Shown here: piece by piece, positions 1 to 64,000 of the stretch
Layout of the letters: every line of letters starts with the position of its first letter
Numbering within the stretch: position 1 is the stretch's first letter
Source: Brevinematales bacterium
GTDB lineage: Bacteria; Spirochaetota; Brevinematia; Brevinematales; Thermospiraceae
Reading direction: 5' to 3'
DNA length: 64,000 bases
NCBI GenBank assembly: GCA_013177995.1
Contig: JABLXN010000016.1
Span: 62,001-126,000 of the forward strand
Position numbers and translations under genes: made by a program
The notes under the pieces: model-generated
Told to the model about the DNA's origin: nothing
What the model saw: the letters and a program-made list of their open reading frames with translations, nothing else
Databases searched by the model: none

Positions 1-155
1 CCGGCTCGAAACACATTCGTCGCCCCAGGGTTGTGATCCCCGTACTCCCGCACATCTACCCCCAAAACCCATTTCCCCAACCATACGGCAAAGGGAATCG
101 CCCCCACGAAAAACCCCAGTGCTGTCCCCACCACCACCTGCCAGAAATCCACCAT
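1..155 (-). CDS. plsY: Glycerol-3-phosphate acyltransferase PlsY, N-terminal part (cut by window edge)
   Basis: PlsY is an inner-membrane enzyme that transfers an acyl group from acyl-phosphate to glycerol 3-phosphate, the first step of phospholipid synthesis. The 51 visible residues begin with a hydrophobic first membrane segment, then GAIPFAVWLGK, and end with DVREYGDHNPGATNVFRAG. The G-[SA]-IPF and N-x-GATN-x-R motifs are the family hallmarks. The ATG at 153-155 has AAAGGAGG about 6 nt upstream. The gene begins 16 nt after the stop of the upstream ABC-F gene, so the two are probably co-transcribed. The remainder lies outside the window. Confidence 0.85.
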   Translation of the reverse strand, partial: MVDFWQVVVGTALGFFVGAIPFAVWLGKWVLGVDVREYGDHNPGATNVFRA

Positions 156-171
156 ATCCCCTCCTTTTGTC

Positions 172-1989
172 CTATGCCTCTTTCAGACGCCATTCATATT
201 CCTTTTCTTTTTCTTCCACCTCTGAAGCCAAGGTATAGTATGCCTCATACCTTTCTTCAAGGGTTCTCTCCACCTGTTTCAGAGACACTCCATACACCCT
301 GATTCGCTCCCCGTCAGAGACCACAGAAGCCTCTAAAAGAAGGGTTGTGAGACGATTTTTTTCCTCTTCCAGTTCAGAGATCTCTTTCTCTAATTGAGTA
401 AGCCTCTGCTGCAAAGGCTTCAAAACCTTCGATTTTTCCTGGACAATCTCCGCCCTTTTCTGGCGATTTGTTTTCTGACTTGTCCCGGAAGAAAACGCTC
501 TTTTTTCCTCAGCCTCCCACTCCCAGCCAATCTTTTCAAGAAAATCATCATACGTCCCCTCAAACACCTGCACCCTTCCCTCATTGAAGATAACAAACTT
601 GGTGGCCAACACACGGAGAAAAGCCTCATTGTGAGTTACCAAAACAATCCCCCCGGGAAACTGGTCTAAAGCCGCAAGCAAGGCATCGGTAGCCTCCATA
701 TCTAAGTGGTTGGTTGGCTCATCAAGAAGAAGCAGATTCGAAGGCTTTGCCAAAATCTTTCCAAGAAGCACACGATATCTCTCCCCTCCCGACAAAACCC
801 TGATCGGTTTTTCGGCAAGACTCCCCTCAAAAAGCATAGCCCCTGCAATGGTTCTGGCCTGAGTTCTGTTTCTTTCACCAAGGCTATTCATAATCTCTTC
901 TTCGATGGTATTCTCCGGATGGAGCCTCTCCACCTCTGTCTGCCCAAAGTACTGCACCCTTGCCTGGGGATGGTAGGTGATTTTTCCCCTCCAGGGAGTC
1001 TTATACCCTTGGATTACCTCAAGAAGCGTCGTTTTTCCCTGGCCATTTCGGCCCACCACGGCCACACACTCGCCCTTTTCCACACGAAAGGACAGGTTCT
1101 CAAAGAGAGGTTTCTCATATCCAAACGAAAGTCCTTCAATCTCAAGCAAAATTTTTGCACTCGTCTCTGCATAAGGAAAATGAAATTCCAATTCTGGAAG
1201 CTTCTCAAGTTTTTCCTTGCGTTCTATTTTGGCTAACATTCGCTGTCTCGACTTCGCCTGACTGGCAAGCCTGGCCTTCGCCCGAAAACGGCTGATAAAG
1301 AGTTCTATCTGCTGTCTTTTTTTCTCCTCGTGAATTCTCGTTTTTTCGTACACCTCTTCCTCAAGGGCAATCTGATTGTACATCTTCTCCGTCTTGCCTT
1401 CCATTTTTCGGATACGCTGACGATGGATATAAAGCGTGTGGGTGATCACCTCATCAAGAAAATCCCTATCATGAGAAATAATCACCAACTCCCCCTTCCA
1501 GCCTAAAAGGAGATTTTTCAAAAAACGAATGGAAAGAATATCCAGATAGTTCGTAGGTTCATCTAAAAGCAAAAGATCCGGCTTTGAAATAAGCACACAG
1601 GCAAGAGCAAGCCGCATCTGATACCCGCTGGAAAGGACCAACGGAGAGAGCCCTACCATCTCATGAGTGAAGCCAAGTCCATGGAGAAGTTTCTCAGCCT
1701 CATAGGCAGGCTTCTCTTCCCCGGGAATATGCTGTCTCACCTCATCAAGAACGGTTTTCTCTCTCCAGACAAGGTGCTGTTTGAGATACCCCACCCTGTA
1801 ATCCCTGGGGAATACAATTCGTCCCTCATCCACCTCTTCCTCTCCTGAAAGAAGACGAAGAAGGGTGGTTTTCCCGCTTCCATTTCTCCCGCAGAGCCCT
1901 ATCCTCTCCCGGGGGTGAATGGTAAAAGACGCCTCTGAAAAAAGCTTTTGTCCTCCATACGATTTGGCAATATTCTCTACCGCAATCAT
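172..1989 (-). CDS. ABC-F family ATPase (duplicated ABC domains, no membrane segments)
   Basis: This is a soluble 605-residue protein with two ABC ATPase domains, the architecture of ABC-F translation factors such as Uup, EttA and YdiF, which act on ribosomes. Domain 1 has Walker A GRNGSGKT at 34-41, signature LSSGYQ at 119-124 and Walker B with DEPTNYLD at 143-150. A charged linker spans roughly 200-265. Domain 2 has GRNGQGKT near 313-320, signature LSGGER near 399-404 and DEPTNHLD near 423-430. The last 90 residues form a charged coiled coil, as in Uup. The first signature has Ser in place of the usual first Gly. The subgroup, and hence a precise ribosomal role, cannot be assigned by eye. 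It is probably transcribed with plsY downstream. Confidence 0.9.
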   Translation of the reverse strand: MIAVENIAKSYGGQKLFSEASFTIHPRERIGLCGRNGSGKTTLLRLLSGEEEVDEGRIVFPRDYRVGYLKQHLVWREKTVLDEVRQHIPGEEKPAYEAEKLLHGLGFTHEMVGLSPLVLSSGYQMRLALACVLISKPDLLLLDEPTNYLDILSIRFLKNLLLGWKGELVIISHDRDFLDEVITHTLYIHRQRIRKMEGKTEKMYNQIALEEEVYEKTRIHEEKKRQQIELFISRFRAKARLASQAKSRQRMLAKIERKEKLEKLPELEFHFPYAETSAKILLEIEGLSFGYEKPLFENLSFRVEKGECVAVVGRNGQGKTTLLEVIQGYKTPWRGKITYHPQARVQYFGQTEVERLHPENTIEEEIMNSLGERNRTQARTIAGAMLFEGSLAEKPIRVLSGGERYRVLLGKILAKPSNLLLLDEPTNHLDMEATDALLAALDQFPGGIVLVTHNEAFLRVLATKFVIFNEGRVQVFEGTYDDFLEKIGWEWEAEEKRAFSSGTSQKTNRQKRAEIVQEKSKVLKPLQQRLTQLEKEISELEEEKNRLTTLLLEASVVSDGERIRVYGVSLKQVERTLEERYEAYYTLASEVEEKEKEYEWRLKEA

Positions 1990-2014
1990 CCGTTTCTATC
2001 CCCACTCCTTTCTT

Positions 2015-2213
2015 GCACCCCTTGCAGGGGTGGGTTCTTATCCTTCCTGGATCAGGGGCTACACCCCTGAAACCCCGTTTTTTCTGTTGACAAGGGTTTA
2101 TTTGTCTTTTTTCATCCAAAAAATAGGCTTGTTTATTATAGAAAGGAATATTTTTATACTGCTTTGTGCTTTTTTATTACTTTCTTGAGGCCATTGCACA
2201 TCGCAATGGCCTC
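2015..2213 (+). repeat. Dispersed hairpin-bounded intergenic repeat, copy A
   Basis: This stretch matches copies at 41491-41628 (plus) and 63484-63803 (minus, two units). Shared blocks in order are a palindrome TCAGGGGCTACACCCCTGA, an ACCCCGTTTTTTCTGTT block, CAAGGG followed by TTTGTCTTTTTT, an A/T-rich stretch, and a terminal hairpin at 2187-2213 (GAGGCCATTGC / GCAATGGCCTC). This copy has diverged at its left end. The hairpin is not followed by a U-run, so it does not look like a simple terminator. Confidence 0.75.
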
Positions 2214-2221
2214 TTCTCTTG

Positions 2222-2288
2222 AAAAAAGGCTGTCCCTTCTCCTCTTTCTGTCCATATCCAGACTATCAAAAAACGAGAAGAGACAGCC
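2222..2288 (-). terminator. Rho-independent terminator of the V-ATPase operon
   Basis: On the minus strand, 22 nt after the ntpK stop, GGCTGTCTCTTCTC (2288-2275) can pair with GAGAAGGGACAGCC (2241-2228) with one mismatch, followed immediately by six T residues. The loop is long, about 33 nt. Its position fits the end of the ATPase transcript. Confidence 0.7.
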
Positions 2289-2310
2289 ACTAAAAAATCA
2301 AAATAAGAAC

Positions 2311-2769
2311 TTATCCCATCAACCCTGTCATAAGGATAGCTGCCACAAGGGCAAGAATAGCATAGAACTCAGGAAGAGCCGCCATCACAAGACCGGGCAC
2401 AAGGGTGTTATGGCCTGATCCAATAGCCGCCGCACTGGAGGCACAGACCTTTCCCTGATAAATAGCCGACACAAGACCAGCAAGTCCCACCATAATCCCG
2501 GCCCCAAGCATCACCGCACCCTGCAAAAGGGTAAGTTCAGGCTTCATATAACTCTGATAGAAGAAGAAACTCACAAACCCATAAATACCCTGGGTTGAGG
2601 GAAGCACCGAAGCCACCAGAAGCGTACCAAAGGCATCCGGACGCTTCTTGAGAGCCCCAATAGCCGTACTTCCACTGATCACCAGCCCCATAGCTGAACC
2701 CACACCGGGCATACCCACCATAAGTCCAAGCCCAATACCGCCTAAAATCAAAGCCAATGCGTTTTCCAT
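2311..2769 (-). CDS. ntpK: V-type ATPase subunit K (proteolipid c-ring subunit)
   Basis: This is the membrane rotor subunit that carries the transported ion. At 152 residues it is a fused double hairpin with four membrane segments, the usual size for bacterial V-type K. In the first hairpin LPSTQGIYGF places Leu56, Thr59 and Gln60. The second hairpin has Gln105 in SAIYQGKV and Glu133 in ALPEFYAIL. These align with Leu61, Thr64, Gln65, Gln110 and Glu139, the Na+ ligands known from Enterococcus hirae NtpK. The coupling ion is therefore predicted to be Na+. It is the last gene of the operon, 3 nt after ntpI, and is followed by a terminator. Confidence 0.93.
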   Translation of the reverse strand: MENALALILGGIGLGLMVGMPGVGSAMGLVISGSTAIGALKKRPDAFGTLLVASVLPSTQGIYGFVSFFFYQSYMKPELTLLQGAVMLGAGIMVGLAGLVSAIYQGKVCASSAAAIGSGHNTLVPGLVMAALPEFYAILALVAAILMTGLMG

Positions 2770-2772
2770 AGT

Positions 2773-4632
2773 CTACTCCTTTTGCATATATTCTCTATGT
2801 CGAAACGGTTCATACCGTCTCCCACCACCCTGATAGTCCATGGTCTTGAAAAACTCAAGAAAGGTCAATCGTAGTGGATGAACAAAAGCGCCTAAAAGAG
2901 CAAGCGCTAAATTCAGTCCATGCCCTATCACCAGAATCAGACCCATTCCCACCCAGTTGAGAATCCCCGGGTTATCCCCCCGTGCCATCAGAGCAATCTG
3001 GTTGAAGGCACTCCCGAGCATCCCCCCGGAAAGACCAAGGGCAAAGAGTCGAATATACGAAAGAATATCCCCCGGAAGACCTGTAACCGTCCCATACAAC
3101 TCCCATAGTCCAAGAAGAGGTCGCACCCAGAGTTTATTCTGGGGATTATTGAAAAGAAGGATAAGTCCAACACCAATCACCGCCATCACACTCCCCACCA
3201 TGACGGCATTGGGTATAGCTTCCACCCACGCCCTCACAGCAAATGGCCCGATAGAAAATCCCGCCGGAGAAAGCGCCGCAATCATGGCTATGAGTACACC
3301 CCCCATCAAGAGAAGCGTTCCCAACGGATGAAGGGCATACACTACCCCATCCATACGGATCTTGTTTATGATCTTCACTATCAAACCGATAGACAACTGA
3401 AGAACTCCTAACATCAAAGAAAAGGCCATGGCATCATTGATATTAGCAAAAAAAACCGTCCCTTTCCATTCGCCGGGCAGAATACCGGTGAGCTGCACCC
3501 CAAAGAAGCTATTGAGTACCCATCCAGCCACAATAGTCATCACACTAAACACCACTCCAAGCCAGGCAAGTCTTCTGGCCGATCCCTTCGTGAGAAACAC
3601 AAGCGCAAGGGTAATAAGAAGCATAATAGCCCCATACCCCACATCCGCCATACAGAGCCCAAAAAAGAGCGCAAAAAACGGGGCCACTAACGGCGTAGGA
3701 TCAATCTCATAATACGAAGGCACACTATGAAGGGTGAGAATAGGTTCAAAAAGACGACTGAAAGGGTTATTTCTGAGAAGCACCGGCACATTCTCTCCCG
3801 GTTTTGGATCTTCAATGAGATAGACTATGGTATAAGACTGAAGAAGCGCCTCAATCTTTGGCCGTTTCTTTTTTGGAAACCATCCCTGCAGGAAACGCAC
3901 TGTTCCCTCAGCCTCCGGGAGAGCTGATACCTCAGCCAGCCTGTAGGCCAACCTATCCTCAATGAGGAGTTTTTCCCTCTCTAAAAGATCCATCATCGGG
4001 ACAAGGTGTTCCAGTTCAAGGAACCACTCAGAAAGCGTCGCCTCTCTGATGGCAATCTCCTTTTCTAAGGCCTCCATAGAAATCGGGCGATACGCCACCT
4101 CATAGGGTTTGAGCGCCTCAATCTCCTCCCCCATTGGGGTAATAGCCACAAAATACACCGTTTTCCCCACCTGGTTGATCTTCTCTACAGGGAGGTCGGT
4201 GGCAAGCCTCTTGTAGGCTGACTCAAGGGCCATATAAAAGCGAATAGAAAGCCCAAGAGATTCAAGTTTGGCTTTGTCTTCTGAACCAAACTCTCCCCAC
4301 ACAGAAATCTCTTTGAGCGTCCTTTCCATACTCTGAATCTCTGCCTGAAGCTGCTGGATGGCATTTTGCTTTTCTACCACCCAACGAGCAACCTCAAGGG
4401 GAACATCCTGAATAACCTCTTTCTGAAGCTTTTTCTCCTCTTTGACATACCCTTTCAAAATCCGCAGGGCATCATCAAGAAGTTTCTTCTCCGCCTCAAG
4501 ACGCTTGATCTCCTCATCATCTGTGGTCATGGTTTCAATATGCACAAGCCCAAGGTTTTGCAAATCCTGAAGGAGTTTCTCCATTTCCTGATGGTAAATG
4601 AAACAGGAGAGTTTCTGCATTTTCTCAATCAT
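2773..4632 (-). CDS. ntpI: V-type ATPase subunit I (membrane stator subunit, a-subunit type)
   Basis: Subunit I anchors the peripheral stalk and forms the ion half-channels beside the K ring. The soluble N-terminal half (about residues 1-290) is helical with coiled-coil character. The C-terminal half has about seven or eight hydrophobic segments, starting near FFALFFGLCMADVGYGAI, a family-typical stretch. I place the start at the ATG at 4630-4632, which begins 1 nt after the ntpD stop and has GGAGG about 6 nt upstream, giving 619 residues. A longer frame would begin at a TTG inside ntpD without a good ribosome binding site. Confidence 0.92.
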   Translation of the reverse strand: MIEKMQKLSCFIYHQEMEKLLQDLQNLGLVHIETMTTDDEEIKRLEAEKKLLDDALRILKGYVKEEKKLQKEVIQDVPLEVARWVVEKQNAIQQLQAEIQSMERTLKEISVWGEFGSEDKAKLESLGLSIRFYMALESAYKRLATDLPVEKINQVGKTVYFVAITPMGEEIEALKPYEVAYRPISMEALEKEIAIREATLSEWFLELEHLVPMMDLLEREKLLIEDRLAYRLAEVSALPEAEGTVRFLQGWFPKKKRPKIEALLQSYTIVYLIEDPKPGENVPVLLRNNPFSRLFEPILTLHSVPSYYEIDPTPLVAPFFALFFGLCMADVGYGAIMLLITLALVFLTKGSARRLAWLGVVFSVMTIVAGWVLNSFFGVQLTGILPGEWKGTVFFANINDAMAFSLMLGVLQLSIGLIVKIINKIRMDGVVYALHPLGTLLLMGGVLIAMIAALSPAGFSIGPFAVRAWVEAIPNAVMVGSVMAVIGVGLILLFNNPQNKLWVRPLLGLWELYGTVTGLPGDILSYIRLFALGLSGGMLGSAFNQIALMARGDNPGILNWVGMGLILVIGHGLNLALALLGAFVHPLRLTFLEFFKTMDYQGGGRRYEPFRHREYMQKE

Positions 4633-4633
4633 G

Positions 4634-5233
4634 CTATCCCTCCCCACCCTCAATCACCTTCTGCTTGGTGATCTTTTGTGCTGATTTCTCAAGGTTATCC
4701 ACATCCTCAAGAAATCTCTTGATCTTTCGGATGGCCTCTTCGTACGCAGGAATCTGCACCTTCTCGTAGAGATTGACCTTCTGGGTGGTTTTCCTTCTCG
4801 CATAATCCAGGATGGCCATCTTTCTCTCAAGGATCTTGAGCCTTGAGAGAATCCTCGCTATTTTTTCCAGTTGCTGAATACCCTCGGTATACCACATAGG
4901 GGTATGAAAAAGCGAATAGGCCCCCACCTTCATCTTCACATCAGAAAAATCAGGGGTCTTCACTCCCGCAATCTTCTGGGTAGTAATCACCACCTCCTCA
5001 AGAAACACAAGCCCCTCGGGAAACTCCGCCCAGAGGCGGATGTTTCCCTCCATCTCCTTGAGATAACGATCAAACTCCTCTGCAATTTTATCCCTCTCCT
5101 CCTTGAGCCTTTTTACTGTGAGACGAAGAGCTGTCTCCTTACTCTTCAAGGTAGGGAGGGCATTCTGGCGTATCTTGATCTGTTTTTGCATGGCCTGCAT
5201 GGCCAGTTTGTTAAACTGATACTTGATCGCCAT
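4634..5233 (-). CDS. ntpD: V-type ATPase subunit D (central rotor shaft)
   Basis: Subunit D is the coiled-coil central stalk that couples A3B3 catalysis to rotation of the K ring. The 199-residue protein starts MAIKYQFNKLAMQAMQKQI and is almost entirely helical, with long N- and C-terminal heptad regions, as in the family. It starts 3 nt after ntpB and is followed by ntpI after 1 nt. Its usual partner, the small F subunit, is not recognisable in the operon. Confidence 0.9.
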   Translation of the reverse strand: MAIKYQFNKLAMQAMQKQIKIRQNALPTLKSKETALRLTVKRLKEERDKIAEEFDRYLKEMEGNIRLWAEFPEGLVFLEEVVITTQKIAGVKTPDFSDVKMKVGAYSLFHTPMWYTEGIQQLEKIARILSRLKILERKMAILDYARRKTTQKVNLYEKVQIPAYEEAIRKIKRFLEDVDNLEKSAQKITKQKVIEGGEG

Positions 5234-5236
5234 ACC

Positions 5237-6559
5237 TTACTGTCCTTTCCAGTACTTGTCCATGAGTTCTTTTTTGATACCCACTTCATTGCGGTTAAAG
5301 TACTTGGCAAAGAGTTCCCAGGCTGTATCAAGCATCTCATCCACGGCTATATTCACATCAATAGCGAGAAGCTTCTCTGAATACTCACGGGCAAACTGAA
5401 TACAGCGTTCATCATAGTCAGTCAGGTCAAACCCATTATCCCGCTTGGTTTTGGCATTGGCAGCGTCGGCATAGAGACGAACCGCCGCATTCATCACCTG
5501 GGGATGATCTTCCCTGGTCTTCTTTCCAATCACGAGCTGCTTGAGACGAGAGAGCGAACGGAAGGGATCCACAATCACCTTGTTAATATCACTATCCTTG
5601 CGAAGGAAAAGCTGCCCCTCGGTAATATACCCCGTATTGTCAGGAATAGCATGGGTAATATCCCCACCAGAAAGAGTCGTTACCGCAATAATCGTAATCG
5701 AACCGCCAGATGGGAACTGGACGGCCTTTTCATAAATCTTGGCAAGGTCTGAGTAGAGGGAACCTGGCATAGAGTCCTTGGAAGGAATCTGATCCATCTT
5801 GTTTGACACAATAGCCAAGGCATCCGCATACAGCGTCATATCAGTGAGAAGCACTAGTACTTTTTCGTTCTTGTCAACAGCAAAATACTCCGCCGCCGTG
5901 AGAGCCATATCAGGAATCAGAAGCCTCTCTACAGGTGGATCCTCTGTGGTATTCACAAAAGAAACAATCTTACTGAGAGCCCCAGCGTTATCAAAAAGAT
6001 GCTTGAAATAGAGATAGTCATCATTGGAAAGCCCCATGCCCCCAAGAATAATCTTGTCTGCACGGGCACGAAGGGCCACATTGGCCATCACCATATTGTA
6101 TGGCTGATCCGCATCAGCAAAGAAAGGAATCTTCTGCCCGGTCACTAACGTATTATTCAGGTCAATACCCGCAATACCTGTAGCGATGAGTTCCGATGGC
6201 TGTTTACGACGAACAGGGTTTACCGACGGAGAACCAATCTCCCTTTCCTCACCCTCAATTTCCGGTCCCCCGTCAATAGGCTGTCCATACGCATTGAAAA
6301 AGCGCCCGGCAAGTTGATCAGAAACCTTGAGTTTCGGGGGAGCCCCTGTGAAAACCACTTCGGCATTGGTACCAATCCCTGCTGTCCCCTGGAAAACCTG
6401 AAGGGTGACCTCATTACCCTGGATCTTCACCACCTGAGCAGGCCGCCCATTCACATAAGCAAGCTCCTCATAACTCACCCCCTCAGCAATCAGAGAACAG
6501 GTTGCCTTGGTAATCTTGGTTATCTTTGTATAAATCTTTTGAAATGCCTGGCCACTCAT
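5237..6559 (-). CDS. ntpB: V-type ATPase subunit B (regulatory hexamer subunit)
   Basis: Subunit B alternates with A in the catalytic hexamer and helps form the nucleotide sites without carrying a P-loop. The 440-residue length is typical. As expected, the canonical Walker A is replaced by NNTLVTGQKIPFFADADQPYN, while PDMALTAAEYFA and TTLSGGDITHAIPDNTGYITEGQ are conserved family blocks. The start overlaps the end of ntpA in ATGA, which suggests translational coupling and helps balance A and B synthesis. Confidence 0.95.
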   Translation of the reverse strand: MSGQAFQKIYTKITKITKATCSLIAEGVSYEELAYVNGRPAQVVKIQGNEVTLQVFQGTAGIGTNAEVVFTGAPPKLKVSDQLAGRFFNAYGQPIDGGPEIEGEEREIGSPSVNPVRRKQPSELIATGIAGIDLNNTLVTGQKIPFFADADQPYNMVMANVALRARADKIILGGMGLSNDDYLYFKHLFDNAGALSKIVSFVNTTEDPPVERLLIPDMALTAAEYFAVDKNEKVLVLLTDMTLYADALAIVSNKMDQIPSKDSMPGSLYSDLAKIYEKAVQFPSGGSITIIAVTTLSGGDITHAIPDNTGYITEGQLFLRKDSDINKVIVDPFRSLSRLKQLVIGKKTREDHPQVMNAAVRLYADAANAKTKRDNGFDLTDYDERCIQFAREYSEKLLAIDVNIAVDEMLDTAWELFAKYFNRNEVGIKKELMDKYWKGQ

Positions 6560-8313
6560 GCGTTTTTCCTCCTTTCTGCTATGGCTTCACGGAGTTCCTT
6601 CTCATACTGGAGAAACTTCTCCTGTTTGAAGGGACTGTAGTTCATCTGTTTCATGATATTGATGAGCCGCTTGAAATACTGCCCTACCTCTTCAAAAGAC
6701 GAAAATTCAAACTCACTTTCTAAAATCTCTGTCACTAAATCAAGCATGTATTTCTGTCTTTCTAAAGGCGTAATGGCATCAATCTCATCAAACGCATCCT
6801 GCTGATAAAGCACAAAGTCAATGGTCTCCGATTTCCAGTAGGTGACATGATAATCAATAGGCACTCCATCATCACCAAGAATGGTAATCTGGTCATACGC
6901 CTCTTTTCCCCTGAGTGTCCAGTTGCGGGCGTTGTACACTTTCTCCACCCAGTCAGAACCAAGTCGCTTATTGAGATACTCCTGAATCTCTGGATATTCA
7001 AGGTATTTTGAATAACTATCGATAGGATCAATGGCTGGATAACGCTTGGAATCTGCTCTTGCCTGAGCAAGGGCATAAAAACAGCGAGCCGCCTTCTTGG
7101 TAGCCTCTGTCACCGGTTCTTTCAAATTTCCACCCGCTGGAGATACAGTGCCGATAAAAGTCACCGATCCCGTCTGTCCATTGTTGAGATAGACAATACC
7201 CGCACGGGAGTAAAAGTTGGAGATCACCGCAGGCAAATCCATGGGGAAGGCATCCGGCCCAGGAAGTTCCTCCAGTCGGTTGGACATCTCTCGAAGAGCC
7301 TGAGCCCATCTCGATGTCGAGTCGGCCAAAAGAAGCACCCGAAGTCCCATATTTCGATAGTACTCTGCAATGGTCATCGCCGTATACACCGAAGCCTCAC
7401 GAGCAGCTACCGGCATGTTTGACGTATTACAGATGATGGTGGTTCTTTCCATGAGTTTTCGACCTGTACGTGGATCGATGAGTTCAGGAAACTCAGTGAA
7501 AATTTCCACCACCTCATTGGCACGTTCTCCACAAGCCGCAATGAGAATCAAATCCGCCTCAGCATTTTTCGAGATAGCATGCTGCAACACCGTTTTTCCA
7601 CACCCGAAAGGTCCAGGAATAAATCCCGTTCCCCCTTCTGCCATGGGATTGAAGGTATCAATGATACGAATACCTGTTTCCATCACCTTGAAGGGCCTGG
7701 GCTTCTCACGATAACAGCGAATCTCTTTTTTGACAGGCCATCGCTGCACCATGGTGACTTCCTCGGTTACCCCATCCTCATTCTCAAGTACAGCGACAAC
7801 ATCCTTCACCCTGTAGGAACCAGCAGACACAATGGACTTCACTCGCCATTTGCCCTCCAGCTTGAAAGGCACCATAATCTTGTGGTCAATCCAGTTTTCC
7901 TTCACAGAACCAAGCCAGTCTCCGGCCTGAACACTGTCCCCTGCCTTCACAAGGGGCTTGAAATCATACTTGGCCTCATAATCAAGGGGCTCGGTATACT
8001 CCCCTCGACGCAAGAAAATCCCCTGTTTCTTGTCAAGATCATTCTGAAGACCATCAAAGTTCTTGGAGAGAAGCCCGGGCCCGAGTTCCACCTCAAGCAT
8101 ATGGCCTGTAAATTCCACCTCCGTCCCCACCTTGAGCCCACGGGTGGATTCAAAAACCTGAACATAAGCTATATTTCCGGTTATCTTGATCACCTCACTC
8201 ATCAAACGGGCATCCGGCATCGCGATAAAGGCAATCTCATTCTGCCCAACAGGACCATCCACTTCAACCGCAACTAAGTTGGCGATAATGCCTTTTACTT
8301 TTCCCTTGACCAT
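6556..8313 (-). CDS. ntpA: V-type ATPase subunit A (catalytic)
   Basis: Subunit A is the catalytic ATPase subunit. The 585-residue length fits. The P-loop GPFGCGKT lies at 234-241, followed by the conserved ACGERANEVVE block and LLADSTSRWAQALREMSNRLEELPGPDAFP. The insert before the P-loop (the non-homologous region that separates A from F-type beta) is present between about 110 and 200. It begins at an ATG that shares one base with the stop of the preceding gene (TAATG). Whether the complex runs as pump or synthase cannot be told from sequence. Confidence 0.96.
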   Translation of the reverse strand: MVKGKVKGIIANLVAVEVDGPVGQNEIAFIAMPDARLMSEVIKITGNIAYVQVFESTRGLKVGTEVEFTGHMLEVELGPGLLSKNFDGLQNDLDKKQGIFLRRGEYTEPLDYEAKYDFKPLVKAGDSVQAGDWLGSVKENWIDHKIMVPFKLEGKWRVKSIVSAGSYRVKDVVAVLENEDGVTEEVTMVQRWPVKKEIRCYREKPRPFKVMETGIRIIDTFNPMAEGGTGFIPGPFGCGKTVLQHAISKNAEADLILIAACGERANEVVEIFTEFPELIDPRTGRKLMERTTIICNTSNMPVAAREASVYTAMTIAEYYRNMGLRVLLLADSTSRWAQALREMSNRLEELPGPDAFPMDLPAVISNFYSRAGIVYLNNGQTGSVTFIGTVSPAGGNLKEPVTEATKKAARCFYALAQARADSKRYPAIDPIDSYSKYLEYPEIQEYLNKRLGSDWVEKVYNARNWTLRGKEAYDQITILGDDGVPIDYHVTYWKSETIDFVLYQQDAFDEIDAITPLERQKYMLDLVTEILESEFEFSSFEEVGQYFKRLINIMKQMNYSPFKQEKFLQYEKELREAIAERRKNA

Positions 8314-9143
8314 TATTTCCTCCCTTGGCGGATGTCGAATTCATGTGAAAATACTATCTTGGATTCAATAGAATGAATAAGAGACTGGAGTTTTTTCTTG
8401 CCCTCTTCTGTCACCAGTGAAAGCCAGCGTGTCACCATAGCAAGTCTCAGCACATAACTATATACCTCATGAGCAGAAAAAGGTTCAAGCATCACCCTTT
8501 CCTCAAGCCATTTCCACCGTACCTCATCAAAGAGAAGTTCCATTTCTAAGAGTCGTCCACTCTCATACATCTGGGCTGCCTTCTCGATAAACTCAAACTC
8601 TCCACCCACCCCAAAATCCGGAGAAGAGCTTCGACGCATGAGATCTGAAAACTCCCCCACAGGTAACATAGCTCTCTCCATGGGCCGATGATAGCGTCTG
8701 GCCACAAGACCGGCCTTGATATTGCGAAGATGCGCCTCGCGCTCATAGTACTCTCTGACAAAGACGTCAGAGAAATCATCAAGGTGCTCATATAAAAGCA
8801 CCGTCAATTCCTCTTCAGGCAAAAGGTCGGGATAGATCCGTCTCTCACTCTGATAGGCAAACCAGTATTCCGCTAAGAAAGGAAGAAAACTCTCACTATC
8901 CTTCATGTTCTCTTCAAACTCTTCCTGGGTATAATACGCGGGGTACTGATACACAAAATCCGGCTTGCCATAGTTCACCGCATTGGCAATATCATTGAAA
9001 AGAAAAAGAGACCTGAGTCCCTCAAAATCCTTCTCGGTCATCTCTTCGGCACAGAGATTCCACACTTCCTCAAGCGTATTCCCAACCTTCTCGGCCTCAA
9101 GAGAGATATCATAGAGACTGGAAAGCAGGTAGTAATACTGCAC
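8313..9143 (-). CDS. DUF2764 protein of the V-ATPase operon
   Basis: This 276-residue protein of the DUF2764 type sits between subunits E and A, the position it occupies in spirochaete V-ATPase operons. It begins MQYYYLLSSLYDISL from a GTG codon at 9143-9141, which overlaps the ntpE stop as TAGTG. It is rich in acidic and aromatic residues, with no membrane segment or nucleotide-binding motif. No subunit C is recognisable in the operon, so this protein may take the place of the C/d-type socket that joins shaft to ring. That role is inference from position. Confidence 0.8.
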   Translation of the reverse strand: MQYYYLLSSLYDISLEAEKVGNTLEEVWNLCAEEMTEKDFEGLRSLFLFNDIANAVNYGKPDFVYQYPAYYTQEEFEENMKDSESFLPFLAEYWFAYQSERRIYPDLLPEEELTVLLYEHLDDFSDVFVREYYEREAHLRNIKAGLVARRYHRPMERAMLPVGEFSDLMRRSSSPDFGVGGEFEFIEKAAQMYESGRLLEMELLFDEVRWKWLEERVMLEPFSAHEVYSYVLRLAMVTRWLSLVTEEGKKKLQSLIHSIESKIVFSHEFDIRQGRK

Positions 9144-9757
9144 TACTTTCCTCCAAAGAGCATCTCTTTTGCCTGTGGCTTCAAAAACGACTGGAAGAAC
9201 TCAGCAAAATCCTTCTCTGTAAACGAGAGAACAAACGATCCATCTTTGGGGACAATCCTGAATCCTCCCTCCATCCTCGATTCAAACTGGATATCAAGCC
9301 CCTTTTCAAGAAGAGCGGCCGCCTTTGCCTTGAACCAGGCAAGGAGTTTTTCTTTGTGTTTTTCCGGGAGAACCACAGTGATATCAAATCGCCCCTCTTC
9401 GTTTGACCAGTGCCTGGCTAACGTAAGAATCACCTCTCCCACCACGTTCTCATCAGAGAGGGTTTCTTTCAGCGAAGGCTTTATCACCGACTCCACCACA
9501 AGACGGGTTATCTCCTGCCTGAGGCTTGCCATAGCCTGTTCAGAAGCCATCTTTACCTCAGAAAGGGTGCGTTGTCTGAGCTGTTCTGCTTCCTGCTCAG
9601 CCTTTTTTATCATCTGTTCGGCATCCTTTTTTGCCTTCTCGAGGATTTTGTTTGCTTCCTCTTCTGCCTTCCGGATAATCATCTGGCCCTCTTTCTGGGC
9701 TTTCTCAAGACCCTCGGCATAAATCTTCTGGGTAAGTTCTTTAAGCTTTCCTTCCAT
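9143..9757 (-). CDS. ntpE: V-type ATPase subunit E (peripheral stalk)
   Basis: Subunit E forms the peripheral stator stalk. Residues 1-110 are a long charged helix with many Ala, Glu, Lys and Gln residues in heptad pattern. The C-terminal half is a compact alpha/beta domain that binds subunit B in known structures. The 204-residue length is normal. The ATG at 9755-9757 has a GGGAGGAT ribosome site. It is the first gene of the operon, just behind a strong promoter. No separate G/H stalk subunit is seen. Confidence 0.88.
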   Translation of the reverse strand: MEGKLKELTQKIYAEGLEKAQKEGQMIIRKAEEEANKILEKAKKDAEQMIKKAEQEAEQLRQRTLSEVKMASEQAMASLRQEITRLVVESVIKPSLKETLSDENVVGEVILTLARHWSNEEGRFDITVVLPEKHKEKLLAWFKAKAAALLEKGLDIQFESRMEGGFRIVPKDGSFVLSFTEKDFAEFFQSFLKPQAKEMLFGGK

Positions 9758-9790
9758 AGAGGCTATCCTCCCGGATTTTCTTTATGAAGT

Positions 9791-9819
9791 ATTATACCTC
9801 TTTTTGAGCTTTTTGTCTA
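9791..9819 (-). promoter_or_regulatory. Sigma-70-type promoter of the V-ATPase operon
   Basis: On the minus strand TAGACA (9819-9814) and TATAAT (9796-9791) are separated by 17 bp. The expected start near 9784 lies about 27 nt before the ntpE start codon. Confidence 0.75.
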
Positions 9820-9924
9820 TATTTTGAAAAGATTTTCTGAGGAACGGTGCAATAAATTTTTTTATGTGAAAGAAGACCTGCGCAAATTCAGGGTGTAACC
9901 TCAAAAATTCCATCTTTTTTTCAC

Positions 9925-9956
9925 AAAAAAGGCCCACTGGATACCCAGTGGGCCTT
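9925..9956 (-). terminator. Rho-independent terminator after the outer membrane protein gene
   Basis: On the minus strand a perfect 12-bp stem AAGGCCCACTGG / CCAGTGGGCCTT with a 4-nt loop is followed by T residues. It lies 10 nt after the stop codon at 9967 and separates this gene from the V-ATPase promoter. Confidence 0.92.
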
Positions 9957-9966
9957 CGAGGCATGA

Positions 9967-11301
9967 TTATTTAGTCTTTGGAGGAGTTGTGGGTTTTGGT
10001 TGCGTATTGGTATTGGTTGTAGGAGGTGGAGTTGTCGGTGGCACAGGAGCCGCATTGGTTTGGGTATTGGTTTGTTTCTGTTTCTTGAGTTCTTCAATCC
10101 GAAGTTCCTCCTGTCGCTTCTGGACCTCTTCCTCAAGCTGTCTGGCCTTGATCTCCTCTTCTCGATACGCAAAAGCACTGTTGGGAAGAAGATACTGATA
10201 ATTCAGGCTCACACTTGGCTCAAGTTTTCCCATATTGACCCCCCACTGAAGGGAAGAATCCAGCGTCACCTGATGGCTGTAATTGAAAACATACGTGAAA
10301 CCAAGCCCAAAGGTGAAATTAAGCACACCGGTCAATTTGGCTACGAAAAGATCTATCTCATCTCCAACCTTCCGAGGTTCAAAGATCATCCCCGCACGAA
10401 CAGCAAGCATCTCTCCCTTATAAAGACTCGTGGGGAAAAGATCACCCGCCGTCAGTTGCCAAAATTCATATCCCACATGCCAGGAAGAATCCGCCTGGCG
10501 GTTGTCATTTGTTTCCTTGTTCCATTCACGACCATAGGAGACATATCCAACACCAAGTTTGGCTTTTTTCATGAAAAAAAGATTTCCCATCTCCATATTG
10601 GCCCCTATACGGAGTTCCGATGGAAGCACATCCTGCCCATCAGGGAGGATAGAGACATTGGGGGAAATAAGGTTTTTGTACACAAGACCCAAACGAATCG
10701 TTTCACTGAAGTCATAAGTTACCCCCACGTCCATACCAAATCCCAAACGACCCATAGCCCCTTTCAGTTCAGGGTTGGCTGTGGTATCCTCGAAACCACC
10801 CACCCCGATATCATACAAACTCAGTTTCGTTCCCACAGAGATTTTGGCTCCACGAGAAAGTACGTCATTGAGATCCTTCGCATAGACAAGACTATACACT
10901 CCCTCATGGTAATACTCCACCGTATTGTCAGAAAGACCATCCGGACCTATCAGACTCAATCGATGGAAAGAGAGTCCTATGGCTCCACGCTTCGTAAAGA
11001 AATTATCCACAGGAATGGTAAAACGGTTCCAGAAGGGGGCTACCAGACTCACATCGATCACATTGATCATCGATTTATCATCAAATCCCGCATAGGGCGT
11101 ATTCCAGCCTGTGTAAAGCTGAATACTTCTGGCCATACTGATCGTCGCAGGATTATAATGCATGGTATTCACCCCATCAAAATCGCCAAAGATAGCATTT
11201 CCCATTCCCTTACTTCGCATGGTCCAGCCAATATCCTCAAAACTTCCAAACATCGTTGATGCCACTATCATCAGACTCACAAAAAAGGAGATGTATCTCA
11301 T
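9967..11301 (-). CDS. Probable outer membrane beta-barrel protein (FadL/PorV-like)
   Basis: This is an exported protein of 444 residues if the start is the ATG at 11299-11301, which has AGGAGG 5 nt upstream; an in-frame ATG 22 codons earlier has no such site. A signal peptide (MRYISFFVSLMIVASTMFGS) is followed by GMGNAIFGDFDGVNTMHYNPAT, resembling the N-terminal hatch of FadL/PorV and spirochaete UPF0164 proteins, and then by alternating beta-strand sequence to about residue 385. The tail is unusual: a charged coiled coil, then a Thr/Pro/Asn/Gln-rich low-complexity end that could bind peptidoglycan or extend into the periplasm. Ligand unknown. Family assignment is tentative; export and barrel character are well supported. 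Confidence 0.65.
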   Translation of the reverse strand: MRYISFFVSLMIVASTMFGSFEDIGWTMRSKGMGNAIFGDFDGVNTMHYNPATISMARSIQLYTGWNTPYAGFDDKSMINVIDVSLVAPFWNRFTIPVDNFFTKRGAIGLSFHRLSLIGPDGLSDNTVEYYHEGVYSLVYAKDLNDVLSRGAKISVGTKLSLYDIGVGGFEDTTANPELKGAMGRLGFGMDVGVTYDFSETIRLGLVYKNLISPNVSILPDGQDVLPSELRIGANMEMGNLFFMKKAKLGVGYVSYGREWNKETNDNRQADSSWHVGYEFWQLTAGDLFPTSLYKGEMLAVRAGMIFEPRKVGDEIDLFVAKLTGVLNFTFGLGFTYVFNYSHQVTLDSSLQWGVNMGKLEPSVSLNYQYLLPNSAFAYREEEIKARQLEEEVQKRQEELRIEELKKQKQTNTQTNAAPVPPTTPPPTTNTNTQPKPTTPPKTK

Positions 11302-11389
11302 AGTATCCTCCTGCATTCTCTCTTTACAGTATCGGCGAGCTCGTTTTATATCTTCATTTTTTTGCAAAAATCCCGCCGCATCTGTATAG

Positions 11390-11419
11390 TATACACATCT
11401 TCACTTTCTTCACTATAAT
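11390..11419 (+). promoter_or_regulatory. Candidate promoter of the lipoprotein gene
   Basis: A perfect -10 box TATAAT lies at 11414-11419, with a weak -35 TATACA at 11390-11395 (18-bp spacing). The predicted start is about 16 nt before the ATG at 11442. The rest of the 140-bp divergent region shows no further clear site. Confidence 0.5.
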
Positions 11420-11441
11420 ATACCATAAACGGGGCAAAAAA

Positions 11442-12440
11442 ATGAAATCTTTTCGAAAAATCTTTTGGTTTTTGTTTATCTTTTTAGTGGCCTGTGAACA
11501 AAAAAACCCTTCTCGTTCGTTCTCTTTCTCCGTGAGTTGGGAATGGCAGGCCCCTCAAAATGCCTTTATTCAAGATGCCCATGCCATAGGAGAGTTTGTC
11601 TTTCTCACCCTCAATACCGGAGAAATCGCCTTTTTCCCCATTGAGCGCCCAAATGAAATTACACTCCTCCCCTTTTCAGAAAGCGGGCTTATTTCCCTTC
11701 TCTGGCTCTCTGCCAACACCAATGAAGCCCAGGGTATCGCCTGGACAACCACAGGAAATAGCCAGAGCCTTGTATGGTTTTCTCTTGGCCTCTCCTTCTC
11801 AAACACCAATACCCCTTCTATTATCACCCAGGCCTCTCTTACCTACAACCAGATATACGGCATGGCAAAAATCTCGAATGTCCTTTTCTGGGCCGCCGAT
11901 GGACTTTTCTTTTCCCAGGACGCAAGCTCATCGTTTCTTCCCAACTCTCCCCAATCCCTCCCATTCCCTTATCCCTTTCGTATCTGGAGCATAGCCCAAT
12001 ACCAGTCCATGCTCTACATCGCTCAGGGAGACAAAGGGCTTACCCTCATAGACCAGAAACGAAAAAGGATAACCAACTACTCCTGGATCATCGGTTCCAT
12101 CAGATCCCTCTCTGTTCTCCCCCAGGAAAAAAGGCTTATCCTCGCTGATAGGATTAACGGCGTAAGAGCCTATGATATTCACTCCCCCTGGACCCCCTCT
12201 TTTCTTGCGGTGTATGAAGCGTTAGGAAACACGATGGATATCGCCCTCACCCCGGCGGGAATATGGCTTGCGGATCAATACAACGGGATCTCTCTTCTCA
12301 AACTCCAGGATAACATCTTTGTTCTTCTCACCAACATTCAGGGAAGAGTCGTTTCCCATGTTATCCCTCTTCACAACGGCGAAAAACTCCTCTTCTGGCA
12401 CCAGGATAGGGTTCTTCTCACCACCGTGAACGTGCCCTGA
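11442..12440 (+). CDS. Lipoprotein with LVIVD-like beta-propeller repeats
   Basis: This is a 332-residue exported lipoprotein. The N-terminus is a lysine-containing leader with a hydrophobic run ending in the lipobox FLVAC, where the Cys would be lipidated. The mature part holds repeated stretches of the type LADRINGVRAYDIHSPWTPSFLAVY and WLADQYNGISLLKL. They resemble LVIVD repeats and suggest a beta propeller. No catalytic motif is visible. It is the only plus-strand gene in this part of the window and its 3' end overlaps the convergent rhomboid gene by 23 bp. Function unknown; a binding or assembly role at the envelope is only a guess. Confidence 0.7.
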   Translation: MKSFRKIFWFLFIFLVACEQKNPSRSFSFSVSWEWQAPQNAFIQDAHAIGEFVFLTLNTGEIAFFPIERPNEITLLPFSESGLISLLWLSANTNEAQGIAWTTTGNSQSLVWFSLGLSFSNTNTPSIITQASLTYNQIYGMAKISNVLFWAADGLFFSQDASSSFLPNSPQSLPFPYPFRIWSIAQYQSMLYIAQGDKGLTLIDQKRKRITNYSWIIGSIRSLSVLPQEKRLILADRINGVRAYDIHSPWTPSFLAVYEALGNTMDIALTPAGIWLADQYNGISLLKLQDNIFVLLTNIQGRVVSHVIPLHNGEKLLFWHQDRVLLTTVNVP

Positions 12441-13089
12441 GACGACGCTTTGGTCCAAGAAGGACCCAGAGCAGTCCCATCCCCATCCCCCCTACATGGG
12501 CAAGATAGGCCACGCCACCGGAGAACTCAATATTTCCCACCATGAGAAGAGAATTGAGAAGTTGGATCACGGCCCACATAAAGATATAGAAAAAGGCCGG
12601 AATTCGAACAGGCACCAAGAAAAACCCAAAAAACACAAGCGTCACCACATTCTTGGTCGGAAAGAAAAACATATAGACTATCACCACCGCTGAAATGGCG
12701 GCACTTGCCCCCACCATGGGAATAGTGGAACTCCCCAAAAAGGCTCCCTGAACAAGCGCCCCAACCACCGCCGAAAGAAGATAAAACACTAAATACGAAA
12801 AATGCCCGATTCTATCTTCTACATTATCCCCAAAGATATAGAGAAAAAGCATATTCCCCAAAAGATGAAGCCACCCTCCATGAAGAAAGGCATAACTAAC
12901 CAGCCGATAGGCATGAGCCATTGGATCCGCCCAGAATAGTCCGGCCACAAAGGCATACTCCCTCATCCAGGCTTCATACAGAGCAGGATGAAAAAAACCA
13001 TACACAAAAATCCCAATATTCAAAAGAAGCAACACCGTATTTACCACAGGAAAAGAATACCTCGGATTTTCATCACCAATTGGTATCAT
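12418..13089 (-). CDS. Rhomboid-family intramembrane serine protease
   Basis: This membrane protein of 223 residues has about six hydrophobic segments. Family blocks are HGGWLHLLGNMLFL near 70-83, the serine region GASAA with Ser129, and AHVGGMGMG with His198, giving the Ser-His dyad of rhomboids. The usual GxSG is GASA here. The substrate is unknown. It is the last gene of the long rpsF-mla operon, 6 nt after mlaD, and runs tail to tail into the lipoprotein gene. Confidence 0.85.
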   Translation of the reverse strand: MIPIGDENPRYSFPVVNTVLLLLNIGIFVYGFFHPALYEAWMREYAFVAGLFWADPMAHAYRLVSYAFLHGGWLHLLGNMLFLYIFGDNVEDRIGHFSYLVFYLLSAVVGALVQGAFLGSSTIPMVGASAAISAVVIVYMFFFPTKNVVTLVFFGFFLVPVRIPAFFYIFMWAVIQLLNSLLMVGNIEFSGGVAYLAHVGGMGMGLLWVLLGPKRRLRARSRW

Positions 13090-13095
13090 ACGATC

Positions 13096-14010
13096 CTACC
13101 TGAAAAAGAGTTTGCTGGGATTTTCTTTGATCTTTTTACTGAACTCCTCAAGGTTCTTGATGGTATTTTCAAGCGATGTTTTCATCTCTTTGTCTTTCAA
13201 GAGCGCAATAATGCTATTTTTATCCGAAGCGATACGATTGAGTTCCTGGGAGAGCTTGCGAAGTTCCTCTGCGGTTGTCTGAATATCCCTGATAGCCGTG
13301 GCCACCTGCTTCTCATCCACCGCCTCAATACGTTTGTTGAGCTGGGCTGAAGCTACCTCCAGATTGAGAATGATGGTATTCACATGCTTGATCATATCCT
13401 CAGAGAAACGAAGAGCTTTGCTGAGATTGGCCATACTTGAACGAATATCGGCGCTATTGTCCTTGACAAGGGCATTCAATCCTGCAATGAGTTCAGCCGT
13501 ATTCTCAAAGGTGGCCTTCACCTGATAAAGGGTATCCACATTCTCACCCGATACAAGAGTCTGAAGCCCGACACCTGCTACTTCGAGTACCCGTGAAAAT
13601 CCCATAGGGGTCACCCCTAAGATTTCCTCATTGTTGGTATAGAAATCTGTCGTCGCTGGGTTATAATGAGAAATATTGATGTATTTCTGCCCAACTAAAC
13701 TCGTGGAATAGATATTGAATTCAGCCCCACGGTTGATCTTGAATTTTTTCTGGATATAGACCGTAACCACTAACTTTCCCTCTTTGAGATCAATCCTATC
13801 CACATACCCAATCGATGGCCCACCAGCAATCTTGACCTTTGCCCCAACCTGAAGATTGTCTAAAAAGGTATAGACAAGGTGAAGCTTGTACGCCCCACCA
13901 AGGATGGCGTTATACTTTCCTGCAAAAATGATAAACCCCACAATGAGAACAATGCCCAAAAATCCAAATACCCCTACATAAAGGGCTTTCTTTTTCAGCT
14001 GTTTTTCCAT
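13096..14010 (-). CDS. mlaD: MCE/MlaD-type lipid-transport substrate-binding protein
   Basis: MlaD proteins are anchored in the inner membrane and form a ring that carries phospholipids between the membranes in partnership with MlaE and MlaF. One membrane segment lies at about 9-30, followed by the MCE domain at about 38-120 (FLDNLQVGAKVKIAGGPSIG is the typical core). A long helical C-terminal part, about 160-300, would form a tube or coil. It overlaps mlaF by 16 nt. The gene order mlaE, mlaF, mlaD is consistent with a complete importer/exporter core. Confidence 0.88.
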   Translation of the reverse strand: MEKQLKKKALYVGVFGFLGIVLIVGFIIFAGKYNAILGGAYKLHLVYTFLDNLQVGAKVKIAGGPSIGYVDRIDLKEGKLVVTVYIQKKFKINRGAEFNIYSTSLVGQKYINISHYNPATTDFYTNNEEILGVTPMGFSRVLEVAGVGLQTLVSGENVDTLYQVKATFENTAELIAGLNALVKDNSADIRSSMANLSKALRFSEDMIKHVNTIILNLEVASAQLNKRIEAVDEKQVATAIRDIQTTAEELRKLSQELNRIASDKNSIIALLKDKEMKTSLENTIKNLEEFSKKIKENPSKLFFR

Positions 14011-14819
14011 ACCTCACCTCCGGCCTGCGGCGATGTTTTTATCGCCTGAAGTTGTTTCTGATACTCTTCAGTAATTGGCCCCTGGGATCTCCCCTCCACA
14101 AACTGTTTCACATAGGGATTTGTCGTTTGTTTGAGTTCTTCGGGAGTCCCCTCAAAAAGAAGTTTCCCCTTATAAAGCATCCCGATTCTATCCCCCACAA
14201 AAAGGGCACTCTTGATATCATGGGTAACCACCACAAAGGTAATCTGAAGTTTTTTCTTCAAATCCACCATGAGATCATTGATGGTCGCCGTCGTCACAGG
14301 ATCAAGCCCCGTTGTTGGTTCATCAAAGAGCACAATCTCCGGTTCAGCTACAATGGCTCTGGCCAAAGCTACACGCTTCATCATCCCTCCCGAGAGAGAT
14401 GCAATCGCAAAATCCTCAATCCCCGGAAGCTCCACAAGTTCTAAGGCCCGTCTCATCCGCAAGAGTTTCTCCTCCTGGCTCATCGTTGGTCTCAGATGAT
14501 CAAGGGCGAAGAGAATATTCTCCCCCACGGTAAGAGAATCAAAAAGGGCTCCTCCCTGAAAAAGCATCCCGAACCGACAACGAAGAGAAGAAAGCACCTC
14601 AGAATTATCATAATCAAGCCGTATCCCATCAATATAAATCTCCCCACTATCCGGTCTCATCAACCCAATCAGGTGCTTCAGAAGCACACTCTTGCCCACC
14701 CCACTCTGTCCGATGAGAACAAAGGTCTCTCCTTGAGCAATAGAAAGCGACACCCCATCCAGCACCTTCTTTTTGTTGAGCGTTTTGTGAAGGTCATAGA
14801 CTTCAATAATAGCCGCCAT
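13995..14819 (-). CDS. mlaF: Mla-type ABC transporter ATPase
   Basis: This is the ATPase that drives the MlaE permease. The 274-residue protein has Walker A GQSGVGKS near residues 37-44, signature LSGGMMKRVALARA, Walker B EIVLFDEPTTGLDPV and the switch histidine in VVTHD. GGMMKR in the signature is typical of the MlaF/Ttg2A group. The start shares a base with the mlaE stop (TGATG). The C-terminal extension after about residue 245 contains a Gln-rich tail, also seen in this family. Confidence 0.92.
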   Translation of the reverse strand: MAAIIEVYDLHKTLNKKKVLDGVSLSIAQGETFVLIGQSGVGKSVLLKHLIGLMRPDSGEIYIDGIRLDYDNSEVLSSLRCRFGMLFQGGALFDSLTVGENILFALDHLRPTMSQEEKLLRMRRALELVELPGIEDFAIASLSGGMMKRVALARAIVAEPEIVLFDEPTTGLDPVTTATINDLMVDLKKKLQITFVVVTHDIKSALFVGDRIGMLYKGKLLFEGTPEELKQTTNPYVKQFVEGRSQGPITEEYQKQLQAIKTSPQAGGEVWKNS

Positions 14820-15616
14820 CAGAATATCCCTCCACTCACAATCATAAAAAGGGTGCCCAGTACATAATCTAAAAAGATCACCATCACACTACTCGTCACC
14901 ACTGATCGGATGGTGGCGTTTCCCACACCGGCTGCCCCTCCGCCGGCCCGAAAGCCCTCAAAGGTACTCACAAGGAGAATAAATCCCCCAATAAACAGCA
15001 TTTTGAAAAGAGATTCAAAAATATAGGAGATCTTCAGAGGAATCTGAGCCCATTCAATATATACAGCCGTCTGAACCCCATGAACCCCTGATATCATCAT
15101 CCATCCCCCAACAAGGGAAAAGACAATAGAGATCAGCCCCAATACCGGGAGAGAAATCATACCAGCAAGTACCCTTGGAACCACAAGATACTCAATCGGG
15201 TCCACCCCCATCGTTTCAAGGGCATCGATCTGCTCTGTTACCCTCATTGTCCCAAGGTGAGCTGTTACCGAAGAACACACCCGGCTCACCACAATAAGCG
15301 CCGTAAGCACAGGACCCAGTTCCTTCACCAGAGCCACAGACAATCCCCCGCTCAGGTACTGAGCTGTCCCCATGATGATACTTTCAAGGGCATTCCCAAG
15401 CGAAAGCCCCATAATAAGCCCAGAAAAAAGCCCCGTAAGAATCACCACAGGAATAGACTCAAAGCCCACCATGTAGACCTGTCTGAGAAGCTCCTGCCAC
15501 TGCTGCATACCACGCCAGAAGCGTTTCACCACCGCAAGCAAAAAGAGAAAAAACTCCCCTATCTCATGAAAAAAAAGAATCACTTTCTCCTTAAAATTCA
15601 CGATCTCCTCCCCCAT
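14819..15616 (-). CDS. mlaE: Mla-type ABC transporter permease
   Basis: This 265-residue polytopic permease has the conserved MlaE features: FESIPVVILTGLFSGLIMGLSLG, VKELGPVLTALIVVSRVCSSVTAHLGTMRVTEQIDAL and the PRVLAG stretch after DPIEYLVV. It moves phospholipids together with MlaF and MlaD. Two starts are possible. The ATG at 15614-15616 has a modest CGGAGAG site and overlaps dnaB by 26 nt. A GTG at 15599-15601 has a stronger GGAGGAG site and reduces the overlap to 11 nt. Confidence 0.9.
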   Translation of the reverse strand: MGEEIVNFKEKVILFFHEIGEFFLFLLAVVKRFWRGMQQWQELLRQVYMVGFESIPVVILTGLFSGLIMGLSLGNALESIIMGTAQYLSGGLSVALVKELGPVLTALIVVSRVCSSVTAHLGTMRVTEQIDALETMGVDPIEYLVVPRVLAGMISLPVLGLISIVFSLVGGWMMISGVHGVQTAVYIEWAQIPLKISYIFESLFKMLFIGGFILLVSTFEGFRAGGGAAGVGNATIRSVVTSSVMVIFLDYVLGTLFMIVSGGIF

Positions 15617-16976
15617 GTCTCTCCGGAGAAGACACGAACCCCTTTTCTAACTCTTCAAATCGAGTGGTTTCTCCAAAGAAGGCAAGCTCCACAGAACCTA
15701 CCGCTCCATTTCTCTGCTTGGCAATAATCACCTCAACAATGTTTTTCTTTTCCGTATTGGGCTTGTAATACTCCTCACGATAGAGAAACATCACAAGATC
15801 CGCATCCTGTTCAATGGCACCTGAATCACGCAGATCCGAGAGAATAGGCCTGTGATCCTCTCGCTGATCCACCGCACGAGAAAGCTGAGAAAGCACCATC
15901 ACCGGAATATCAAGTTCCTTGGCCAGGGCCTTGAGATTACGAGAAATATATGACAACTCCTGCACCCGGTTACTCACAATCGAATCCGACGTCCTGATCA
16001 GCTGAATATGGTCAATGATAATCAGCCCTAAATTCGGATAACGAGACTTTGCCCTTCTTGCCTTGGACCTCAGTTCATTGAGAGAAATAGCCGGCGTGTC
16101 GTCTAACAAAATATTCTTACGAGAGAGAGAACCGGCCGTATCGACCAGTTGATCCATCTCCTCCTTGGAAATCTTGGCCGAGCGTATTTTGTGGAGCGGT
16201 ATCCTGGAAGCACAGGAAATAGCACGAAAGGCTAACTCAAGATTACTCATTTCAAGCGAAAAGATCATCACCGCTACATCAGGGTGAACCTCGGTGAGAC
16301 GAAGGGCAATATTGAGGGCAAAAGCCGTCTTCCCCATAGAAGGGCGGGCAGCAAGGACAATCATATCCTGTTTCTGAAGTCCTAAAATCTTCTCATCAAG
16401 ATCATGATACCCGCTTGAATACCCGGAAAAAACCACCTCCCCCCTTTTGTGAAGTTCAACCGTACTCACTCCCCTCATGAGAACATCTTTGATATGCACA
16501 AAATCCGTTCTCAAACGACGATTCGTCACATCAAAGATGCTTTTCTCCGCCTCATTACAGATCTCCTCAATAGCACGCTGAGACTCATAACATGTCTGAA
16601 TAATCCCTTCCGATGCCCTGATAAGGGCCCGAAGAAGCGATTTCTCAAGAAGGATATTCTTATAAGCTGTAAAATGAGAAACGATAACAGGGGCATCCTG
16701 AATCTGGGCAAGATAGGAGATCCCTCCCGCCCTTTCCAGAAGCTTCTTTTTCTCCAACCACTCTGAAACGGTGACAGGGTCCACCCCCTGCCCATGATCT
16801 GCCATATCCACAATCGCACGGAAAATAAGACGATGACGTTCGTCAAAAAAATCGTCCTCCTGAACATCCCCTATTTCGCTCAAAACCCTGGGGGTTTTGA
16901 GTAAAACCCCCAGGAGAGCCTTTTCTGCTTCAGAACTGTATGGTGGCAGTCGCTTGAGTAACTCTTCTCCTGCCAT
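15591..16976 (-). CDS. dnaB: Replicative DNA helicase DnaB
   Basis: DnaB is the hexameric replication fork helicase. The 461-residue protein has the N-terminal domain (about 8-110, with EAEKALLGVLL) and the RecA-like C-terminal domain with Walker A ARPSMGKTAFALN, LEMSNLELAFR and the DLRDSGAIEQDADLVMFLYREEYY block. No intein is present. It lies 7 nt after rplI and overlaps the first mla gene, so DNA replication and lipid-transport genes share one transcript. Confidence 0.95.
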   Translation of the reverse strand: MAGEELLKRLPPYSSEAEKALLGVLLKTPRVLSEIGDVQEDDFFDERHRLIFRAIVDMADHGQGVDPVTVSEWLEKKKLLERAGGISYLAQIQDAPVIVSHFTAYKNILLEKSLLRALIRASEGIIQTCYESQRAIEEICNEAEKSIFDVTNRRLRTDFVHIKDVLMRGVSTVELHKRGEVVFSGYSSGYHDLDEKILGLQKQDMIVLAARPSMGKTAFALNIALRLTEVHPDVAVMIFSLEMSNLELAFRAISCASRIPLHKIRSAKISKEEMDQLVDTAGSLSRKNILLDDTPAISLNELRSKARRAKSRYPNLGLIIIDHIQLIRTSDSIVSNRVQELSYISRNLKALAKELDIPVMVLSQLSRAVDQREDHRPILSDLRDSGAIEQDADLVMFLYREEYYKPNTEKKNIVEVIIAKQRNGAVGSVELAFFGETTRFEELEKGFVSSPERHGGGDREF

Positions 16977-16983
16977 ACCAATC

Positions 16984-17424
16984 CTATGCTGGTTTCACCA
17001 CAAGCTTGATTTCTGCAGTGACACCCTCATCAAGACGCACGCGAACCGTATGCTCACCAATGGTCTTGATGTGTTCGTTCACAATCTTTCTCTTTTCGAT
17101 AGTATAGCCCTTTTCAGAAAGCAAGGTGGCCACATCAGCATTGGTGATAGAACCAAAGAGACGATTCCCTTCTCCTACACGAGCCGATATTTCCAGCACT
17201 TCTTTCTCCAACGCCTCTTTGAGCTGCATGGCATTCTCATACTGCTGCTTTGCCTTCTCTGCAAGCTTGGCTGCCAATCTCTGAAAATGATGTTCCTGTT
17301 CTTTTGTGGCTAACACGGCAAGCTTTTTGGGGATCAGATAATTTCTCCCATAGCCATCTCGAACTTCTTTTATCTCTCCTGCCTTGCCAAGCCCAATCAC
17401 ATTTTCCAGCAAAATCACACGCAT
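16984..17424 (-). CDS. rplI: Large-subunit ribosomal protein L9
   Basis: L9 binds 23S rRNA and helps maintain translational fidelity. The 146 residues show the two-domain form: the N-terminal RNA-binding domain beginning MRVILLENVIGLGKAGEIKEV with DGYGRNYLIPKKLA, a long connecting helix (about 45-75), and a C-terminal domain with RLFGSITNADVA. It is in the usual place before dnaB. Confidence 0.96.
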   Translation of the reverse strand: MRVILLENVIGLGKAGEIKEVRDGYGRNYLIPKKLAVLATKEQEHHFQRLAAKLAEKAKQQYENAMQLKEALEKEVLEISARVGEGNRLFGSITNADVATLLSEKGYTIEKRKIVNEHIKTIGEHTVRVRLDEGVTAEIKLVVKPA

Positions 17425-17435
17425 AGAAGTCCTCC

Positions 17436-18215
17436 TTATCGTGTTTCTTTTTTTTCTACAAAAAAATCACTCATCAGTCCTACACCAGCAAACACCCACA
17501 CCCCAACCAGAAACTCCTCCCCTAACCAGAGTAGAAGCACCATCACCAAGGCCACAACCATCCAGAAGGGCAGACGTCTTCCTATGTGGGTATGAACCAC
17601 CATGACCCCTCTCCACACAAAAAAGGAAAGGAGCACCATCCATGGCCCGGCCAGTAAACGCCCTATCCATAGCCTCTCTCTGGTCCCGATCAGCATAAGT
17701 CCAGAAAGCCCACCAAACACCATGACTTCTCTCAGAAGAGGCCTCCGGACCAAACGGTACCAGAGAGTGAAAGGGTATTTCCCATATACTCTATACATCC
17801 CCCATAGCATGTGAGCTACCAGATAGCCCGCATACCAGGGGCGAAAAAACACCACAATATTTACCACCTCCGGCGAAAGAGACGCCTTCTCAGCTAACGA
17901 CCATAGCCACGGCCTGAGAAAAAACCACACCCTCTCCTCCGTAAACGCATACCAGACCATCAAAAGAAGAGAGAGTCCAAACACCATCCCTATTCGCCAT
18001 TTCGGAGGGCTGTACACCAGAAGTGCGGCCACACCACACCCCACAAGCCCAGCAGGCCACCCCCCTAAAAACCAACCACCAACTCCCACTACCCCCACGA
18101 TACTTATGCGACCAACGGGGGTAGTAAGCACCTTTCCCAGAATCACTATCCCCTCATGCACTCCCCACCCTACAAGGGCAAGAAGCACAAGGAAAAGCCG
18201 AAACTCGCCTTCCAC
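17436..18215 (-). CDS. Polytopic membrane protein between rpsR and rplI (DUF2232-like position)
   Basis: This is a hydrophobic protein of 259 residues with roughly seven or eight membrane segments and many Trp, Val and Gly residues. Translation appears to start at a GTG at 18213-18215, directly after the rpsR stop. Bacilli carry a DUF2232 membrane protein (YybS) between rpsR and rplI, and this gene has the same place and general build; I cannot confirm sequence relationship. It has no catalytic motif that I recognise. Function unknown. Confidence 0.7.
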   Translation of the reverse strand: MEGEFRLFLVLLALVGWGVHEGIVILGKVLTTPVGRISIVGVVGVGGWFLGGWPAGLVGCGVAALLVYSPPKWRIGMVFGLSLLLMVWYAFTEERVWFFLRPWLWSLAEKASLSPEVVNIVVFFRPWYAGYLVAHMLWGMYRVYGKYPFTLWYRLVRRPLLREVMVFGGLSGLMLIGTRERLWIGRLLAGPWMVLLSFFVWRGVMVVHTHIGRRLPFWMVVALVMVLLLWLGEEFLVGVWVFAGVGLMSDFFVEKKETR

Positions 18216-18560
18216 TTACCGTGCCAAAAATGGCAACAGCGCAAGAATACGGGCCTTCTTGATCTCACCGGCCAAGATACGCTGGTGTTTTGCACAGGTA
18301 CCGGTGATACGCCGGGGAACAATCTTTCCACTGGGCATGATATACCGACGGAGAAGTTCCACGTTCTTGTAGTTTACTTCCTCCATCTTGATCTGGCCCG
18401 TACAGAAACGGCATACCTTCTTGGAGTAGAAGAATCTCTTCTTGTCTCTTTCAGAAGCGGCCTTTTCAGCTACTTCCTCAGCAGGCAATTCTTCTTTTTC
18501 CTTCTCCACATCTTCTGGAACCACAACATCCATCTTGATATCGGTTTCTTTATCCATCAT
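18216..18560 (-). CDS. rpsR: Small-subunit ribosomal protein S18 with acidic N-terminal extension
   Basis: The S18 core begins at about residue 43 with [11 protein letters not shown] and continues through [31 protein letters not shown]. The CxxC and CxxH pairs suggest a zinc-binding form. In front is an extension of about 40 residues rich in Glu, Asp and Lys, which ordinary S18 (about 75-90 residues) lacks. Two ATGs stand in tandem at 18560 and 18557 behind AGAAGGAGA. It lies 31 nt after ssb, as in most bacteria. Confidence 0.94.
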
Positions 18561-18591
18561 ACATCTCTCCTTCTGTTAGGTTTTTAGAACC

Positions 18592-19047
18592 CTAAAATCC
18601 AGGGTCTTCAGGATTGACCGGATTGGTATCAATATCCGTATTGTCGTAGTAAAAACTCGCCTCATCACCTGCATCAAAAGAAGTAGCATCTCCCTTTGCT
18701 TCAGCAGGTTTTCCGGATCCACCGGGAGAACCCAGAAATTCCACTCTATCAGCGACAACCTCAATCACACTTCGAGCAGAACCATCCTGGGCCTTCCAGG
18801 AACGCTGATCCAGCCTCCCATCCACAGCCACCATCTTTCCTTTGGAAAGATACTGCTTGCAGGTTTCAGCTGTTTTGCCCCATACTACAATAGGGATAAA
18901 GGAGACACTATCACCCCCATCATTACGGGGTTTACCACCGACAGCGAGGGTAAAACGAGCCACGGCGGTATTCGTAGGGGTGTACTTGATCTCAGGATCC
19001 CGTGCCAATCGACCGACAAGCACGACACGATTGATATCCCACGCCAT
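18592..19047 (-). CDS. ssb: Single-stranded DNA-binding protein
   Basis: SSB protects single-stranded DNA in replication and repair. The OB fold (about 1-110) includes NRVVLVGRLARDPEIKYTPTNTAVARFTLAV and VDGRLDQRSWK. A flexible tail with Gly, Ala and Asp follows and ends PVNPEDPGF, a variant of the acidic DDIPF tip that recruits partner proteins. It lies between rpsF and rpsR, 1 nt after rpsF. Confidence 0.95.
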   Translation of the reverse strand: MAWDINRVVLVGRLARDPEIKYTPTNTAVARFTLAVGGKPRNDGGDSVSFIPIVVWGKTAETCKQYLSKGKMVAVDGRLDQRSWKAQDGSARSVIEVVADRVEFLGSPGGSGKPAEAKGDATSFDAGDEASFYYDNTDIDTNPVNPEDPGF

Positions 19048-19048
19048 A

Positions 19049-19333
19049 TTACTTCACCAATACCATATGGCGGATAACATCCTCATCATACCGAACCAGT
19101 TTCTCAAAAGCCTCTACCTGAGCAGGGTCCATTTCCACTTCCATGAAATAGTAGAAAGCCTTAGGGAATTTCTGGCGATTCTTGTGAATCACATACGCAA
19201 GCTCACGCACACCCATATTGGAATCACCAATCAACACCCCATTGAACCGCTTCAGGTAGTCCTTGAGTCTGGACTGAGCCTGAACAGAAGCCTCTCCTTC
19301 TTTGAGAAGAAAGGCCATTTCATACTTCCGCAT
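19049..19333 (-). CDS. rpsF: Small-subunit ribosomal protein S6
   Basis: S6 binds the central domain of 16S rRNA with S18. The 94 residues start MRKYEMAFLLKEG and contain GVRELAYVIHKNRQKFPKAFYYFMEVEMDPAQVEAFEKLVRYDEDVIRHM, all typical. The ATG has GGAGGAAAG upstream. It is the first gene of a ten-gene operon that runs to the rhomboid gene. Confidence 0.95.
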   Translation of the reverse strand: MRKYEMAFLLKEGEASVQAQSRLKDYLKRFNGVLIGDSNMGVRELAYVIHKNRQKFPKAFYYFMEVEMDPAQVEAFEKLVRYDEDVIRHMVLVK

Positions 19334-19419
19334 TCTTTCCTCCTTGTGGTCATAATCGCCCGTCCCTCTCGGTTTCCTACCCTCAGAGAAACCCGAAAAA
19401 GAGACAGGAAGGATGGAAT

Positions 19420-19448
19420 ATTGTAAAGAAGACTTTAGTTTTTGTCAA
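19420..19448 (-). promoter_or_regulatory. Sigma-70-type promoter of the rpsF-ssb-rpsR-rplI-dnaB-mla operon
   Basis: On the minus strand TTGACA (19448-19443) and TACAAT (19425-19420) are 17 bp apart. The -35 box begins 2 nt after the stop codon of the upstream lipoprotein gene. The leader to rpsF would be about 80 nt, long enough for S6/S18 feedback control, which is known in other bacteria. Confidence 0.85.
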
Positions 19449-19449
19449 A

Positions 19450-20382
19450 TCAAGGGGAGAGAGTCTTCCATCCCCACTGAACCCCATCCCAGCTAAAGAC
19501 CATAAGGGCACTTCGCTTTTCCGCGGGGAGAAGACAGAGAAACACCCCTTTTGCCTTACCCTTCGCGTCAGAAAGTTCCTCAAAAACCACCGCCTTCCAC
19601 TCAGGTCCCCGACTCACCACACGCATCTCGCTATCAAAAACAAACCAGAGAGTTTTCCCCTCCCTGAGAACAGGCACCCCCAACACTTCTTTCAAAAAAA
19701 CCGCCTTTTGAACCACCGTCCCCTCCCGTGTCATCACCTTCCAGGAAGGATTTTCTTCATTCACAAAGGCAAAAAGATTCTCCTCTGCTTCCTTCTCATA
19801 GGCGGTATAGACCACAATCTTCTCCCCCAATCGACCAAACCGTAGCACCGCTTCTCGATTGGTGAGAACGAGACATTTCTCAAGCTTCCCGCTCAAAGAG
19901 AGAAAAAACACCGTATGAATCCCTTCTTCGTCCTTTCCTGCAAGATAAAACCCACCATCCACGCCAAGAGAATTCTCAGGAACCAAAGGAAAACGAAGAG
20001 AAACCTCACAGCGAAACTCTTTTCCCTTGAGGTATCCTATCCAGAGAGGAAAACCATCCTCCCATTCTTTCCCAATAGCAAGGATCTTCTCCCCCGAGAC
20101 ATCAAATCCCTGAATGTCCCTTTCAAGGGGGAAAAAGCGCCCTTTCCCCCTCTCCCATAGCCACCATCCCCGATTCTGCTGTTCATCCATCCCATAGACA
20201 AGAGCCTGAGAAGGGGTTAGCCACCGATAACGCAAAGCCGCTATCGGAAAAAACTCCCGATCCACGACCTGCGAAAGGCCCTCATCTAACGCCACCAGTC
20301 GATTCAAAAAAAACACCTCCACACGAGAAGAACATCCCACCAGCAAAAAAACCAGCCCTATCCAGAAATACCTCACTTTCAC
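19450..20382 (-). CDS. Lipoprotein of unknown function
   Basis: This 310-residue protein starts at a GTG (20382-20380) and has a short leader with the lipobox LLVGC, so it is probably lipidated and envelope-bound. The mature part alternates short beta strands with Trp-rich turns (WWLWERGKG, WKVMTREG), suggesting a beta propeller that resembles WD/TolB-like folds. It begins 20 nt after the DUF115 gene and ends the HD-GYP operon. No specific family is recognised. Confidence 0.65.
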   Translation of the reverse strand: MKVRYFWIGLVFLLVGCSSRVEVFFLNRLVALDEGLSQVVDREFFPIAALRYRWLTPSQALVYGMDEQQNRGWWLWERGKGRFFPLERDIQGFDVSGEKILAIGKEWEDGFPLWIGYLKGKEFRCEVSLRFPLVPENSLGVDGGFYLAGKDEEGIHTVFFLSLSGKLEKCLVLTNREAVLRFGRLGEKIVVYTAYEKEAEENLFAFVNEENPSWKVMTREGTVVQKAVFLKEVLGVPVLREGKTLWFVFDSEMRVVSRGPEWKAVVFEELSDAKGKAKGVFLCLLPAEKRSALMVFSWDGVQWGWKTLSP

Positions 20383-20402
20383 GCCTTTCCTCTCTTTTTC
20401 TT

Positions 20403-21785
20403 TTATGGTTCTCTAGCCAGAACCATGTATTTATCCAGCAAAAGTCTTTTCAATCTCTCTGATGTCCCCCCACTCATCTGTTCTCGAAGATACAGAAGGG
20501 CTTCATGCCTTTCAATTTCCATACGGGCCTTTTGGAGAACTCTCTCGCCATCTTCGATGGGCACAAACGCCACCTCCTTTCCTGTTTTTCCAGGAAGAGG
20601 TAACGCTTCACAGGTGGGGTTAGACCATTCAAGGAGGGGCTTTACTATACTCACCATGGGGAAACGTTTTTCCACCTCCGCTTTTACGAGAGAAAAAGCT
20701 CGTGTGGTCCATACCCCTCGTTTCACCTCTTCGATATCACGACGGGACAAAAAACCCATACTCATCGTTTCCACCGTTTTCAGCCGGTGAGAAGAAACCC
20801 TCGAAAGCCGGGAAAGGATATTGGTTTGTGTGTGAGTTCCCGCCGTGGTATAGGCAAGATCAAGCCCCACCACATACACCTTCCCGGAAAAAAGCTTTGT
20901 GGCTAAAGAAAGGGCATCCACTGCCACCGAAGGGGTAGAAAGCACAAAAGAGGGATTCTCCACCTCGGTAGCATAATCATAGATCACCACGGGAGACTCA
21001 AGGGACACCAAAAGAGCAGAACTTGCATAGAGACTGGCAAACACCACCACATCCTTCTCAAGTCCCATCCCATGGAGAACATTGGCCACTCCTGCATCGC
21101 TTACCACCACTCCCCATGGGGTAATCCCCCCTTCCTTCAATGTGGCATACGAAGAAAGACAACAGAGTATTTTTCCCCCGTGAGAAGCCCACTCTTTCAA
21201 TTCACCAAGAGAAGCCTCAAGTGAAGGTCCCGAGGCGACCACCACCACATCTTCTTCTAAAGAGCCTTTCTCCGGAAACGTGAAAAGCCTCCCCTCCCGA
21301 AAAAGACTCATATTTCGCACAAGATTCACCCACCAGAGACGGGAAAAAAAGGCCGTCACCTTGATATTCTCCACCGCCTGCGTCAAAACAAGCGTATATC
21401 TCTGACAGAAGTCCTCATACGCCGATGAAAAAAACCGTTTGTACCCCTCAAGGGCAAAGAGAAATGGTCTTTTGCCCTCAAGAAGGGCCTTTTCGAGACG
21501 TTCAGAGAGGTTTTTATCAAGACCAGGATAATGCAGGCTCATCCACGTTGAGAGTTCCGGAAGCGGTTCCTGACACCAGATATCCTCAAGACTATATCCC
21601 TTCTCCAGCAAGAACTCCACCACATAGCCTTCGGCTGAACCAAAAAGCACGAAAAAAGGCCTCTCGGGAAGCCTCTCTTTGGCAAGGGTACGTTCTATCT
21701 CCCGAAAGGGATCATAGGGGCTATAGAGATAACGCCCTTCTACCCGCACAAAACGAAATCTTTCCTCCCCCCTTTCAATCTGCAT
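20403..21785 (-). CDS. DUF115 / MptE-like motility-associated (Maf) glycosyltransferase-type protein
   Basis: Proteins of this group (DUF115, 6-hydroxymethylpterin pyrophosphokinase MptE-like) include the Maf proteins that transfer nonulosonic acids to flagellin. The N-terminal part has RYLYSPYDPFREIERTL. The conserved core has VVASGPSLEASLGEL, a CLSSYATLKEGGITPWGVVVSDAG block and GLDLAYTTAGTHTQTN. I choose the ATG at 21783-21785, which makes about 460 residues and overlaps the preceding gene by 11 nt; the frame extends 20 codons further without a good ribosome site. Nonulosonic acid genes are not in the window, so glycosyl transfer is inferred from family only. Confidence 0.75.
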   Translation of the reverse strand: MQIERGEERFRFVRVEGRYLYSPYDPFREIERTLAKERLPERPFFVLFGSAEGYVVEFLLEKGYSLEDIWCQEPLPELSTWMSLHYPGLDKNLSERLEKALLEGKRPFLFALEGYKRFFSSAYEDFCQRYTLVLTQAVENIKVTAFFSRLWWVNLVRNMSLFREGRLFTFPEKGSLEEDVVVVASGPSLEASLGELKEWASHGGKILCCLSSYATLKEGGITPWGVVVSDAGVANVLHGMGLEKDVVVFASLYASSALLVSLESPVVIYDYATEVENPSFVLSTPSVAVDALSLATKLFSGKVYVVGLDLAYTTAGTHTQTNILSRLSRVSSHRLKTVETMSMGFLSRRDIEEVKRGVWTTRAFSLVKAEVEKRFPMVSIVKPLLEWSNPTCEALPLPGKTGKEVAFVPIEDGERVLQKARMEIERHEALLYLREQMSGGTSERLKRLLLDKYMVLAREP

Positions 21786-22791
21786 ATCGCCCCCAGAGAG
21801 ACCTTCCACAATGAAGACACTTCCCCTTCTCAAGACCAACCACATCCACCTGATAGCCAGTACGACGAATCAAAAGCTGCCCACATCCCGCACAAAAGGT
21901 AGAGGCATCTTCCATCACATTGCCCACATACACATGATGAAGATGTCTTTTAGCCACCTCTCGCATACGATGAAGAAGGTCAATGGCTGTTGGAGGTTCC
22001 TGATAACGATAGTGGGGAAAATACCTCGAAAGATGAAAGGGTATCTCCGGGGAGAGTGAAGCAAGCCAGGAAGAGAGTTCCTCCATCTCGAGAAGAGAAT
22101 CACTCACACCGGGCACAACAAGGGTTGTCACCTCAACATGAACACCGGCTTCAAAAAGACGGCGGATGGTTGTTTTGACCGGAGCAAGACTCCCCCCTAA
22201 TTTCCTGTATCCCTCTTCACGAAAGCTTTTGAGATCCACATTTGCCGCATCAAGAAAGGGAAGCCACTTCTCAAGAGGTTCTGCTTCAATATACCCATTG
22301 GTAACCAGCACATTCTTGATACCCCTTTTATGACATTCTTCCATGGCTTCTAAGACATACTCATACCACACGATGGGTTCAGAATAGGTATAGGCCACCA
22401 TTCTCTCCCCCTGACTCCGTTCCACAAGCCCTACTAGTTCCTCCACAGAGACAAAATCAATATCCTCACTCTTTCCCCCATAGCCATCAAAAAAACGAGA
22501 AAGCCCCGCATTCTGGCAAAAAGGACAGTGAAGGTTGCACCCTAACGTTCCAATGGAAAAGATTCGGGATCCAGGATAAAAATGAAACAGGGGCTTTTTT
22601 TCAATGGGATCAATGGCCATGCCGGCCACACGACCGTAGTTCAGAGAGACCAGTTTGCCATCCCGCACTGCCCTGGCTCCACATATGCCCGACTTTCCCT
22701 CCCGCACCAAGCAGTGATGAGGACAGAGATGACAGCGCGCACCCTCTTTTTCTTCTGACCAGAAAAGCGCCTCTTTCATTTGAGTTTCCAT
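21775..22791 (-). CDS. amrS: AmmeMemoRadiSam-system radical SAM enzyme
   Basis: This 338-residue radical SAM protein resembles the AmrS/PFL-activase-like group. The N-terminus has CHLCPHHC and GKSGICGAR, followed by MAIDPIEKKPLFHFYPGS and the cluster motif CNLHCPFC, where the three Cys bind the 4Fe-4S cluster that cleaves S-adenosylmethionine. A C-terminal CAGC/CLHC pair may hold a second metal. The partner proteins AmmeMemo (AMMECR1, Memo) that name the system are not in the window. It overlaps the HD-GYP gene by 16 nt. The substrate is unknown. Confidence 0.85.
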   Translation of the reverse strand: METQMKEALFWSEEKEGARCHLCPHHCLVREGKSGICGARAVRDGKLVSLNYGRVAGMAIDPIEKKPLFHFYPGSRIFSIGTLGCNLHCPFCQNAGLSRFFDGYGGKSEDIDFVSVEELVGLVERSQGERMVAYTYSEPIVWYEYVLEAMEECHKRGIKNVLVTNGYIEAEPLEKWLPFLDAANVDLKSFREEGYRKLGGSLAPVKTTIRRLFEAGVHVEVTTLVVPGVSDSLLEMEELSSWLASLSPEIPFHLSRYFPHYRYQEPPTAIDLLHRMREVAKRHLHHVYVGNVMEDASTFCAGCGQLLIRRTGYQVDVVGLEKGKCLHCGRSLWGRYAD

Positions 22792-23945
22792 TCTGGTGGT
22801 GCCTCCCCGGGATCAAGAAACTTCTGAGCTACCTTTTTGAGAGATTCTATGAGTTTTTCGTCAAAAATCTGTTTCTCCACCATCCGGGTTTCATCCAACG
22901 AAAGGTCAATAATCACCCACCTTTGAGGGATCTCCCGCCTCTCATTGATGAGAAGATACACCACCGGCCAGATGGTCCGACTATCCCGAGGAATATAGGC
23001 AATCTCACCCGTATTTAGCTTCACAAAGCTTCCCCCTGGAAAGATGGGTTTTTCGCCTAAATACTGGGGAAGCTCTTTCACAAAAGTCTGGGCAAGTCGT
23101 GGGGCAAAACTTTTCCCCTGTTCCCGATAAATACACAGAAGGGCATACCAGAAAGGCTGTGCCGGTTTATAGGGACGACTGCTGGTGATGGCATCAAAGA
23201 CATCACAGAGACTGGCAATCTGAGCAAACTCTCCCATCTCTGTCCCCTTCTTGCCAAGGGGATAGCCTGTCCCTGAAACCTTCTCGTGATGATAGAGCAC
23301 AATGGATTGCACAAAACGCGAATAGACATTTTTGACCATCTCAAAACCATACACGGGATGACGCTTCATCACCTCAAACTCTTTTGGGGTAAGCCTGTCC
23401 GGTTTATTGAGAATTTCAAGGGGAATCTTCACCTTGCCAATATCGTGAAGCATCCCACCCACCCCCAAAATCTTCAGTTGATCCTCATTGTACCCCAATT
23501 TTTTCCCCATCAGAAGGGAAAGAAGAGCAACATTGAGAGAATGGGTATAGGTATATTCATCGTAGTTTTTCAGTTCCACAAGGTTCAATGTTGTCCCTTT
23601 CAGAGGAACAACCTTTTCTACCAGTTCGTCGATAAGCCCATTGATCTCTTTGGTAGGAAGCGGGGCATTCTGACGAAGCCGCTGTTCCACCTCTCTTGCT
23701 ATATCAAGTCCTTTTTCAAGGGTTTCCTCCGGAATAAGGGGTTCTCCGCCTGTACACCGAGATTTTTCCTCCGAAGGGGTATAATAAAGCGTGCGAATAC
23801 CTCGTGCTTTGAGCCAGGCTATTTTTTCATCTGTGAAAGGAACATACCCATCCTGCACCTTTTCCCCATTTTCGGCAAAAGCATCCCCCTTGAGAATAAT
23901 CCCGGGATAAAGAAAGTTCACACTCACCGCCAATTGATCTGCCAC
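22776..23945 (-). CDS. HD-GYP domain cyclic-di-GMP phosphodiesterase-type protein
   Basis: The 389-residue protein has an N-terminal DUF3391-like region (about 1-110) and an HD-GYP domain (about 130-310). The latter is complete: HSLNVALLS, GGMLHDIGKVKIPLEILNKPDRLT, KRHPVYGFEM, YHHEKVSGTGYPLGKKG and DVFDAITSSRPYKPA. Such proteins hydrolyse cyclic di-GMP, which controls motility and chemotaxis in spirochaetes. The start is a GTG with AAGGAGGAGGAG upstream. It has its own promoter 18 nt upstream and begins 70 nt after the hybrid kinase gene. Confidence 0.9.
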   Translation of the reverse strand: MADQLAVSVNFLYPGIILKGDAFAENGEKVQDGYVPFTDEKIAWLKARGIRTLYYTPSEEKSRCTGGEPLIPEETLEKGLDIAREVEQRLRQNAPLPTKEINGLIDELVEKVVPLKGTTLNLVELKNYDEYTYTHSLNVALLSLLMGKKLGYNEDQLKILGVGGMLHDIGKVKIPLEILNKPDRLTPKEFEVMKRHPVYGFEMVKNVYSRFVQSIVLYHHEKVSGTGYPLGKKGTEMGEFAQIASLCDVFDAITSSRPYKPAQPFWYALLCIYREQGKSFAPRLAQTFVKELPQYLGEKPIFPGGSFVKLNTGEIAYIPRDSRTIWPVVYLLINERREIPQRWVIIDLSLDETRMVEKQIFDEKLIESLKKVAQKFLDPGEAPPEWKLK

Positions 23946-23963
23946 GCTCTCCTCCTCCTTTTT

Positions 23964-23991
23964 AGTGTAAGGAAGAATTTCATTTTGTCAA
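23964..23991 (-). promoter_or_regulatory. Sigma-70-type promoter of the HD-GYP operon
   Basis: On the minus strand TTGACA (23991-23986) and TACACT (23969-23964) are 16 bp apart, in the 70-bp gap between the kinase stop and the HD-GYP GTG. Confidence 0.75.
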
Positions 23992-24015
23992 GTAGAAAGA
24001 GAAACCAAACCATCT

Positions 24016-26640
24016 TTACGAATTTTTCTTCTCCTGAAGAAGATCGTACATCTTTTCTAAAAGTTCCTGCACCGTAAAAGGCTTGGTGAGAAACACCATC
24101 CCCTCACGTTCAGGAAGAGCAAGACTCTTCTTCGCATAACCACTAATGAGAATAATCCCCACTTCCGGGGCCACAGCAAATACCCTTTGCAGTCTCTCCT
24201 CAACGGCCATTTCCCCTGGCATGGTAATGTCCATAATCACCACATCCTGGGAAGATATTTCCCCTATCCGCTTCAGAAAGTCTTCTGTCCTCTGAAAACT
24301 CTCCACCTCATAGCCACGCTGTCGTAAACTCTTTTCCAGGACACGGACAATCCCCACCTCGTCATCCAGTATCCATACCCGTTTCCCATCGTCAGAGAGC
24401 TTCTTTTCCCCCACGGGAGAAACTATTTCCCTTTTCTCTTCAGCCACACTATACACCGGCAAATAAAGAGAAAATGTGGTCCCCTCCCCCGGTGTAGATT
24501 CTACCTCAATAAGACCATGATGCTTTCGAACAATAGTGTACACAATAGCCAGTCCAAGCCCACTCCCCCGTGCCTTGGTAGAAACATACGGCTCAAAAAT
24601 ACGGGAAAGTACCGACGGATCAATTCCTGGTCCGTTGTCCTTCACCACAATACAGAGATACTGCTGTACCCCGGGGAGCGGATCCGGAATACGCCCATGC
24701 ACCTCTTCCGCTGCTACCCCCTCAAAGACAATCCAGAGATCTCCCCCATCCTTCATCGCCTCACGGGCATTGAGCACCAGATTCTGGATAACCTGTCCCA
24801 ACTGGCCAATATCCACCGGAATGGAAACATCCTCTGTCTTTCTCTCTACATGCCAGCGAACAGCCGAGCCCTGAAGAAGAAACCGAACCGTATCCTCCAC
24901 CATCTGAAACACATTTTCCTCCTTGATCACCGGTGCCCCACCCCTGGCAAAAGAAAGCATCTGTGTGGTAAGTTGCTTGGCTCTCTCACAGGCGGCTTCC
25001 GCCTCCTGAAGATAGTCCTTTGTTTCAGGGAAAGAATCCCCCAATCGCATTCGAAGAAGTGAAATATTGCCCAGAATGACCGTTAGAATATTGTTGAAAT
25101 CATGGGCAATCCCTCCCGCCAACACCTCCATCGCCTCAAGCCGTTGCGCTCTGTAAAACTCCTGCTGGAGTTGATTGAAAAGCGTCATATCCGTCATCAG
25201 AAGCACATATTCCCGTTTGTTCTTCTCCGCCTCACCCAAAAGAGAAAGGTCTATCATGAGTTCATAGCGTTTTTCACGTCGATTGATAAGTGTCCATACC
25301 CCGGCAGGCCACTTCTGGATTTCCTGCACAAGGAGAGTAAAATCCTCTATTTTCTCTCCCCCCTGCCTTTCAAAACTCACCCTTTCTAACAAAAGCCCCC
25401 TTTCTTCCCCTGTGAGAGAGAGAATTTCTCTCCCTCGTGGATTGACAAACTCAATCTCCCCCTTTTCATCAACAATCACCACCCCCTCGTCAATACTCAT
25501 AAGAATCCGCTTCAAAAACTCATCTTCCTCGCGAAGTGCCTCCTCTGTCTCCCTGAGAAGCGTAATATCACGTCCCACACCCTGAAACTCACAACAGGTA
25601 TGCGTTTGTCCCTTCAAATGCACACAACGAAAGCGCCACTCAATCACATACCGCACCCCATACCTTTCATAGTCCAAAACAAGTGAAGCCACATCCTCTG
25701 AAGATTCCAGAGACAACAACACATCTCGCCATTTCGCTCTATCAGCCAGCGGAACAATCTCAAAGAAATTCTGCCCATGGATTTGCTGCACCTCCCACCC
25801 CAAAGAAGAAGCCATGGCCCTATTGGCATAAAGAATCGTTCCATCCTCCGATAATCGCACCACCCAATCCGTTTGATCCTCAACCAATGTTCGATAACGC
25901 TCCTCACTCTGGGAGAGAGCCTCTTCATACTCCACAATTTCAGAGATATCATGAAACATATGGACCACACCCAAGTTCTCAGTATATTGATTCATCATCA
26001 CAGACGAATCCCAGAACACGGCTGTGCGAAAACCCGTCTTTTTTACTTCAAGAACAAACGATTTTCCAGCCTTTCCTGCTTGATGAGAAAACAAAAAAAG
26101 TTCATCAAGACTCTTCCCTCGCATCTCCTCAAGCGACAACCCAACCAACTTCTCCATAGCAGGGTTGACTGAGATGATAAGACCTTTGGGATCTGTGACA
26201 ACAAGCCCTTCCCGAATATGGGTAAACATGGCCTCCCACTTTGCTTCTCGATAGGCCAATTCCCTCAGAGAAGACGCCTTGTAGAGAGCCATTTCCACCG
26301 TGGCTTTGAGTTCACGATCGTTGAAAGGCTTGATAAGATATCCGTAGGGTTCCGTTTTTGCCGCCATTTCCAGGGTGGCATCATCAGAAAAAGCCGTTAA
26401 ATACACAACAGGAATATGATATCTTCTGAGAACTTCCGCCGCAGCCTCTATCCCACTCATCCCATTCTGAAGTTGAATATCCATCAAAATGAGATCCACC
26501 CCAGATGTTTCAAGAAAAGAGAGAAGCTCCTCTCCCCGTGAGAAAACCCCTCTCACCTCATACCCTAACTTAACAAGCTTCTGAGCAATACTATGGGCAA
26601 CAACTGCCTCATCCTCAACAATGGCAAGATGATACGCCAT
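24016..26640 (-). CDS. Hybrid sensor histidine kinase: REC, PAS repeats, HisKA, HATPase, REC
   Basis: This is a soluble 874-residue kinase without membrane segments. It opens with a receiver domain (about 1-125; phospho-acceptor Asp54 in LILMDIQ, Lys104). About three PAS-type sensor domains follow up to about 490. The dimerisation helix carries His513 in LAGGIAHDFNN, the form seen in kinases of the NtrB/hybrid group. The ATPase domain has LNAREAM, DNGPGID and GSGLGLAIVY. A second receiver (about 745-874) has Asp804 in IMDITMP. A receiver at both ends suggests input from another kinase and output by phosphotransfer. No DNA-binding regulator lies beside it; the HD-GYP gene downstream may be functionally linked. 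Confidence 0.92.
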   Translation of the reverse strand: MAYHLAIVEDEAVVAHSIAQKLVKLGYEVRGVFSRGEELLSFLETSGVDLILMDIQLQNGMSGIEAAAEVLRRYHIPVVYLTAFSDDATLEMAAKTEPYGYLIKPFNDRELKATVEMALYKASSLRELAYREAKWEAMFTHIREGLVVTDPKGLIISVNPAMEKLVGLSLEEMRGKSLDELFLFSHQAGKAGKSFVLEVKKTGFRTAVFWDSSVMMNQYTENLGVVHMFHDISEIVEYEEALSQSEERYRTLVEDQTDWVVRLSEDGTILYANRAMASSLGWEVQQIHGQNFFEIVPLADRAKWRDVLLSLESSEDVASLVLDYERYGVRYVIEWRFRCVHLKGQTHTCCEFQGVGRDITLLRETEEALREEDEFLKRILMSIDEGVVIVDEKGEIEFVNPRGREILSLTGEERGLLLERVSFERQGGEKIEDFTLLVQEIQKWPAGVWTLINRREKRYELMIDLSLLGEAEKNKREYVLLMTDMTLFNQLQQEFYRAQRLEAMEVLAGGIAHDFNNILTVILGNISLLRMRLGDSFPETKDYLQEAEAACERAKQLTTQMLSFARGGAPVIKEENVFQMVEDTVRFLLQGSAVRWHVERKTEDVSIPVDIGQLGQVIQNLVLNAREAMKDGGDLWIVFEGVAAEEVHGRIPDPLPGVQQYLCIVVKDNGPGIDPSVLSRIFEPYVSTKARGSGLGLAIVYTIVRKHHGLIEVESTPGEGTTFSLYLPVYSVAEEKREIVSPVGEKKLSDDGKRVWILDDEVGIVRVLEKSLRQRGYEVESFQRTEDFLKRIGEISSQDVVIMDITMPGEMAVEERLQRVFAVAPEVGIILISGYAKKSLALPEREGMVFLTKPFTVQELLEKMYDLLQEKKNS

Positions 26641-26655
26641 ACCTTCTCCCTGTCT

Positions 26656-26684
26656 ATCATATCACAAGAAAAACAAAAAAGCAA
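26656..26684 (-). promoter_or_regulatory. Sigma-70-type promoter of the hybrid kinase gene
   Basis: On the minus strand TTGCTT (26684-26679) and TATGAT (26661-26656) are 17 bp apart. The predicted start gives a leader of only about 10 nt. A 41-bp repeated element lies 34 bp upstream of the -35 box. Confidence 0.7.
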
Positions 26685-26718
26685 ATAAAAAACCTCTCGC
26701 GACCATCTTGCCCTTGCT

Positions 26719-26759
26719 ATGTTGTTCCACATTCATCCAGAATGGTTATCTTCACACAA
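26719..26759 (-). repeat. 41-bp dispersed element upstream of the hybrid kinase (candidate operator)
   Basis: Read on the minus strand this element begins TTGTGTGAAGATAAC and ends TGTGGAACAACAT. It matches 52785-52825 at 36 of 41 positions, all mismatches falling in the middle. Both copies have the same orientation to the downstream gene and nearly the same distance from its -35 box. Confidence 0.75.
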
Positions 26760-26835
26760 AAACTGAATACTTGTTCGACCATCTTTTCTCTTTCAGTTTT
26801 GGGCTACTTTTTTTACCCATTTTCCTTCTTCTACG

Positions 26836-27346
26836 AAGCGCTCCCGCGCGGGGCAAAAGGGGCTCCGCCCCTTTTGAAAACCCCGTTTTCGCCCCTGCAA
26901 CGGTTTCTGGGAACCCTCTTTTTTCTCTTATCTTGCAGGCTGGAAGCTCTCTCTTTTCCAACCACCCAAAAAAATCTGTACCCCACCGGGCCGCTTTTGC
27001 GGTTGTGTACTCTTGACCTTGTGGCGGGAAAACCCTTCCGAAGTGAGGGCACAGGAGGTGCCCGAGGCGACATCTTCTGTTGCTTTTCCCAAAAAGCCCA
27101 CCGAAGCGTAGCCGCGGGGACCCCGCCTGAGCGGGGAATCGGCGAAGCGAGGTGGGCGCTATACTTCCGAAGTCAGGAGGACGAGTTGATGTCGCCCACG
27201 GAGGAAGGACTTTCCCTGAAAAAAGAAGGCGTCTCTCTCGTCCGCAAAAGCGGCCCATTGTTCGTCCGAGGCGCATGCGTAGCATGCGACGAGGACAACT
27301 CCATCCTGTAGCCGCTCAAGGACAGACGTCCTATCTGACCTTGAGC
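26836..27346. repeat. Dyad-rich, gene-free region at the end of the giant gene
   Basis: This stretch is crowded with inverted repeats. Small ones include AAAAGGGGCTCCGCCCCTTTT-type (26857-26877), GAAAACCCCGTTTTC, CCGCTTTTGCGG, GCGCATGCGTAGCATGCG near 27271 and GCTCAAGG/CCTTGAGC (27314-27346). Four larger pairs are nested around about 27128: GGGCCGCTTTTGCGG (26988) with CCGCAAAAGCGGCCC (27242), GGCGACATC (27066) with GATGTCGCC (27188), GCCCACC (27096) with GGTGGGC (27151), and CCCCGC with GCGGGG. From 26641 to 27172 I see no gene beyond these and the kinase control region. The last about 57 codons of the giant gene overlap this structured DNA. Confidence 0.7.
27091..27157 (-). terminator. Probable terminator of the giant gene
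   Basis: On the minus strand GCCCACC and GGTGGGC enclose an inner CCCCGC-TCAG-GCGGGG hairpin, and the outer stem is followed by TTTTT. It starts 15 nt after the stop codon at 27173. Confidence 0.65.
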
Positions 27347-30300
27347 TTCCTCGCCACCTTTCACTCCGCTGGCTATCACACCACCCCAGCCTCCGTTCCC
27401 GATCCAGGTATCAATGGCAGAACCTGCTATTGTCGTCCCCCACTCCGCCCAGTCCTTCGCATCCATCTTCAGATCAAGCTTCCCGTTCTCCACCCGAAGA
27501 CTCCTCTGCCCCAGATTCACCATCGAATTTGCAGCCCACTTCACCCATTTGTCGGCTCCACTCAGCCCTACCAGACCTGCCACACCACTCAACCCGGCAG
27601 ACAGCATCTCATATCCCCACTGATCCATCGATATGTTCCCCACCATCGCATTCAGAGAACTATTCATCATCTGCATCCCCGTCGCCGCTACAAGACATCC
27701 AATCGCATTCAATCCCGGCACAAAATTGATCGCTATCAACCCTATATTAAACAAACTCATATTCCCAAGAAAGGTCAACGTCCCCTCAAAAAAGTTACTG
27801 CAATCCCCCTCCCCATCATTATCCGCATCCGTGTCCCACAAACCCTTGTTCCAGAAAAACTGCTTCGCCTTCGATTCGCCAATCCCCTTCCTCACCTCCA
27901 TGATCGTCAGCGCTTCCGTGAGACGATACAGCTCAGGCTTATCATAACTCCCCCCAACCGTCTTCGGCTTCGCATTCTCCCTCGTGTATCCCTTCCCGCT
28001 CTCCCCTCCATGCTCCTTGAAATTCTTCGGCGGCTCCTTGCCGGATGGTACCTCATACCTGTTGCTCCCGAGGTGTTCCTCCGCCATCCGCTTCATGTGC
28101 TTCTCCATCTGCTTCTGCATCGCCACCGTCGCCATCTCCGAAATACCCTTCAGCGCTAAAAATCCAGCCCGTGGATCTGCCCCCATCGTCTTCTCCACAC
28201 GGCCCAAATCTCCCTCCACATCCCATTCCACACGGTTCTTCCACCAGTCCGTGTACAGCCAGTACGCATGCACATACTGATCCTCCTTCTCATCACCAAA
28301 CAGCGTCGAATCTATCAATACACCTTCCCTCACATACTCATCCCCTCTCTTCACAAATCCACTCCCGATAAACATCTCCTCCATGTTCTTCGCTATCTCT
28401 TCGTCCTGCTGTCTCATCACACGGTTCATCTCTTCCTTCGTCTCCTCTATCATCGCCCTCAGTCTCTCGACGCTCACCTCCACAGACACCGCTTCATATC
28501 CCCTCACCACCGCATCAAATTCCTTCCCGAGACTCGCATCCCTCACCCTCGACGCTGATAACGTCTCCATCACATACTTCGTCGACGCAAGTCTCACCCT
28601 CTCAAGCATCCGCCCAAAATAACTATCATACAGATGGCTATTCTCCTCTATCACATTGCTCATCATCTGCTTCACCACCCCGGGCTGGCACGCCACCATA
28701 TCAAGCTCCACCCCGCTCTTCTCCTTCAGCTCATCCACCGCACTCCTCAAACCTGCCAGCAACCCCTCAAGCTCCACTCCAACAAGTTCATTCACCCGTG
28801 CTACCGCCCCCTGCTCAATATTTGCCGTCACATTCGATATCCATTCCTCCTTCGCCACTATCACATTGCTCCACATCCGCCCCCACGCCTCTTCCCCAGC
28901 CGTCCTCTTCTCCTCATACCCGCGTCTCCACTCATTCCATCTCCCTGCATACTCTCGAAGCCCCCTGTCCCAGTTCAATTCCCCTCTCGCTCTCACCGTC
29001 GTCACCCATTCCATCCACTCCTGCTTCTGCTTCTCAAAATCATAATCCTCTAACCCCCACAAAAACCTCTGCATCTCCCCTTCCTGATTCTTCGTCTTCC
29101 CGTAACTCTCCTTCACCACCTCAAGCCCATCCCCCATCGCCTGCCTGTACCCCTCCGTCTTCATCCATCCAGTCCTGCCTCCCATCATCCTCATCGCTTC
29201 CCTCACCCCTTCTGCCTCAACCTCCTTCACCAGTTTCTCATCCCCAAGCTTCTGCGCAAGCTCATCCCGAAGCCCACTACACCTTTTCTCATACGCTATC
29301 CTGAACGTCTTCAAAAACTTCTCCATATTCACTCGATACGCCACCTTCTTCACCCCGCTTGCCGCATCCAAATACTCCCCGTACTCCACCACATCCCCAC
29401 CATATTGCCTCAATAGCTCCACTAACCCCTCATCCACACCCACATTCGAGATATACCCCCACATCGTCGTGTTCGAAAGCCCCTCCAGCACCCCACGCCA
29501 CCCCTCTGCCGTCAGCTCACCATACACCTTCCCCCCATTCGTCACCACCTTCCCTATCCATCTCGCTTCATTCGTCCCCCCAACCACTACCTCACAGTAC
29601 TTGTAATACTCCTCCGCCGCCGCACTAAATAACCGGTACTTCGACGCTATGTCCTTCTCCTTATCCTGCGTCCCCCAGTAGAGCCTCTGCTGCGACTCCA
29701 TCGCCACAAAAGCATTGTGAATCTGTGTCTGCGCCTCACTCGAAACAGCCCAGTGAACACCCCACGCCACCGCCGCAGCCGCCGCAAGCACCCCTACCAC
29801 ACCCCACAGACCAGGAACAAAAATTGCTATCGCTACCATCGCTGCCACAGCCGCTGACGCCGCAGCCGCCGCACCCCACGTCTCACTCATCGCCCTCTGA
29901 CCAACCCGATCCGTCACCTCCCTCTTCTTCTCCGCTCCTATCAGATTCGCTGCCCTGTCCACCCACTCAATACCGCTCTCCCCCTTCATCATCTCATACC
30001 CTTCTCTCCAGAAATTCCCTACCTTACACTCCTCCTCCGAAAGAGTAATCTTATCATTATACAATGCCTCTTTCCCTTTATAACTGTAGCTGTAACACCA
30101 TTTCTCCACATCCAGCCACTTATACACCCCCTCACTCGCATTGGTCCATACAGCCACCACCTCCCCGCTCCCGCTCTCCGTCACCGTCACAAAATTCGTC
30201 AGATACGCATTCCTCACCACCACACGATATTTCTCATCCAGCTCAAGAAGCTCAAAATTGGTGACATACACCTCCTTCACATTCGTTACAAAGCCCCCTC

Positions 30301-33300
30301 CCCCACTATACCTCTCACTCACCACCACACTACCCTTCAGCTCCCCAAGCCTTGCCTCCGCCTCTCCCCGTTCAAAAATACCAAACGCAGACAGCACCCT
30401 CTTCGCCACTACCTCATTCCCGTACGCCCCCTTCACCTTCTCAAATATCCCTCTTACATCACCCAGATCCCCCTTCACCGCCTGCAACAACTCCTTCGTC
30501 CTGTCTATGACACTATACCCCTCCTTCGCCATCCGGCACGCCACCTCCACAAGACTCTCATCATACGCCCCAATATACGCCCCAATACTATTCGTTACCT
30601 CATACAGCTTCTTCTCATACTCCTGCCTCACCACTCCCGCTTTCCGCCCCTGCTCCTCAAGCGCACTCAGAATACTCACCCTCTCACGATATTCCTCCAC
30701 ATACTGCTTCCTCAATGCCTCCGCTTCTTCCCACTTCTTCCTTTCCTCTAACCTCTCCTTCACCGCCTCCTCATACCTCACAAGCGCATTCGTGTACCCG
30801 CTGTACGCCCTCTGATACGCTTCCCTCGCATCCACCTTGTTCGTCACAAGCTTCCCTTCCATCCCCTCACTCGCATTCGTCACACTCTCCACTACATACG
30901 GCGTGCTCGCCCAGTTGTACACCGCAAGCACCTTCCGGTACTCCATATCCCGCCTGTCCACTTCCCCTTTCGCCGCCTTCACCGCCGCCATCACCTCATA
31001 ATACCCCTTCACCAGCCCCCCATACCTCTCTAACTCATCATAATACCGCCCCAAAAGTACCTGATTGCTCCTCTCAAGCTCCTCATAGACTCGCCACTTC
31101 TCATTCACATTCGAGACCGCCTTCGCCTCATTCCCCTTATACTCCCTCACGAAAACATTATACAACCCGAGATCCCTCTCCCTCTCTCTCATCGCCTCCT
31201 CATACCCCATCACCTCTCCCCCGTATTGCATCAATACCCCATCCCGTTCCACAAGATTCTTCACCTTCACGTCCGCTTCCCCAAGCCAGCCAACCACATC
31301 CCCTCCTCCACACCGGTACCACTCCACCTGCCCAACCATCTCCTCTAACACACCCCTCAACCTCTCCTTCCTCGACTCAACCTCCTGTGCCATATTAAAT
31401 CCCTCATCCCCCTCCCGGTACCCAAGTACCCCGTTCGTCTCACTCCACTTCTCCTCTCCTCTCCCATTTGTCTCCACCACCACATTCGTCGTATTCCTCT
31501 CCACCACACCAGCATAGTCCCTTATCGTCTTCCCCTTCCTCTCTTCCTCTTCCTTCAGCCGCTTCACCACCCCCTCCAGAATCTCTATCCTCCCGCCAGG
31601 CCCCTCAACCTCTCTCTGCCATTTCCCCATCTTCTCTATCAACCCGGCCCGCAGTCCCATCACCACCTTCCCCTCCACTACAAGCCTGCTCATCACCTCA
31701 AGCCCTCCCTTCACCATCTCATACCACGTCACCCCATCTATCATCTCTCCACCCGTCAGCCGGTATACCATCTTCACAATACTATCACCCTCTCCCCCTA
31801 TCCCCACCGCATTCGTACAATACCCCCTGTACTTCCGATAGGACTCCACCAGACCATCACTCCCTTCTCCCTCCACAAGCCCCCTGTACATACTATAAAG
31901 ACTGTCCCCCACCACTACCTCATTCGTGATCCCGAGCCCAATACCACTTGCCCACTCAAGCAATACACCCCTGTACACCCCCACCACATTCGTCCTCTCC
32001 TCATCACTCATATCAAGACCTTCCACCACACCCCACAGCACATTATCCACTACATTCGTCCTCTCCACCCCGCTCAACTTCACCCAGTTGCTCAGCGCTT
32101 CCTCCTCCGTCTTCACCACTCCATTCGTCCTCAATACCTCAGCCCTCAATGCCCCCTGCAAATACCACTGCCCCCACTCACTCACCCACACTCCCTGATT
32201 ATACCATCCCCCGGCCAGAAGCCCTATATACTCCTTCACCTCTCCCTCTGACAGTACCTCCTCAACTCCCTTCACCCTCTCATATACCCCCATGATACTT
32301 ATCCACCCCTGAGAACTTATCTCTTCCTCAACCTCCTCCTTCACCATCTCAAGCGCTTCCCGCTTCAATACCCCCTTCACCACTTCCTCTATCTCTTCAT
32401 CCTTCACCCACTCCACAACCCCACCAGGCCGCTTCTTCACCTCTTCCCTCACCCTCTCCACCGCTTTGCCGTCCCATATCACCCCCATCTCCCTTATAAC
32501 CCCCTCAACCACTCCCCCAACCATCACCCGCCTGAGCGCATCCTTCTCCCCCTCTTCCACCACATCATTCGTCATCACTATCCCATACGCCCCCCTATAA
32601 TCCCCCTCCCCAAGCTTCTTCACTACCTCCCCCGCACTCACCACCTTCCCGAGTAACCTCTCCCTCTCTTCACAAAGCTCACCAAGACCATTCGTCTCAA
32701 AAGCCCCCATCCCCAGTATCGCAAGCTCCTTCACCACCCCATACACCCCACCAAAAACCCTCAGATACTCATTCGTTACCACCTTCCCGATATCTCCCCT
32801 ACTCTCTATCACCCCCTTCAGCTCCTCAATCGCCCCCTTCACCCCATGATACCTCTTCACCATCCCGCCTATCTCCCCCTTCACCCCTATCACCTCCCTC
32901 GCCATCCGCCTTATCCCCCCTTCCATCGCACCCCACCACTTCATCACTATACCACTCACCCCTCCCCCATTCAATACAGCCCACACCCGCCCAAAATCAA
33001 GCTCCTTCTCCTCACAATACTCCCCGACGTCCCCCTTCGCCCCGTATTCACTCCCGCTCTCCATCCCATCTAACCACTCCTCCCATCCATCAAGCCACAC
33101 AAGCTCCTCCCCAACCCCCTCTATCACCCCCATCACCCCCTGATACCCGCTGAAAATATCCCCATCCTTCCCGTTCAACGCCCCCTCAATCAACTCCTTC
33201 ACCACCCCCCGCACCCCGGCACTCACCTTATGAGAATTCATCCATTCATCAAACATATCCCCCCTCAATACCACATTCGTCACTTTCCCCACCACATTCG

Positions 33301-35821
33301 TCCCCACATACCCCCCTGTATTCCCCATTACTGCCGTCCAGAAATCCCTCAATACATTCGTCACCTCACCATAAAAACGTGCCCTCACCCCCTTCACCAC
33401 TTCATCCTCTTCCACTCCGCCTGACTCATCCCACTCCACCTCTCCATTCGTCCCGTATCCCTTCATCCAGCTTATATACCCCTCAACCCCTTTCACCATC
33501 TCCACACCCTCCCGATACATCCCCTCTACCCCCGCTGCCCATAACACATACTCCCCCTCATTCGTTATCTCAAGTACCTTCTCCACCTCCTCACCATACA
33601 CACCAAACTGCCCCTTCCGCTCACTTACATAACCCTTCACCGCATCCAACCCATCCCCCACTGTCTCCACTACCCCCTTCACCCCCTCAAGCCCATTCGT
33701 CATACCACCATACACCCCCACCACATTCGTATACACACCCCAGTACATCATCTCAAGCCCAAGCCCATCCACCTCAACCACATTCGACCCATACGCCCTC
33801 CTCGCCCTCCAGTACCCCTCATACGCCTGCCCGTAACCCAAAAACGCCCGCTTCATCATCTCACCTATCACCCCCACACTCCTCTCATCCGTCACCAGCA
33901 CCCACACCTTCATCGCTTCCTCATACGCCTCCCTCGCCTTCTCCATCTCCCCCCTCAGTGACTCCACCTCAGCCCACACATTCGTCACACCATCATACCC
34001 CTCCTTCATCTTCTTCTCCCGCTCCCTCAACTCCCCCTCAAGCCTCTCAAGCTCCGCCCTCGCATTCGATAACGCCACCTCCGCAGCCCTTAACCTCCCC
34101 TCCGTCTCCTCCGCACTCTCACGACCCCCCTCGTTCGTCGCATACCTCACTACCTCCCCCGCTATCTCCACCTGATTGCTCCAGTACCATAACTCCCTCT
34201 CCCGCTTCCACAACAAAAGCTCCCTGCTACTGCGAAAATATACATCCGCCAGCCCCTCTACACCCCCACTCAACTCAAAAATACCATACCCAACCTCGTT
34301 CGTAAACATCTCCCTTATCAGCCGCCCCTCCATCATCACCACCATGTTCGAAAAATTTACCCGATTCGATACAAGCACCGCCTTCATCCCCAACAAATTC
34401 GTCAGCTCCTTCGCTACCTTCTCCAGTACACCCCTCCTCCCTATCACCACATTGCTCATATTCACCATCTGCGCCTTCGCATCATTCATCAGCCCATAAT
34501 AATCCATCATCTTACTATAAAAATAATTCGTCCCGCTATTATTCGTTAAAGCATTACTATACATCATTGTATAATAGTTATAGCTACTTGACAAATTCGA
34601 TAAAGACATCACCGCCCCTTCATACTCCCTCTGCGCCCCTTCTACCTCAGCCCTCTTCCTCTCTATCCGTCCATCCAGAAACTTCTCACTCTCCTCTATC
34701 TCCCCAAGCGTTACACTCGACTTCATACTCACCTGCTGCATCTGCAAAAGATAATCCCCATAATTCACCACCGCACGACCAATCTCCTCCTCAAGCTCCT
34801 TTGCCGCCTCCTCCAGCCCCAAACCCCTCTCCTTCGACTTCTTCTCCCATTCCTTCACCCCGGCCCTGATCCTCTCCTCCATCCCCTTCGTCCACTCGTA
34901 CCTCTTCTTCACAAGATACCGGTACCCATCCTTCCAGTACCTCTCCCCCTCCTCAAAATTCTCCCTCGCCACCTTCATCCATTCGTCCATCCCCTCCCTC
35001 ATCTTCTCAAATAACTCATCCCACTTCTTCACCCCCTCAATATACCTCCCCCTCACCTCATCCCGCCACTTCAAAAACTCCTCCTCACTCATCCCCTCCA
35101 CCTCAGGACACTCCTCAAGCGCCTCCTCAAGCTTCCTCACCTCCTCCCTTACATAATACTCCCCACTCCCCCTCTCCGCATACCACCTCAACGAATCATC
35201 ATCCAGCAACGCCTTCCTCACAAATATCCCTTCCTCCCTCTTCCTCACATCCACCAGCAACCTCAAATACCCTTCCATCACCCCACTCACCTCTAACTCC
35301 ACCTCCCCGCTCCCAAGATACCTCCCGGGCCAGCTGTTCGTTACTCCCCATACGTCCAGCCCACCCCACTCGTTCGTTAAACTACAAAAAGCCTCCCCAA
35401 CAACTCTGTACATCCGCCGAATACTCCCCTCTATGTCCCACCTGTCTATCCCATTCGTCTTCACCATCCCCTCTACACGCTCAACCCACCGACTCACCAT
35501 CACCCTCTTCTTCACCTCCTCCCTCACCCTCCACCTTAAACCCCTTTCCACTATCCCCTCTATCTCCCTCCTCGCTATCTCCACCACATCATTCGTCAGC
35601 ACTACCTCAACCCCTATCCCGTACCTCATCGCATAGTTCGTTACCCATACCCCGAGATACCTCGCCTCTATCTCCTTTACCCCGGCCTCGTTCGTGATCC
35701 ATACCCCATGCCTCACCCCCCTCTCTATCTCATACCTGTCTACCCCATACTCCTTCAAAATGTCTCCACTTACCCACCCCTGCATCACAAAAAATACTAA
35801 CCCAATAACCGCCTTCTTCAT
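27173..35821 (-). CDS. Giant secreted coiled-coil protein (about 2880 residues), unknown function
   Basis: A signal peptide (MKKAVIGLVFFVMQGWVSG) is followed by a mostly helical, charged chain with many predicted coiled coils. Ser/Thr-Asn dipeptides, often inside VTN or TNV, occur more than 40 times. An Ala-rich hydrophobic segment lies at about 1980-2030 and a second hydrophobic region at about 2675-2735, before DKWVKWAANSM. No enzyme motif is recognised. The plan (signal, huge coiled body, hydrophobic patches near the C-terminus) recalls the very long TIGR04388-type proteins of Leptospira, but I cannot verify homology. The coding strand is G-rich and C-poor, unlike its neighbours, using AGG, GGG, GTG and GAG heavily. 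The last about 57 codons differ in base use and lie in dyad-rich DNA, so the C-terminus may be acquired or truncated. RBS AAGGAGGAG; the ATG is at 35819-35821. Confidence 0.8.
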   Translation of the reverse strand: MKKAVIGLVFFVMQGWVSGDILKEYGVDRYEIERGVRHGVWITNEAGVKEIEARYLGVWVTNYAMRYGIGVEVVLTNDVVEIARREIEGIVERGLRWRVREEVKKRVMVSRWVERVEGMVKTNGIDRWDIEGSIRRMYRVVGEAFCSLTNEWGGLDVWGVTNSWPGRYLGSGEVELEVSGVMEGYLRLLVDVRKREEGIFVRKALLDDDSLRWYAERGSGEYYVREEVRKLEEALEECPEVEGMSEEEFLKWRDEVRGRYIEGVKKWDELFEKMREGMDEWMKVARENFEEGERYWKDGYRYLVKKRYEWTKGMEERIRAGVKEWEKKSKERGLGLEEAAKELEEEIGRAVVNYGDYLLQMQQVSMKSSVTLGEIEESEKFLDGRIERKRAEVEGAQREYEGAVMSLSNLSSSYNYYTMMYSNALTNNSGTNYFYSKMMDYYGLMNDAKAQMVNMSNVVIGRRGVLEKVAKELTNLLGMKAVLVSNRVNFSNMVVMMEGRLIREMFTNEVGYGIFELSGGVEGLADVYFRSSRELLLWKRERELWYWSNQVEIAGEVVRYATNEGGRESAEETEGRLRAAEVALSNARAELERLEGELREREKKMKEGYDGVTNVWAEVESLRGEMEKAREAYEEAMKVWVLVTDERSVGVIGEMMKRAFLGYGQAYEGYWRARRAYGSNVVEVDGLGLEMMYWGVYTNVVGVYGGMTNGLEGVKGVVETVGDGLDAVKGYVSERKGQFGVYGEEVEKVLEITNEGEYVLWAAGVEGMYREGVEMVKGVEGYISWMKGYGTNGEVEWDESGGVEEDEVVKGVRARFYGEVTNVLRDFWTAVMGNTGGYVGTNVVGKVTNVVLRGDMFDEWMNSHKVSAGVRGVVKELIEGALNGKDGDIFSGYQGVMGVIEGVGEELVWLDGWEEWLDGMESGSEYGAKGDVGEYCEEKELDFGRVWAVLNGGGVSGIVMKWWGAMEGGIRRMAREVIGVKGEIGGMVKRYHGVKGAIEELKGVIESRGDIGKVVTNEYLRVFGGVYGVVKELAILGMGAFETNGLGELCEERERLLGKVVSAGEVVKKLGEGDYRGAYGIVMTNDVVEEGEKDALRRVMVGGVVEGVIREMGVIWDGKAVERVREEVKKRPGGVVEWVKDEEIEEVVKGVLKREALEMVKEEVEEEISSQGWISIMGVYERVKGVEEVLSEGEVKEYIGLLAGGWYNQGVWVSEWGQWYLQGALRAEVLRTNGVVKTEEEALSNWVKLSGVERTNVVDNVLWGVVEGLDMSDEERTNVVGVYRGVLLEWASGIGLGITNEVVVGDSLYSMYRGLVEGEGSDGLVESYRKYRGYCTNAVGIGGEGDSIVKMVYRLTGGEMIDGVTWYEMVKGGLEVMSRLVVEGKVVMGLRAGLIEKMGKWQREVEGPGGRIEILEGVVKRLKEEEERKGKTIRDYAGVVERNTTNVVVETNGRGEEKWSETNGVLGYREGDEGFNMAQEVESRKERLRGVLEEMVGQVEWYRCGGGDVVGWLGEADVKVKNLVERDGVLMQYGGEVMGYEEAMRERERDLGLYNVFVREYKGNEAKAVSNVNEKWRVYEELERSNQVLLGRYYDELERYGGLVKGYYEVMAAVKAAKGEVDRRDMEYRKVLAVYNWASTPYVVESVTNASEGMEGKLVTNKVDAREAYQRAYSGYTNALVRYEEAVKERLEERKKWEEAEALRKQYVEEYRERVSILSALEEQGRKAGVVRQEYEKKLYEVTNSIGAYIGAYDESLVEVACRMAKEGYSVIDRTKELLQAVKGDLGDVRGIFEKVKGAYGNEVVAKRVLSAFGIFERGEAEARLGELKGSVVVSERYSGGGGFVTNVKEVYVTNFELLELDEKYRVVVRNAYLTNFVTVTESGSGEVVAVWTNASEGVYKWLDVEKWCYSYSYKGKEALYNDKITLSEEECKVGNFWREGYEMMKGESGIEWVDRAANLIGAEKKREVTDRVGQRAMSETWGAAAAASAAVAAMVAIAIFVPGLWGVVGVLAAAAAVAWGVHWAVSSEAQTQIHNAFVAMESQQRLYWGTQDKEKDIASKYRLFSAAAEEYYKYCEVVVGGTNEARWIGKVVTNGGKVYGELTAEGWRGVLEGLSNTTMWGYISNVGVDEGLVELLRQYGGDVVEYGEYLDAASGVKKVAYRVNMEKFLKTFRIAYEKRCSGLRDELAQKLGDEKLVKEVEAEGVREAMRMMGGRTGWMKTEGYRQAMGDGLEVVKESYGKTKNQEGEMQRFLWGLEDYDFEKQKQEWMEWVTTVRARGELNWDRGLREYAGRWNEWRRGYEEKRTAGEEAWGRMWSNVIVAKEEWISNVTANIEQGAVARVNELVGVELEGLLAGLRSAVDELKEKSGVELDMVACQPGVVKQMMSNVIEENSHLYDSYFGRMLERVRLASTKYVMETLSASRVRDASLGKEFDAVVRGYEAVSVEVSVERLRAMIEETKEEMNRVMRQQDEEIAKNMEEMFIGSGFVKRGDEYVREGVLIDSTLFGDEKEDQYVHAYWLYTDWWKNRVEWDVEGDLGRVEKTMGADPRAGFLALKGISEMATVAMQKQMEKHMKRMAEEHLGSNRYEVPSGKEPPKNFKEHGGESGKGYTRENAKPKTVGGSYDKPELYRLTEALTIMEVRKGIGESKAKQFFWNKGLWDTDADNDGEGDCSNFFEGTLTFLGNMSLFNIGLIAINFVPGLNAIGCLVAATGMQMMNSSLNAMVGNISMDQWGYEMLSAGLSGVAGLVGLSGADKWVKWAANSMVNLGQRSLRVENGKLDLKMDAKDWAEWGTTIAGSAIDTWIGNGGWGGVIASGVKGGEEAQGQIGRLSLSGYRMELSSSHATHAPRTNNGPLLRTRETPSFFRESPSSVGDINSSS

Positions 35822-35864
35822 ATCTCTATCTCCTCCTTACTTTTTCTCCTCTCACATCTATAAC

Positions 35865-35910
35865 AAAAAAAGCCATAGCCACATGAGTCCTCGCCCATGT
35901 GACCATGGCT
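35865..35910 (-). terminator. Intrinsic terminator inside the leader of the giant gene (candidate attenuator)
   Basis: On the minus strand AGCCATGGTCACATG pairs with CATGTGGCTATGGCT over 15 bp. Two pairs are G-U wobbles, so the stem is complete only in minus-strand RNA. It has a 10-nt loop and is followed by a run of seven T residues. It lies 44 nt upstream of the giant gene's start codon and downstream of both promoters. Confidence 0.75.
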
Positions 35911-36119
35911 TTCCTCTTCGTCCCTTCACTACCCCATGCCCATACCACGTCCGCACCATACACTTTCTCACTCATACCGCACCCCAAACCCGCTCTATCC
36001 TTTCATCCAGCCCCCACAAAACATTCCTCTCTCTCCGCTCATTCCCCCCTCACCACAAAAACCCTAAACCCAATACCCCCCTCTTCACCATCCTCTTCTT
36101 CACTCCTTTTTCTCCTAAA

Positions 36120-36148
36120 ATTATACCACCTCTCCCTCACCCTGTCAA
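36120..36148 (-). promoter_or_regulatory. Consensus promoter P2 of the giant gene
   Basis: On the minus strand perfect hexamers TTGACA (36148-36143) and TATAAT (36125-36120) are separated by 17 bp. The predicted leader is about 290 nt. Between 35822 and 36280 I see only promoters, this leader and its hairpin; no convincing gene. Confidence 0.9.
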
Positions 36149-36192
36149 CTCATCCACGCTTCTCCTGTGAAAAATTTTCCCTTTCGCCCCCT

Positions 36193-36221
36193 ATTTTACC
36201 ATAGTCCCTCCTCCATGTCAA
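36193..36221 (-). promoter_or_regulatory. Upstream promoter P1 of the giant gene
   Basis: On the minus strand TTGACA (36221-36216) and TAAAAT (36198-36193) are 17 bp apart, 73 bp upstream of P2 in the same direction. Confidence 0.75.
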
Positions 36222-36280
36222 TGGGCATTTGTCACAAGTTTGGGGGAAGTTTCTCTCTTCTTCCCCAAAAGAACGTCTTT

Positions 36281-37036
36281 CTACTCCCTTCCCATGACCC
36301 TATTCGTTACCGGTTCCACAGGAAACCAGAGAGGCCCCACACTATTTTTCTCTTCCACCTGAAATTCGTTCTCCTGAATCACCACATAGTAGTACGGTCC
36401 CCCAACAGGGGGCATATCCTCATACCAGGTTTCCTTCACACGAGCGATCGGACGACTGGTACGAAGAACACCTATCTGAGGCGGAACACTGAGACGATAC
36501 ACCGCAAACTCCTGCCCCTTATACCCATCAAAAAACCACGAAAGCATGACCCGATCTCTAAAGACATTCCCCTTTACCTGAAAAAGAATAGGAGAAGGCG
36601 TCTCTTCTTCAGTCGAAACCTCTTTCACCTGAAAAGAAACCTCCTCTTTCTTTTCTGGCACATAGGCCACGACCGTCGCATTCAGGACAGGCAAAATATC
36701 TTCATCCGTATAGTTTGTTTTGACAGGCAAAATAGCCACATAGGGGAAGTTCAAAACGCTCAAGAAACTCCCATAACGATAAAGATTCTGTTGTGGTACA
36801 CCCTTTACCTTTTGCTGAAAAATAATCTCAGAGGTTTTCACCAACTCTGCTGAAAGAATGGGAACCTTCGCCCCAAACAGAACAAACTCCCCCTCCTCGA
36901 CGTTCGCCATCCATGAAACCCATACACCCCCATTCGTGGGAACTAAAGAAATACTTGTCGTATAGACATCCTCTCCGTATAATAAAAGAGTGCAGAATGC
37001 ACAAAAAATGCCGATAAAAGGAAAAGAGAACCTCAT
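36281..37036 (-). CDS. Exported protein with fibronectin type III-like domains
   Basis: I place the start at the ATG at 37034-37036, where a clear signal peptide begins (MRFSFPFIGIFCAFCTLLLYG); the open frame extends further upstream over the dgt gene and that part is unlikely to be real. The mature protein is about 230 residues. Two halves look like FN3 or similar beta-sandwich domains: the first with VPTNGGVWVSWMA, the second with DRVMLSWFFDGYKGQEFAVYRLS and GGPYYYVVIQENE. It faces dgt across a 36-bp gap and lies upstream of the giant gene on the same strand, but tandem promoters intervene. Function unknown. No good Shine-Dalgarno site is seen. Confidence 0.65.
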   Translation of the reverse strand: MRFSFPFIGIFCAFCTLLLYGEDVYTTSISLVPTNGGVWVSWMANVEEGEFVLFGAKVPILSAELVKTSEIIFQQKVKGVPQQNLYRYGSFLSVLNFPYVAILPVKTNYTDEDILPVLNATVVAYVPEKKEEVSFQVKEVSTEEETPSPILFQVKGNVFRDRVMLSWFFDGYKGQEFAVYRLSVPPQIGVLRTSRPIARVKETWYEDMPPVGGPYYYVVIQENEFQVEEKNSVGPLWFPVEPVTNRVMGRE

Positions 37037-37072
37037 GGATATAGTATCGTATTTACCCGAGCAGAAACTTGA

Positions 37073-38125
37073 ATGGAACGACGTATGAGAGAACTTCACG
37101 AACAGTTCGAACAAGAGTATCTTTCCCCTTACGGAACCAAAAGTGCCCAAACCAGGGGGAGAAAAATACCCGAAACTCCCGATGAGATACGAACAGAGTT
37201 TATGCGGGACAGAGACCGTATTATCCACAGTGAATCCTTTCGTCGGCTCAAACACAAAACCCAGGTTTTTCTTTCCCCTGCCAGTGATACCTTTCGTACC
37301 CGGCTCACCCATACCCTTGAGGTATCCCAGATAGCCCGCACCATCGCAAGGTCCCTGCGAGTCAACGAAGACCTCACAGAAGCCATCGCCTTAGGCCATG
37401 ATGTGGGACACACCCCTTTCGGACATGCAGGAGAACGCATCATCCAGAAACATCTCGACCCCCACTTCAAACATGCCACCCATAGTGTTCGTGTCCTCAG
37501 CACCATTGAAAAAAACGGTCAGGGGCTTAACCTCACCACAGAGGTCCTGGACGGTATTGCCAAACACTCCAAAACAGGCCAGAATCCCATTCTCTGGTCA
37601 GACAAAGACAAACCCCTTACCATCGAGGGACAAATTGTACGCCTCGCCGACATCATCGCCTATGTAAACCATGACCTTCAGGATGCCCTCTCGTCCGGTC
37701 TTCTTTCTCCCCATGAGATCCCCAGGGAGATTCTCTCCACCCTCGGAGAAAGCCACGCTGCTCGCATCAATACCCTCGTTCGGGATGTTATCCTCCATTC
37801 GCAGCAAAGCGCTGAAATACGAATCAGCGAAAACATCCTGACCGCCCTCCACAATTTGCGTGCCTTTCTCTTCGACAAGGTATACACCCACCCAGAACTC
37901 CAGAAAGAAATGACCAAAGCAGAAAATATCCTCTTGGCCCTCTTAGAACACTTCGACAAACTCATTGACAGGGGAGACCCCTTTCCCTCTCTGGTGCATA
38001 TTCCCGTTTCTAGTAGCAAAAAACAAACCCTCATTGATTGCCTTGCCTTCATGACAGACACAGAAGCCATGCGAATTTTCTACCAGATCTACATTCCCAA
38101 ATCCTTCAGCTGGGGGACCCGATGA
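37073..38125 (+). CDS. dgt: Deoxyguanosinetriphosphate triphosphohydrolase-like protein
   Basis: HD-superfamily enzymes of this group cleave dNTPs to deoxynucleosides and triphosphate. The 350-residue protein has RIIHSESFRRLKHKTQVFL, then the metal ligands in RLTHTLEVSQIAR and LGHDVGHTPFGHAGE, and the Asp in VRLADIIAYVNHDLQDA. This is the short dgt type 2 form. An ATG at 37085 is an alternative start. It begins a four-gene unit in which each gene overlaps the next. Confidence 0.92.
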   Translation: MERRMRELHEQFEQEYLSPYGTKSAQTRGRKIPETPDEIRTEFMRDRDRIIHSESFRRLKHKTQVFLSPASDTFRTRLTHTLEVSQIARTIARSLRVNEDLTEAIALGHDVGHTPFGHAGERIIQKHLDPHFKHATHSVRVLSTIEKNGQGLNLTTEVLDGIAKHSKTGQNPILWSDKDKPLTIEGQIVRLADIIAYVNHDLQDALSSGLLSPHEIPREILSTLGESHAARINTLVRDVILHSQQSAEIRISENILTALHNLRAFLFDKVYTHPELQKEMTKAENILLALLEHFDKLIDRGDPFPSLVHIPVSSSKKQTLIDCLAFMTDTEAMRIFYQIYIPKSFSWGTR

Positions 38126-40215
38126 TGTGGCTCAACCTCCTCTTTGCCGGTCTTTCAGCCCTTCTCATTTTCTTTTTTTTGGACTACATCAAAAATGTCT
38201 ATAAAACCGAACTTCTCCTTGAACAGCTCTTTGACCAGTTTCTCCGCCTCGAATCCCGTGCTACCTATGCCGAACAGGAAATGTACGACTACATCGGCAA
38301 CCGCCTCAGCAAAGCCTTCTTTACCACCAACTGTCTTGTCTATGTTCGTGCCAAGGAAAAATTTCTCCTCAAGTACCAATCCATGACCCACCCCCTCTGG
38401 CCAAAACTCCTCCGCCGAAACTTGGCCCTCCAGGAAGACCCCGCTATCTTGGGAAGAGAAATCAATCGCGGGATTCTCAGCGAAGGTTTTTATACCGCTT
38501 ACTTTCGACGAAAGGTTTTTCGCACCTTAGTGATCCCTGTCAAAAACGCCAATGGAAAGGTGATTGGTGTTTTAGTTTTCTTTTATTTCTCCCTCATTCC
38601 TTATCTGCGAGCCCTCAAATACCTGAAACTCAACGCCTCAAAACTCCATGACTTTCTCAAACACCTCTTCATCATCATGCGCGAATACGCCATGGATTTC
38701 AAAAACATTACCATTAACCAGATCAAAGACTACGCCATCCTGATTACCGACTCCAATTATCATATTATTTATGCCAATAGTGGAGCCCTCTTTCTCCTTG
38801 GAACCCCTTCTGAAACCCTCCTCAAAGGGAAGCCCTTCCTCTCTTTTATCCATAACGACTATATCGACCAGTTCCAGATTCTGTTGCAGACCATTCAAAC
38901 CATGGGAGAAACCAAAAGCCATCTTGATCTGAGCATTCGCCATAACGATGAATACCAGATCATCCATACTCAGGCCTATCTCAAAGCCATCTCGCTCGAA
39001 GATGAGTTCATGGGACTTTATATCCTTCTTCACGACATTACCAACGAAGAAATCATGCTTCAGAACATGAAGCGCCTCTCCGCCATTGCCAATAGCCTCT
39101 TCAGCCATTCGGACGACGCCATCTTTCAGGTAGCCAAGGATGGCCGCATCATCAGACACAACCAGAAGGCCCAGTCCCTCTGCGAGCGGGAAACACCCCT
39201 CCAGGGACAGGCCTTTGCCCATCTTTTTCCCTCCCCCCTTCAACAAAGGCTCAATGACCTCTTAGACGAAACCATCACCACCCGCTCCTTCAAAGAGCAT
39301 ACCGAAATCGAGTTCAAACAGCGATGGTACAACATCCGTACCTTCCCCGTCTTTGTAGACGATGCCTATGACAGTAGCATCATTACCTTTGTCGATATTA
39401 CGGATATCAAGCTCCACGAACAAAAACTTGCTTCCATCACCCGACAGATGCTTGATGACCTCAATGCGGCCAAAACCCTGCAGTACGAACTTCTCCCCGA
39501 TACCACTCCCCTCTCCGAGGTGGTATGTTATCAACACCTTTTCCAGCCATGCGAGGAACTGGGCGGAGATTTCTTCTACATCGAAGAAGTAATCGTAGGC
39601 GGAAAACCCTATCACCTGATCCTTGTGGCTGATGTGGCAGGCCATGGTATTTCCGCCGCTATGCTCACCGTCCTTGTGAAAGATGTGTACACCGCTTTCC
39701 GAAAAGACGTCGTGTCTCAGGAAATTATTCTTCCCAATCGCTTTCTTGAGATGCTCAACGAAAGACTCTCCAGCCTTGAAATGTCCACTATGCCCTTCGT
39801 GGCCGTCTACATGGGCATCCTGGATGTTGAAAACCGGGAGTTTTACTATTCCAGCGGCGGAATTCCGTTTGCCATTCGCCTCAATGCCCAAAACGAAATC
39901 AGTTTCCTTGGCATAGAAAAATCCCCTCCTACAGGCTTTCAGAGCGGCTTCTCCTACCGCTACGACAAAGTTAGTCTCCAAAAAGACGACAGAATCATCA
40001 TTTACACCGACGGTATTGAAGACCTTCTCTCTTTCTACAACACCTATTTCAATAACATCATTATGGAAAATCGTACAGAATCCATCACCACTATCAAAGA
40101 TATCCTCATGCAAAAAATCGAAGACTTTTACACCAATCACCACCACGTACGCCTCCGTCAGGATGATGTAACCGTTGTCCTTTTCCAGATACTTTGCGAG
40201 AGAGGTGAAGTATGA
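38122..40215 (+). CDS. Membrane-anchored PAS sensor with SpoIIE/PP2C phosphatase domain (RsbU-type)
   Basis: The ATG at 38122 overlaps the dgt stop and follows GGGGGA; a longer frame inside dgt is unlikely. The product has 697 residues. One membrane segment lies at about 3-22. A GAF-like region (about 45-190) and two PAS-like regions (about 210-330 and 335-450) follow. From about 460 the SpoIIE phosphatase domain has LQYELLP, GGDFFYIEE, ADVAGHGISAAMLT, and IIIYTDGIED. Such enzymes dephosphorylate anti-anti-sigma factors and so control alternative sigma factors. No anti-sigma partner is in this window, though a sigma factor gene lies 1.6 kb downstream. Confidence 0.88.
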   Translation: MMWLNLLFAGLSALLIFFFLDYIKNVYKTELLLEQLFDQFLRLESRATYAEQEMYDYIGNRLSKAFFTTNCLVYVRAKEKFLLKYQSMTHPLWPKLLRRNLALQEDPAILGREINRGILSEGFYTAYFRRKVFRTLVIPVKNANGKVIGVLVFFYFSLIPYLRALKYLKLNASKLHDFLKHLFIIMREYAMDFKNITINQIKDYAILITDSNYHIIYANSGALFLLGTPSETLLKGKPFLSFIHNDYIDQFQILLQTIQTMGETKSHLDLSIRHNDEYQIIHTQAYLKAISLEDEFMGLYILLHDITNEEIMLQNMKRLSAIANSLFSHSDDAIFQVAKDGRIIRHNQKAQSLCERETPLQGQAFAHLFPSPLQQRLNDLLDETITTRSFKEHTEIEFKQRWYNIRTFPVFVDDAYDSSIITFVDITDIKLHEQKLASITRQMLDDLNAAKTLQYELLPDTTPLSEVVCYQHLFQPCEELGGDFFYIEEVIVGGKPYHLILVADVAGHGISAAMLTVLVKDVYTAFRKDVVSQEIILPNRFLEMLNERLSSLEMSTMPFVAVYMGILDVENREFYYSSGGIPFAIRLNAQNEISFLGIEKSPPTGFQSGFSYRYDKVSLQKDDRIIIYTDGIEDLLSFYNTYFNNIIMENRTESITTIKDILMQKIEDFYTNHHHVRLRQDDVTVVLFQILCERGEV

Positions 40216-40679
40216 GTTTAGCCCCATCAAAGACAAAACAAACCTCCCTTGAACAGTTTGTGAAAGAAACCAGGGCTTTTCTCAAGATTTGCCAGAAACA
40301 AAAAACCATCGAACCCTTTCTCACCCTTTCCGAGGAAACGAAACAAGAAATGGTCGATACCGCCTTTCTTCTTGCTGATGAATGGAGTGACTTTTTTCTC
40401 ACCCTCATTTTCCACAAAAAAATCGATGAACTCCTCGCTCTCGAGGATATTTTCCTTGAGAGTGCCAATAGAGAAGTTTTGGAAGCCCTCAAAAACCTCC
40501 TCGAATACACCCTTCAACAAACCCCAGACTCCAACCTCAAGCTCTACAAACTACGACGCCTCTACTATGCTCTTGCCACCTACTACAGTGAAGAAGAGGC
40601 CATGATAGGCTATGAGATCCCCCTCTACAAACCAGAACTCTCCCTCTCGTGGGTTTTTTCCCTTGAGGACCTCACATGA
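40212..40679 (+). CDS. Unrecognised small helical protein
   Basis: I do not recognise this 155-residue protein. It is predicted to be mainly helical and acidic, with no signal peptide, membrane segment or cysteines that suggest a metal site. Its start overlaps the phosphatase stop as ATGA and its own stop overlaps the next start the same way, so it is translated from the same mRNA. The tight coupling suggests that it works with one of its neighbours, possibly the SpoIIE phosphatase. Confidence 0.7.
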   Translation: MSLAPSKTKQTSLEQFVKETRAFLKICQKQKTIEPFLTLSEETKQEMVDTAFLLADEWSDFFLTLIFHKKIDELLALEDIFLESANREVLEALKNLLEYTLQQTPDSNLKLYKLRRLYYALATYYSEEEAMIGYEIPLYKPELSLSWVFSLEDLT

Positions 40680-41413
40680 AGGAACACAATCTTCTCAAGA
40701 TTGTTGGTCAGGCCATTCAGGACTACCGTATGATTCAGGACGGGGATATTCTCTGGGTGGGCGTCTCCACAGCCCCCAAGAGTATTTCCCTCCTTCTTTT
40801 TCTCCAGAAAAGGCTCTCGTATATTCCTATATCCTATACTCTCCGCCCCATCCATATCCTCACCCCGAATGAAGATCCCCTTCTCATAGAAAGATGGTAC
40901 ACCACTCTCCAAAATCGTTTTTCTCTTCCTCCCCTTATCCTTTCACCCCTCCCAAAAGAAGGGCATACCCTCTATCACCATAACCCGAGACAGGCCATTC
41001 TCCAGACCCTTATCCATACCTGTTCTTCCACTCCTGGAAAACTTGCCTTAGGAGACAGTTTAGAGGATATCACCCTCTCAGCCCTCATGGCCCTCATCTA
41101 TCATCGCCGCTGGGCTCCTCTTCTCCCCCATTATCCCCTTCATCACTTTCCCTTGGCCATCATTCGGCCCCTTGCCTATCTTTTCGAGCGTCAACTTCTC
41201 TCCTATTGTCAGGAATACCACATCCCCTTTCTTCGCCCCTCTACCCCTCTCTCAAAAGGCAAATCTCACCTTTTCTCCCTGTTAGAAGACATTCGTCCAT
41301 TGACACCCAACCCCCTTCATCAGGTTTTTGCCGCCTTCCGTAATCCCAAAAAAGAATACTTTCTTCAGAAAGAAACAACAAACGCCCCGCATTTTCAAAA
41401 TCCTTTTTTCTGA
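40676..41413 (+). CDS. TtcA-like N-type ATP pyrophosphatase fold protein lacking the catalytic motif
   Basis: The 245-residue protein follows the TtcA (tRNA 2-thiocytidine synthase) plan. The segment ILWVGVSTAPKSISLLLFL stands where TtcA has the PP-loop SGGKDS; ALGDSLEDITLSALMALIY stands for ALGHHRDD; IIRPLAYLFERQLLSYCQE matches the VIRPLAY block. The PP-loop has become STAPKS and the CxxC motifs that hold the 4Fe-4S cluster are missing. It is therefore unlikely to thiolate tRNA and may be a regulatory or repurposed homologue. The comparison is from memory of the family, not an alignment search. Confidence 0.65.
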   Translation: MKEHNLLKIVGQAIQDYRMIQDGDILWVGVSTAPKSISLLLFLQKRLSYIPISYTLRPIHILTPNEDPLLIERWYTTLQNRFSLPPLILSPLPKEGHTLYHHNPRQAILQTLIHTCSSTPGKLALGDSLEDITLSALMALIYHRRWAPLLPHYPLHHFPLAIIRPLAYLFERQLLSYCQEYHIPFLRPSTPLSKGKSHLFSLLEDIRPLTPNPLHQVFAAFRNPKKEYFLQKETTNAPHFQNPFF

Positions 41414-41490
41414 AACCAGAACAAAGAAGTCTCAAGTCACAAAAAACATAGCCCCCTGTGAAGCCATAAAAGAGCCTCAATAAAGGATTT

Positions 41491-41628
41491 GAGTCCCTTG
41501 CCCAGATGTTTTCTTCCCCTGTCTGGGTCAGGGGCTACGCCCCTCTCCCCCGCTTTTTCTGTTTACAAGGGCTTGTTTGTCTTTTTTATTACTTTCTTGA
41601 GCCCTTTGCACATTCGTGCAAAGGGCTC
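41491..41628 (+). repeat. Dispersed hairpin-bounded intergenic repeat, copy B
   Basis: It opens with GAGTCCCTTGCCCAGATG and TTTTCTTCCCC, carries the core palindrome TCAGGGGCTACGCCCCT, CTTTTTCTGTTTACAAGGG and TTTGTCTTTTTT, and closes with the hairpin GAGCCCTTTGCAC / GTGCAAAGGGCTC at 41599-41628. Compared with copies A and C it lacks about 60-75 bp of A/T-rich sequence before the final hairpin. Confidence 0.75.
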
Positions 41629-41662
41629 GATTTTTCTCCCCTTCTCTGAGGCAAAAGGCAAC

Positions 41663-41740
41663 TGTATACTTTTGTATACAAACTAAAAAACTGTATATTT
41701 TTGTATACAATGCCTTTTGCTATGTATACAAAAATATACA
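41663..41740 (+). promoter_or_regulatory. Three 18-bp palindromes upstream of a sigma-54 promoter (candidate enhancer sites)
   Basis: The sites are TGTATACTTTTGTATACA (41663-41680, perfect), TGTATATTTTTGTATACA (41692-41709) and TGTATACAAAAATATACA (41723-41740). The third is the exact reverse complement of the second. They are 29 and 31 bp apart, about three helical turns, and their centres lie about 165, 136 and 105 bp before the predicted sigma-54 start, the usual range for activator sites. Confidence 0.8.
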
Positions 41741-41809
41741 AAACCTCTTTTTATCATTGTCACCCTTTCTTATTTTCTTTTATTTCAAATAAATAGAAAA
41801 TTTTTGATT

Positions 41810-41826
41810 TTGGCACGCTTATTGCA
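41810..41826 (+). promoter_or_regulatory. Sigma-54 (RpoN) promoter of the sigma factor gene
   Basis: TTGGCACGCTTATTGCA matches the sigma-54 consensus TTGGCACG-N4-TTGCA at every position, with GG and GC exactly 10 bp apart. The start near 41837 would leave a leader of about 11 nt that begins with GGAGG, directly before the ATG at 41848. Confidence 0.9.
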
Positions 41827-41847
41827 AAAGAAGAGCGGAGGTACAAT

Positions 41848-42648
41848 ATGAAAGAGTATCGTATTCTTAAACAATATCTCAAAGAGATTGGTCGCTATCC
41901 TCTTCTTTCCCCTGAAGAAGAGATGGAACTTGCAAGGCGTATTCAAAAGGGTGATACCAAAGCGAAAAAAACTCTCATTGAGAGTAATCTTCGCCTCGTG
42001 GTGAAGATCGCCATAGAAATGCATCAGGGAAAAATGCCTCTCATGGATATCATCCAGAATGGCAATTTAGGACTCATTCGAGCAGCAGAAAAGTTTGATC
42101 CCGAGAGAAATATCCGATTCTCCAGTTATGCCGCCTACTGGATCAAACAAAGCATCCTGCGGCATTTTCAGGAGGATGGACACCTTGAAAACATCTCCGC
42201 CCGCCAGCAGGACAAAAAACGAGCTATACGTCGGTTTATTGAGGATTTCTTTGTCAGGGAAAGCCGTCTTCCCTCGGCTTCTGAACTTGCAAGAGGCATG
42301 TCTCTCTCCCTTTTTGAGGCAGCCCAAGAACTTAAAAACTACCAGCCTCATCTCTATGAGGGACCGAACTACTCTTCTCTTGAAGACATTGCCGATTCCG
42401 AGGACATAGAAAATACCATTTGCCACCAGTGTCTCTCTGAAGAACTCGACAATCTCCTCTCCGAATTTGACGAGGACTCACAAAAACTTCTTCGTTTACG
42501 GTATGGTTTTGAAAACGAGGACTGCGCCACCCTTTCTGAACTTGCCGAACAGTTTCATATTACCGCCGAAGGGATAAGACAGCGAGAAAATCGTCTTCTT
42601 GCCGCCCTTCGAGACAAAAACCCTTCTCTCAAATACTACCTTGCCTAA
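41848..42648 (+). CDS. Sigma-70 family RNA polymerase sigma factor (RpoS/RpoD-like, group 2)
   Basis: The 266-residue protein lacks region 1.1. Region 1.2 is YLKEIGRYPLLSPEEEMELARRIQKGD; region 2 has NLRLVVKIA, DIIQNGNLGLIRAAEKFD and RFSSYAAYWIKQSILR for -10 recognition. Region 3 is present in modified form, and region 4 has LLRLRYGFENEDCATLSELAEQFHITAEGIRQRENRLLAAL for -35 recognition. Size and build are close to Borrelia RpoS (267 residues). The gene stands behind a consensus sigma-54 promoter with three upstream palindromes, so it is probably the middle step of an RpoN-to-sigma cascade. Which genes it controls is unknown. Confidence 0.92.
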   Translation: MKEYRILKQYLKEIGRYPLLSPEEEMELARRIQKGDTKAKKTLIESNLRLVVKIAIEMHQGKMPLMDIIQNGNLGLIRAAEKFDPERNIRFSSYAAYWIKQSILRHFQEDGHLENISARQQDKKRAIRRFIEDFFVRESRLPSASELARGMSLSLFEAAQELKNYQPHLYEGPNYSSLEDIADSEDIENTICHQCLSEELDNLLSEFDEDSQKLLRLRYGFENEDCATLSELAEQFHITAEGIRQRENRLLAALRDKNPSLKYYLA

Positions 42649-42684
42649 CCTCCATCTTCTCCTCCCCCTTCCCACACCACAGGA

Positions 42685-42724
42685 AAAGGGCTTCTGCCTT
42701 CTGAGCAGGGCCCTTTTTCTTTTT
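42685..42724 (+). terminator. Rho-independent terminator of the sigma factor gene
   Basis: AAAGGGC followed by CTGC pairs with GCAG and GCCCTTT around a short loop and is followed by TTTTTCTTTTT, 37 nt after the stop codon. Confidence 0.85.
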
Positions 42725-42750
42725 ATTTTCCCGAACGTCGGTCCTTTTTC

Positions 42751-42778
42751 TTGACACTCTCGTTCTCTTCCTTATAAT
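42751..42778 (+). promoter_or_regulatory. Consensus promoter of the amylase gene
   Basis: Perfect hexamers TTGACA (42751-42756) and TATAAT (42773-42778) are 16 bp apart. The leader is about 32 nt and contains AAGGAG before the ATG at 42818. Confidence 0.88.
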
Positions 42779-42817
42779 ATAAGGATAGATTTTCAAGAGA
42801 CATATCAAGGAGTTTCT

Positions 42818-44359
42818 ATGAAGCGTTTACCCTTTTTTCTGGTTTTTGTGATTGTCTTTTTGCTGGGAAACGGGGCCTTTGCCCGTCCCTGGTGGAAGGA
42901 TGCGGTGTTTTATGAGATCTTTGTGAGAAGCTTTGCTGATTCCAATGGGGATGGTATCGGAGATTTTCAGGGTATCATAAACAAACTTGACTATCTCACC
43001 AACCTTGGCATAAATGCCATCTGGCTCATGCCCATCAACCCTTCTCCTTCCTACCATGGTTATGATGTCCTTGACTACACCTCTGTGAACCCCCAGTATG
43101 GGACCATGGAGGATTTTGAGAGGCTTCTTGATGAGGCTCACCAAAGGGGAGTAAGAGTGATCATAGACCTCGTGCTCAATCATACCTCATCCACCCACCC
43201 CTGGTTTATCAACTCTTCAAAAAGAGACCCTCTCTATGACGATTTCTACATCTGGCGAAAGGACGTCACTGAATCAGGCTGGGGTCGTCCCTGGGGAGGA
43301 GGAAGCAAATGGGATGTATGGGTGAGGAATAGTACCAGAGGAGAATACTATTATGCCGCCTTCTGGAGCGGGATGCCGGATCTCAATCACCGAAGTCCAA
43401 AAGTGAAAGAAGAAGTCTACAAATTTACCCGCTTCTGGTTGGAAAAGGGCGTGGACGGTTTTCGGCTGGATGCTATTCGTTATCTCATCGAAACAGGCCC
43501 GGGAGCTGGGCAGGCTGATACCGAGGAAACCTTGGCCTGGTTTGAAAGTTTCAACCGGTATGTAAAAAGCATCAATTCCAATGCTGTCCTTGTCGGGGAG
43601 GTATGGACAGACAACCGCCGTGTTTCTAAATACTATTCCACCAATGGTATTATGGATCTCTGTTTTGACTTCGATAGAGCGGGAGCTTTTCTCTCCAGTG
43701 ATAGAGACAATATCATTCGTGTGTATATGAATAACAAGCGATATTCTGCTCCGGCTGATTTTTACGCTCCTTTTCTTGCCAATCACGACCATTACCGCGC
43801 CATGAATCAGCTGCAAAACGACGAAAAACTTGCCCGGCTTGCTGCTGTGTGTCTTCTCACCGCCACAGGTACACCTTTTATCTACTATGGAGAGGAGATT
43901 GGCCTTGCTCAGCCTGATATGCCAGATGATAAATACAAACGCATGCCCCTCCCATGGAATAACGACAAAAAACGCAACTACGGTTTTACTACCGGTAAAC
44001 CTTGGTTCTCCATGCCTTCCGTGAAAAGCCATGTGAATATTGAGTCCCAGCTCAAAAACAGAAATTCTCTCTTGTCTCTCTACAGAACTCTCATCGCTAT
44101 TCGAAAAGAAAACAAAGAATTTCGCTCTGAGACACTTGAGATAGTGCCCAATGATAATCCCAATCTTCTCATCTACAAACGTATCGATGGCAATGATATC
44201 TCATGGGTGATGGTGAACTTCTCTACAGACAAGGAGGAGCTTCCACTTCCCGCCCTTGAGAACAAAAGGGTGAAAAACCTTGCCACTGGAAGAACCTTTG
44301 CCTTCAAAAAAGGCATGAAGATTTCTGGACTTGATTTTCTCATCCTGAAGGAAATCTAA
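42818..44359 (+). CDS. Secreted alpha-amylase, glycoside hydrolase family 13
   Basis: This hydrolyses alpha-1,4 glucans outside the cytoplasm. A signal peptide ends near Ala22 (GNGAFA then RPWWKDAVFYEIF). DSNGDGIGDF at 41-50 and the (beta/alpha)8 barrel follow. Catalytic residues are Asp218 in GFRLDAIR (nucleophile), Glu261 in LVGEVW (acid/base) and Asp324 in LANHDHY. DLVLNHTS at 117-124 is conserved region I. The C-terminal beta domain ends at residue 513. The N-terminus has no lipobox Cys. It would supply maltodextrins, which fits the glycogen debranching gene at 55.4 kb. Confidence 0.93.
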   Translation: MKRLPFFLVFVIVFLLGNGAFARPWWKDAVFYEIFVRSFADSNGDGIGDFQGIINKLDYLTNLGINAIWLMPINPSPSYHGYDVLDYTSVNPQYGTMEDFERLLDEAHQRGVRVIIDLVLNHTSSTHPWFINSSKRDPLYDDFYIWRKDVTESGWGRPWGGGSKWDVWVRNSTRGEYYYAAFWSGMPDLNHRSPKVKEEVYKFTRFWLEKGVDGFRLDAIRYLIETGPGAGQADTEETLAWFESFNRYVKSINSNAVLVGEVWTDNRRVSKYYSTNGIMDLCFDFDRAGAFLSSDRDNIIRVYMNNKRYSAPADFYAPFLANHDHYRAMNQLQNDEKLARLAAVCLLTATGTPFIYYGEEIGLAQPDMPDDKYKRMPLPWNNDKKRNYGFTTGKPWFSMPSVKSHVNIESQLKNRNSLLSLYRTLIAIRKENKEFRSETLEIVPNDNPNLLIYKRIDGNDISWVMVNFSTDKEELPLPALENKRVKNLATGRTFAFKKGMKISGLDFLILKEI

Positions 44360-44395
44360 AAAACCCCACATCTCAAGAACGATAAGTCACCACTG

Positions 44396-44434
44396 CCAGG
44401 ATCCGGAAGAAACGGGTCCTGGCCGGGTGTTTTT
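44396..44434 (+). terminator. Possible terminator after the amylase gene
   Basis: CCAGGATCCG and CGGGTCCTGG form a stem with a 7-nt loop; CCGGGTG and TTTTT follow after a gap, so the U-run is not directly attached. Confidence 0.45.
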
Positions 44435-44454
44435 CTCAAGAGAGGAGGTAATCC

Positions 44455-45684
44455 ATGCTCAATATTCTGGTGATCCTCATCATGGTCGGTGGATGGTTGG
44501 GTGGAAGGCTTTTTCGGGCGCTTAAACTCCCCGCCCCTATCGGGATGCTTGCCTGGGGTATTGTATTGGGCATGCTCATCCGTTCCGGAATCGGAGGAAA
44601 CACTCTTTCCGGCGAAGGATTAGATATCCTCAAAAAAACAGAACCCTTTCTCAAGTCGTTAGCGTTGGTGGTAATTCTCCTCCGTGGAGGACTGGGAATT
44701 CAAAGAGAAGCCCTCAATCGCCATGGCTGGACAGCCTTTTTTATGTCGTGGGTACCGGCCACCTTTGAAATGATAGGAATTTCCGTCTTACTTCATTTTG
44801 TTTTGGGATTCTCCTGGCCTATCGCCTTTTTGACTTCATGCATTCTCTCTGCTGTCTCCCTTGCGGTCGTCGTTCCCGCCATGCTTGAACTCAAACAGGC
44901 CGGGATAGGCAAGAAAAAAGATGTCCCTACCATGGTCTTAGCGGCTACTTCCCTTGACAATGTGGTGGCTGTGACCTTTTTCTCTTTAGCCCTTTCCCTG
45001 GCCCGAGGACAAACAAAAGGCCTTCTTTCCATGACGTGGGTTCTCCCGTGGAGTGTGGGGATTGGGGCTCTGGTAGGGGCTCTCACAGGCTGGTTCCTTT
45101 CTACCTATCTTGAAAAGCGCTACACCCGCATTCGGGCAACAGAGAAAGCCATTCTTATCCTGATGATGGCTCTTATGGCCATGCAGGTCGGAGATATTCT
45201 CCATGCCTCAGCACTGGTAGCCGTGGTGATGATGGGCTTTGTCCTCCTGGAACGGGCCCCTCGCGTAGCCAATGAAGTAGCCCGAAAGCTCAATGTCCTC
45301 TGGGTGGCGGCTGAGATTGTCCTTTTTGTCTTGGTGGGGATGGCCGTGGATCCAAAGCATATTCTCCAGTTAGGTCCCTTAGGTATTGTGATCATTCTGG
45401 GTGGCCTGGTCTTCCGATCGCTTGGCGTACTTCTGGCCACAGCCAGAACCTCCTGCCACTGGAAAGAGCGGCTTTTCTGTGTGATTTCTTACCTCCCCAA
45501 AGCCACCGTCCAGGCTGCCTTGGGAAGCGTTCCCTTGGCTTATGGCCTTCCTGGTGGAGAAACCATCCTGGCTTTAGCGGTTGCAGCCATTCTTATCACC
45601 TCACCATTGGGTGCATGGCTCATTGAACGCTTTTCTCTTCCCCTACTCAACGTTGACCTGCACTCTAAAGGAGACCGGTTCTAA
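44455..45684 (+). CDS. Cation:proton antiporter (CPA family)
   Basis: This 409-residue inner-membrane protein has about 12 hydrophobic segments and exchanges Na+ or K+ for H+. Typical features are the N-terminal GGWLGGRLFRALKLPAPIGMLAWGIVLGM, LSAVSLAVVVPAMLELKQAG and the ion site SLDNVVAVTFF, where Asp and Asn stand in place of the ND/DD pair. The ribosome site is GAGAGGAGG. A Na+/H+ antiporter would fit with a Na+-coupled V-ATPase, but specificity cannot be read from the sequence. folK overlaps its stop by one base. Confidence 0.82.
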   Translation: MLNILVILIMVGGWLGGRLFRALKLPAPIGMLAWGIVLGMLIRSGIGGNTLSGEGLDILKKTEPFLKSLALVVILLRGGLGIQREALNRHGWTAFFMSWVPATFEMIGISVLLHFVLGFSWPIAFLTSCILSAVSLAVVVPAMLELKQAGIGKKKDVPTMVLAATSLDNVVAVTFFSLALSLARGQTKGLLSMTWVLPWSVGIGALVGALTGWFLSTYLEKRYTRIRATEKAILILMMALMAMQVGDILHASALVAVVMMGFVLLERAPRVANEVARKLNVLWVAAEIVLFVLVGMAVDPKHILQLGPLGIVIILGGLVFRSLGVLLATARTSCHWKERLFCVISYLPKATVQAALGSVPLAYGLPGGETILALAVAAILITSPLGAWLIERFSLPLLNVDLHSKGDRF

Positions 45685-46169
45685 TGGCTATAACCTTCAT
45701 CGGCATAGGTTCCAACCTTGGAGAGAGAAAAAGATACATTCGTTTAGCCATTGAAAAACTCTCTTTTTTGGGGAAAAACCTCTGCTATTCACACGTGTAC
45801 AGAACAAAGCCCTACGGAGAGACGGACCAGCCGGATTTTCTCAATATGGTGGTCAAAATGGAAACAGACCTCTCCCCTCACTCTCTTCTTGAGCATCTCC
45901 TCAGCATAGAAACGGAACTTGGAAGAAAGCGCACCAAAAAATGGGGCCCAAGAACCATTGACCTTGATATCCTTTTTTATGACAACCTTATTCTCACTAC
46001 CCCCAAACTTACCATTCCCCACCCAGATCTTCAGAACAGGGTATTTGTCCTAAAACCTCTCATGGATATAGACCCCTCTTTTGTCCATCCCACCCTTGGC
46101 AAAACTATCGCCGAACTCTGGGAAAACCTCAGGACAAGAGACGATCAGAGGCAAGAAACAAAACCTTGA
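45684..46169 (+). CDS. folK: 2-amino-4-hydroxy-6-hydroxymethyldihydropteridine pyrophosphokinase
   Basis: HPPK transfers pyrophosphate from ATP to hydroxymethyl-dihydropterin in folate synthesis. The 161 residues include IGIGSNLGERKRYIR, YRTKPYGETDQPDFLNMV and the signature KWGPRTIDLDILFYDN, followed by LTIPHPDLQNRVFVLKPL. Length is normal. The start is TAATG with the antiporter gene. Its 3' end overlaps the convergent patatin gene by 41 bp. Confidence 0.95.
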   Translation: MAITFIGIGSNLGERKRYIRLAIEKLSFLGKNLCYSHVYRTKPYGETDQPDFLNMVVKMETDLSPHSLLEHLLSIETELGRKRTKKWGPRTIDLDILFYDNLILTTPKLTIPHPDLQNRVFVLKPLMDIDPSFVHPTLGKTIAELWENLRTRDDQRQETKP

Positions 46170-47322
46170 GCACCTGAAGGGGGAGATGGGTCCGCTTCCC
46201 TTTGAGAAGATCGGTGAAAAGAGAAACAGCCGACGTCTTTCCGGACCAGTCATAGATATGTTTTTTCACCGTCTTCTCCCAGTCATTCCACTCATAGAGA
46301 AAAAGCCGGGGAACGCTGAGGGTATACGCCGCATACTCCATCAACGCCTCTGTTAACGACGGCAAAAAGGCATACTCATCAGGGAGATGGTGTCGTACTT
46401 CCTGTTGCCAGTTTTCAGGAGAAAAACGGACCTGCTCCTTGGCAAAAGCCTGAGAGAGAGACTTTAGCACAGCCGCCTCTTCAAAGAGTTTATCAAATTT
46501 TGCCAATGCCTTGGGATTTTTTCGATAAAAGTAACGTTTCCCCTGAATAGCCCCAAAGGTTTGCAGGGTGTCATAGTAGCCTAATTTTATCCATTTCTGA
46601 AGAATCTCTGGAACAAAATCAAACTCCCCACCAAAATTCATGGTGTTTTTAATATAGACGGTGTCGGTACCGGCTATCTCAGGTGGGCGGTTATTGCCTA
46701 TTCCTGAATTATCCACCACAATAATCCTGCGATATCCCCGTTGTTTTGCTAATTCGTGGGGGATATTGTTATAAAGGCCCCCATCAATAAAACTGGTACC
46801 TCCAATTCTTGGGCTTTTGAAACCTGGAAAAGCCGCACTGGCCAAAAGATAGGAAGCCCAGGTTCCCGGCTTTGTCTCTGAAAGAAAAACCTTGAGAGGG
46901 GAGAAATCACTCAGTTTCACGCTGATAAGCCCTATATCAAGCCCGCTTCGTCGAAGCTTTGGTTCATCGAGATACGCCTCAATGAGTTGACGAAGAGGCT
47001 GGGTATCAAGCCCACCTTCTTTCAGAGCGTTTTTCAAAAAACTCTGGAGTACAGGAAGATTCTTTTTGGTGAGAACAAAACGCCCGTTTTGAAGAAGCTC
47101 CGGTGGAAGGACAAGAACCTGAGTGATGGAGAGATTTGACCAGAGTTGTTCCGCACGAAAATAATCCCCCTGCCCAATAAGACAAGCATTGATGGCCCCT
47201 ACCGACGTGCCAAAGATAGCCTCTAGGCGAATGCCCATCTCCCGAAGGGCCTTCCACACCCCTATATGATACGCTCCCTTGGCACCCCCTCCCCCTAAAA
47301 CAAGGGCATAGCCTTTTGCCAT
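46129..47322 (-). CDS. Patatin-like phospholipase
   Basis: Patatin-type enzymes use a Ser-Asp dyad to hydrolyse acyl esters of lipids. The N-terminal domain has the oxyanion-hole loop GGGGAKGAYHIGV at 10-22, the nucleophile Ser40 in GTSVG and the Asp in FIDGGLYNNIP near 186. The 397-residue protein has a C-terminal region of about 180 residues without recognised motifs. No signal peptide is seen. It is the last gene of the lysS operon, 15 nt after guaA. Confidence 0.88.
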   Translation of the reverse strand: MAKGYALVLGGGGAKGAYHIGVWKALREMGIRLEAIFGTSVGAINACLIGQGDYFRAEQLWSNLSITQVLVLPPELLQNGRFVLTKKNLPVLQSFLKNALKEGGLDTQPLRQLIEAYLDEPKLRRSGLDIGLISVKLSDFSPLKVFLSETKPGTWASYLLASAAFPGFKSPRIGGTSFIDGGLYNNIPHELAKQRGYRRIIVVDNSGIGNNRPPEIAGTDTVYIKNTMNFGGEFDFVPEILQKWIKLGYYDTLQTFGAIQGKRYFYRKNPKALAKFDKLFEEAAVLKSLSQAFAKEQVRFSPENWQQEVRHHLPDEYAFLPSLTEALMEYAAYTLSVPRLFLYEWNDWEKTVKKHIYDWSGKTSAVSLFTDLLKGKRTHLPLQVLKVLFLASDRLLS

Positions 47323-47337
47323 ACCTCCCTCCCTTTT

Positions 47338-48873
47338 TTACTCCCACTCTATGGTTGCCGGTGGCTTAGAAGTAATATCATACACCACCCTGTTGATCCC
47401 CGGAATCTCCCGCACAATACGGTTGGCCACTCTCTCTAAAAGATCGAGGGGAAGTCTCCCCCACTCCGCCGTCATCCCATCCGAGCTTGTCACGCTTCGC
47501 AGGGCTATCACATGCCCATAGGAGCGTTCATCCCCCATGACCCCTACACTCCGGATCGGGAGAAACACGGCAAAGGCCTGCCACACCCGATCATAATACC
47601 CGCTTGCCTTGAGTTCAGAGATAAAGATATGATCAGCCTTTCGAAGAATCTCCAGTTTTTCTATAGTAATCTCCCCAAGGATCCGCACAGCAAGCCCAGG
47701 CCCGGGGAAAGGATGCCTGCCTAAAATATCCTCTGGAATCCCAAGGATCCTTGCCACCTCTCTCACCTCATCCTTGAAAAGAAACTTGAAAGGCTCAATA
47801 ATCCTTCCCTGTTTTTCGAGTTCTTCAACCTCTTTCACACGATTGTGGTGGGTTTTGATCGTCTGAGAAGGGCCTTTTACCGCATTCGACTCAATGACAT
47901 CAGGATACAACGTTCCCTGGATCAGAAAATCAAAATCATGAAGCCCATGATAAAAGACATCCACAAATACCTTGCCGATAATCTTTCGTTTCTGTTCCGG
48001 ATCAGTAACCCCTTGAAGAGCCGAGAGAAAGCGATCCGTAGCATCAATATACTCTACCGTGAGCCCCAATCTTTCCCTCAGGTTATAGAGCACCTCCTCG
48101 GCCTCCTGATAACGCAAGAGCCCATTGTTGACAAAGATAGCCTTGACATCTGTCCCAAGAGCCCGATGAGCAAGCACCGCAAGCGTGGTAGAATCCACTC
48201 CCCCACTCACCCCAAGCACCACCCGTTTCCCACGGCACTTGCTCTGCAAGTCCCGGATGGTTTTCTCCACAAAGTTCTCCATGGTCCAGTTCATCGAGGC
48301 CCGGGCAATGAGCTTCACAAAATTGGAGAGAAGAATACGCCCATCCTCGGTATGAGCAACCTCGGGATGAAACTGCACACAATAAATCGGTTTCGTCCTG
48401 TGTTCAATAGCCGTGAGAGCCCCATCCTGACTTTTGGCCACAATCTCAAACCCCTCAGGAAGCCCCAAAACCGAATCCCCATGGCTCATCCATATCACGG
48501 AATTATCCCGTACCCCCTGAAAGAGAAGACTCTCCCTTTTGAGAAGATCAAGAAAGGCCTTTCCATACTCCCGATGAAGACTTTTCTCTACCTTTCCCCC
48601 CAACAGATGAGCCGTGAGTTGCATCCCATAACAAATCCCGAGAATAGGAATCCCTAGTTCATATACCTTAGGGGCAATCATAGGAGCATTGGGATCAGAA
48701 ACACTTGATGGTCCCCCGGAGAGTACAATTCCAGCCGGTTCCATGGCCTTCAACTCTTCTAACGAAATGTTATAGGGATAAATCTCCGAAAAAACCCCAA
48801 GTTCACGGATACGACGCGCAATCAGCTGGGTATACTGAGACCCAAAATCAAGGATGACAATACTCCCTTTCAT
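47338..48873 (-). CDS. guaA: GMP synthase (glutamine-hydrolysing)
   Basis: GuaA converts XMP to GMP. The amidotransferase domain has the nucleophile Cys in ILGICYGMQL and His/Glu in VQFHPEVAHTE. The ATP pyrophosphatase domain has the PP-loop VLGVSGGVDSTTLAVL. The dimerisation domain ends RVVYDITSKPPATIEWE, the invariant C-terminus. The 511-residue length is normal. The start shares a base with the aconitase stop (TAATG). Confidence 0.97.
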   Translation of the reverse strand: MKGSIVILDFGSQYTQLIARRIRELGVFSEIYPYNISLEELKAMEPAGIVLSGGPSSVSDPNAPMIAPKVYELGIPILGICYGMQLTAHLLGGKVEKSLHREYGKAFLDLLKRESLLFQGVRDNSVIWMSHGDSVLGLPEGFEIVAKSQDGALTAIEHRTKPIYCVQFHPEVAHTEDGRILLSNFVKLIARASMNWTMENFVEKTIRDLQSKCRGKRVVLGVSGGVDSTTLAVLAHRALGTDVKAIFVNNGLLRYQEAEEVLYNLRERLGLTVEYIDATDRFLSALQGVTDPEQKRKIIGKVFVDVFYHGLHDFDFLIQGTLYPDVIESNAVKGPSQTIKTHHNRVKEVEELEKQGRIIEPFKFLFKDEVREVARILGIPEDILGRHPFPGPGLAVRILGEITIEKLEILRKADHIFISELKASGYYDRVWQAFAVFLPIRSVGVMGDERSYGHVIALRSVTSSDGMTAEWGRLPLDLLERVANRIVREIPGINRVVYDITSKPPATIEWE

Positions 48874-51137
48874 TATTTTTTCCCCTGAGAAGTGATAAGA
48901 TTCAGGGCACTGCCTGCCTTGAACCAGGCTATTTGGGTTTCACTGTAGCTATGCTGACAAGGGATAACCTCTCTTGTCCCATCACGGTGGTGAAGGACAA
49001 CCTCAAGGATTTTCCCTGGCTGAAGAGCCGTCGCCGGGATATCAATCCTATCATCCTCTTGAATCTTTTCATAATCGCTTTCATTCACAAAGGTAAGGGC
49101 AAGAAGTCCCTGTTTTTTGAGATTGGTCTCATGAATACGGGCAAAGCTTCTGGCTATCACCGCCACCCCTCCAAGATGCCTTGGTTCCATGGCGGCGTGC
49201 TCACGACTTGAACCCTCTCCGTAGTTCCTATCCCCAATAATCACCCAGGGAATACGATTGGCCTTGTACATCCTGGCAACTTCCGCAGGGGTTTGATATT
49301 CTCCGGTGAGAAGATTTTTCACCTTGCCTGTTTCCCCTGTAAAGCCATTGGTCGCCCCCAAAAGAAGGTTATTGGAGATGTTATCAAGGTGTCCACGATA
49401 CTTCAGCCACGGACCAGCCATAGAAATATGGTCTGTCGTACACTTCCCTGAAACCTTCATGAGTACCCGACAATCCCTGAAATCCTCTCCATTCCAGGGA
49501 GAGAACCGGTCAAGAAGCTGAAGCCTATCACTGGTAGGCGACACAATAATCCGCACGCTCTTCGGATCCTCCGCCGGAGGAAGAAGCCCCAAAGAAACCT
49601 CCTTTGAGAACACCTCAGGGAGTTCCTGTCCACAAGGCTCCGGGAGAGAGACATCACGTCCATCCGAAAGCCGAATGGTATCACGCCGCGGATCAAAATC
49701 AAGCCGCCCTGCCAAACTCACTGCTACCACCATTTCAGGGCTTGCCACAAAGGCGTAGGTATTGGGATTCCCATCAGCCCTTTTGGCAAAATTGCGATTG
49801 AAGGTGGTCACAATGGTGTTTCGTGTATTGGGGACCATATCATAACGATCCCACATCCCAATACAGGGGCCACAGGTATTGGAGAGAATCACCGCACCCG
49901 CCTGTCGAAACACCTCAAGAATGCCATCCTTCTCAAGGGTAGCCCGAATCTGATCTGACCCTGGACTGAGATAGAGTTTGGCTTTGGGTTTGATACCCAT
50001 ACTCATCGCTTCCCTCAAGAGAAAAGCCGCACGGGAAAGATCCTCATAACTTGAGTTGGTACAACTTCCAATGAGCCCGGCACTGACTTCAGCAGGATAG
50101 TTTTCCTTCTCGATGGCCTCTCGTATGGTAGAGAGAGGATGGGCTAAATCAGGGGTAAAAGGCCCATTGAGATGGGGTTCCAGGGTGGAGAGATCTATCT
50201 CTATCACCTGATCATAGAAAACGTGCGGATTCTTTTCCACTTCGTCATCCATACGAAGATGTGGAGCCACAGCCTCTGCCATTGCCGCCACCTCTTCCCG
50301 ACCGGTTCTTCGTAAATACTCCGCCATCTTCTCATCATAGGGGAAAACCGACGAAGTAGCTCCAAGTTCAGCCCCCATATTGCAGATGGTGGCTTTTCCG
50401 GTTGCGGAAAGGGTACGGGCACCAGGTCCAAAATACTCCATCACACACCCTGTCCCACCCTTCACGGTGAGTTTGCCAAGAAGGGCAAGAATCACATCCT
50501 TGGGAGAAGCCCATCCCTGAAGCCTTCCTGTGAGTTTCACTCCGATAATCTTCGGCCATTTCAGTTCCCAGGGGATTCCTACCATCACATCCACCGCATC
50601 CGAACCACCAACGCCGATTCCCATCATCCCCAGTCCACCGGCATTCGGGGTATGGGAATCTGTTCCTATCATCATACCACCGGGGAAGGCATAGTTTTCA
50701 AGCACAATCTGATGAATAATACCGGCTCCCGGTTCCCAGAAGTGGATATTGTACCGCAAAGCCATAGAACGGAGAAAATCATACACCTCCTGGTTTTCTA
50801 CAAGAGCCCGTTTCAGATCACTCTCTGCCCCATCTCTCGCCTGCACTAAGTGATCACAGTGGATAGAAGCCGGCACCACGGTTGTTTCCTTGTCCGCATG
50901 AATAAACTGAAGAAGAGCCATCTGGGCTGTCGCATCCTGCATGGCCACCCGATCAGGCTGGAACTCTGCATAGGACTTGCCCCTTTCATAGGCTTTCACT
51001 TCCGACCCATCAAAAAGATGATTGTACAGAATCTTTTCCGTTAAGGTAAGGGGTCGACCTAAAATTTTTCTTGCTTTCTCCACAGTTTCAGGATAACGTG
51101 CATAGCAACGCTGGATAATCTCCTTGTGATACACCAT
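48873..51137 (-). CDS. Aconitate hydratase, mitochondrial type
   Basis: Aconitase interconverts citrate and isocitrate with a 4Fe-4S cluster. The 754-residue protein has cluster ligands in GLIGSCTNSSYEDL and NTCGPCIGMWDR, and substrate residues in GTDSHTPNAGGLGM and GEGSSREHAAMEPRHLGG. Length and motifs match the mitochondrial-type enzymes rather than AcnB. Other TCA genes are not in the window. It begins 13 nt after lysS and is coupled to guaA, an unusual gene grouping. Confidence 0.95.
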   Translation of the reverse strand: MVYHKEIIQRCYARYPETVEKARKILGRPLTLTEKILYNHLFDGSEVKAYERGKSYAEFQPDRVAMQDATAQMALLQFIHADKETTVVPASIHCDHLVQARDGAESDLKRALVENQEVYDFLRSMALRYNIHFWEPGAGIIHQIVLENYAFPGGMMIGTDSHTPNAGGLGMMGIGVGGSDAVDVMVGIPWELKWPKIIGVKLTGRLQGWASPKDVILALLGKLTVKGGTGCVMEYFGPGARTLSATGKATICNMGAELGATSSVFPYDEKMAEYLRRTGREEVAAMAEAVAPHLRMDDEVEKNPHVFYDQVIEIDLSTLEPHLNGPFTPDLAHPLSTIREAIEKENYPAEVSAGLIGSCTNSSYEDLSRAAFLLREAMSMGIKPKAKLYLSPGSDQIRATLEKDGILEVFRQAGAVILSNTCGPCIGMWDRYDMVPNTRNTIVTTFNRNFAKRADGNPNTYAFVASPEMVVAVSLAGRLDFDPRRDTIRLSDGRDVSLPEPCGQELPEVFSKEVSLGLLPPAEDPKSVRIIVSPTSDRLQLLDRFSPWNGEDFRDCRVLMKVSGKCTTDHISMAGPWLKYRGHLDNISNNLLLGATNGFTGETGKVKNLLTGEYQTPAEVARMYKANRIPWVIIGDRNYGEGSSREHAAMEPRHLGGVAVIARSFARIHETNLKKQGLLALTFVNESDYEKIQEDDRIDIPATALQPGKILEVVLHHRDGTREVIPCQHSYSETQIAWFKAGSALNLITSQGKK

Positions 51138-51150
51138 CGCTTGCTCCTTG

Positions 51151-52635
51151 TTAGTCTTTTGCCATAGGCTTCATCGTCGGGAAGAGAATGGTATCCCGAA
51201 TGGAATTGGTATCAATAAAGATCATGGCCAAACGATCGATCCCAATCCCCATACCACCTGTGGGTGGCATCCCATACTCAAGAGCTGTCACATAGTCCTC
51301 GTCCATATACATAGCCTCATCATCCCCCTGGCTTTTCCGTTTCACCTGTTCCAAAAAGCGCTGTTTCTGCACAAAGGGATCATTGAGCTCAGAAAAGGCA
51401 TTACCAAGTTCACGCCCAAAGGCATAGGGCTCAAAGCGCTCGACAAACTCCGGATCATCCTCCTTGTACTTGGCAAGGGGAGAAATCTCGGCTGGATACT
51501 CATAGATGATCACCGGCTCCATGAGATTCGGTTCCACCTTCTCTTCAAAAATGAGATTGAGAACCTCCCATTTGCCCATATAGGCATCAATCTCTTCAAT
51601 ACCCGCCTTCTGCGCTGCCTTCACAGCATCCTCTCTCGTTTTGACAAGAGAAACATCCACACCGGCATACTCCTTCAAGGCATCAACATAGCGAAGTTTA
51701 CGCCAGTTACCAAAGTCAACCTCCTGTCCCTGATAGGTGAAACGGGTGCTCCCCTTCAGGTGAATGGCCAACTCCTTCATAAGCGTTTCAAAAATCTCCA
51801 TCATGGTGGAATAATCAGCATACGCCTGATAAAGTTCAAGCATGGTAAACTCAGGATTATGCCGCGTATCTATCCCCTCGTTTCTGAAGTTTCGATTGAG
51901 TTCAAATACCCTGTCAAACCCGCCCACAATCAAGCGCTTCAAGAAAAGTTCCGGGGCAATACGAAGATAGAGATCCATATCAAGGGCATTGTGGTGAGTG
52001 ATAAAAGGACGAGCCGACGCTCCTCCAGGAATCACCTGCATCATCGGCGTTTCTACCTCAAGAAAACCGCGGTTCTCCAAAAACCGCCGAATATACTGAA
52101 TCATCCGGAAACGGATCAAAAAGTCCTGTTTCACCTTTTCATTGACAATGAGATCAAGATAACGCTGACGATAGCGCACCTCTACATCCGTAAGCCCATG
52201 AAATTTCTCAGGGAGACCTAAAAGCGCCTTGGCAAGTAACACAAACCCCTTGACCAGAATAGTGATCTCTCCCTTGTGGGTACGAAAAACATCCCCTTCA
52301 ACCCCAATAATATCTCCCACATCAAGAAGCTTGAAACGCTCAAAAAGCTCATCGCCAAGCACATCCTTGCGGGCATAAATCTGAATATTACCCTCAGGAT
52401 CCCGCAAGGTAGCAAAGGTCGCCTTGCCAAAATCCCTGAGAAGCATAATACGACCCGCTGCCTTCACTGCAAATTCCTTCTCTCCACTCTCAACAAAGCG
52501 TTTCTTTATATCCTCAGAAAGATCCTGTCTGTCATAACGGTTGGGATAGGGATTGTACCCCATCTTTTTCCAGGTTTCTAACTTGAGTAGTCTACTCTGT
52601 CTCTCATCACTCAACGGGGTAACATGCTCGTTCAT
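51151..52635 (-). CDS. lysS: Lysyl-tRNA synthetase, class II
   Basis: LysS charges tRNA-Lys. The 494-residue protein has the N-terminal OB-fold anticodon domain (about 55-150) and a class II core with motif 2 VFELNRNFRNEGIDTRHNPEFTMLE and motif 3 GGMGIGIDRLAM near the C-terminus. It is first in the operon lysS, aconitase, guaA, patatin and has its own promoter. Confidence 0.96.
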   Translation of the reverse strand: MNEHVTPLSDERQSRLLKLETWKKMGYNPYPNRYDRQDLSEDIKKRFVESGEKEFAVKAAGRIMLLRDFGKATFATLRDPEGNIQIYARKDVLGDELFERFKLLDVGDIIGVEGDVFRTHKGEITILVKGFVLLAKALLGLPEKFHGLTDVEVRYRQRYLDLIVNEKVKQDFLIRFRMIQYIRRFLENRGFLEVETPMMQVIPGGASARPFITHHNALDMDLYLRIAPELFLKRLIVGGFDRVFELNRNFRNEGIDTRHNPEFTMLELYQAYADYSTMMEIFETLMKELAIHLKGSTRFTYQGQEVDFGNWRKLRYVDALKEYAGVDVSLVKTREDAVKAAQKAGIEEIDAYMGKWEVLNLIFEEKVEPNLMEPVIIYEYPAEISPLAKYKEDDPEFVERFEPYAFGRELGNAFSELNDPFVQKQRFLEQVKRKSQGDDEAMYMDEDYVTALEYGMPPTGGMGIGIDRLAMIFIDTNSIRDTILFPTMKPMAKD

Positions 52636-52664
52636 GCGGCCTCCTTCACTATAGAATAGCCTGT

Positions 52665-52693
52665 ATTATAAAGCAAACAAAGGAAATTGGCAA
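52665..52693 (-). promoter_or_regulatory. Sigma-70-type promoter of the lysS operon
   Basis: On the minus strand TTGCCA (52693-52688) and TATAAT (52670-52665) are 17 bp apart. GAAGGAGG precedes the lysS ATG. Confidence 0.78.
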
Positions 52694-52741
52694 TTTTGAG
52701 AACAGTTACAACTCAGGTGAAACATCGTTTTTCGAAAACAT

Positions 52742-52771
52742 GAGACCTTTGCACATTCTTGCAAGGGTCTC
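52742..52771 (+). repeat. Hairpin-only copy E of the dispersed intergenic repeat
   Basis: GAGACCTTTGCA and TGCAAGGGTCTC form a 12-bp stem with one wobble pair. The same hairpin closes the repeat at 63484-63513. The rest of the element is absent here. Confidence 0.65.
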
Positions 52772-52784
52772 AAGGTATGCGGTC

Positions 52785-52825
52785 TTGTGTGAAGATAACT
52801 CTTCTGTATAAGTGTGGAACAACAT
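52785..52825 (+). repeat. 41-bp dispersed element upstream of the YfhO-like gene (candidate operator)
   Basis: This is the second copy of the element at 26719-26759. Its ends (TTGTGTGAAGATAAC and TGTGGAACAACAT) are identical to the first copy and only the middle 13 bp vary. It lies 36 bp upstream of the -35 box of the downstream promoter. Confidence 0.75.
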
Positions 52826-52861
52826 CCCTACAGAGAGCCTGAGTATATCCTTCTCTCTTTC

Positions 52862-52890
52862 TTGCAATCTTCTCCATATCTATTTATAAT
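52862..52890 (+). promoter_or_regulatory. Sigma-70-type promoter of the YfhO-like gene and glgX
   Basis: TTGCAA (52862-52867) and TATAAT (52885-52890) are 17 bp apart. CAAGGAG precedes the ATG at 52920. Confidence 0.78.
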
Positions 52891-52919
52891 TTATCAAATC
52901 TAATTCACAAGGAGTCTCT

Positions 52920-55373
52920 ATGGAAAAGAAATCCTCCGTTTTCATCCTTTTTACCTTTGTGGTGGGTGTTCTTGTTCTTCTCTTCTGGCCAACCTTTTTG
53001 GGCTATCCGCTTCAGGGAATTGATGGGTCTATTGGGATCATCAAGGCTGTCCAGCAAAGCATCCAGAACACCTCCGGCCAATGGCATCACTTCTACTGGA
53101 TGGGGAGTGGAAGCACTGATCTCCCCCCCTATCTCTATCACCTTGCTCTCCGCATCTTACCCGCCATGTGGCTTCAGAATATCTACTACCCCCTGATGCT
53201 CTTTTTGGCCATCGTTGGCATGTGGGTATGGCTTCGCCGCATGGAAAGAAGCCCCTGGGCATCCCTTTTCGGGACCCTTGCCTATGGTCTCATGCCACAC
53301 TGGGTCTCACTTGTGTTTGGGGGACATCTTCTTGTGTTTGAGGCACTCGCCTGGCTTCCGTGGCTTCTATGGGCACTTACCAACACCTTTCGTACCACAG
53401 GCTGGCGCTGGATTGCCTGGGCTGGACTAAGCGGGACCTTCTGGGGACTTCTCATGAACGCTGATATCCAGCGGGGTTTTTATCTCTCGCTTGTAGCCGC
53501 CACCATGGTTCTTCTCATATGGTGGGAAAAAAGACCCAAAACTTCGTTCTTGTCCTCACTGGCTCTCCTCGCCACACGATCTCTTGTAGTAAGTGTTCTT
53601 CTACTTTCTGTCATGAGTGTCACCCTTGGGGGGTGGCTTTCTATCCTTGAAGGGAGAAAAAGCCTCCAGCAAAATCCGTCTTCTTTTGGCGGATGGGAAT
53701 TTGCCACCCAGTTTTCTCAGGACCCAAGAGAACTCATAGACAACCTTGCCTTTGGGTATCATGGGAAACTCTCCGGTGACCCCTCCGCTCCCTACTGGGG
53801 AACAAAAGAATTCAATGGAAATAGTGACTCTCTCGGTTTCTTTTTGGTCATTTTTGGTCTTTTGGGCTTTGGCTTTCTCTTTCAGAAAAACACCCCAAAA
53901 GAAGAAAAGCGCTGGCTTCTCTTCTGGGGAATCTGGACACTTCTTGGTCTTCTCCTTGCTTTTGGAAAATTCTGGCCTGGAAAACCCCTTTACTGGCTTT
54001 TTTATCATCTCCCCCTTATGTCTTCCTTCCGTGTTCCCCTCAAGTGGCTCATAGTAACGGGATTAGGGCTTGTGGTGCTCTCCACCTATGCCTTTGACAA
54101 AATACGCCTTGCCATCAAAGAATCCAATCTCTCCCTCTGGAAGACGCTTGGCAAAATTTCTTTAGGGCTTGTTGGAGTGAGTCTCGTCTGGCTTTTCTAT
54201 CATCTCCTCAGTGCAGAGAGTCTTGCTCAGACTCTCTATCCCACTCTCAAGGGATACGCCTCCGTAGCGGTAGAAAATCGGGGCTGGGCACTTTTTCGGA
54301 TGTTCGCGTTTTCTCTTGTTCTCGCTATCTCAAGCGGTCTCATTCTTCTCTCTCTTGGAAGCAAAACCATCTCCGATAAAGAAAAACTCCTTGCTCAAAG
54401 AGTAGCTTCTGCTCTCATATTCGCCGGTATGCTCTTTGATACCATTACCATCAATGGCTTTTACTTTGACAAAGCCTTTGTGAAAGAAGGAACGGCTTTC
54501 TACCGCCAGGATGAACTCATCGCCAATCTCAAGAAAACCAAAGCCCCCTTCCGGGTGGCCCCCTCTCTTCTGGTCCTCCAGAACGATCGTATTTTCCCTG
54601 TGCCCGTATGTAGCATAAGACAGGCCTACCTCACCTACGACTTTCTCTACCACGGCGTAGAAGCCTTTGATATACCGGCTGAATCCGCTGTCGACATTTC
54701 CCTTCAAAGGTTTATGTTGGCTAACTATATCTCTTCGGGCATCAAAGAACCACAAAGTCTTGACGATGTCCTTGCCGCTAATCTTCCCATCTTCCGTATG
54801 GCCAACGTAACCTACCTTATCCTTGATGCCATGATCACCAATACCAATTATCCCCTGATGGGAATATGGCGGGATAAATCAGGCCAGCCACATGCCGTGT
54901 ATGCCATCAGTGGAAGTTTGCCCCGGATAGGGTGGTTTGGAACAAGCGTCTCTGTGAAAAACGAAGAAGAGGCCTATACCCTCCTCTCCCGTCCTGACTG
55001 GCCCCGTACCACCTCCATCATTGTCGAAAACGGCCAGGACCTCGCCAATCCCACAAAGACAAACGCTTCCCTTTCCCTGACGGCCTATAAACCATCTTCG
55101 CTCTCAATTTCCCTTGAAAGTCCCACAGACGGCTATGTTCTTTTCGCTACCCGTTACCACAAACAATGGAAGGCTCGCCTTGACGACAAAAAGACCCCCA
55201 TCCTCAAGGCAAACATTGCCCAGATGGCTATCTTTGTGCCTGCCGGCAAGCATTCCCTTGTCCTTTCGTATGAAGCAGCCTTTGTCCCTCAACTCCTCGC
55301 CTGGATAGGGGTTCTTGTGGGAGTAGGCTGTGTTCTGTGGCTTCTTTTCACACGACCAAAAGAAACGAGGTAG
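52920..55373 (+). CDS. YfhO-like polytopic membrane protein (GT-C type glycosyltransferase candidate)
   Basis: This 817-residue membrane protein has about 12 or 13 hydrophobic segments and a C-terminal soluble domain (about 690-790) followed by a last membrane segment. The N-terminal arrangement, a first loop with QWHHFYWMGSGSTDLPPYLYHL and a later FRVPLKWLIVTGLGL stretch, resembles YfhO-family proteins, thought to add sugars to cell-envelope polymers from lipid carriers. The TRYHKQWKARLD segment near the end is also typical. It is co-transcribed with glgX, 3 nt apart. The substrate is unknown. Confidence 0.75.
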   Translation: MEKKSSVFILFTFVVGVLVLLFWPTFLGYPLQGIDGSIGIIKAVQQSIQNTSGQWHHFYWMGSGSTDLPPYLYHLALRILPAMWLQNIYYPLMLFLAIVGMWVWLRRMERSPWASLFGTLAYGLMPHWVSLVFGGHLLVFEALAWLPWLLWALTNTFRTTGWRWIAWAGLSGTFWGLLMNADIQRGFYLSLVAATMVLLIWWEKRPKTSFLSSLALLATRSLVVSVLLLSVMSVTLGGWLSILEGRKSLQQNPSSFGGWEFATQFSQDPRELIDNLAFGYHGKLSGDPSAPYWGTKEFNGNSDSLGFFLVIFGLLGFGFLFQKNTPKEEKRWLLFWGIWTLLGLLLAFGKFWPGKPLYWLFYHLPLMSSFRVPLKWLIVTGLGLVVLSTYAFDKIRLAIKESNLSLWKTLGKISLGLVGVSLVWLFYHLLSAESLAQTLYPTLKGYASVAVENRGWALFRMFAFSLVLAISSGLILLSLGSKTISDKEKLLAQRVASALIFAGMLFDTITINGFYFDKAFVKEGTAFYRQDELIANLKKTKAPFRVAPSLLVLQNDRIFPVPVCSIRQAYLTYDFLYHGVEAFDIPAESAVDISLQRFMLANYISSGIKEPQSLDDVLAANLPIFRMANVTYLILDAMITNTNYPLMGIWRDKSGQPHAVYAISGSLPRIGWFGTSVSVKNEEEAYTLLSRPDWPRTTSIIVENGQDLANPTKTNASLSLTAYKPSSLSISLESPTDGYVLFATRYHKQWKARLDDKKTPILKANIAQMAIFVPAGKHSLVLSYEAAFVPQLLAWIGVLVGVGCVLWLLFTRPKETR

Positions 55374-55376
55374 CCT

Positions 55377-57539
55377 ATGCAGCTTGAGGAAAAACGAGGA
55401 GATCTCCACATCGAACCAGGGAGCCCTTATCTTTTAGGGGCAACCCTCACCCACACCGGTTGCAATTTTGCCATTTTCTCCAGGCACGCCACAAGGGTGT
55501 TTTTGCTTCTCTTTGACCATTATCAGGACAGAGAACCTCGTTATATCATCCAGCTGCACCCTGAGAAGCACCGCACAGGAGATATATGGCACGTCTTTAT
55601 TCACGGCATCACCAGTGGGCAATGTTATGGCTATGTGATGGATGGTCCCTACTGGCCAGAAAAAAAAGGGCATCGTTTCAACCGAAATAAACTCCTTCTT
55701 GACCCTTATGCCAAAGCCATTACAGGATACTATCAATGGGAGGATCCCGCCTCGTATGGGTATGATATCTACTCCCCCTTTGGAGATCTTTCGTTTAGCC
55801 CTCTGACCAATTTTCATACTCTCTCCAAATCACAGGTGGTAAGTGATACGGATTTTGACTGGGAAGGGGACAAACCCCTGCACATTCCCCTCAAAGACAC
55901 CATCATCTATGAACTCCATGTCAGGGGATATACCAAACACCCCACCTCGGGTGTTACCTATCCCGGTACCTATCTTGGTCTCATCGAAAAGATCCCTTAT
56001 CTCAAAGAACTTGGCATCACCACGGTAGAACTTCTCCCCATTCATGCCTTCAACCCCTATGAAAATATCCACACCAATCCCCTCACGGGGGAACGCCTCA
56101 AAAACTTCTGGGGATACTCTACGCTTGGGTTCTTTGCCCCTGCGAACTGGTATGCCACTGAAGAAGATGGGCTACGAGCCGTCAAGGAATTCAAAACCAT
56201 GGTCAAGGCCTTTCACAAGGCGGGTATTGAGGTTATCCTTGACGTTGTCTATAACCACACCGCTGAAGGCAATGAATTGGGTCCAACCGTGAGCTTCCGA
56301 GGAATTGACAACAGTATCTACTACATGCTTGAAAACGGTCGCTACTACAAAAACTATTCAGGCTGTGGAAACACCTTGAACTGCAACCACCCCGTGGTCA
56401 AACGCCTCATCCTCGATAGTTTGCGCTACTGGGTGATTGATATGCATGTGGACGGCTTCCGTTTTGATTTAGCCGCCATCTTGGGTCGGGATATGGCTGG
56501 AAACTGGATCCCCGATTACTCCATTTTGGGAGAAATCAGTCAGGACCCCATTCTCTCTCGTTCTAAAATCATTGCCGAAGGGTGGGACGCCAGTGGTCTC
56601 TATGCGGTGGGAAATTTTCCCCCTGGATGGTCAGAATGGAACGGGCGTTTTCGAGATGATGTACGTTCTTTTGTCCGCAGTGATGAGGGAAAGGTACCAG
56701 AAATCGCCAAAAGGATCTGCGGCAGCTATGATATCTTTTTCCAGACCAACCGAAAACCGCAGCATTCCATCAATTTCATCACCTCTCACGATGGTTTCAC
56801 CCTCGCTGATCTCGTGAGTTATAACACCAAACATAACGAGGCCAATGGGGAAAACAACCAGGATGGAGACAACAACAACCTGAGCTGGAACTGTGGAGTA
56901 GAGGGCGAAACAAACGATCCATCGATTCTCCACCTCAGGCGCAAACAGATGAAAAACCTCATCACCATCCTCATGCTCTCTCAGGGAACCCCCATGATTC
57001 ATGCAGGAGATGAGTTCGGCTTTTCCAAGAAAGGAAATAACAACACCTACTGTCAGGACAACGAATACAACTGGCTCGATTGGAGCCTGTTAGAGAAAAA
57101 TCGGGAATTCTACGAGTTCGTGAGATTTCTCATCCATTTCCGAAAGACCTATCTGCCCTTCAAGCGAGAAACCTTTTTCGTTGCTGGAGATGAAGAAAAG
57201 GACGGAGATATCTTCTGGCATGGAGTAGAACTCTTCGAACCAGATTGGAGCCACTACTCCCGGAGTGTGGCCTTTCTTCTCAAGGGAAATCGATGGGACA
57301 ACCCCTACACCGAAATCAGCGCCCCCAATCTCTATTGTATCCTCAATGCCTACTGGGAAAATTTAGCCTTTCATATCCCGGAACCATCGCAGGGATGTCA
57401 ATGGGAGATGATGATCAATACGGAACTTTCGCCGGGATTCTTTGAGTCCCCTTCCCGTCCTGTCATCGAAGAACCCATTATTACAGTTTCTCCTCGAAGC
57501 ATCATCGTCCTCATTGAAAAAAATCTGCATAATGCATAA
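55377..57539 (+). CDS. glgX: Glycogen debranching enzyme GlgX / isoamylase type (GH13 with CBM48)
   Basis: This removes alpha-1,6 branches from glycogen. The 720-residue protein starts with a CBM48-type domain (LLGATLTHTGCNFAIFS, GYVMDGPYWPEKKGHRFNRNKLLLDPYAKAI). The barrel follows with DVVYNHTAEGNELGPT, nucleophile Asp in DGFRFDLAAILGRD, acid/base Glu in SKIIAEGWDASG and Asp in ITSHDGFTLADLV. No signal peptide is present, so it is cytoplasmic. With the secreted amylase at 42.8 kb it points to alpha-glucan use and storage. Confidence 0.93.
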   Translation: MQLEEKRGDLHIEPGSPYLLGATLTHTGCNFAIFSRHATRVFLLLFDHYQDREPRYIIQLHPEKHRTGDIWHVFIHGITSGQCYGYVMDGPYWPEKKGHRFNRNKLLLDPYAKAITGYYQWEDPASYGYDIYSPFGDLSFSPLTNFHTLSKSQVVSDTDFDWEGDKPLHIPLKDTIIYELHVRGYTKHPTSGVTYPGTYLGLIEKIPYLKELGITTVELLPIHAFNPYENIHTNPLTGERLKNFWGYSTLGFFAPANWYATEEDGLRAVKEFKTMVKAFHKAGIEVILDVVYNHTAEGNELGPTVSFRGIDNSIYYMLENGRYYKNYSGCGNTLNCNHPVVKRLILDSLRYWVIDMHVDGFRFDLAAILGRDMAGNWIPDYSILGEISQDPILSRSKIIAEGWDASGLYAVGNFPPGWSEWNGRFRDDVRSFVRSDEGKVPEIAKRICGSYDIFFQTNRKPQHSINFITSHDGFTLADLVSYNTKHNEANGENNQDGDNNNLSWNCGVEGETNDPSILHLRRKQMKNLITILMLSQGTPMIHAGDEFGFSKKGNNNTYCQDNEYNWLDWSLLEKNREFYEFVRFLIHFRKTYLPFKRETFFVAGDEEKDGDIFWHGVELFEPDWSHYSRSVAFLLKGNRWDNPYTEISAPNLYCILNAYWENLAFHIPEPSQGCQWEMMINTELSPGFFESPSRPVIEEPIITVSPRSIIVLIEKNLHNA

Positions 57540-57614
57540 TGCACATTTTTGCATATTATACAAGTGCAATATTGTGCATTTTGAAGATACGTCTGCTTGA
57601 TGCCCCATTTTGCA
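57526..57614 (+). promoter_or_regulatory. Cluster of seven TGCA half-sites upstream of a promoter
   Basis: TGCA occurs at 57526, 57533, 57540, 57550, 57565, 57575 and 57611, mostly flanked by A/T, including TGCATAATGCATAATGCA across the glgX stop codon. The spacing suggests repeated binding sites for a regulator of the promoter at 57668. Confidence 0.45.
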
Positions 57615-57667
57615 TCGATAGGCTATCTTCTTGATAAAAAATAACTTAAATAAAAAGAAAAAGAAAC

Positions 57668-57696
57668 TTGACTTCTGGCACAGAATTTGCTATATT
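57668..57696 (+). promoter_or_regulatory. Overlapping sigma-70-like and sigma-54-like promoter
   Basis: TTGACT (57668) and TATATT (57691-57696) have 17-bp spacing. Within the same stretch CTGGCACAGAATTTGCT (57675-57691) fits the sigma-54 pattern, with GG and GC 10 bp apart. Both would start near 57702. Which sigma factor is used cannot be decided from sequence. Confidence 0.65.
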
Positions 57697-57702
57697 TTAG
57701 AT

Positions 57703-57762
57703 GCCCCCTTAAATATATAGAGGTCCCGTCTACCCCCGGCGGGGCCTCTCTCTTTTTTTTTG
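57703..57762 (+). ncRNA. Candidate small RNA of about 60 nt
   Basis: A promoter at 57668-57696 is followed within 60 nt by a strong intrinsic terminator, and the def gene has its own promoter further on. The intervening sequence has no open frame of note. The likeliest reading is a short independent transcript; a leader with attenuation of def is the alternative. No known RNA family is recognised. Confidence 0.45.
57719..57762 (+). terminator. Strong rho-independent terminator between glgX and def
   Basis: AGAGG with inner CCCC pairs with GGGG and CCTCT, then CTC and ten T residues follow. It would end both the candidate small RNA and read-through from glgX. Confidence 0.85.
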
Positions 57763-57848
57763 TGCTTTTCTTCTTTTCCCGATATATCCGTACTTTTGGC
57801 AAAACAAGAGCCATAACAGGCTGTTTCCCGGTCCCCCTCCCTATAAAT

Positions 57849-57877
57849 TTTACTTTCTCCTCGTTTTGCTTTACAAT
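57849..57877 (+). promoter_or_regulatory. Probable promoter of the def operon
   Basis: TTTACT (57849-57854) and TACAAT (57872-57877) are 17 bp apart, giving a leader of about 14 nt that contains AAAGAGGT before the ATG at 57898. Confidence 0.6.
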
Positions 57878-57897
57878 ATGTGAAAGAGGTTTTTTGT

Positions 57898-58431
57898 ATG
57901 GCAAAGCGTGAAGTTATCACTTATGGACATCCCGTTTTGAGACAGGTAGCCAAACCTGTGGGCAAAGTAGATGAAAGGATACGAGCTATCATCCAGGATA
58001 TGATGGAAGCCCTTGCTGAAGAGGAAGGCATTGGACTGGCTGCTCCCCAGATAGGGATTTCTGAGCGAATTGTGATTATTGATCTCTCCAAATCCGGTCA
58101 GCAAACAAAGATGGCCCTCCTTAACCCTGAGATTATCTTCTCTTCCAAGGATAGTGTTCCCTACGAAGAGGGATGTCTCTCTATCCCAGAGGTATGGGGA
58201 ACCGTGTACAGACCTTCTTTCATCAAGGTCAAAGCCAAAACCACAACGGGCAAAAGTATTGTCATTGAGGCAGACGAGATCTTGGCGAGAGTCCTCCAGC
58301 ACGAGATAGACCATCTCAATGGAAAGCTCTTCCTTGATTATCTCTCAGAAGAGGACAAAGCCAAAAATGCGGAAAAAATCTCCGCTCTTCTTGAAGAAAA
58401 TAGAAAAAAATTAGGGCATGTGGCTTTATGA
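57898..58431 (+). CDS. def: Peptide deformylase
   Basis: Def removes the formyl group from new proteins. The 177-residue protein has all three motifs: GIGLAAPQIG, EGCLSIP (metal Cys) and LQHEIDHLNG (metal His pair and catalytic Glu). I use the ATG at 57898, supported by AAAGAGGT; an in-frame GTG six codons earlier is less likely. It overlaps fmt by ATGA, so the two formyl-methionine cycle enzymes are coupled. Confidence 0.96.
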   Translation: MAKREVITYGHPVLRQVAKPVGKVDERIRAIIQDMMEALAEEEGIGLAAPQIGISERIVIIDLSKSGQQTKMALLNPEIIFSSKDSVPYEEGCLSIPEVWGTVYRPSFIKVKAKTTTGKSIVIEADEILARVLQHEIDHLNGKLFLDYLSEEDKAKNAEKISALLEENRKKLGHVAL

Positions 58432-59363
58432 GGATTGTTTTTTGGGGGAGTTCAGATTTTTCACTACCATCACTTGAAAGAATAGCCCGGGAGGGATGGA
58501 TTGTAGGGGTAGTGACCAACCCAGACAAACCCTACGGAAGGGGAATGCATGACCTTCACAAAACTCCCGTCAAGCTCTGGGCAGAAAACCACAACGTCCC
58601 TTGCCTCCAGCCAGAAAAACTCAAGGAAGAATCCTTTCTGGAGAGTCTTCGCTCCCTGAGAGCGGACCTTTTTGTGGTGGTATCGTATGGTCGAATTCTT
58701 CCCCCTGTGATACTCACCATGCCCCCGGCGGGTTGTATTAACCTTCATGCCTCCCTTTTGCCCAAGTATCGAGGGGCTTCCCCTATTCAGGCGGCCATCC
58801 TCCATGGAGAGAAAGAAACAGGCAATACCATTCAGTATATGAGTGAAACGTTAGACGCTGGTGATATCATCCTTCAATCCCGTCTTCCCATCGAACCTCA
58901 TGACACCTATCCATCCCTTGCTCAAAAACTCTCTCTCGATGGGGCGGAACTTCTTGTGCAGGCTATACAAAAAATCCAGAAAGGAAACGCCCCTCGTCTC
59001 CCTCAGGACCATACCCGGGCCACGTATGCCCCTCTCATCAAACGAGAGGACGGCTATGTAGACTTTGCCTCTTTGTCTGCTGATGAGATCGAGAGACGCT
59101 TTCGTGCTTACGAACCATGGCCGGGCATTTTCACGACCTACCATCAGAGTAAAACCCCTTTTCTCCTCCATCTCACCGCGATAGAAAAAGAGAACCGCTC
59201 CGGAGAAGGAGGAATGGTCCTCCAGGCAGATAAAAATGCCCTTGTTGTGGCCTGCAGAGAACATTCTCTTCGGTTATGGCGGGTAAAGCCTGCTGGAAAA
59301 AAAGAAATTGACCATATTGGTTTCATAAACGGCTACCGACCAGTGGTCGGAAAACCATTTTAG
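58428..59363 (+). CDS. fmt: Methionyl-tRNA formyltransferase
   Basis: Fmt formylates initiator Met-tRNA using 10-formyltetrahydrofolate. The 311-residue protein has VFWGSSDFSLPSLE at the N-terminus, INLHASLLPKYRGASPIQAAIL with the catalytic His, and ETLDAGDII with the catalytic Asp. The C-terminal OB-like domain (about 205-311) contains AYEPWPGIFTTY. It follows def with ATGA overlap. Confidence 0.95.
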   Translation: MRIVFWGSSDFSLPSLERIAREGWIVGVVTNPDKPYGRGMHDLHKTPVKLWAENHNVPCLQPEKLKEESFLESLRSLRADLFVVVSYGRILPPVILTMPPAGCINLHASLLPKYRGASPIQAAILHGEKETGNTIQYMSETLDAGDIILQSRLPIEPHDTYPSLAQKLSLDGAELLVQAIQKIQKGNAPRLPQDHTRATYAPLIKREDGYVDFASLSADEIERRFRAYEPWPGIFTTYHQSKTPFLLHLTAIEKENRSGEGGMVLQADKNALVVACREHSLRLWRVKPAGKKEIDHIGFINGYRPVVGKPF

Positions 59364-59378
59364 ACAAAGGAGTACACC

Positions 59379-60434
59379 ATGCAAGACTGGAAGTACAGAA
59401 TTCGCCTTTTCTTTGAAAAACTCGAAGACAAATGGGTTCGCTATTTCTCCGCCCAGAACGTGGACATTTACCGCAGGATCTTTCGCAAGATGGTCTTTTT
59501 TGCCATTCTCAGCGGTATTGTCGCCCTTTTCGTCATCTTGACCGTCCTTTCTATACACCGAATAGCCGCCCCCAAAACCAAGGTTCCAGCGGTAAAATCC
59601 CTTGAACTCTTTGATGCCGTACGCATCCTGCAGGAAAGGGGACTTGCTATTGATATTGAAACCAAATTCGAACCAAGTGTTCCTCGCTATATTGTGATTG
59701 ACCAGTTCCCCAAGCCCGGCATCACCGTCCGACAGGGACGAACGGTCAAAATTTTAGTGAGTATGGGCAAAGACACCTATACCGTCCCTTACCTCGTGGG
59801 AAAAACCAGAGAAGAGGCTGAAAATCTCCTTCGTCAGCTCAATATCCCCTATGAGATTACGGTCATCCAATCAGATGAGTACGCCCTCAATACCGTGGTG
59901 AGCCAGGACAAAAAAGAAAACCTCGTGGTGGATAGAAGCGAAAAACTTATGCTTGTGGTCAACTCTGATCTCAAATCCACCGAAGCACGTGTTCCCTCGC
60001 TTCTTGGCAAGAGTATTGACACAGCCGCCCGGGATGCTATCAGTGCAGGTCTCTCGGTCAAACTTCTTCCCTTCCTCACTGATGATGAAACCAAAGAGGG
60101 TATTGTGATGGCTCAATCTCTCGAAGCCAATACCGTCGTTCCAAAGAACACGGAGATAGCCCTTGAAGTGGGTATTTATGCACGAGTGCCCTCAGCCACT
60201 CAGTACAGGTATTATCTCTTTACCCACACCGTACGCTCCATGAATGAAGCCGATACCTCGGATGTATCCGTTCTTGTTGTGATGGTTGATGAAAACTCAA
60301 GGCCTATTCAACTCTTTAATAGTACGGTTTCTCAGGGTCAGCTCATCGTTATCCCCTTCAAGGCTCTGGGAACAGCCACGGTTCAGGTCTTCATCAACAA
60401 CTCCCTCGTGAGGGAAGAAACCTATGTCCCATAG
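59379..60434 (+). CDS. Membrane-anchored PASTA-domain protein
   Basis: This 351-residue protein has a basic cytoplasmic N-terminus of about 37 residues, one membrane segment (about 38-60) and three PASTA domains outside (about 66-135, 136-205 and 206-275), each with a VP...G motif such as VPYLVGKTREEAENLL and VPSLLGKSIDTAARDAI. A C-terminal beta-type domain of about 70 residues follows. PASTA domains bind muropeptides or cell-wall precursors. Unlike PknB it has no kinase domain. It lies between fmt and rpe, with rpe overlapping by 11 nt. Confidence 0.88.
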   Translation: MQDWKYRIRLFFEKLEDKWVRYFSAQNVDIYRRIFRKMVFFAILSGIVALFVILTVLSIHRIAAPKTKVPAVKSLELFDAVRILQERGLAIDIETKFEPSVPRYIVIDQFPKPGITVRQGRTVKILVSMGKDTYTVPYLVGKTREEAENLLRQLNIPYEITVIQSDEYALNTVVSQDKKENLVVDRSEKLMLVVNSDLKSTEARVPSLLGKSIDTAARDAISAGLSVKLLPFLTDDETKEGIVMAQSLEANTVVPKNTEIALEVGIYARVPSATQYRYYLFTHTVRSMNEADTSDVSVLVVMVDENSRPIQLFNSTVSQGQLIVIPFKALGTATVQVFINNSLVREETYVP

Positions 60435-61077
60435 AATCGCCCCTTCCATCTTTGCCGCTGATTTCTGGGACCTTGGAAACGCCATTCGCCTCTGTGAGAA
60501 AGCCGGAGTCGATGGGATCCACTACGATGTGATGGACAATCATTTTGTCCCCAATATCTCCTTTGGCCCAAAAACCATTGCGGATCTCTGTGCGAGAACC
60601 AGGCTCCCAGCGGATGTCCATCTCATGATTGATCTTCAGAGGGGAATTGACGACTACCTTTCTCTTCCTGTGGAGTATATCACCCTCCATGTAGAAAGCC
60701 TTTCCCCGCAGGATGTGTCTCTTTTAGACAAAATCCGGCAGGCCGGCAAAAAAGCCGGGCTTTCTCTCAAACCCGGCACCAGTCCTGAGGTTCTTCTCCC
60801 TTACTTGGACAAACTGGAGCTTATCCTTGTCATGACAGTAGAACCTGGTTTCTCAGGCCAGAAGTTTCAGGAAGCGATGCTTCCAAAGATCCGGCAGGTG
60901 CGTGATATGATCCAGAATCGCCCTATACGGCTTCAGGTGGATGGAGGGGTGAATCGTGAAACCTACCGGCAGGTTCTCGAAGCCGGTGCCGATTTTCTCG
61001 TGATCGGAAGCGCCTTTTTTGCCGACAGAGACCCAGAAGCATGGGTGAGCACCATTCACCAGGAGGGAAAAGCATGA
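60424..61077 (+). CDS. rpe: Ribulose-phosphate 3-epimerase
   Basis: Rpe interconverts ribulose 5-phosphate and xylulose 5-phosphate in the pentose phosphate pathway. The 217-residue TIM barrel has APSIFAADF, GIHYDVMDNHFVPNISFGP, DVHLMI, VMTVEPGFSGQKF and QVDGGVNRETYRQVLEAGADFLVIGSAFF, with the metal-binding His and Asp residues in place. It overlaps the PASTA gene by 11 nt and lepA by ATGA. Confidence 0.96.
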   Translation: MSHRIAPSIFAADFWDLGNAIRLCEKAGVDGIHYDVMDNHFVPNISFGPKTIADLCARTRLPADVHLMIDLQRGIDDYLSLPVEYITLHVESLSPQDVSLLDKIRQAGKKAGLSLKPGTSPEVLLPYLDKLELILVMTVEPGFSGQKFQEAMLPKIRQVRDMIQNRPIRLQVDGGVNRETYRQVLEAGADFLVIGSAFFADRDPEAWVSTIHQEGKA

Positions 61078-62879
61078 GTTATCAGCAGTTTATACGAAAT
61101 TTTTCTATCATCGCCCATATTGACCATGGAAAATCCACTCTTTCCGATAGACTTCTTGAAGCCATGGGGCTTCTCAAAGACAAAAGTAGCGAACAGGTCC
61201 TTGATTCGATGGAAGTAGAGAAGGAACATGGGATTACCGTCAAGGCTCATACGGTGACAGGTTTTTATCAGGCAGCTGATGGACAGACCTACCAGCTCAA
61301 TTTTATTGACACCCCCGGTCATGTGGACTTCAACTACGAGGTGTCCCGAAGCCTTCGGGCGTGCGAAGGGGTGCTTCTGGTAATTGATGCCACCCAGGGA
61401 ATCCAGGCACAAACTCTCTCAAACTTTTATCTTGCCCTTGAAGAGAACCTCACCATCATCCCCGTCATTAACAAGATAGATCTTCCCAGCGCCCATATTG
61501 ATATGGTCAAAGAACAGATTGAAAAGGACCTTGGACTTGATCCGGAAGAAGCCCTTCTCATCAGTGCCAAAACAGGGCTTGGTATAGACACTGTTCTTGA
61601 GGCTATTGTGAAGCGTATTCCCGCCCCCAAAGGGGACATTCACGCTCCTCTCAAGGCGCTGGTTTTTGATTCCTACTACGATAGTTATCTTGGGGTAGTC
61701 GCCAAAGTGCGCATTTTCGATGGAAGTATCAAAAAGGGTGATCCCATCACCTTTATGCTTTCTCAGAAAAACTATCAGGTGGAAGAGGTCGGCTATACCC
61801 AGATCAAGCTTGTCTCCACCTCTGAACTCCGGGCTGGTGAGGTGGGATATCTCACAGCCGCCATCAAATCCATATCCGACTTCGGTGTGGGAGACACCAT
61901 CACCCACACCGATCGCCCCTGCAATGAACCCCTCCCAGGATACAAAGAAGTAAAACCCTACGTCTTTGCGGGGCTCTTTCCCGCCGAAGGAGAGGACTTT
62001 GAAGATCTCCACGAAGCCCTTTTGAAACTCAAACTCAACGACGCCGCCCTTACCTTTGAAAAATGGAATTCCGCCGCTCTGGGCATGGGTTTCAAGTGTG
62101 GCTTTCTTGGACTTCTTCATCTCCAGATAGTCCAGGAAAGGCTTGACAAAGAGTTTGATCTTGCGATCATTACCACCATCCCCTCGGTGGAATACAGGAT
62201 TACCCTCTCTGATGGAACAGTGATGATGATAGAATCAGCCACCGAACTCCCTGAACAGAGCAAGATCCGTCAGATAGAAGAGCCCTTTGTTCTTTCTCAC
62301 ATCATTGTGCCCAATGAGTATTTGGGTGCCATTCTTCAGCTCATTCAGGATAGACGGGGCATCCAGCGGAATATGATCTATATTGATTCGGGTCGGGTTG
62401 AGATTATCGCCGAACTTCCCCTCGCTGAAATCATCTATGATTTCTATGACAAACTCAAGTCCTTCTCGCGTGGGTATGCTTCTTTTGACTACGAGTTTTT
62501 AGAATTCCGTCCAAGCGAGATTATCAAACTCGATATTTTGGTGAACGGCAAGGTGGTGGATGCCCTTGCCCAGATGGTGCACAAGGACAGTGCCTACGAA
62601 CGAGGTCGGTCCGTGGTCACCAGACTTCGGGATCTTATTCCCCAGCATCTCTTTGTTATCCCCATCCAGGCGGCCATAGGAAGCAAGATCATCGCCAGAG
62701 AAACCATCAAGGCCCTGCGTAAAGATGTGCTTGCCAAGTGTTATGGGGGGGATATTACCCGAAAACGAAAACTCCTCGAAAAACAAAAAGAGGGAAAAAA
62801 ACGCATGCGAACCATTGGGAACGTCGATATCCCCCAGGAAGCCTTCATCGAAGTCCTCAAGAGGGGAGACAATGAGTAA
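61074..62879 (+). CDS. lepA: Elongation factor 4 (LepA)
   Basis: LepA is a translational GTPase that acts on stalled or stressed ribosomes. I start at the ATG at 61074, which gives 601 residues, begins MSYQQFIRNFSIIAHIDHGKST and overlaps the rpe stop by ATGA. G motifs are AHIDHGKS, DTPGHVDF and NKIDLPSA. The C-terminal domain has the LepA-specific CYGGDITRKRKLLEKQKEGKKRM block. It overlaps maf by 8 nt. Confidence 0.97.
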   Translation: MSYQQFIRNFSIIAHIDHGKSTLSDRLLEAMGLLKDKSSEQVLDSMEVEKEHGITVKAHTVTGFYQAADGQTYQLNFIDTPGHVDFNYEVSRSLRACEGVLLVIDATQGIQAQTLSNFYLALEENLTIIPVINKIDLPSAHIDMVKEQIEKDLGLDPEEALLISAKTGLGIDTVLEAIVKRIPAPKGDIHAPLKALVFDSYYDSYLGVVAKVRIFDGSIKKGDPITFMLSQKNYQVEEVGYTQIKLVSTSELRAGEVGYLTAAIKSISDFGVGDTITHTDRPCNEPLPGYKEVKPYVFAGLFPAEGEDFEDLHEALLKLKLNDAALTFEKWNSAALGMGFKCGFLGLLHLQIVQERLDKEFDLAIITTIPSVEYRITLSDGTVMMIESATELPEQSKIRQIEEPFVLSHIIVPNEYLGAILQLIQDRRGIQRNMIYIDSGRVEIIAELPLAEIIYDFYDKLKSFSRGYASFDYEFLEFRPSEIIKLDILVNGKVVDALAQMVHKDSAYERGRSVVTRLRDLIPQHLFVIPIQAAIGSKIIARETIKALRKDVLAKCYGGDITRKRKLLEKQKEGKKRMRTIGNVDIPQEAFIEVLKRGDNE

Positions 62880-63477
62880 TCGTATCATCCTCGCCAGCGC
62901 CTCCATAGGGCGAAAGATGCTCTTTGAACAAACCGTGCGGGACTTTGTGATTGAGATCTCCGATGTGGACGAAGAGAGGTTCTCCCATGAGGACCCCCGA
63001 GAACTTCCCCGTATCCTTGCTGAAGCCAAAGGACAGGTCATCTCCCAGCGTTTTCCCGATGATTACGTCTTTGCCTTTGACACCATTGTCCTCTGTGAAG
63101 GAAAAATCATCGGAAAACCGAAAGACAAAGAAGAGGCAAAGGCTTTCCTGCGGTTTCTCTCAGGCAAACGCCAGTCGGTTATCTCCGGATACGCCTTTTT
63201 TCACCAGAACAAACACATTGCCGAAAGCGGTGCTGAAGAGACCATCCTCTCTTTTGCCCCCCTCTCTGAGGAGTTCATTGAAAACTATGTGAACTCGCAT
63301 CCCGTCACCCGCTTTGCCGGGGGATACGCCATCCAGAATGACGACCAGTTCATTCACATTGAGAAAGGGAGTTTTGACGTCATTGTAGGCGCCCCTATGG
63401 ACAGAGTGATCGCTTTTCTGAAAAAAGAAGGCCTTGAAAAGAGGCTTCTACGGATTCCCGAACACTACAGGGTATAA
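62872..63477 (+). CDS. maf: Maf-like nucleotide pyrophosphatase
   Basis: Maf proteins hydrolyse non-canonical and other nucleoside triphosphates to monophosphates. The 201-residue protein starts MSNRIILASASIGRKMLFEQ (the usual LASxSxRR is SIGRK here). It has AFDTIVLCEGKIIGKPKDKEEAKAFLRFLSGK with the catalytic Asp, and RFAGGYAIQN near the end. The N-terminal Arg-Arg site is changed to Gly-Arg. It is the last gene of the def operon. It should not be confused with the motility Maf type at 20.4 kb. Confidence 0.92.
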   Translation: MSNRIILASASIGRKMLFEQTVRDFVIEISDVDEERFSHEDPRELPRILAEAKGQVISQRFPDDYVFAFDTIVLCEGKIIGKPKDKEEAKAFLRFLSGKRQSVISGYAFFHQNKHIAESGAEETILSFAPLSEEFIENYVNSHPVTRFAGGYAIQNDDQFIHIEKGSFDVIVGAPMDRVIAFLKKEGLEKRLLRIPEHYRV

Positions 63478-63483
63478 CGTTCA

Positions 63484-63685
63484 GAGACCTTTGCACGAAT
63501 GTGCGAAGGTCTCAAAAAAGTAATAAAAAAATAAAAATAGTATAAAAATATTCCTTATCATAATAAATAATTCTACTTTTTTGAATAAAAAAAGACAAAT
63601 AGGCCCTTGTAAACAGAAAAAACGGGGTTTCAGGGGCGTAGCCCCTGACCCAAACAGGGGAAGAAAACACCCGTGCAAGGGTCTC
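63484..63685 (-). repeat. Dispersed hairpin-bounded intergenic repeat, copy C
   Basis: On the minus strand this unit starts with GAGACCCTTGCACGGGTG and carries TTTTCTTCCCC, TCAGGGGCTACGCCCCTGA, AACCCCGTTTTTTCTG and TTTACAAGGGCC. It closes with the hairpin at 63513-63484 (GAGACCTTCGCAC / GTGCAAAGGTCTC). It is the fullest copy in the window. Confidence 0.8.
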
Positions 63686-63803
63686 AATTATTCTACTTTT
63701 TTGAATAAAAAAGACAAATAAGCCCTTGTAAACAGAAAAATCGGGGGAGAGGGGCGTAGCCCCTGACCCAGACAGGCAAAGAAAACATCCGTGCAGGGGT
63801 CTC
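63673..63803 (-). repeat. Dispersed hairpin-bounded intergenic repeat, copy D (tandem with C)
   Basis: A second unit follows head to tail and shares the GAGACCCTTGCAC boundary with copy C. It starts GAGACCCCTGCACGGATG, contains the same palindrome and the TTTACAAGGGC block, and lacks its own closing hairpin. The pair fills nearly all of the 345-bp gap between maf and hisS, where I see no other gene. Confidence 0.75.
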
Positions 63804-63822
63804 ATTTAGGGCAGACTTTCAG

Positions 63823-64000
63823 TCAGCCTTTTCCTTCTTGGCTCGAAGAAAGGCCACAATTTCCGCTGGAGAATCCTGGATCTGTTCCCCCGTCTGGAGA
63901 TTGCGAAGGGTCCATATCCCTTTCTGGACCTCATCCTCTCCAAGAAGAACGGCATAAGAAGACCGCAACTTGTCCGCTGATTTGAGATGCTTTTTGAGCT
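63823..64000 (-). CDS. hisS: Histidyl-tRNA synthetase, C-terminal part (cut by window edge)
   Basis: The 59 visible residues end at a TGA (63825-63823). They read LKKHLKSADKLRSSYAVLLGEDEV, then KGIWTLRNLQTGEQ, and finish in a basic tail. This matches the anticodon-binding domain of HisS, where the ADK, GEDE and LRNLQTGEQ-like elements are characteristic. The other class II synthetases with this domain (Thr, Pro, Gly) fit less well. The catalytic part is outside the window. Confidence 0.8.

What the first reader, a model, noticed from the sequence alone, without database searches (positions are those of the whole stretch)
27173..35821. Giant secreted protein gene with alien base composition
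One frame of about 2880 codons has a clean signal peptide, long coiled coils, two hydrophobic patches near the C-terminus and no recognised domain. Its coding strand is strikingly G-rich and C-poor (AGG, GGG, GTG and GAG codons), unlike all other genes in the window on either strand, and the same bias reaches into its leader. It takes up 13 percent of the window and would be costly to make, so it probably matters at the surface or in interactions. The build recalls the huge TIGR04388-type Leptospira proteins.
Basis: partly seen in the sequence, partly recalled or inferred. Interest (0 to 1): 0.75.

Follow-up and report, generated by a model that had tools for sequence, protein, structure and literature searches.

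The report
Giant spirochaete toxin stick, warhead lost
This giant gene looks like the long delivery stick of an undescribed family of spirochaete toxins whose ends usually carry exchangeable cell-wall-cutting enzymes, but in this genome the enzyme end has apparently been lost and replaced by a piece of repeated DNA.

Summary
The ORF is real: minus strand, 2882 aa, signal peptide, helical body, extreme G-over-C skew (0.655; the highest of 291 other sampled ORFs is 0.46). Two corrections. The last 61 residues are a dispersed DNA repeat read in frame, so the native protein stops at residue 2821. The skew is not only a codon effect: the predicted untranslated leader has it too.

Distant relatives occur across Spirochaetota (78 of 392 genomes with the N-terminal profile). 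Of 33 relatives with a visible 3' end, 25 are followed at once by a small, AT-richer, secreted or lipoprotein-like gene. C-termini differ between near-identical bodies, displaced C-terminus/partner cassettes lie downstream, and several C-termini match murein-hydrolase families. This is polymorphic-toxin architecture. The window copy ends within four residues of where the exchangeable module starts in a relative of the same order, with no partner gene: probably a disarmed copy.

It shares a strong tandem promoter module with a second toxin-like gene in the genome. TIGR04388 was tested and not supported.

The parts
27359..35821 (-). native coding part of the giant secreted protein, residues 1-2821
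   Evidence: 3' limit set by the repeat boundary
35762..35821 (-). predicted signal peptide, about residues 1-20
   Evidence: read from the translation; no signal-peptide program was run
34571..35281 (-). conserved N-terminal coil with Trp every 14-15 residues (residues 181-417)
   Evidence: predicted all-helical, mean pLDDT 61
33902..34285 (-). second conserved segment (residues 513-640)
29702..29854 (-). Ala/Val/Gly-rich hydrophobic stretch, about residues 1990-2040
   Evidence: translation
28808..28987 (-). second, weaker copy of the Trp coil (residues 2279-2338)
   Evidence: i-Evalue 0.1 in the window protein itself; 1e-7 to 1e-9 in several relatives
27815..27838 (-). motif WDTDADND (residues 2662-2669), shared in form with L084, L085, L094, L161
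27563..27754 (-). conserved hydrophobic Gly-rich region before the cassette boundary (residues 2690-2753)
26717..27359 (.). dispersed repeat composite that stands where the C-terminal cassette would be; its first part is read in frame as residues 2822-2882
   Evidence: 92 matches of the 821-base query in the own genome, the query itself among them; boundary
36096..36263 (-). promoter module, 88% identical over 173 alignment columns to the one before the second toxin-like gene
36193..36221 (-). promoter-like TTGACA-17-TAAAAT
   Evidence: 11 of 12 consensus bases
36120..36148 (-). promoter-like TTGACA-17-TATAAT
   Evidence: 12 of 12 consensus bases
35822..36113 (-). predicted untranslated leader with the same G-rich, C-poor composition
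   Evidence: transcription start predicted, not mapped
35868..35913 (-). terminator-like hairpin of 20 pairs with T run just before the start codon (possible attenuator)
   Evidence: no Rfam match

Best explanation
The gene is the trunk of a giant polymorphic toxin, a family spread over Spirochaetota. Inferred mechanism: the protein is exported by Sec (signal peptide), stands in or on the cell envelope as a long helical rod, and in intact members presents an exchangeable C-terminal domain, often a murein hydrolase, that attacks a neighbour's cell wall; a secreted or lipoprotein partner encoded just downstream protects the producer. In the window copy, recombination with a dispersed repeat has removed the cassette (C-terminal domain plus partner), leaving a 2821-residue trunk with 61 repeat-encoded residues, still behind a near-consensus tandem promoter. 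Shown: the family, the architecture, cassette exchange and orphan cassettes, the repeat boundary. Inferred: toxicity, immunity, export across the outer membrane, and what the trunk now does (most likely nothing toxic; perhaps a remaining adhesive or surface role).
For: Colinear homology of the body with giants of about 3250 aa and more. N-terminal profile in 78 of 392 and C-terminal profile in 69 of 392 phylum genomes at E up to 0.001, the own genome included in both counts. 25 of 33 relatives with a visible 3' end have a co-directional gene within 70 nt, with a hydrophobic N-terminus, AT-richer than the giant's body (22; L084, L088 and L091); in 26 of 33 the last 450 nt of the giant are AT-richer than the body. 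L089 and L090 bodies are 88% identical up to residue 2633 and then differ, and L089 carries downstream an orphan segment 97% identical to the L090 C-terminus plus a partner 91% identical to the L090 partner; an orphan also follows the L087 giant, 79% identical over 628 aa before it differs. L163 and L165 are 91% identical and differ only in their last 80-100 residues. Pfam on 29 C-terminal pieces: three over the curated cut-off (C39_2 in L075 and L078, SLT with LysM in L156) and three weak (NlpC/P60 L076, M23 L086, YkuD L084). A junction motif YDSSGDYWKL..DG lies 351-370 residues from the C-terminus in 9 of the 11 full-length giants that have it, and 293 or 296 in the other 2. The window homology to L094a ends at 2820/416, while the exchangeable module of L094 starts at 413. 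The promoter module is shared with a second toxin-like gene that has LysM and its own AT-rich follower.
Against: No toxicity or immunity has been measured. 23 of 29 C-terminal pieces have no relevant Pfam match; that they resemble Cys-His peptidases or L,D-transpeptidases is my reading of motifs, and the one structure model of such a domain failed (pLDDT 34). 8 of 33 relatives lack a recognisable partner gene (L079, L086, L160, L161, L162, L167, L170, L171; L160 is masked near its end). Identities to the window protein are low (17-29% over the aligned segments). No outer-membrane exporter was identified. The window copy has no close homologue, so purifying selection on it could not be tested. 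A non-toxic role for the whole family in own-wall remodelling is not excluded.
Confidence: 0.62

Rival explanations
1. Structural or wall-remodelling protein of the cell itself: the giants act in the periplasm, and the C-terminal hydrolases serve growth or morphology, not killing.
For: Hydrolase families found (C39_2, SLT, LysM) also serve housekeeping roles (established knowledge); the body is helical and carries a signal peptide.
Against: Patchy presence (78 of 392; absent in two same-genus genomes), exchange of C-termini between near-identical bodies, displaced orphan cassettes, and AT-rich partner genes.
Confidence: 0.15
2. The window copy is not disarmed: it is a complete surface stick or adhesin whose true C-terminus is the Gly-rich region, and the repeat is a harmless neighbour that supplies a short tail.
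For: Frame open for 2821 codons with uniform composition and a consensus promoter. Some relatives (for example L161, L167, L170, L171) also lack a recognised partner gene.
Against: Those four still carry C-terminal domains of their own; the window protein ends at the cassette boundary and lacks the roughly 630 residues that the spacing in L084, L085 and L161 predicts.
Confidence: 0.2
3. Assembly artefact: the contig was joined wrongly at the repeat or at the promoter repeat, and the real gene continues elsewhere.
For: 57-contig draft; contigs C10 and C41 start with exactly 127 bases of the promoter module, C54 ends in it, and C33 ends 46 bases after it; the repeat has dozens of copies.
Against: The gene body abuts repeat sequence directly at 27359, so a repeat copy follows it whatever comes after; a profile search of the own genome with the C-terminal part finds no other place.
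Confidence: 0.12
4. The skew reflects recent import from a donor with that composition.
For: The giant is absent from two same-genus genomes; its flanking genes have orthologues there but lie about 49 kb apart in one and over 400 kb apart in the other.
Against: NNY codons keep the host's leading-strand C/T ratio, the promoter module is a host multi-copy element, the host's second toxin-like gene has the same tendency, and no donor was found.
Confidence: 0.1

Closest known systems
Polymorphic toxin systems (CdiA, Rhs and others; Zhang et al. 2012, PMC3482391: selected passages seen)
   Same: long secreted carrier, variable C-terminal domain, AT-rich partner gene directly downstream, displaced orphan cassettes
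   Different: carrier is a helical Trp-periodic coil without a Pfam match; the recognised C-terminal domains are murein hydrolases and the partners look periplasmic or lipoprotein-like
CdiA/CdiB contact-dependent inhibition
   Same: giant stick with C-terminal exchangeable domain (recalled knowledge of CDI)
   Different: no Pfam match to any secretion or filament domain in the window protein; no CdiB-like partner recognised beside the window gene
TIGR04388 Lepto_longest; Leptospira LA_3725 (PMC4751964, section 25 read: large protein with a pre-toxin HINT domain; that LA_3725 belongs to TIGR04388 is my guess)
   Same: very long spirochaete proteins, hydrophobic Gly/Ala-rich part, possible toxin end
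   Different: no significant sequence or profile relation
Phage tape-measure proteins
   Same: long helical protein with hydrophobic patches and hydrolase ends (recalled)
   Different: signal peptide, no phage genes beside it, no tblastn match in 50,697 phage records; one PHROG of unknown function matches residues 262-394 but none of three relatives

Membership tests
Polymorphic toxin systems | conserved carrier with variable C-terminal domains | tested here: met
   for the family: L089/L090 and L163/L165; the window copy lacks a C-terminal domain
Polymorphic toxin systems | partner (immunity) gene directly downstream | tested here: met
   25 of 33 relatives; not met by the window copy itself
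Polymorphic toxin systems | displaced orphan cassettes | tested here: met
   L089, L087 and L094
Polymorphic toxin systems | toxicity of the C-terminal domain and neutralisation by the partner | not testable with these tools
   needs expression tests
TIGR04388 Lepto_longest | match to the HMM over its cut-off | tested here: not met
TIGR04388 Lepto_longest | profile-level homology | tested here: not met
   hhalign probability 1.6 and 0.1
CdiA two-partner secretion | N-terminal TPS domain | tested here: not met
   no such Pfam match in the window protein; relatives' N-termini were not scanned with Pfam
CdiA two-partner secretion | adjacent CdiB exporter | not tested
   neighbours were listed but not all searched by family
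Phage tape-measure protein | phage gene neighbourhood or phage homologue | tested here: not met
   the window's near neighbours are a hybrid histidine kinase and an HD-domain gene

The most novel reading that the evidence does not exclude
Spirochaetes own a phylum-wide class of giant (open frames of 2200-5100 aa) contact toxins built on a Trp-periodic helical stick, armed with interchangeable murein-cutting ends and matched by periplasmic protectors. In this lineage they are expressed from a duplicated tandem promoter module, recombination at dispersed repeats swaps or removes the ends, and their transcripts are kept weakly folded by a G-rich, C-poor composition that starts at the transcription start.
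Probability: 0.35. Interest if true: 0.88.

Novelty: new variant of a known kind. Interest (0 to 1): 0.72.

Why it matters
Contact-dependent antagonism in spirochaetes is, as far as my searches show, hardly described. A family of giant carriers, present in oral treponemes such as Treponema socranskii as well as in other lineages, would give a concrete mechanism and makes it testable: each C-terminal domain/partner pair is a small unit that can be expressed alone. The window copy shows how such a locus can be emptied while the 2821-codon trunk stays open, and its skew, which begins at the predicted transcription start, is a clean case for studying why a transcript becomes C-poor.

Tried and rejected
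TIGR04388 membership. rRNA promoter as source of the promoter module: rejected, no match before the two 16S genes of G002, and one other copy (C33) leads into the same gene start as the C56 locus; the held own assembly shows no 16S gene at all. Phage or plasmid origin: no matches (searches used Treponema relatives, not the window protein); PADLOC none for three proteins. C-to-T deamination as cause of the skew: rejected, because NNY codons keep the leading-strand C/T ratio while NNR and four-fold codons go to G. Purine loading as a thermophile trait: only suggestive; that G023 is Spirochaeta thermophila and that the own genus is Thermospira is recalled or guessed, not verified; a paper listing on purine loading was seen, none read. 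Structure of an L,D-transpeptidase-like C-terminus: model useless, profile without PDB match. N-terminal model: all-helical, no PDB match at E up to 0.001, best E 0.45. PHROG 22272 hit not reproduced by three relatives. Genome-collection scan with the window protein: no relative. The gene 36281-37312 as part of the operon: rejected, its orthologue lies beside the HD gene in G001 (L153) without a giant.

Full report
What is there. The frame 27173-35821 lies on the minus strand, starts with ATG and codes for 2882 aa. It begins with a readable signal peptide; its conserved N-terminal part is predicted all-helical. The coding strand has G 0.45 and C 0.09. Its skew of 0.655 exceeds all of 291 other ORFs of at least 200 aa taken from the window and 400 kb of the same genome (mean 0.069, max 0.462). 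Synonymous redrawing at leading-strand usage still leaves a skew of 0.49, so amino-acid composition gives most of it and codon choice the rest.

The end is not its own. Searching the own genome with the protein showed 19 further matches, all to the last 26-48 residues or so. At the DNA level the stretch from 27359 to about 26717 is a composite of dispersed repeats: an 821-base query gave 92 matches, itself included. The repeat starts at codon 2822. The native protein is therefore 2821 aa, followed by 61 repeat-encoded residues.

Relatives. Protein search in 60 genomes gave matches in 7, the own genome included; the distant matches are colinear and include open frames of about 3250 aa. Profiles built from them match 78 of 392 (N-terminal) and 69 of 392 (C-terminal) genomes of the phylum at E up to 0.001, the own genome included in both counts. 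The weakest matches may be coiled-coil chance; two same-genus genomes have none. One relative is Treponema socranskii subsp. paredis ATCC 35535, another Treponema sp. Marseille-Q4130. The conserved N-terminal part has invariant Trp at about 14-15 residue spacing, and a weaker second copy lies near the end of the body.

Architecture. I read 38 relative loci (sequences). Five run off their contig at the 3' end. Of the other 33, 25 are followed within 70 nt by a co-directional gene with a hydrophobic or lipoprotein-like N-terminus and lower GC than the body (22; L084, L088 and L091); 8 are not (L079, L086, L160, L161, L162, L167, L170, L171). In 26 of 33 the last 450 nt of the giant are AT-richer than the body. 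Of 7 partner candidates scanned, PF25302 (F5/8 type C-like) matches 4 and LRR models match 1 (that call also held the C56 gene, its follower and the L089 orphan segment).

Exchange of ends. L089 and L090 are 88% identical to residue 2633 and then differ. Behind L089 and its partner lie a segment 97% identical to the L090 C-terminus and a gene 91% identical to the L090 partner. L087 is followed by an orphan 79% identical over 628 aa to its giant and then different. L163 and L165 are 91% identical and differ only in their last 80-100 residues. A motif YDSSGDYWKL..DG marks the junction 351-370 residues from the end in 9 of the 11 full-length giants that have it (293 and 296 in the other two), and occurs in the L087 orphan; 27 further giants read in that call, the window's among them, do not have it. 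Of 29 C-terminal pieces scanned with Pfam, three match murein-hydrolase families over the cut-off (C39_2 twice; SLT with LysM) and three weakly (NlpC/P60, M23, YkuD). The other 23 have no relevant match; Cys-His or SxGC motifs in many of them are my reading.

The window copy. Its homology to L094a, from the same order, ends at 2820/416. The exchangeable module shared by L094a and the orphan L094b starts at L094a 413. The spacing between the WDxDxDND motif and the junction is 424-427 in L084, L085 and L161; with about 365 more residues an intact window protein would have some 3450 aa (inference). There is no partner gene and the last 450 nt show no AT shift. So the cassette appears to be gone and a repeat stands in its place. 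Whether the trunk still serves anything cannot be told, since no close homologue was found to measure selection.

Promoter and leader. A module of 173 alignment columns (window about 36096-36263) is 88% identical to the sequence before a second toxin-like gene of the genome (C56:94434-97061; LysM at 6.8e-9; its follower C56:93973-94437 has GC 0.37). The module has a 12-of-12 and an 11-of-12 sigma-70-like promoter and occurs at six places in the own genome; four of these run off contig ends, so further paralogues may be unassembled. Downstream of the predicted start the untranslated leader is as G-rich and C-poor as the gene, and the skew is much lower upstream of about 36200. A 20-pair terminator-like hairpin precedes the start codon. 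The native message is less folded than redrawn versions (-25 against -32 to -34 kcal/mol per 150 nt in six draws) and than other genes (-36). Why the composition arose is open. C deamination does not fit, since NNY codons keep the background C/T ratio. The giant of G023 and the gene after it show the same bias; three giants of other genomes compared in the same call do not.

Comparison with the known. By architecture the family works like a polymorphic toxin. It is not TIGR04388 by the tests run, shows no CdiA-type domain, and was not found in phage or plasmid records. Paper searches for spirochaete polymorphic toxins, contact inhibition and TIGR04388 listed no description of this family; of the listed papers I read passages of PMC3482391 and passages plus one section of PMC4751964. 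Subscription papers are mostly not held, so absence from print is not proven.

Noticed in passing
G000:C56:94434-97061 (L106:14434-17061, minus): Second toxin-like gene in the same genome: coiled coil, Ser-rich linker, LysM, hydrophobic segment, variable-looking end, AT-rich follower overlapping by a few nt; second most G-skewed of the ORFs sampled.
   Followed up: partly
window 26717-27359 and dozens of other places in the own genome: Composite dispersed intergenic repeat family of unknown kind, with modules in different arrangements.
   Followed up: partly
window 36216-36237 and other loci (L111, L187, L190, L191; G002 L175, L184): Motif TTGTGACAAATGCC(C/T)ATTGACA ending in the -35 box recurs before several genes in the genus, some with signal-like N-termini: possible regulon.
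   Followed up: partly
G000 contigs C54 end, C10 start, C41 start, C33 end: Four contig ends stop in or just after the promoter module, suggesting collapsed paralogues.
   Followed up: partly
L091 (G023): Giant gene with the same extreme G bias, frame apparently lacking its N-terminal part; downstream gene 2276-3511 has the bias too.
   Followed up: partly
own genome G000: No 16S rRNA gene found in the held assembly.
   Followed up: no
window residues 262-394: Weak match to PHROG 22272, a 4080-position phage family of unknown function, at a similar position; three relatives do not match.
   Followed up: partly

Follow-up and report, generated by a model that had tools for sequence, protein, structure and literature searches.

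A sigma-54 promoter with conserved upstream palindromes precedes an RpoS-type sigma factor gene in a Brevinematales spirochaete and suggests a site-dependent form of the RpoN-to-RpoS cascade

The RpoN-RpoS cascade has been treated as a virulence pathway of Borrelia, and its activator is odd in that it needs no DNA site. A gene for an RpoS-type sigma factor in a genome of the order Brevinematales (2.38 Mb, 57 contigs) raises the question of whether this cascade may also exist in a form that does depend on such sites and, if so, which activator would read them. The gene is located in a stretch of 64,000 nucleotides (C8:62001-126000), referred to here as the window. A preliminary description of this DNA had proposed a perfect sigma-54 promoter 21 nt before a 266-residue sigma-70-family gene, preceded by three TGTATAC-N4-GTATACA palindromes at about -165, -136 and -105, some three helical turns apart. 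All these elements can be read directly from the sequence at the positions given there, and the locus is organized as follows (palindrome centres are counted from the predicted +1 at 41837):

41597-41630, plus strand: intrinsic terminator of the upstream gene (15-bp stem, 4-nt loop, T tail)
41663-41680, strand not applicable: distal palindrome TGTATACTTTTGTATACA, centre -165.5, perfect 7+7 inverted repeat, kept in two congeneric genomes
41692-41709, strand not applicable: middle palindrome TGTATATTTTTGTATACA, centre -136.5, one mismatched pair, kept in two congeneric genomes
41723-41740, strand not applicable: proximal palindrome TGTATACAAAAATATACA, centre -105.5, one mismatched pair, kept in two congeneric genomes
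41810-41826, plus strand: sigma-54 (-24/-12) promoter TTGGCACGCTTATTGCA, exact consensus, predicted +1 at 41837
41837-41841, plus strand: ribosome-binding site GGAGG, recognized by sequence, at the predicted 5' end of the transcript
41848-42648, plus strand: gene for a 266-aa sigma-70-family factor of RpoS type, in which Pfam recognizes regions 1.2, 2 and 4 and which trees place in one clade with Borrelia RpoS
42692-42711, plus strand: terminator-like structure 3' of the sigma gene, weak, with a short stem

The best named match to the sigma protein comes from a Brevinematales MAG (79% identity), and its identity to Borrelia RpoS is 36-37%. Its best NCBIfam match is the model of proteobacterial RpoS, TIGR02394, with a score (169.7 bits) below the cut-off of 378.7. 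The match of the promoter to the sigma-54 consensus, at 41811-41826, is the sole exact one in the 64-kb window. With the ATG at 41848, the predicted (not mapped) transcription start would leave a leader of 11 nt that begins with GGAGG. As no plus-strand sigma-70 promoter was seen upstream of the sigma gene, and as the strong terminator at 41597-41630 appears, from its sequence, to isolate the gene from the preceding one, the -24/-12 element is the only promoter visible. It could be argued that this element is a mere chance match and that the gene is transcribed by sigma-70; perfect 15-mers do arise by chance, one of the five in the genome (C3:6166, discarded from further consideration) being situated inside a gene. 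We nevertheless regard this explanation as highly improbable, given the lack of a sigma-70 candidate and the conservation of the promoter: every one of the order's eight RpoS-clade genes has it, as do 20 of the 24 sampled families possessing such a gene.

The centres of the three palindromes are 29 and 31 bp apart. Eleven matches with up to three mismatches occur in the window, compared with 2.2 expected (none of 100 shuffles reaches 11), and the exact matches are only the three before the sigma gene. When the whole genome is scanned with the pattern TGTATAY-N4-RTATACA, allowing no more than one mismatch, four places are found, three at the sigma gene and one before lpxC, and the reversed control pattern gives no matches at this stringency. 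The palindromes are thus not scattered, but confined to two sigma-54 promoters, and in two congeneric genomes those with at most one mismatch occur at the same two loci only. When the DNA upstream of the sigma gene is aligned for the three genomes, palindromes and promoter stand out as conserved islands, with the palindrome centres at -165.5/-136.5/-105.5 in two genomes and at about -168.5/-137.5/-107.5 in the third. A classical feature of activated sigma-54 promoters, i.e. inverted-repeat sites some 100-200 bp upstream in a conserved position, is present here. Palindromes with two mismatches elsewhere in the genome were followed as well, and about half of them proved to be copies of one insertion-sequence-like repeat rather than additional members of the regulon. 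This repeat, in which TGTCAACTGTAGTATACA lies some 100 bp away from a transposase-like ORF of 389 aa, is present in about 20 copies in this genome (e.g. C3:21682 and C9:15385), often at contig ends (C31, C35, C36, C45, C57).

LpxC is the committed enzyme of lipid A synthesis. The palindrome associated with its gene (identified by a match to TIGR00325 above the cut-off) occupies C6:47310-47327; a perfect sigma-54 promoter follows after approximately 70 bp and lpxC itself after 113 bp. The centre of this palindrome lies at -105.5 from the predicted start, exactly as does the proximal site of the sigma gene. The layouts at both genes recur in two other genomes of the genus. Before lpxC, the palindrome is also encountered in G006, with its centre at -105.5, and in G009, with its centre at -95.5. 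A sigma-54 promoter precedes lpxC in all eight Brevinematales lpxC regions examined; the upstream neighbour is a guanylate-kinase-like gene in the window's family and another gene in the other families of the order. The lpxC sites of families f3 and f4 are degenerate, and perfect or one-mismatch sigma-54 promoters before lpxC are also encountered in several members of f8, f9, f27 and f30. We infer with moderate confidence, in the absence of binding or expression data, that lpxC is under the same activator protein as the sigma gene. Family f14 offers a further case of physical linkage to a sigma factor, as lpxC is located there directly upstream of a sigma gene of a second clade (clade B, see below) in the same orientation (G083:C8:1617871-1619645; G113:C1:1097610-1099369).

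The genome also encodes the required machinery. A search for rpoN revealed a complete gene with the activator-interaction (AID), core-binding (CBD) and DNA-binding (DBD) domains, all above cut-off, and a search for NtrC-type activators revealed four, each with an AAA+ domain (Sigma54_activat) and HTH_8. A weak Sigma54_DBD match in the window itself (44676-44993, minus strand) was dismissed, as it contains two stops and is antisense to a transporter gene. The four activators are a NifA-like protein with GAF domains, whose gene adjoins that for glutamine synthetase (group A); a response regulator of the Rrp2 orthologue group on contig C15 (C15a; group B); an NtrX-like response regulator encoded beside a HAMP histidine kinase, likewise on contig C15 (group C); and a receiver-less protein on contig C31 (group D). 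Intergenic sigma-54 promoters shared by at least two of the three genomes of the genus precede the sigma gene studied here, lpxC, a second sigma factor gene and a small heat-shock protein gene, as well as the genes for glutamine synthetase, an ammonium transporter and secreted alpha-amylase-like proteins (the heat-shock, glutamine synthetase, transporter and amylase-like names were assigned by eye from the protein sequences). The palindromes upstream of these targets, again read by eye, are of four types, alongside exactly four activators: TGTATAC at the present sigma gene and lpxC, TGTNTCA-N3 at the second sigma gene and hsp20, a TGCA-rich type at the amylases and TGCCTATTTTTT at the nitrogen genes.

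Some of these additional targets deserve a brief comment. The second sigma-70-family gene (G000:C12:3413-4371; L030, L106) encodes regions 1.2-4 and has a sigma-54 promoter and its own palindrome, TGTGTCATTTTGATACG; this second branch recurs across the phylum. The small heat-shock protein gene (G000:C22:18184, L036; L198, L219) is preceded by a sigma-54 promoter in each of the three congeneric genomes, and its upstream sites resemble those of the second sigma gene. Three paralogous genes for secreted alpha-amylase-like proteins (C34:66883, C54:141791 and C22:36224 of G000) combine a sigma-54 promoter with TGCA-rich palindromes, suggesting sugar-responsive sigma-54 control.

To place the locus in a broader context, we used the sigma protein as a query against 246 Spirochaetota genomes. 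The 101 related genes that were read fall into two clades, A (n = 54) and B (n = 47). Clade A holds the window's sigma gene and rpoS of three Borrelia-like genomes (about 0.9 Mb, assigned to Borrelia by their size and the position of the gene), and clade B holds the second sigma factor. The resemblance to RpoS of Borrelia put forward in the preliminary description is borne out by this comparison, as the two proteins belong to one clade, which two trees support at 0.90 and 0.98 and which is separate from that of the second sigma factor. A perfect sigma-54 promoter is found before 41 of the 54 clade A genes, as opposed to 15 of the 47 clade B genes; 40 of the clade A promoters lie within 150 bp, with none found in clade A on the opposite strand, with the reversed pattern or in shuffles.

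Each of the two kinds of palindrome was expressed as a weight matrix and compared with dinucleotide shuffles. Of the 48 clade A genes outside the genus, 27 have a significant match to the TGTATAC matrix, for which sites of the window's genus alone were used (p<=0.05; 17 at p<=0.01; Fisher 1.9e-22); in clade B this holds for two of 26 genes. The TGTGTCA matrix, trained in part on sites from f3 and f4, has significant matches in 24 of the 26 clade B genes outside the genus and in seven of the 48 clade A genes. Owing to their common descent the genes are less independent than the combined p-values imply, and the contrast between the two clades under the same test is the safer evidence. The TGTATAC site is not significant in several families with an RpoS-clade gene, it is weak or absent at the sigma gene of family f4 from the same order, and the three Borrelia-like rpoS genes show neither motif beyond chance (p 0.47-0.93 for TGTATAC, 0.07-0.40 for TGTGTCA). 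Taken together, the data suggest that the RpoN-RpoS cascade is old and nearly phylum-wide, normally equipped with dedicated activator sites and paired with a second sigma branch.

The positions of the sites also bear on the possibility that the palindromes bind an ordinary repressor or another regulator without an AAA+ domain, the sigma-54 promoter relying on unspecific or distant contacts as in Borrelia. An 18-bp A+T-rich palindrome would suit many regulator families, and there are no binding data to decide the matter. However, none of the palindromes reaches into the promoter, and two genes unrelated to each other combine them with a sigma-54 promoter. Their spacing is nearly helical and their distances are fixed, at -105 in the present case and for the most part between -117 and -135 elsewhere, the site being present in 13 families including the window's own. 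They also fit the classes of TGT/ACA half-sites described for enhancer-binding proteins of Desulfovibrio vulgaris, for which the part of the report available to us lists three motif groups with half-sites 9, 11 or 12 bp apart (PMC4641369); the corresponding spacing in the two motifs here, TGTATAC and TGTGTCA, is 12 and 11 bp. The activators and target genes are different in Desulfovibrio, and no sigma-factor cascade is noted in that part of the report. That the palindromes serve a repressor or another regulator without an AAA+ domain thus seems to us improbable, though less so than a chance origin of the promoter, and binding by an enhancer-binding protein remains the preferred interpretation.

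Which of the four activators would read the TGTATAC sites is a more difficult question. Group B, the orthologue group of Rrp2 (support 1.0, 22 members), occurs in nearly every genome sampled, and Rrp2 does activate rpoS in Borrelia (PMC1976401). Yet the Rrp2-type protein is the only activator of G244, a genome whose clade B sigma gene carries a TGTGTCA site, and in G015 the group B gene directly adjoins the clade B sigma gene. Group B thus most likely reads TGTGTCA, and we abandoned a first idea in which the TGTATAC sites were bound by the Rrp2 orthologue; on this indirect evidence, the orthologue probably serves the second sigma branch and is probably not the activator of the window's sigma gene. 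In family f2 (L149, L153, L154, L156) the sole activator is a protein of the Rrp2 group that stops short of the DNA-binding domain, a domain lost there; the clade B sigma genes of this family have no sigma-54 promoter, and the genomes lack lpxC and an RpoS-clade gene.

A pointer to another activator is provided by G193 and G200, which keep the TGTATAC site at a clade A gene and possess only two activators with an HTH, one of the Rrp2 type and the other GAF-like with the recognition helix IQRTYVSR. HTHs of the IQRTYVSR type (from six genomes) score on average 82.7 against group C, whose helix in the window's genome is IERTYLYRKMKEL, and 38-55 against groups A, B and D (one activator of G228 was left out of the comparison). 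This similarity makes the group C NtrX-like regulator the likeliest activator at the TGTATAC sites, an inference of moderate confidence made without binding data. Against it stands a score of 90 between group C and a single HTH of G203; no RpoS-clade gene was detected in that genome, whose only two sigma matches are one clade B protein and presumably RpoD. It remains possible, although we consider it unlikely, that the cascade and its sites are real and the activator is the group D protein or, after all, the Rrp2 orthologue. Each of the four activator groups is represented in the order's three families in which these genes are kept, and group D, having no sensory domain, would suit steady expression of an essential gene like lpxC; its HTH, however, is less like those of the f22 genomes that keep the TGTATAC site, where it has no clear counterpart. 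Activator genes were also noted within approximately 8 kb of an RpoS-clade gene in two cases, a NifA-like one in G010 (C66:30167-37844) and that for Rrp2 in the Borrelia-like genome G215 (C1:810453-818886).

With group C as the likeliest activator, the following mechanism can be envisaged. The enhancer-binding protein would bind one to three of the TGTATAC-N4-GTATACA sites on one face of the DNA, 105-165 bp upstream, and contact, by inferred looping, the RpoN-RNA polymerase parked at the -24/-12 promoter; by spending ATP it would open the promoter, and the RpoS-type sigma factor would be made. The regulon at the TGTATAC sites would thus comprise a stress-type sigma factor and an enzyme of outer-membrane control (a physiological role that is itself inferred), and the Rrp2 orthologue would probably act on the second sigma factor via TGTGTCA-N3-TGACACA. 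We put the probability of this explanation as a whole, i.e. the locus as the head of a sigma-54-to-RpoS cascade with group C as the likeliest activator and group B serving a second branch, at roughly 85%. The sites, the promoters, the gene identities, their conservation, the structure of the clades and the absence of sites in Borrelia-like genomes are matters of sequence and statistics; that RpoN transcribes the sigma gene and that an enhancer-binding protein uses the palindromes is strongly inferred, with no transcription start, binding or expression data at hand. The site-dependent RpoN-to-RpoS cascade envisaged in the preliminary description is supported to the extent that sequence alone allows, by the sites, the promoter, rpoN, the activators and the RpoS-clade sigma factor. 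Our analyses extend it by the sharing of the sites by lpxC, the phylum-wide occurrence of the cascade, the second sigma branch with its own sites, and the probable exclusion of the Rrp2 orthologue as the activator here.

The counterpart in Borrelia burgdorferi, Rrp2-RpoN-RpoS, likewise has a sigma-54 promoter directly before an orthologous RpoS-clade gene and needs an NtrC-family activator, and the earlier statement that Rrp2 acts on rpoS without a specific upstream DNA site is correct (PMC1976401). In contrast to Borrelia, where no such site precedes rpoS and all activation falls to a single activator type, that of Rrp2, the system described here has three conserved palindromes, shares them with lpxC and exists in a genome with four activators. 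It works, as far as can be inferred, like the Borrelia cascade with an orthologous sigma factor, but it is not site-free, and thus represents a site-dependent variant. Among the titles and abstracts listed by a literature search, none dealt with an RpoS-type cascade in spirochaetes other than Borrelia. In Leptospira, EbpA/EbpB and RpoN exert sigma-54 control of amtB, and sigma-54 promoters are predicted at glnA and lpxC (PMC12655853). This prediction is the only mention of a sigma-54 promoter at lpxC in the literature found, and the portion of that paper available to us describes neither an activator site at lpxC nor an RpoS-type sigma target. Alphaproteobacterial NtrYX offers a parallel, not evidence: an NtrX-type regulator affects lpxC expression there as well, by repression in some species and indirectly in Rhodobacter (PMC7240162, PMC12444477), but the effect is negative, unlike the sigma-54 activation inferred here.

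Judged by the sequences compared, the site-free cascade of Borrelia looks like a derived form, an exception in the phylum. A joint reading of the data would start from an ancestral two-branched spirochaete sigma-54 cascade, in which an activator with an RTYL-type recognition helix drove RpoS (in Brevinematales also lpxC) via TGTATAC sites and the Rrp2 orthologue drove the second sigma factor via TGTGTCA sites. In Borrelia the first activator would then have disappeared, together with its sites and the second sigma factor, and the orphaned rpoS promoter would have been taken over by Rrp2 without a binding site. The odds of this reading as a whole appear to us evenly balanced, and the takeover in Borrelia is speculative; if true, it would explain the long-puzzling enhancer independence of the Borrelia system. 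The anomaly of Borrelia thereby becomes a testable hypothesis of loss and takeover, and lipid A synthesis, through its committed enzyme, becomes linked in spirochaetes to a stress-type sigma factor under one activator, a connection inferred without bench data. Elsewhere in the window, the minus strand at 27173-35821 harbours a single ORF of 2882 aa, whose start resembles a signal sequence and whose product would be rich in TN dipeptides and contain long charged stretches.
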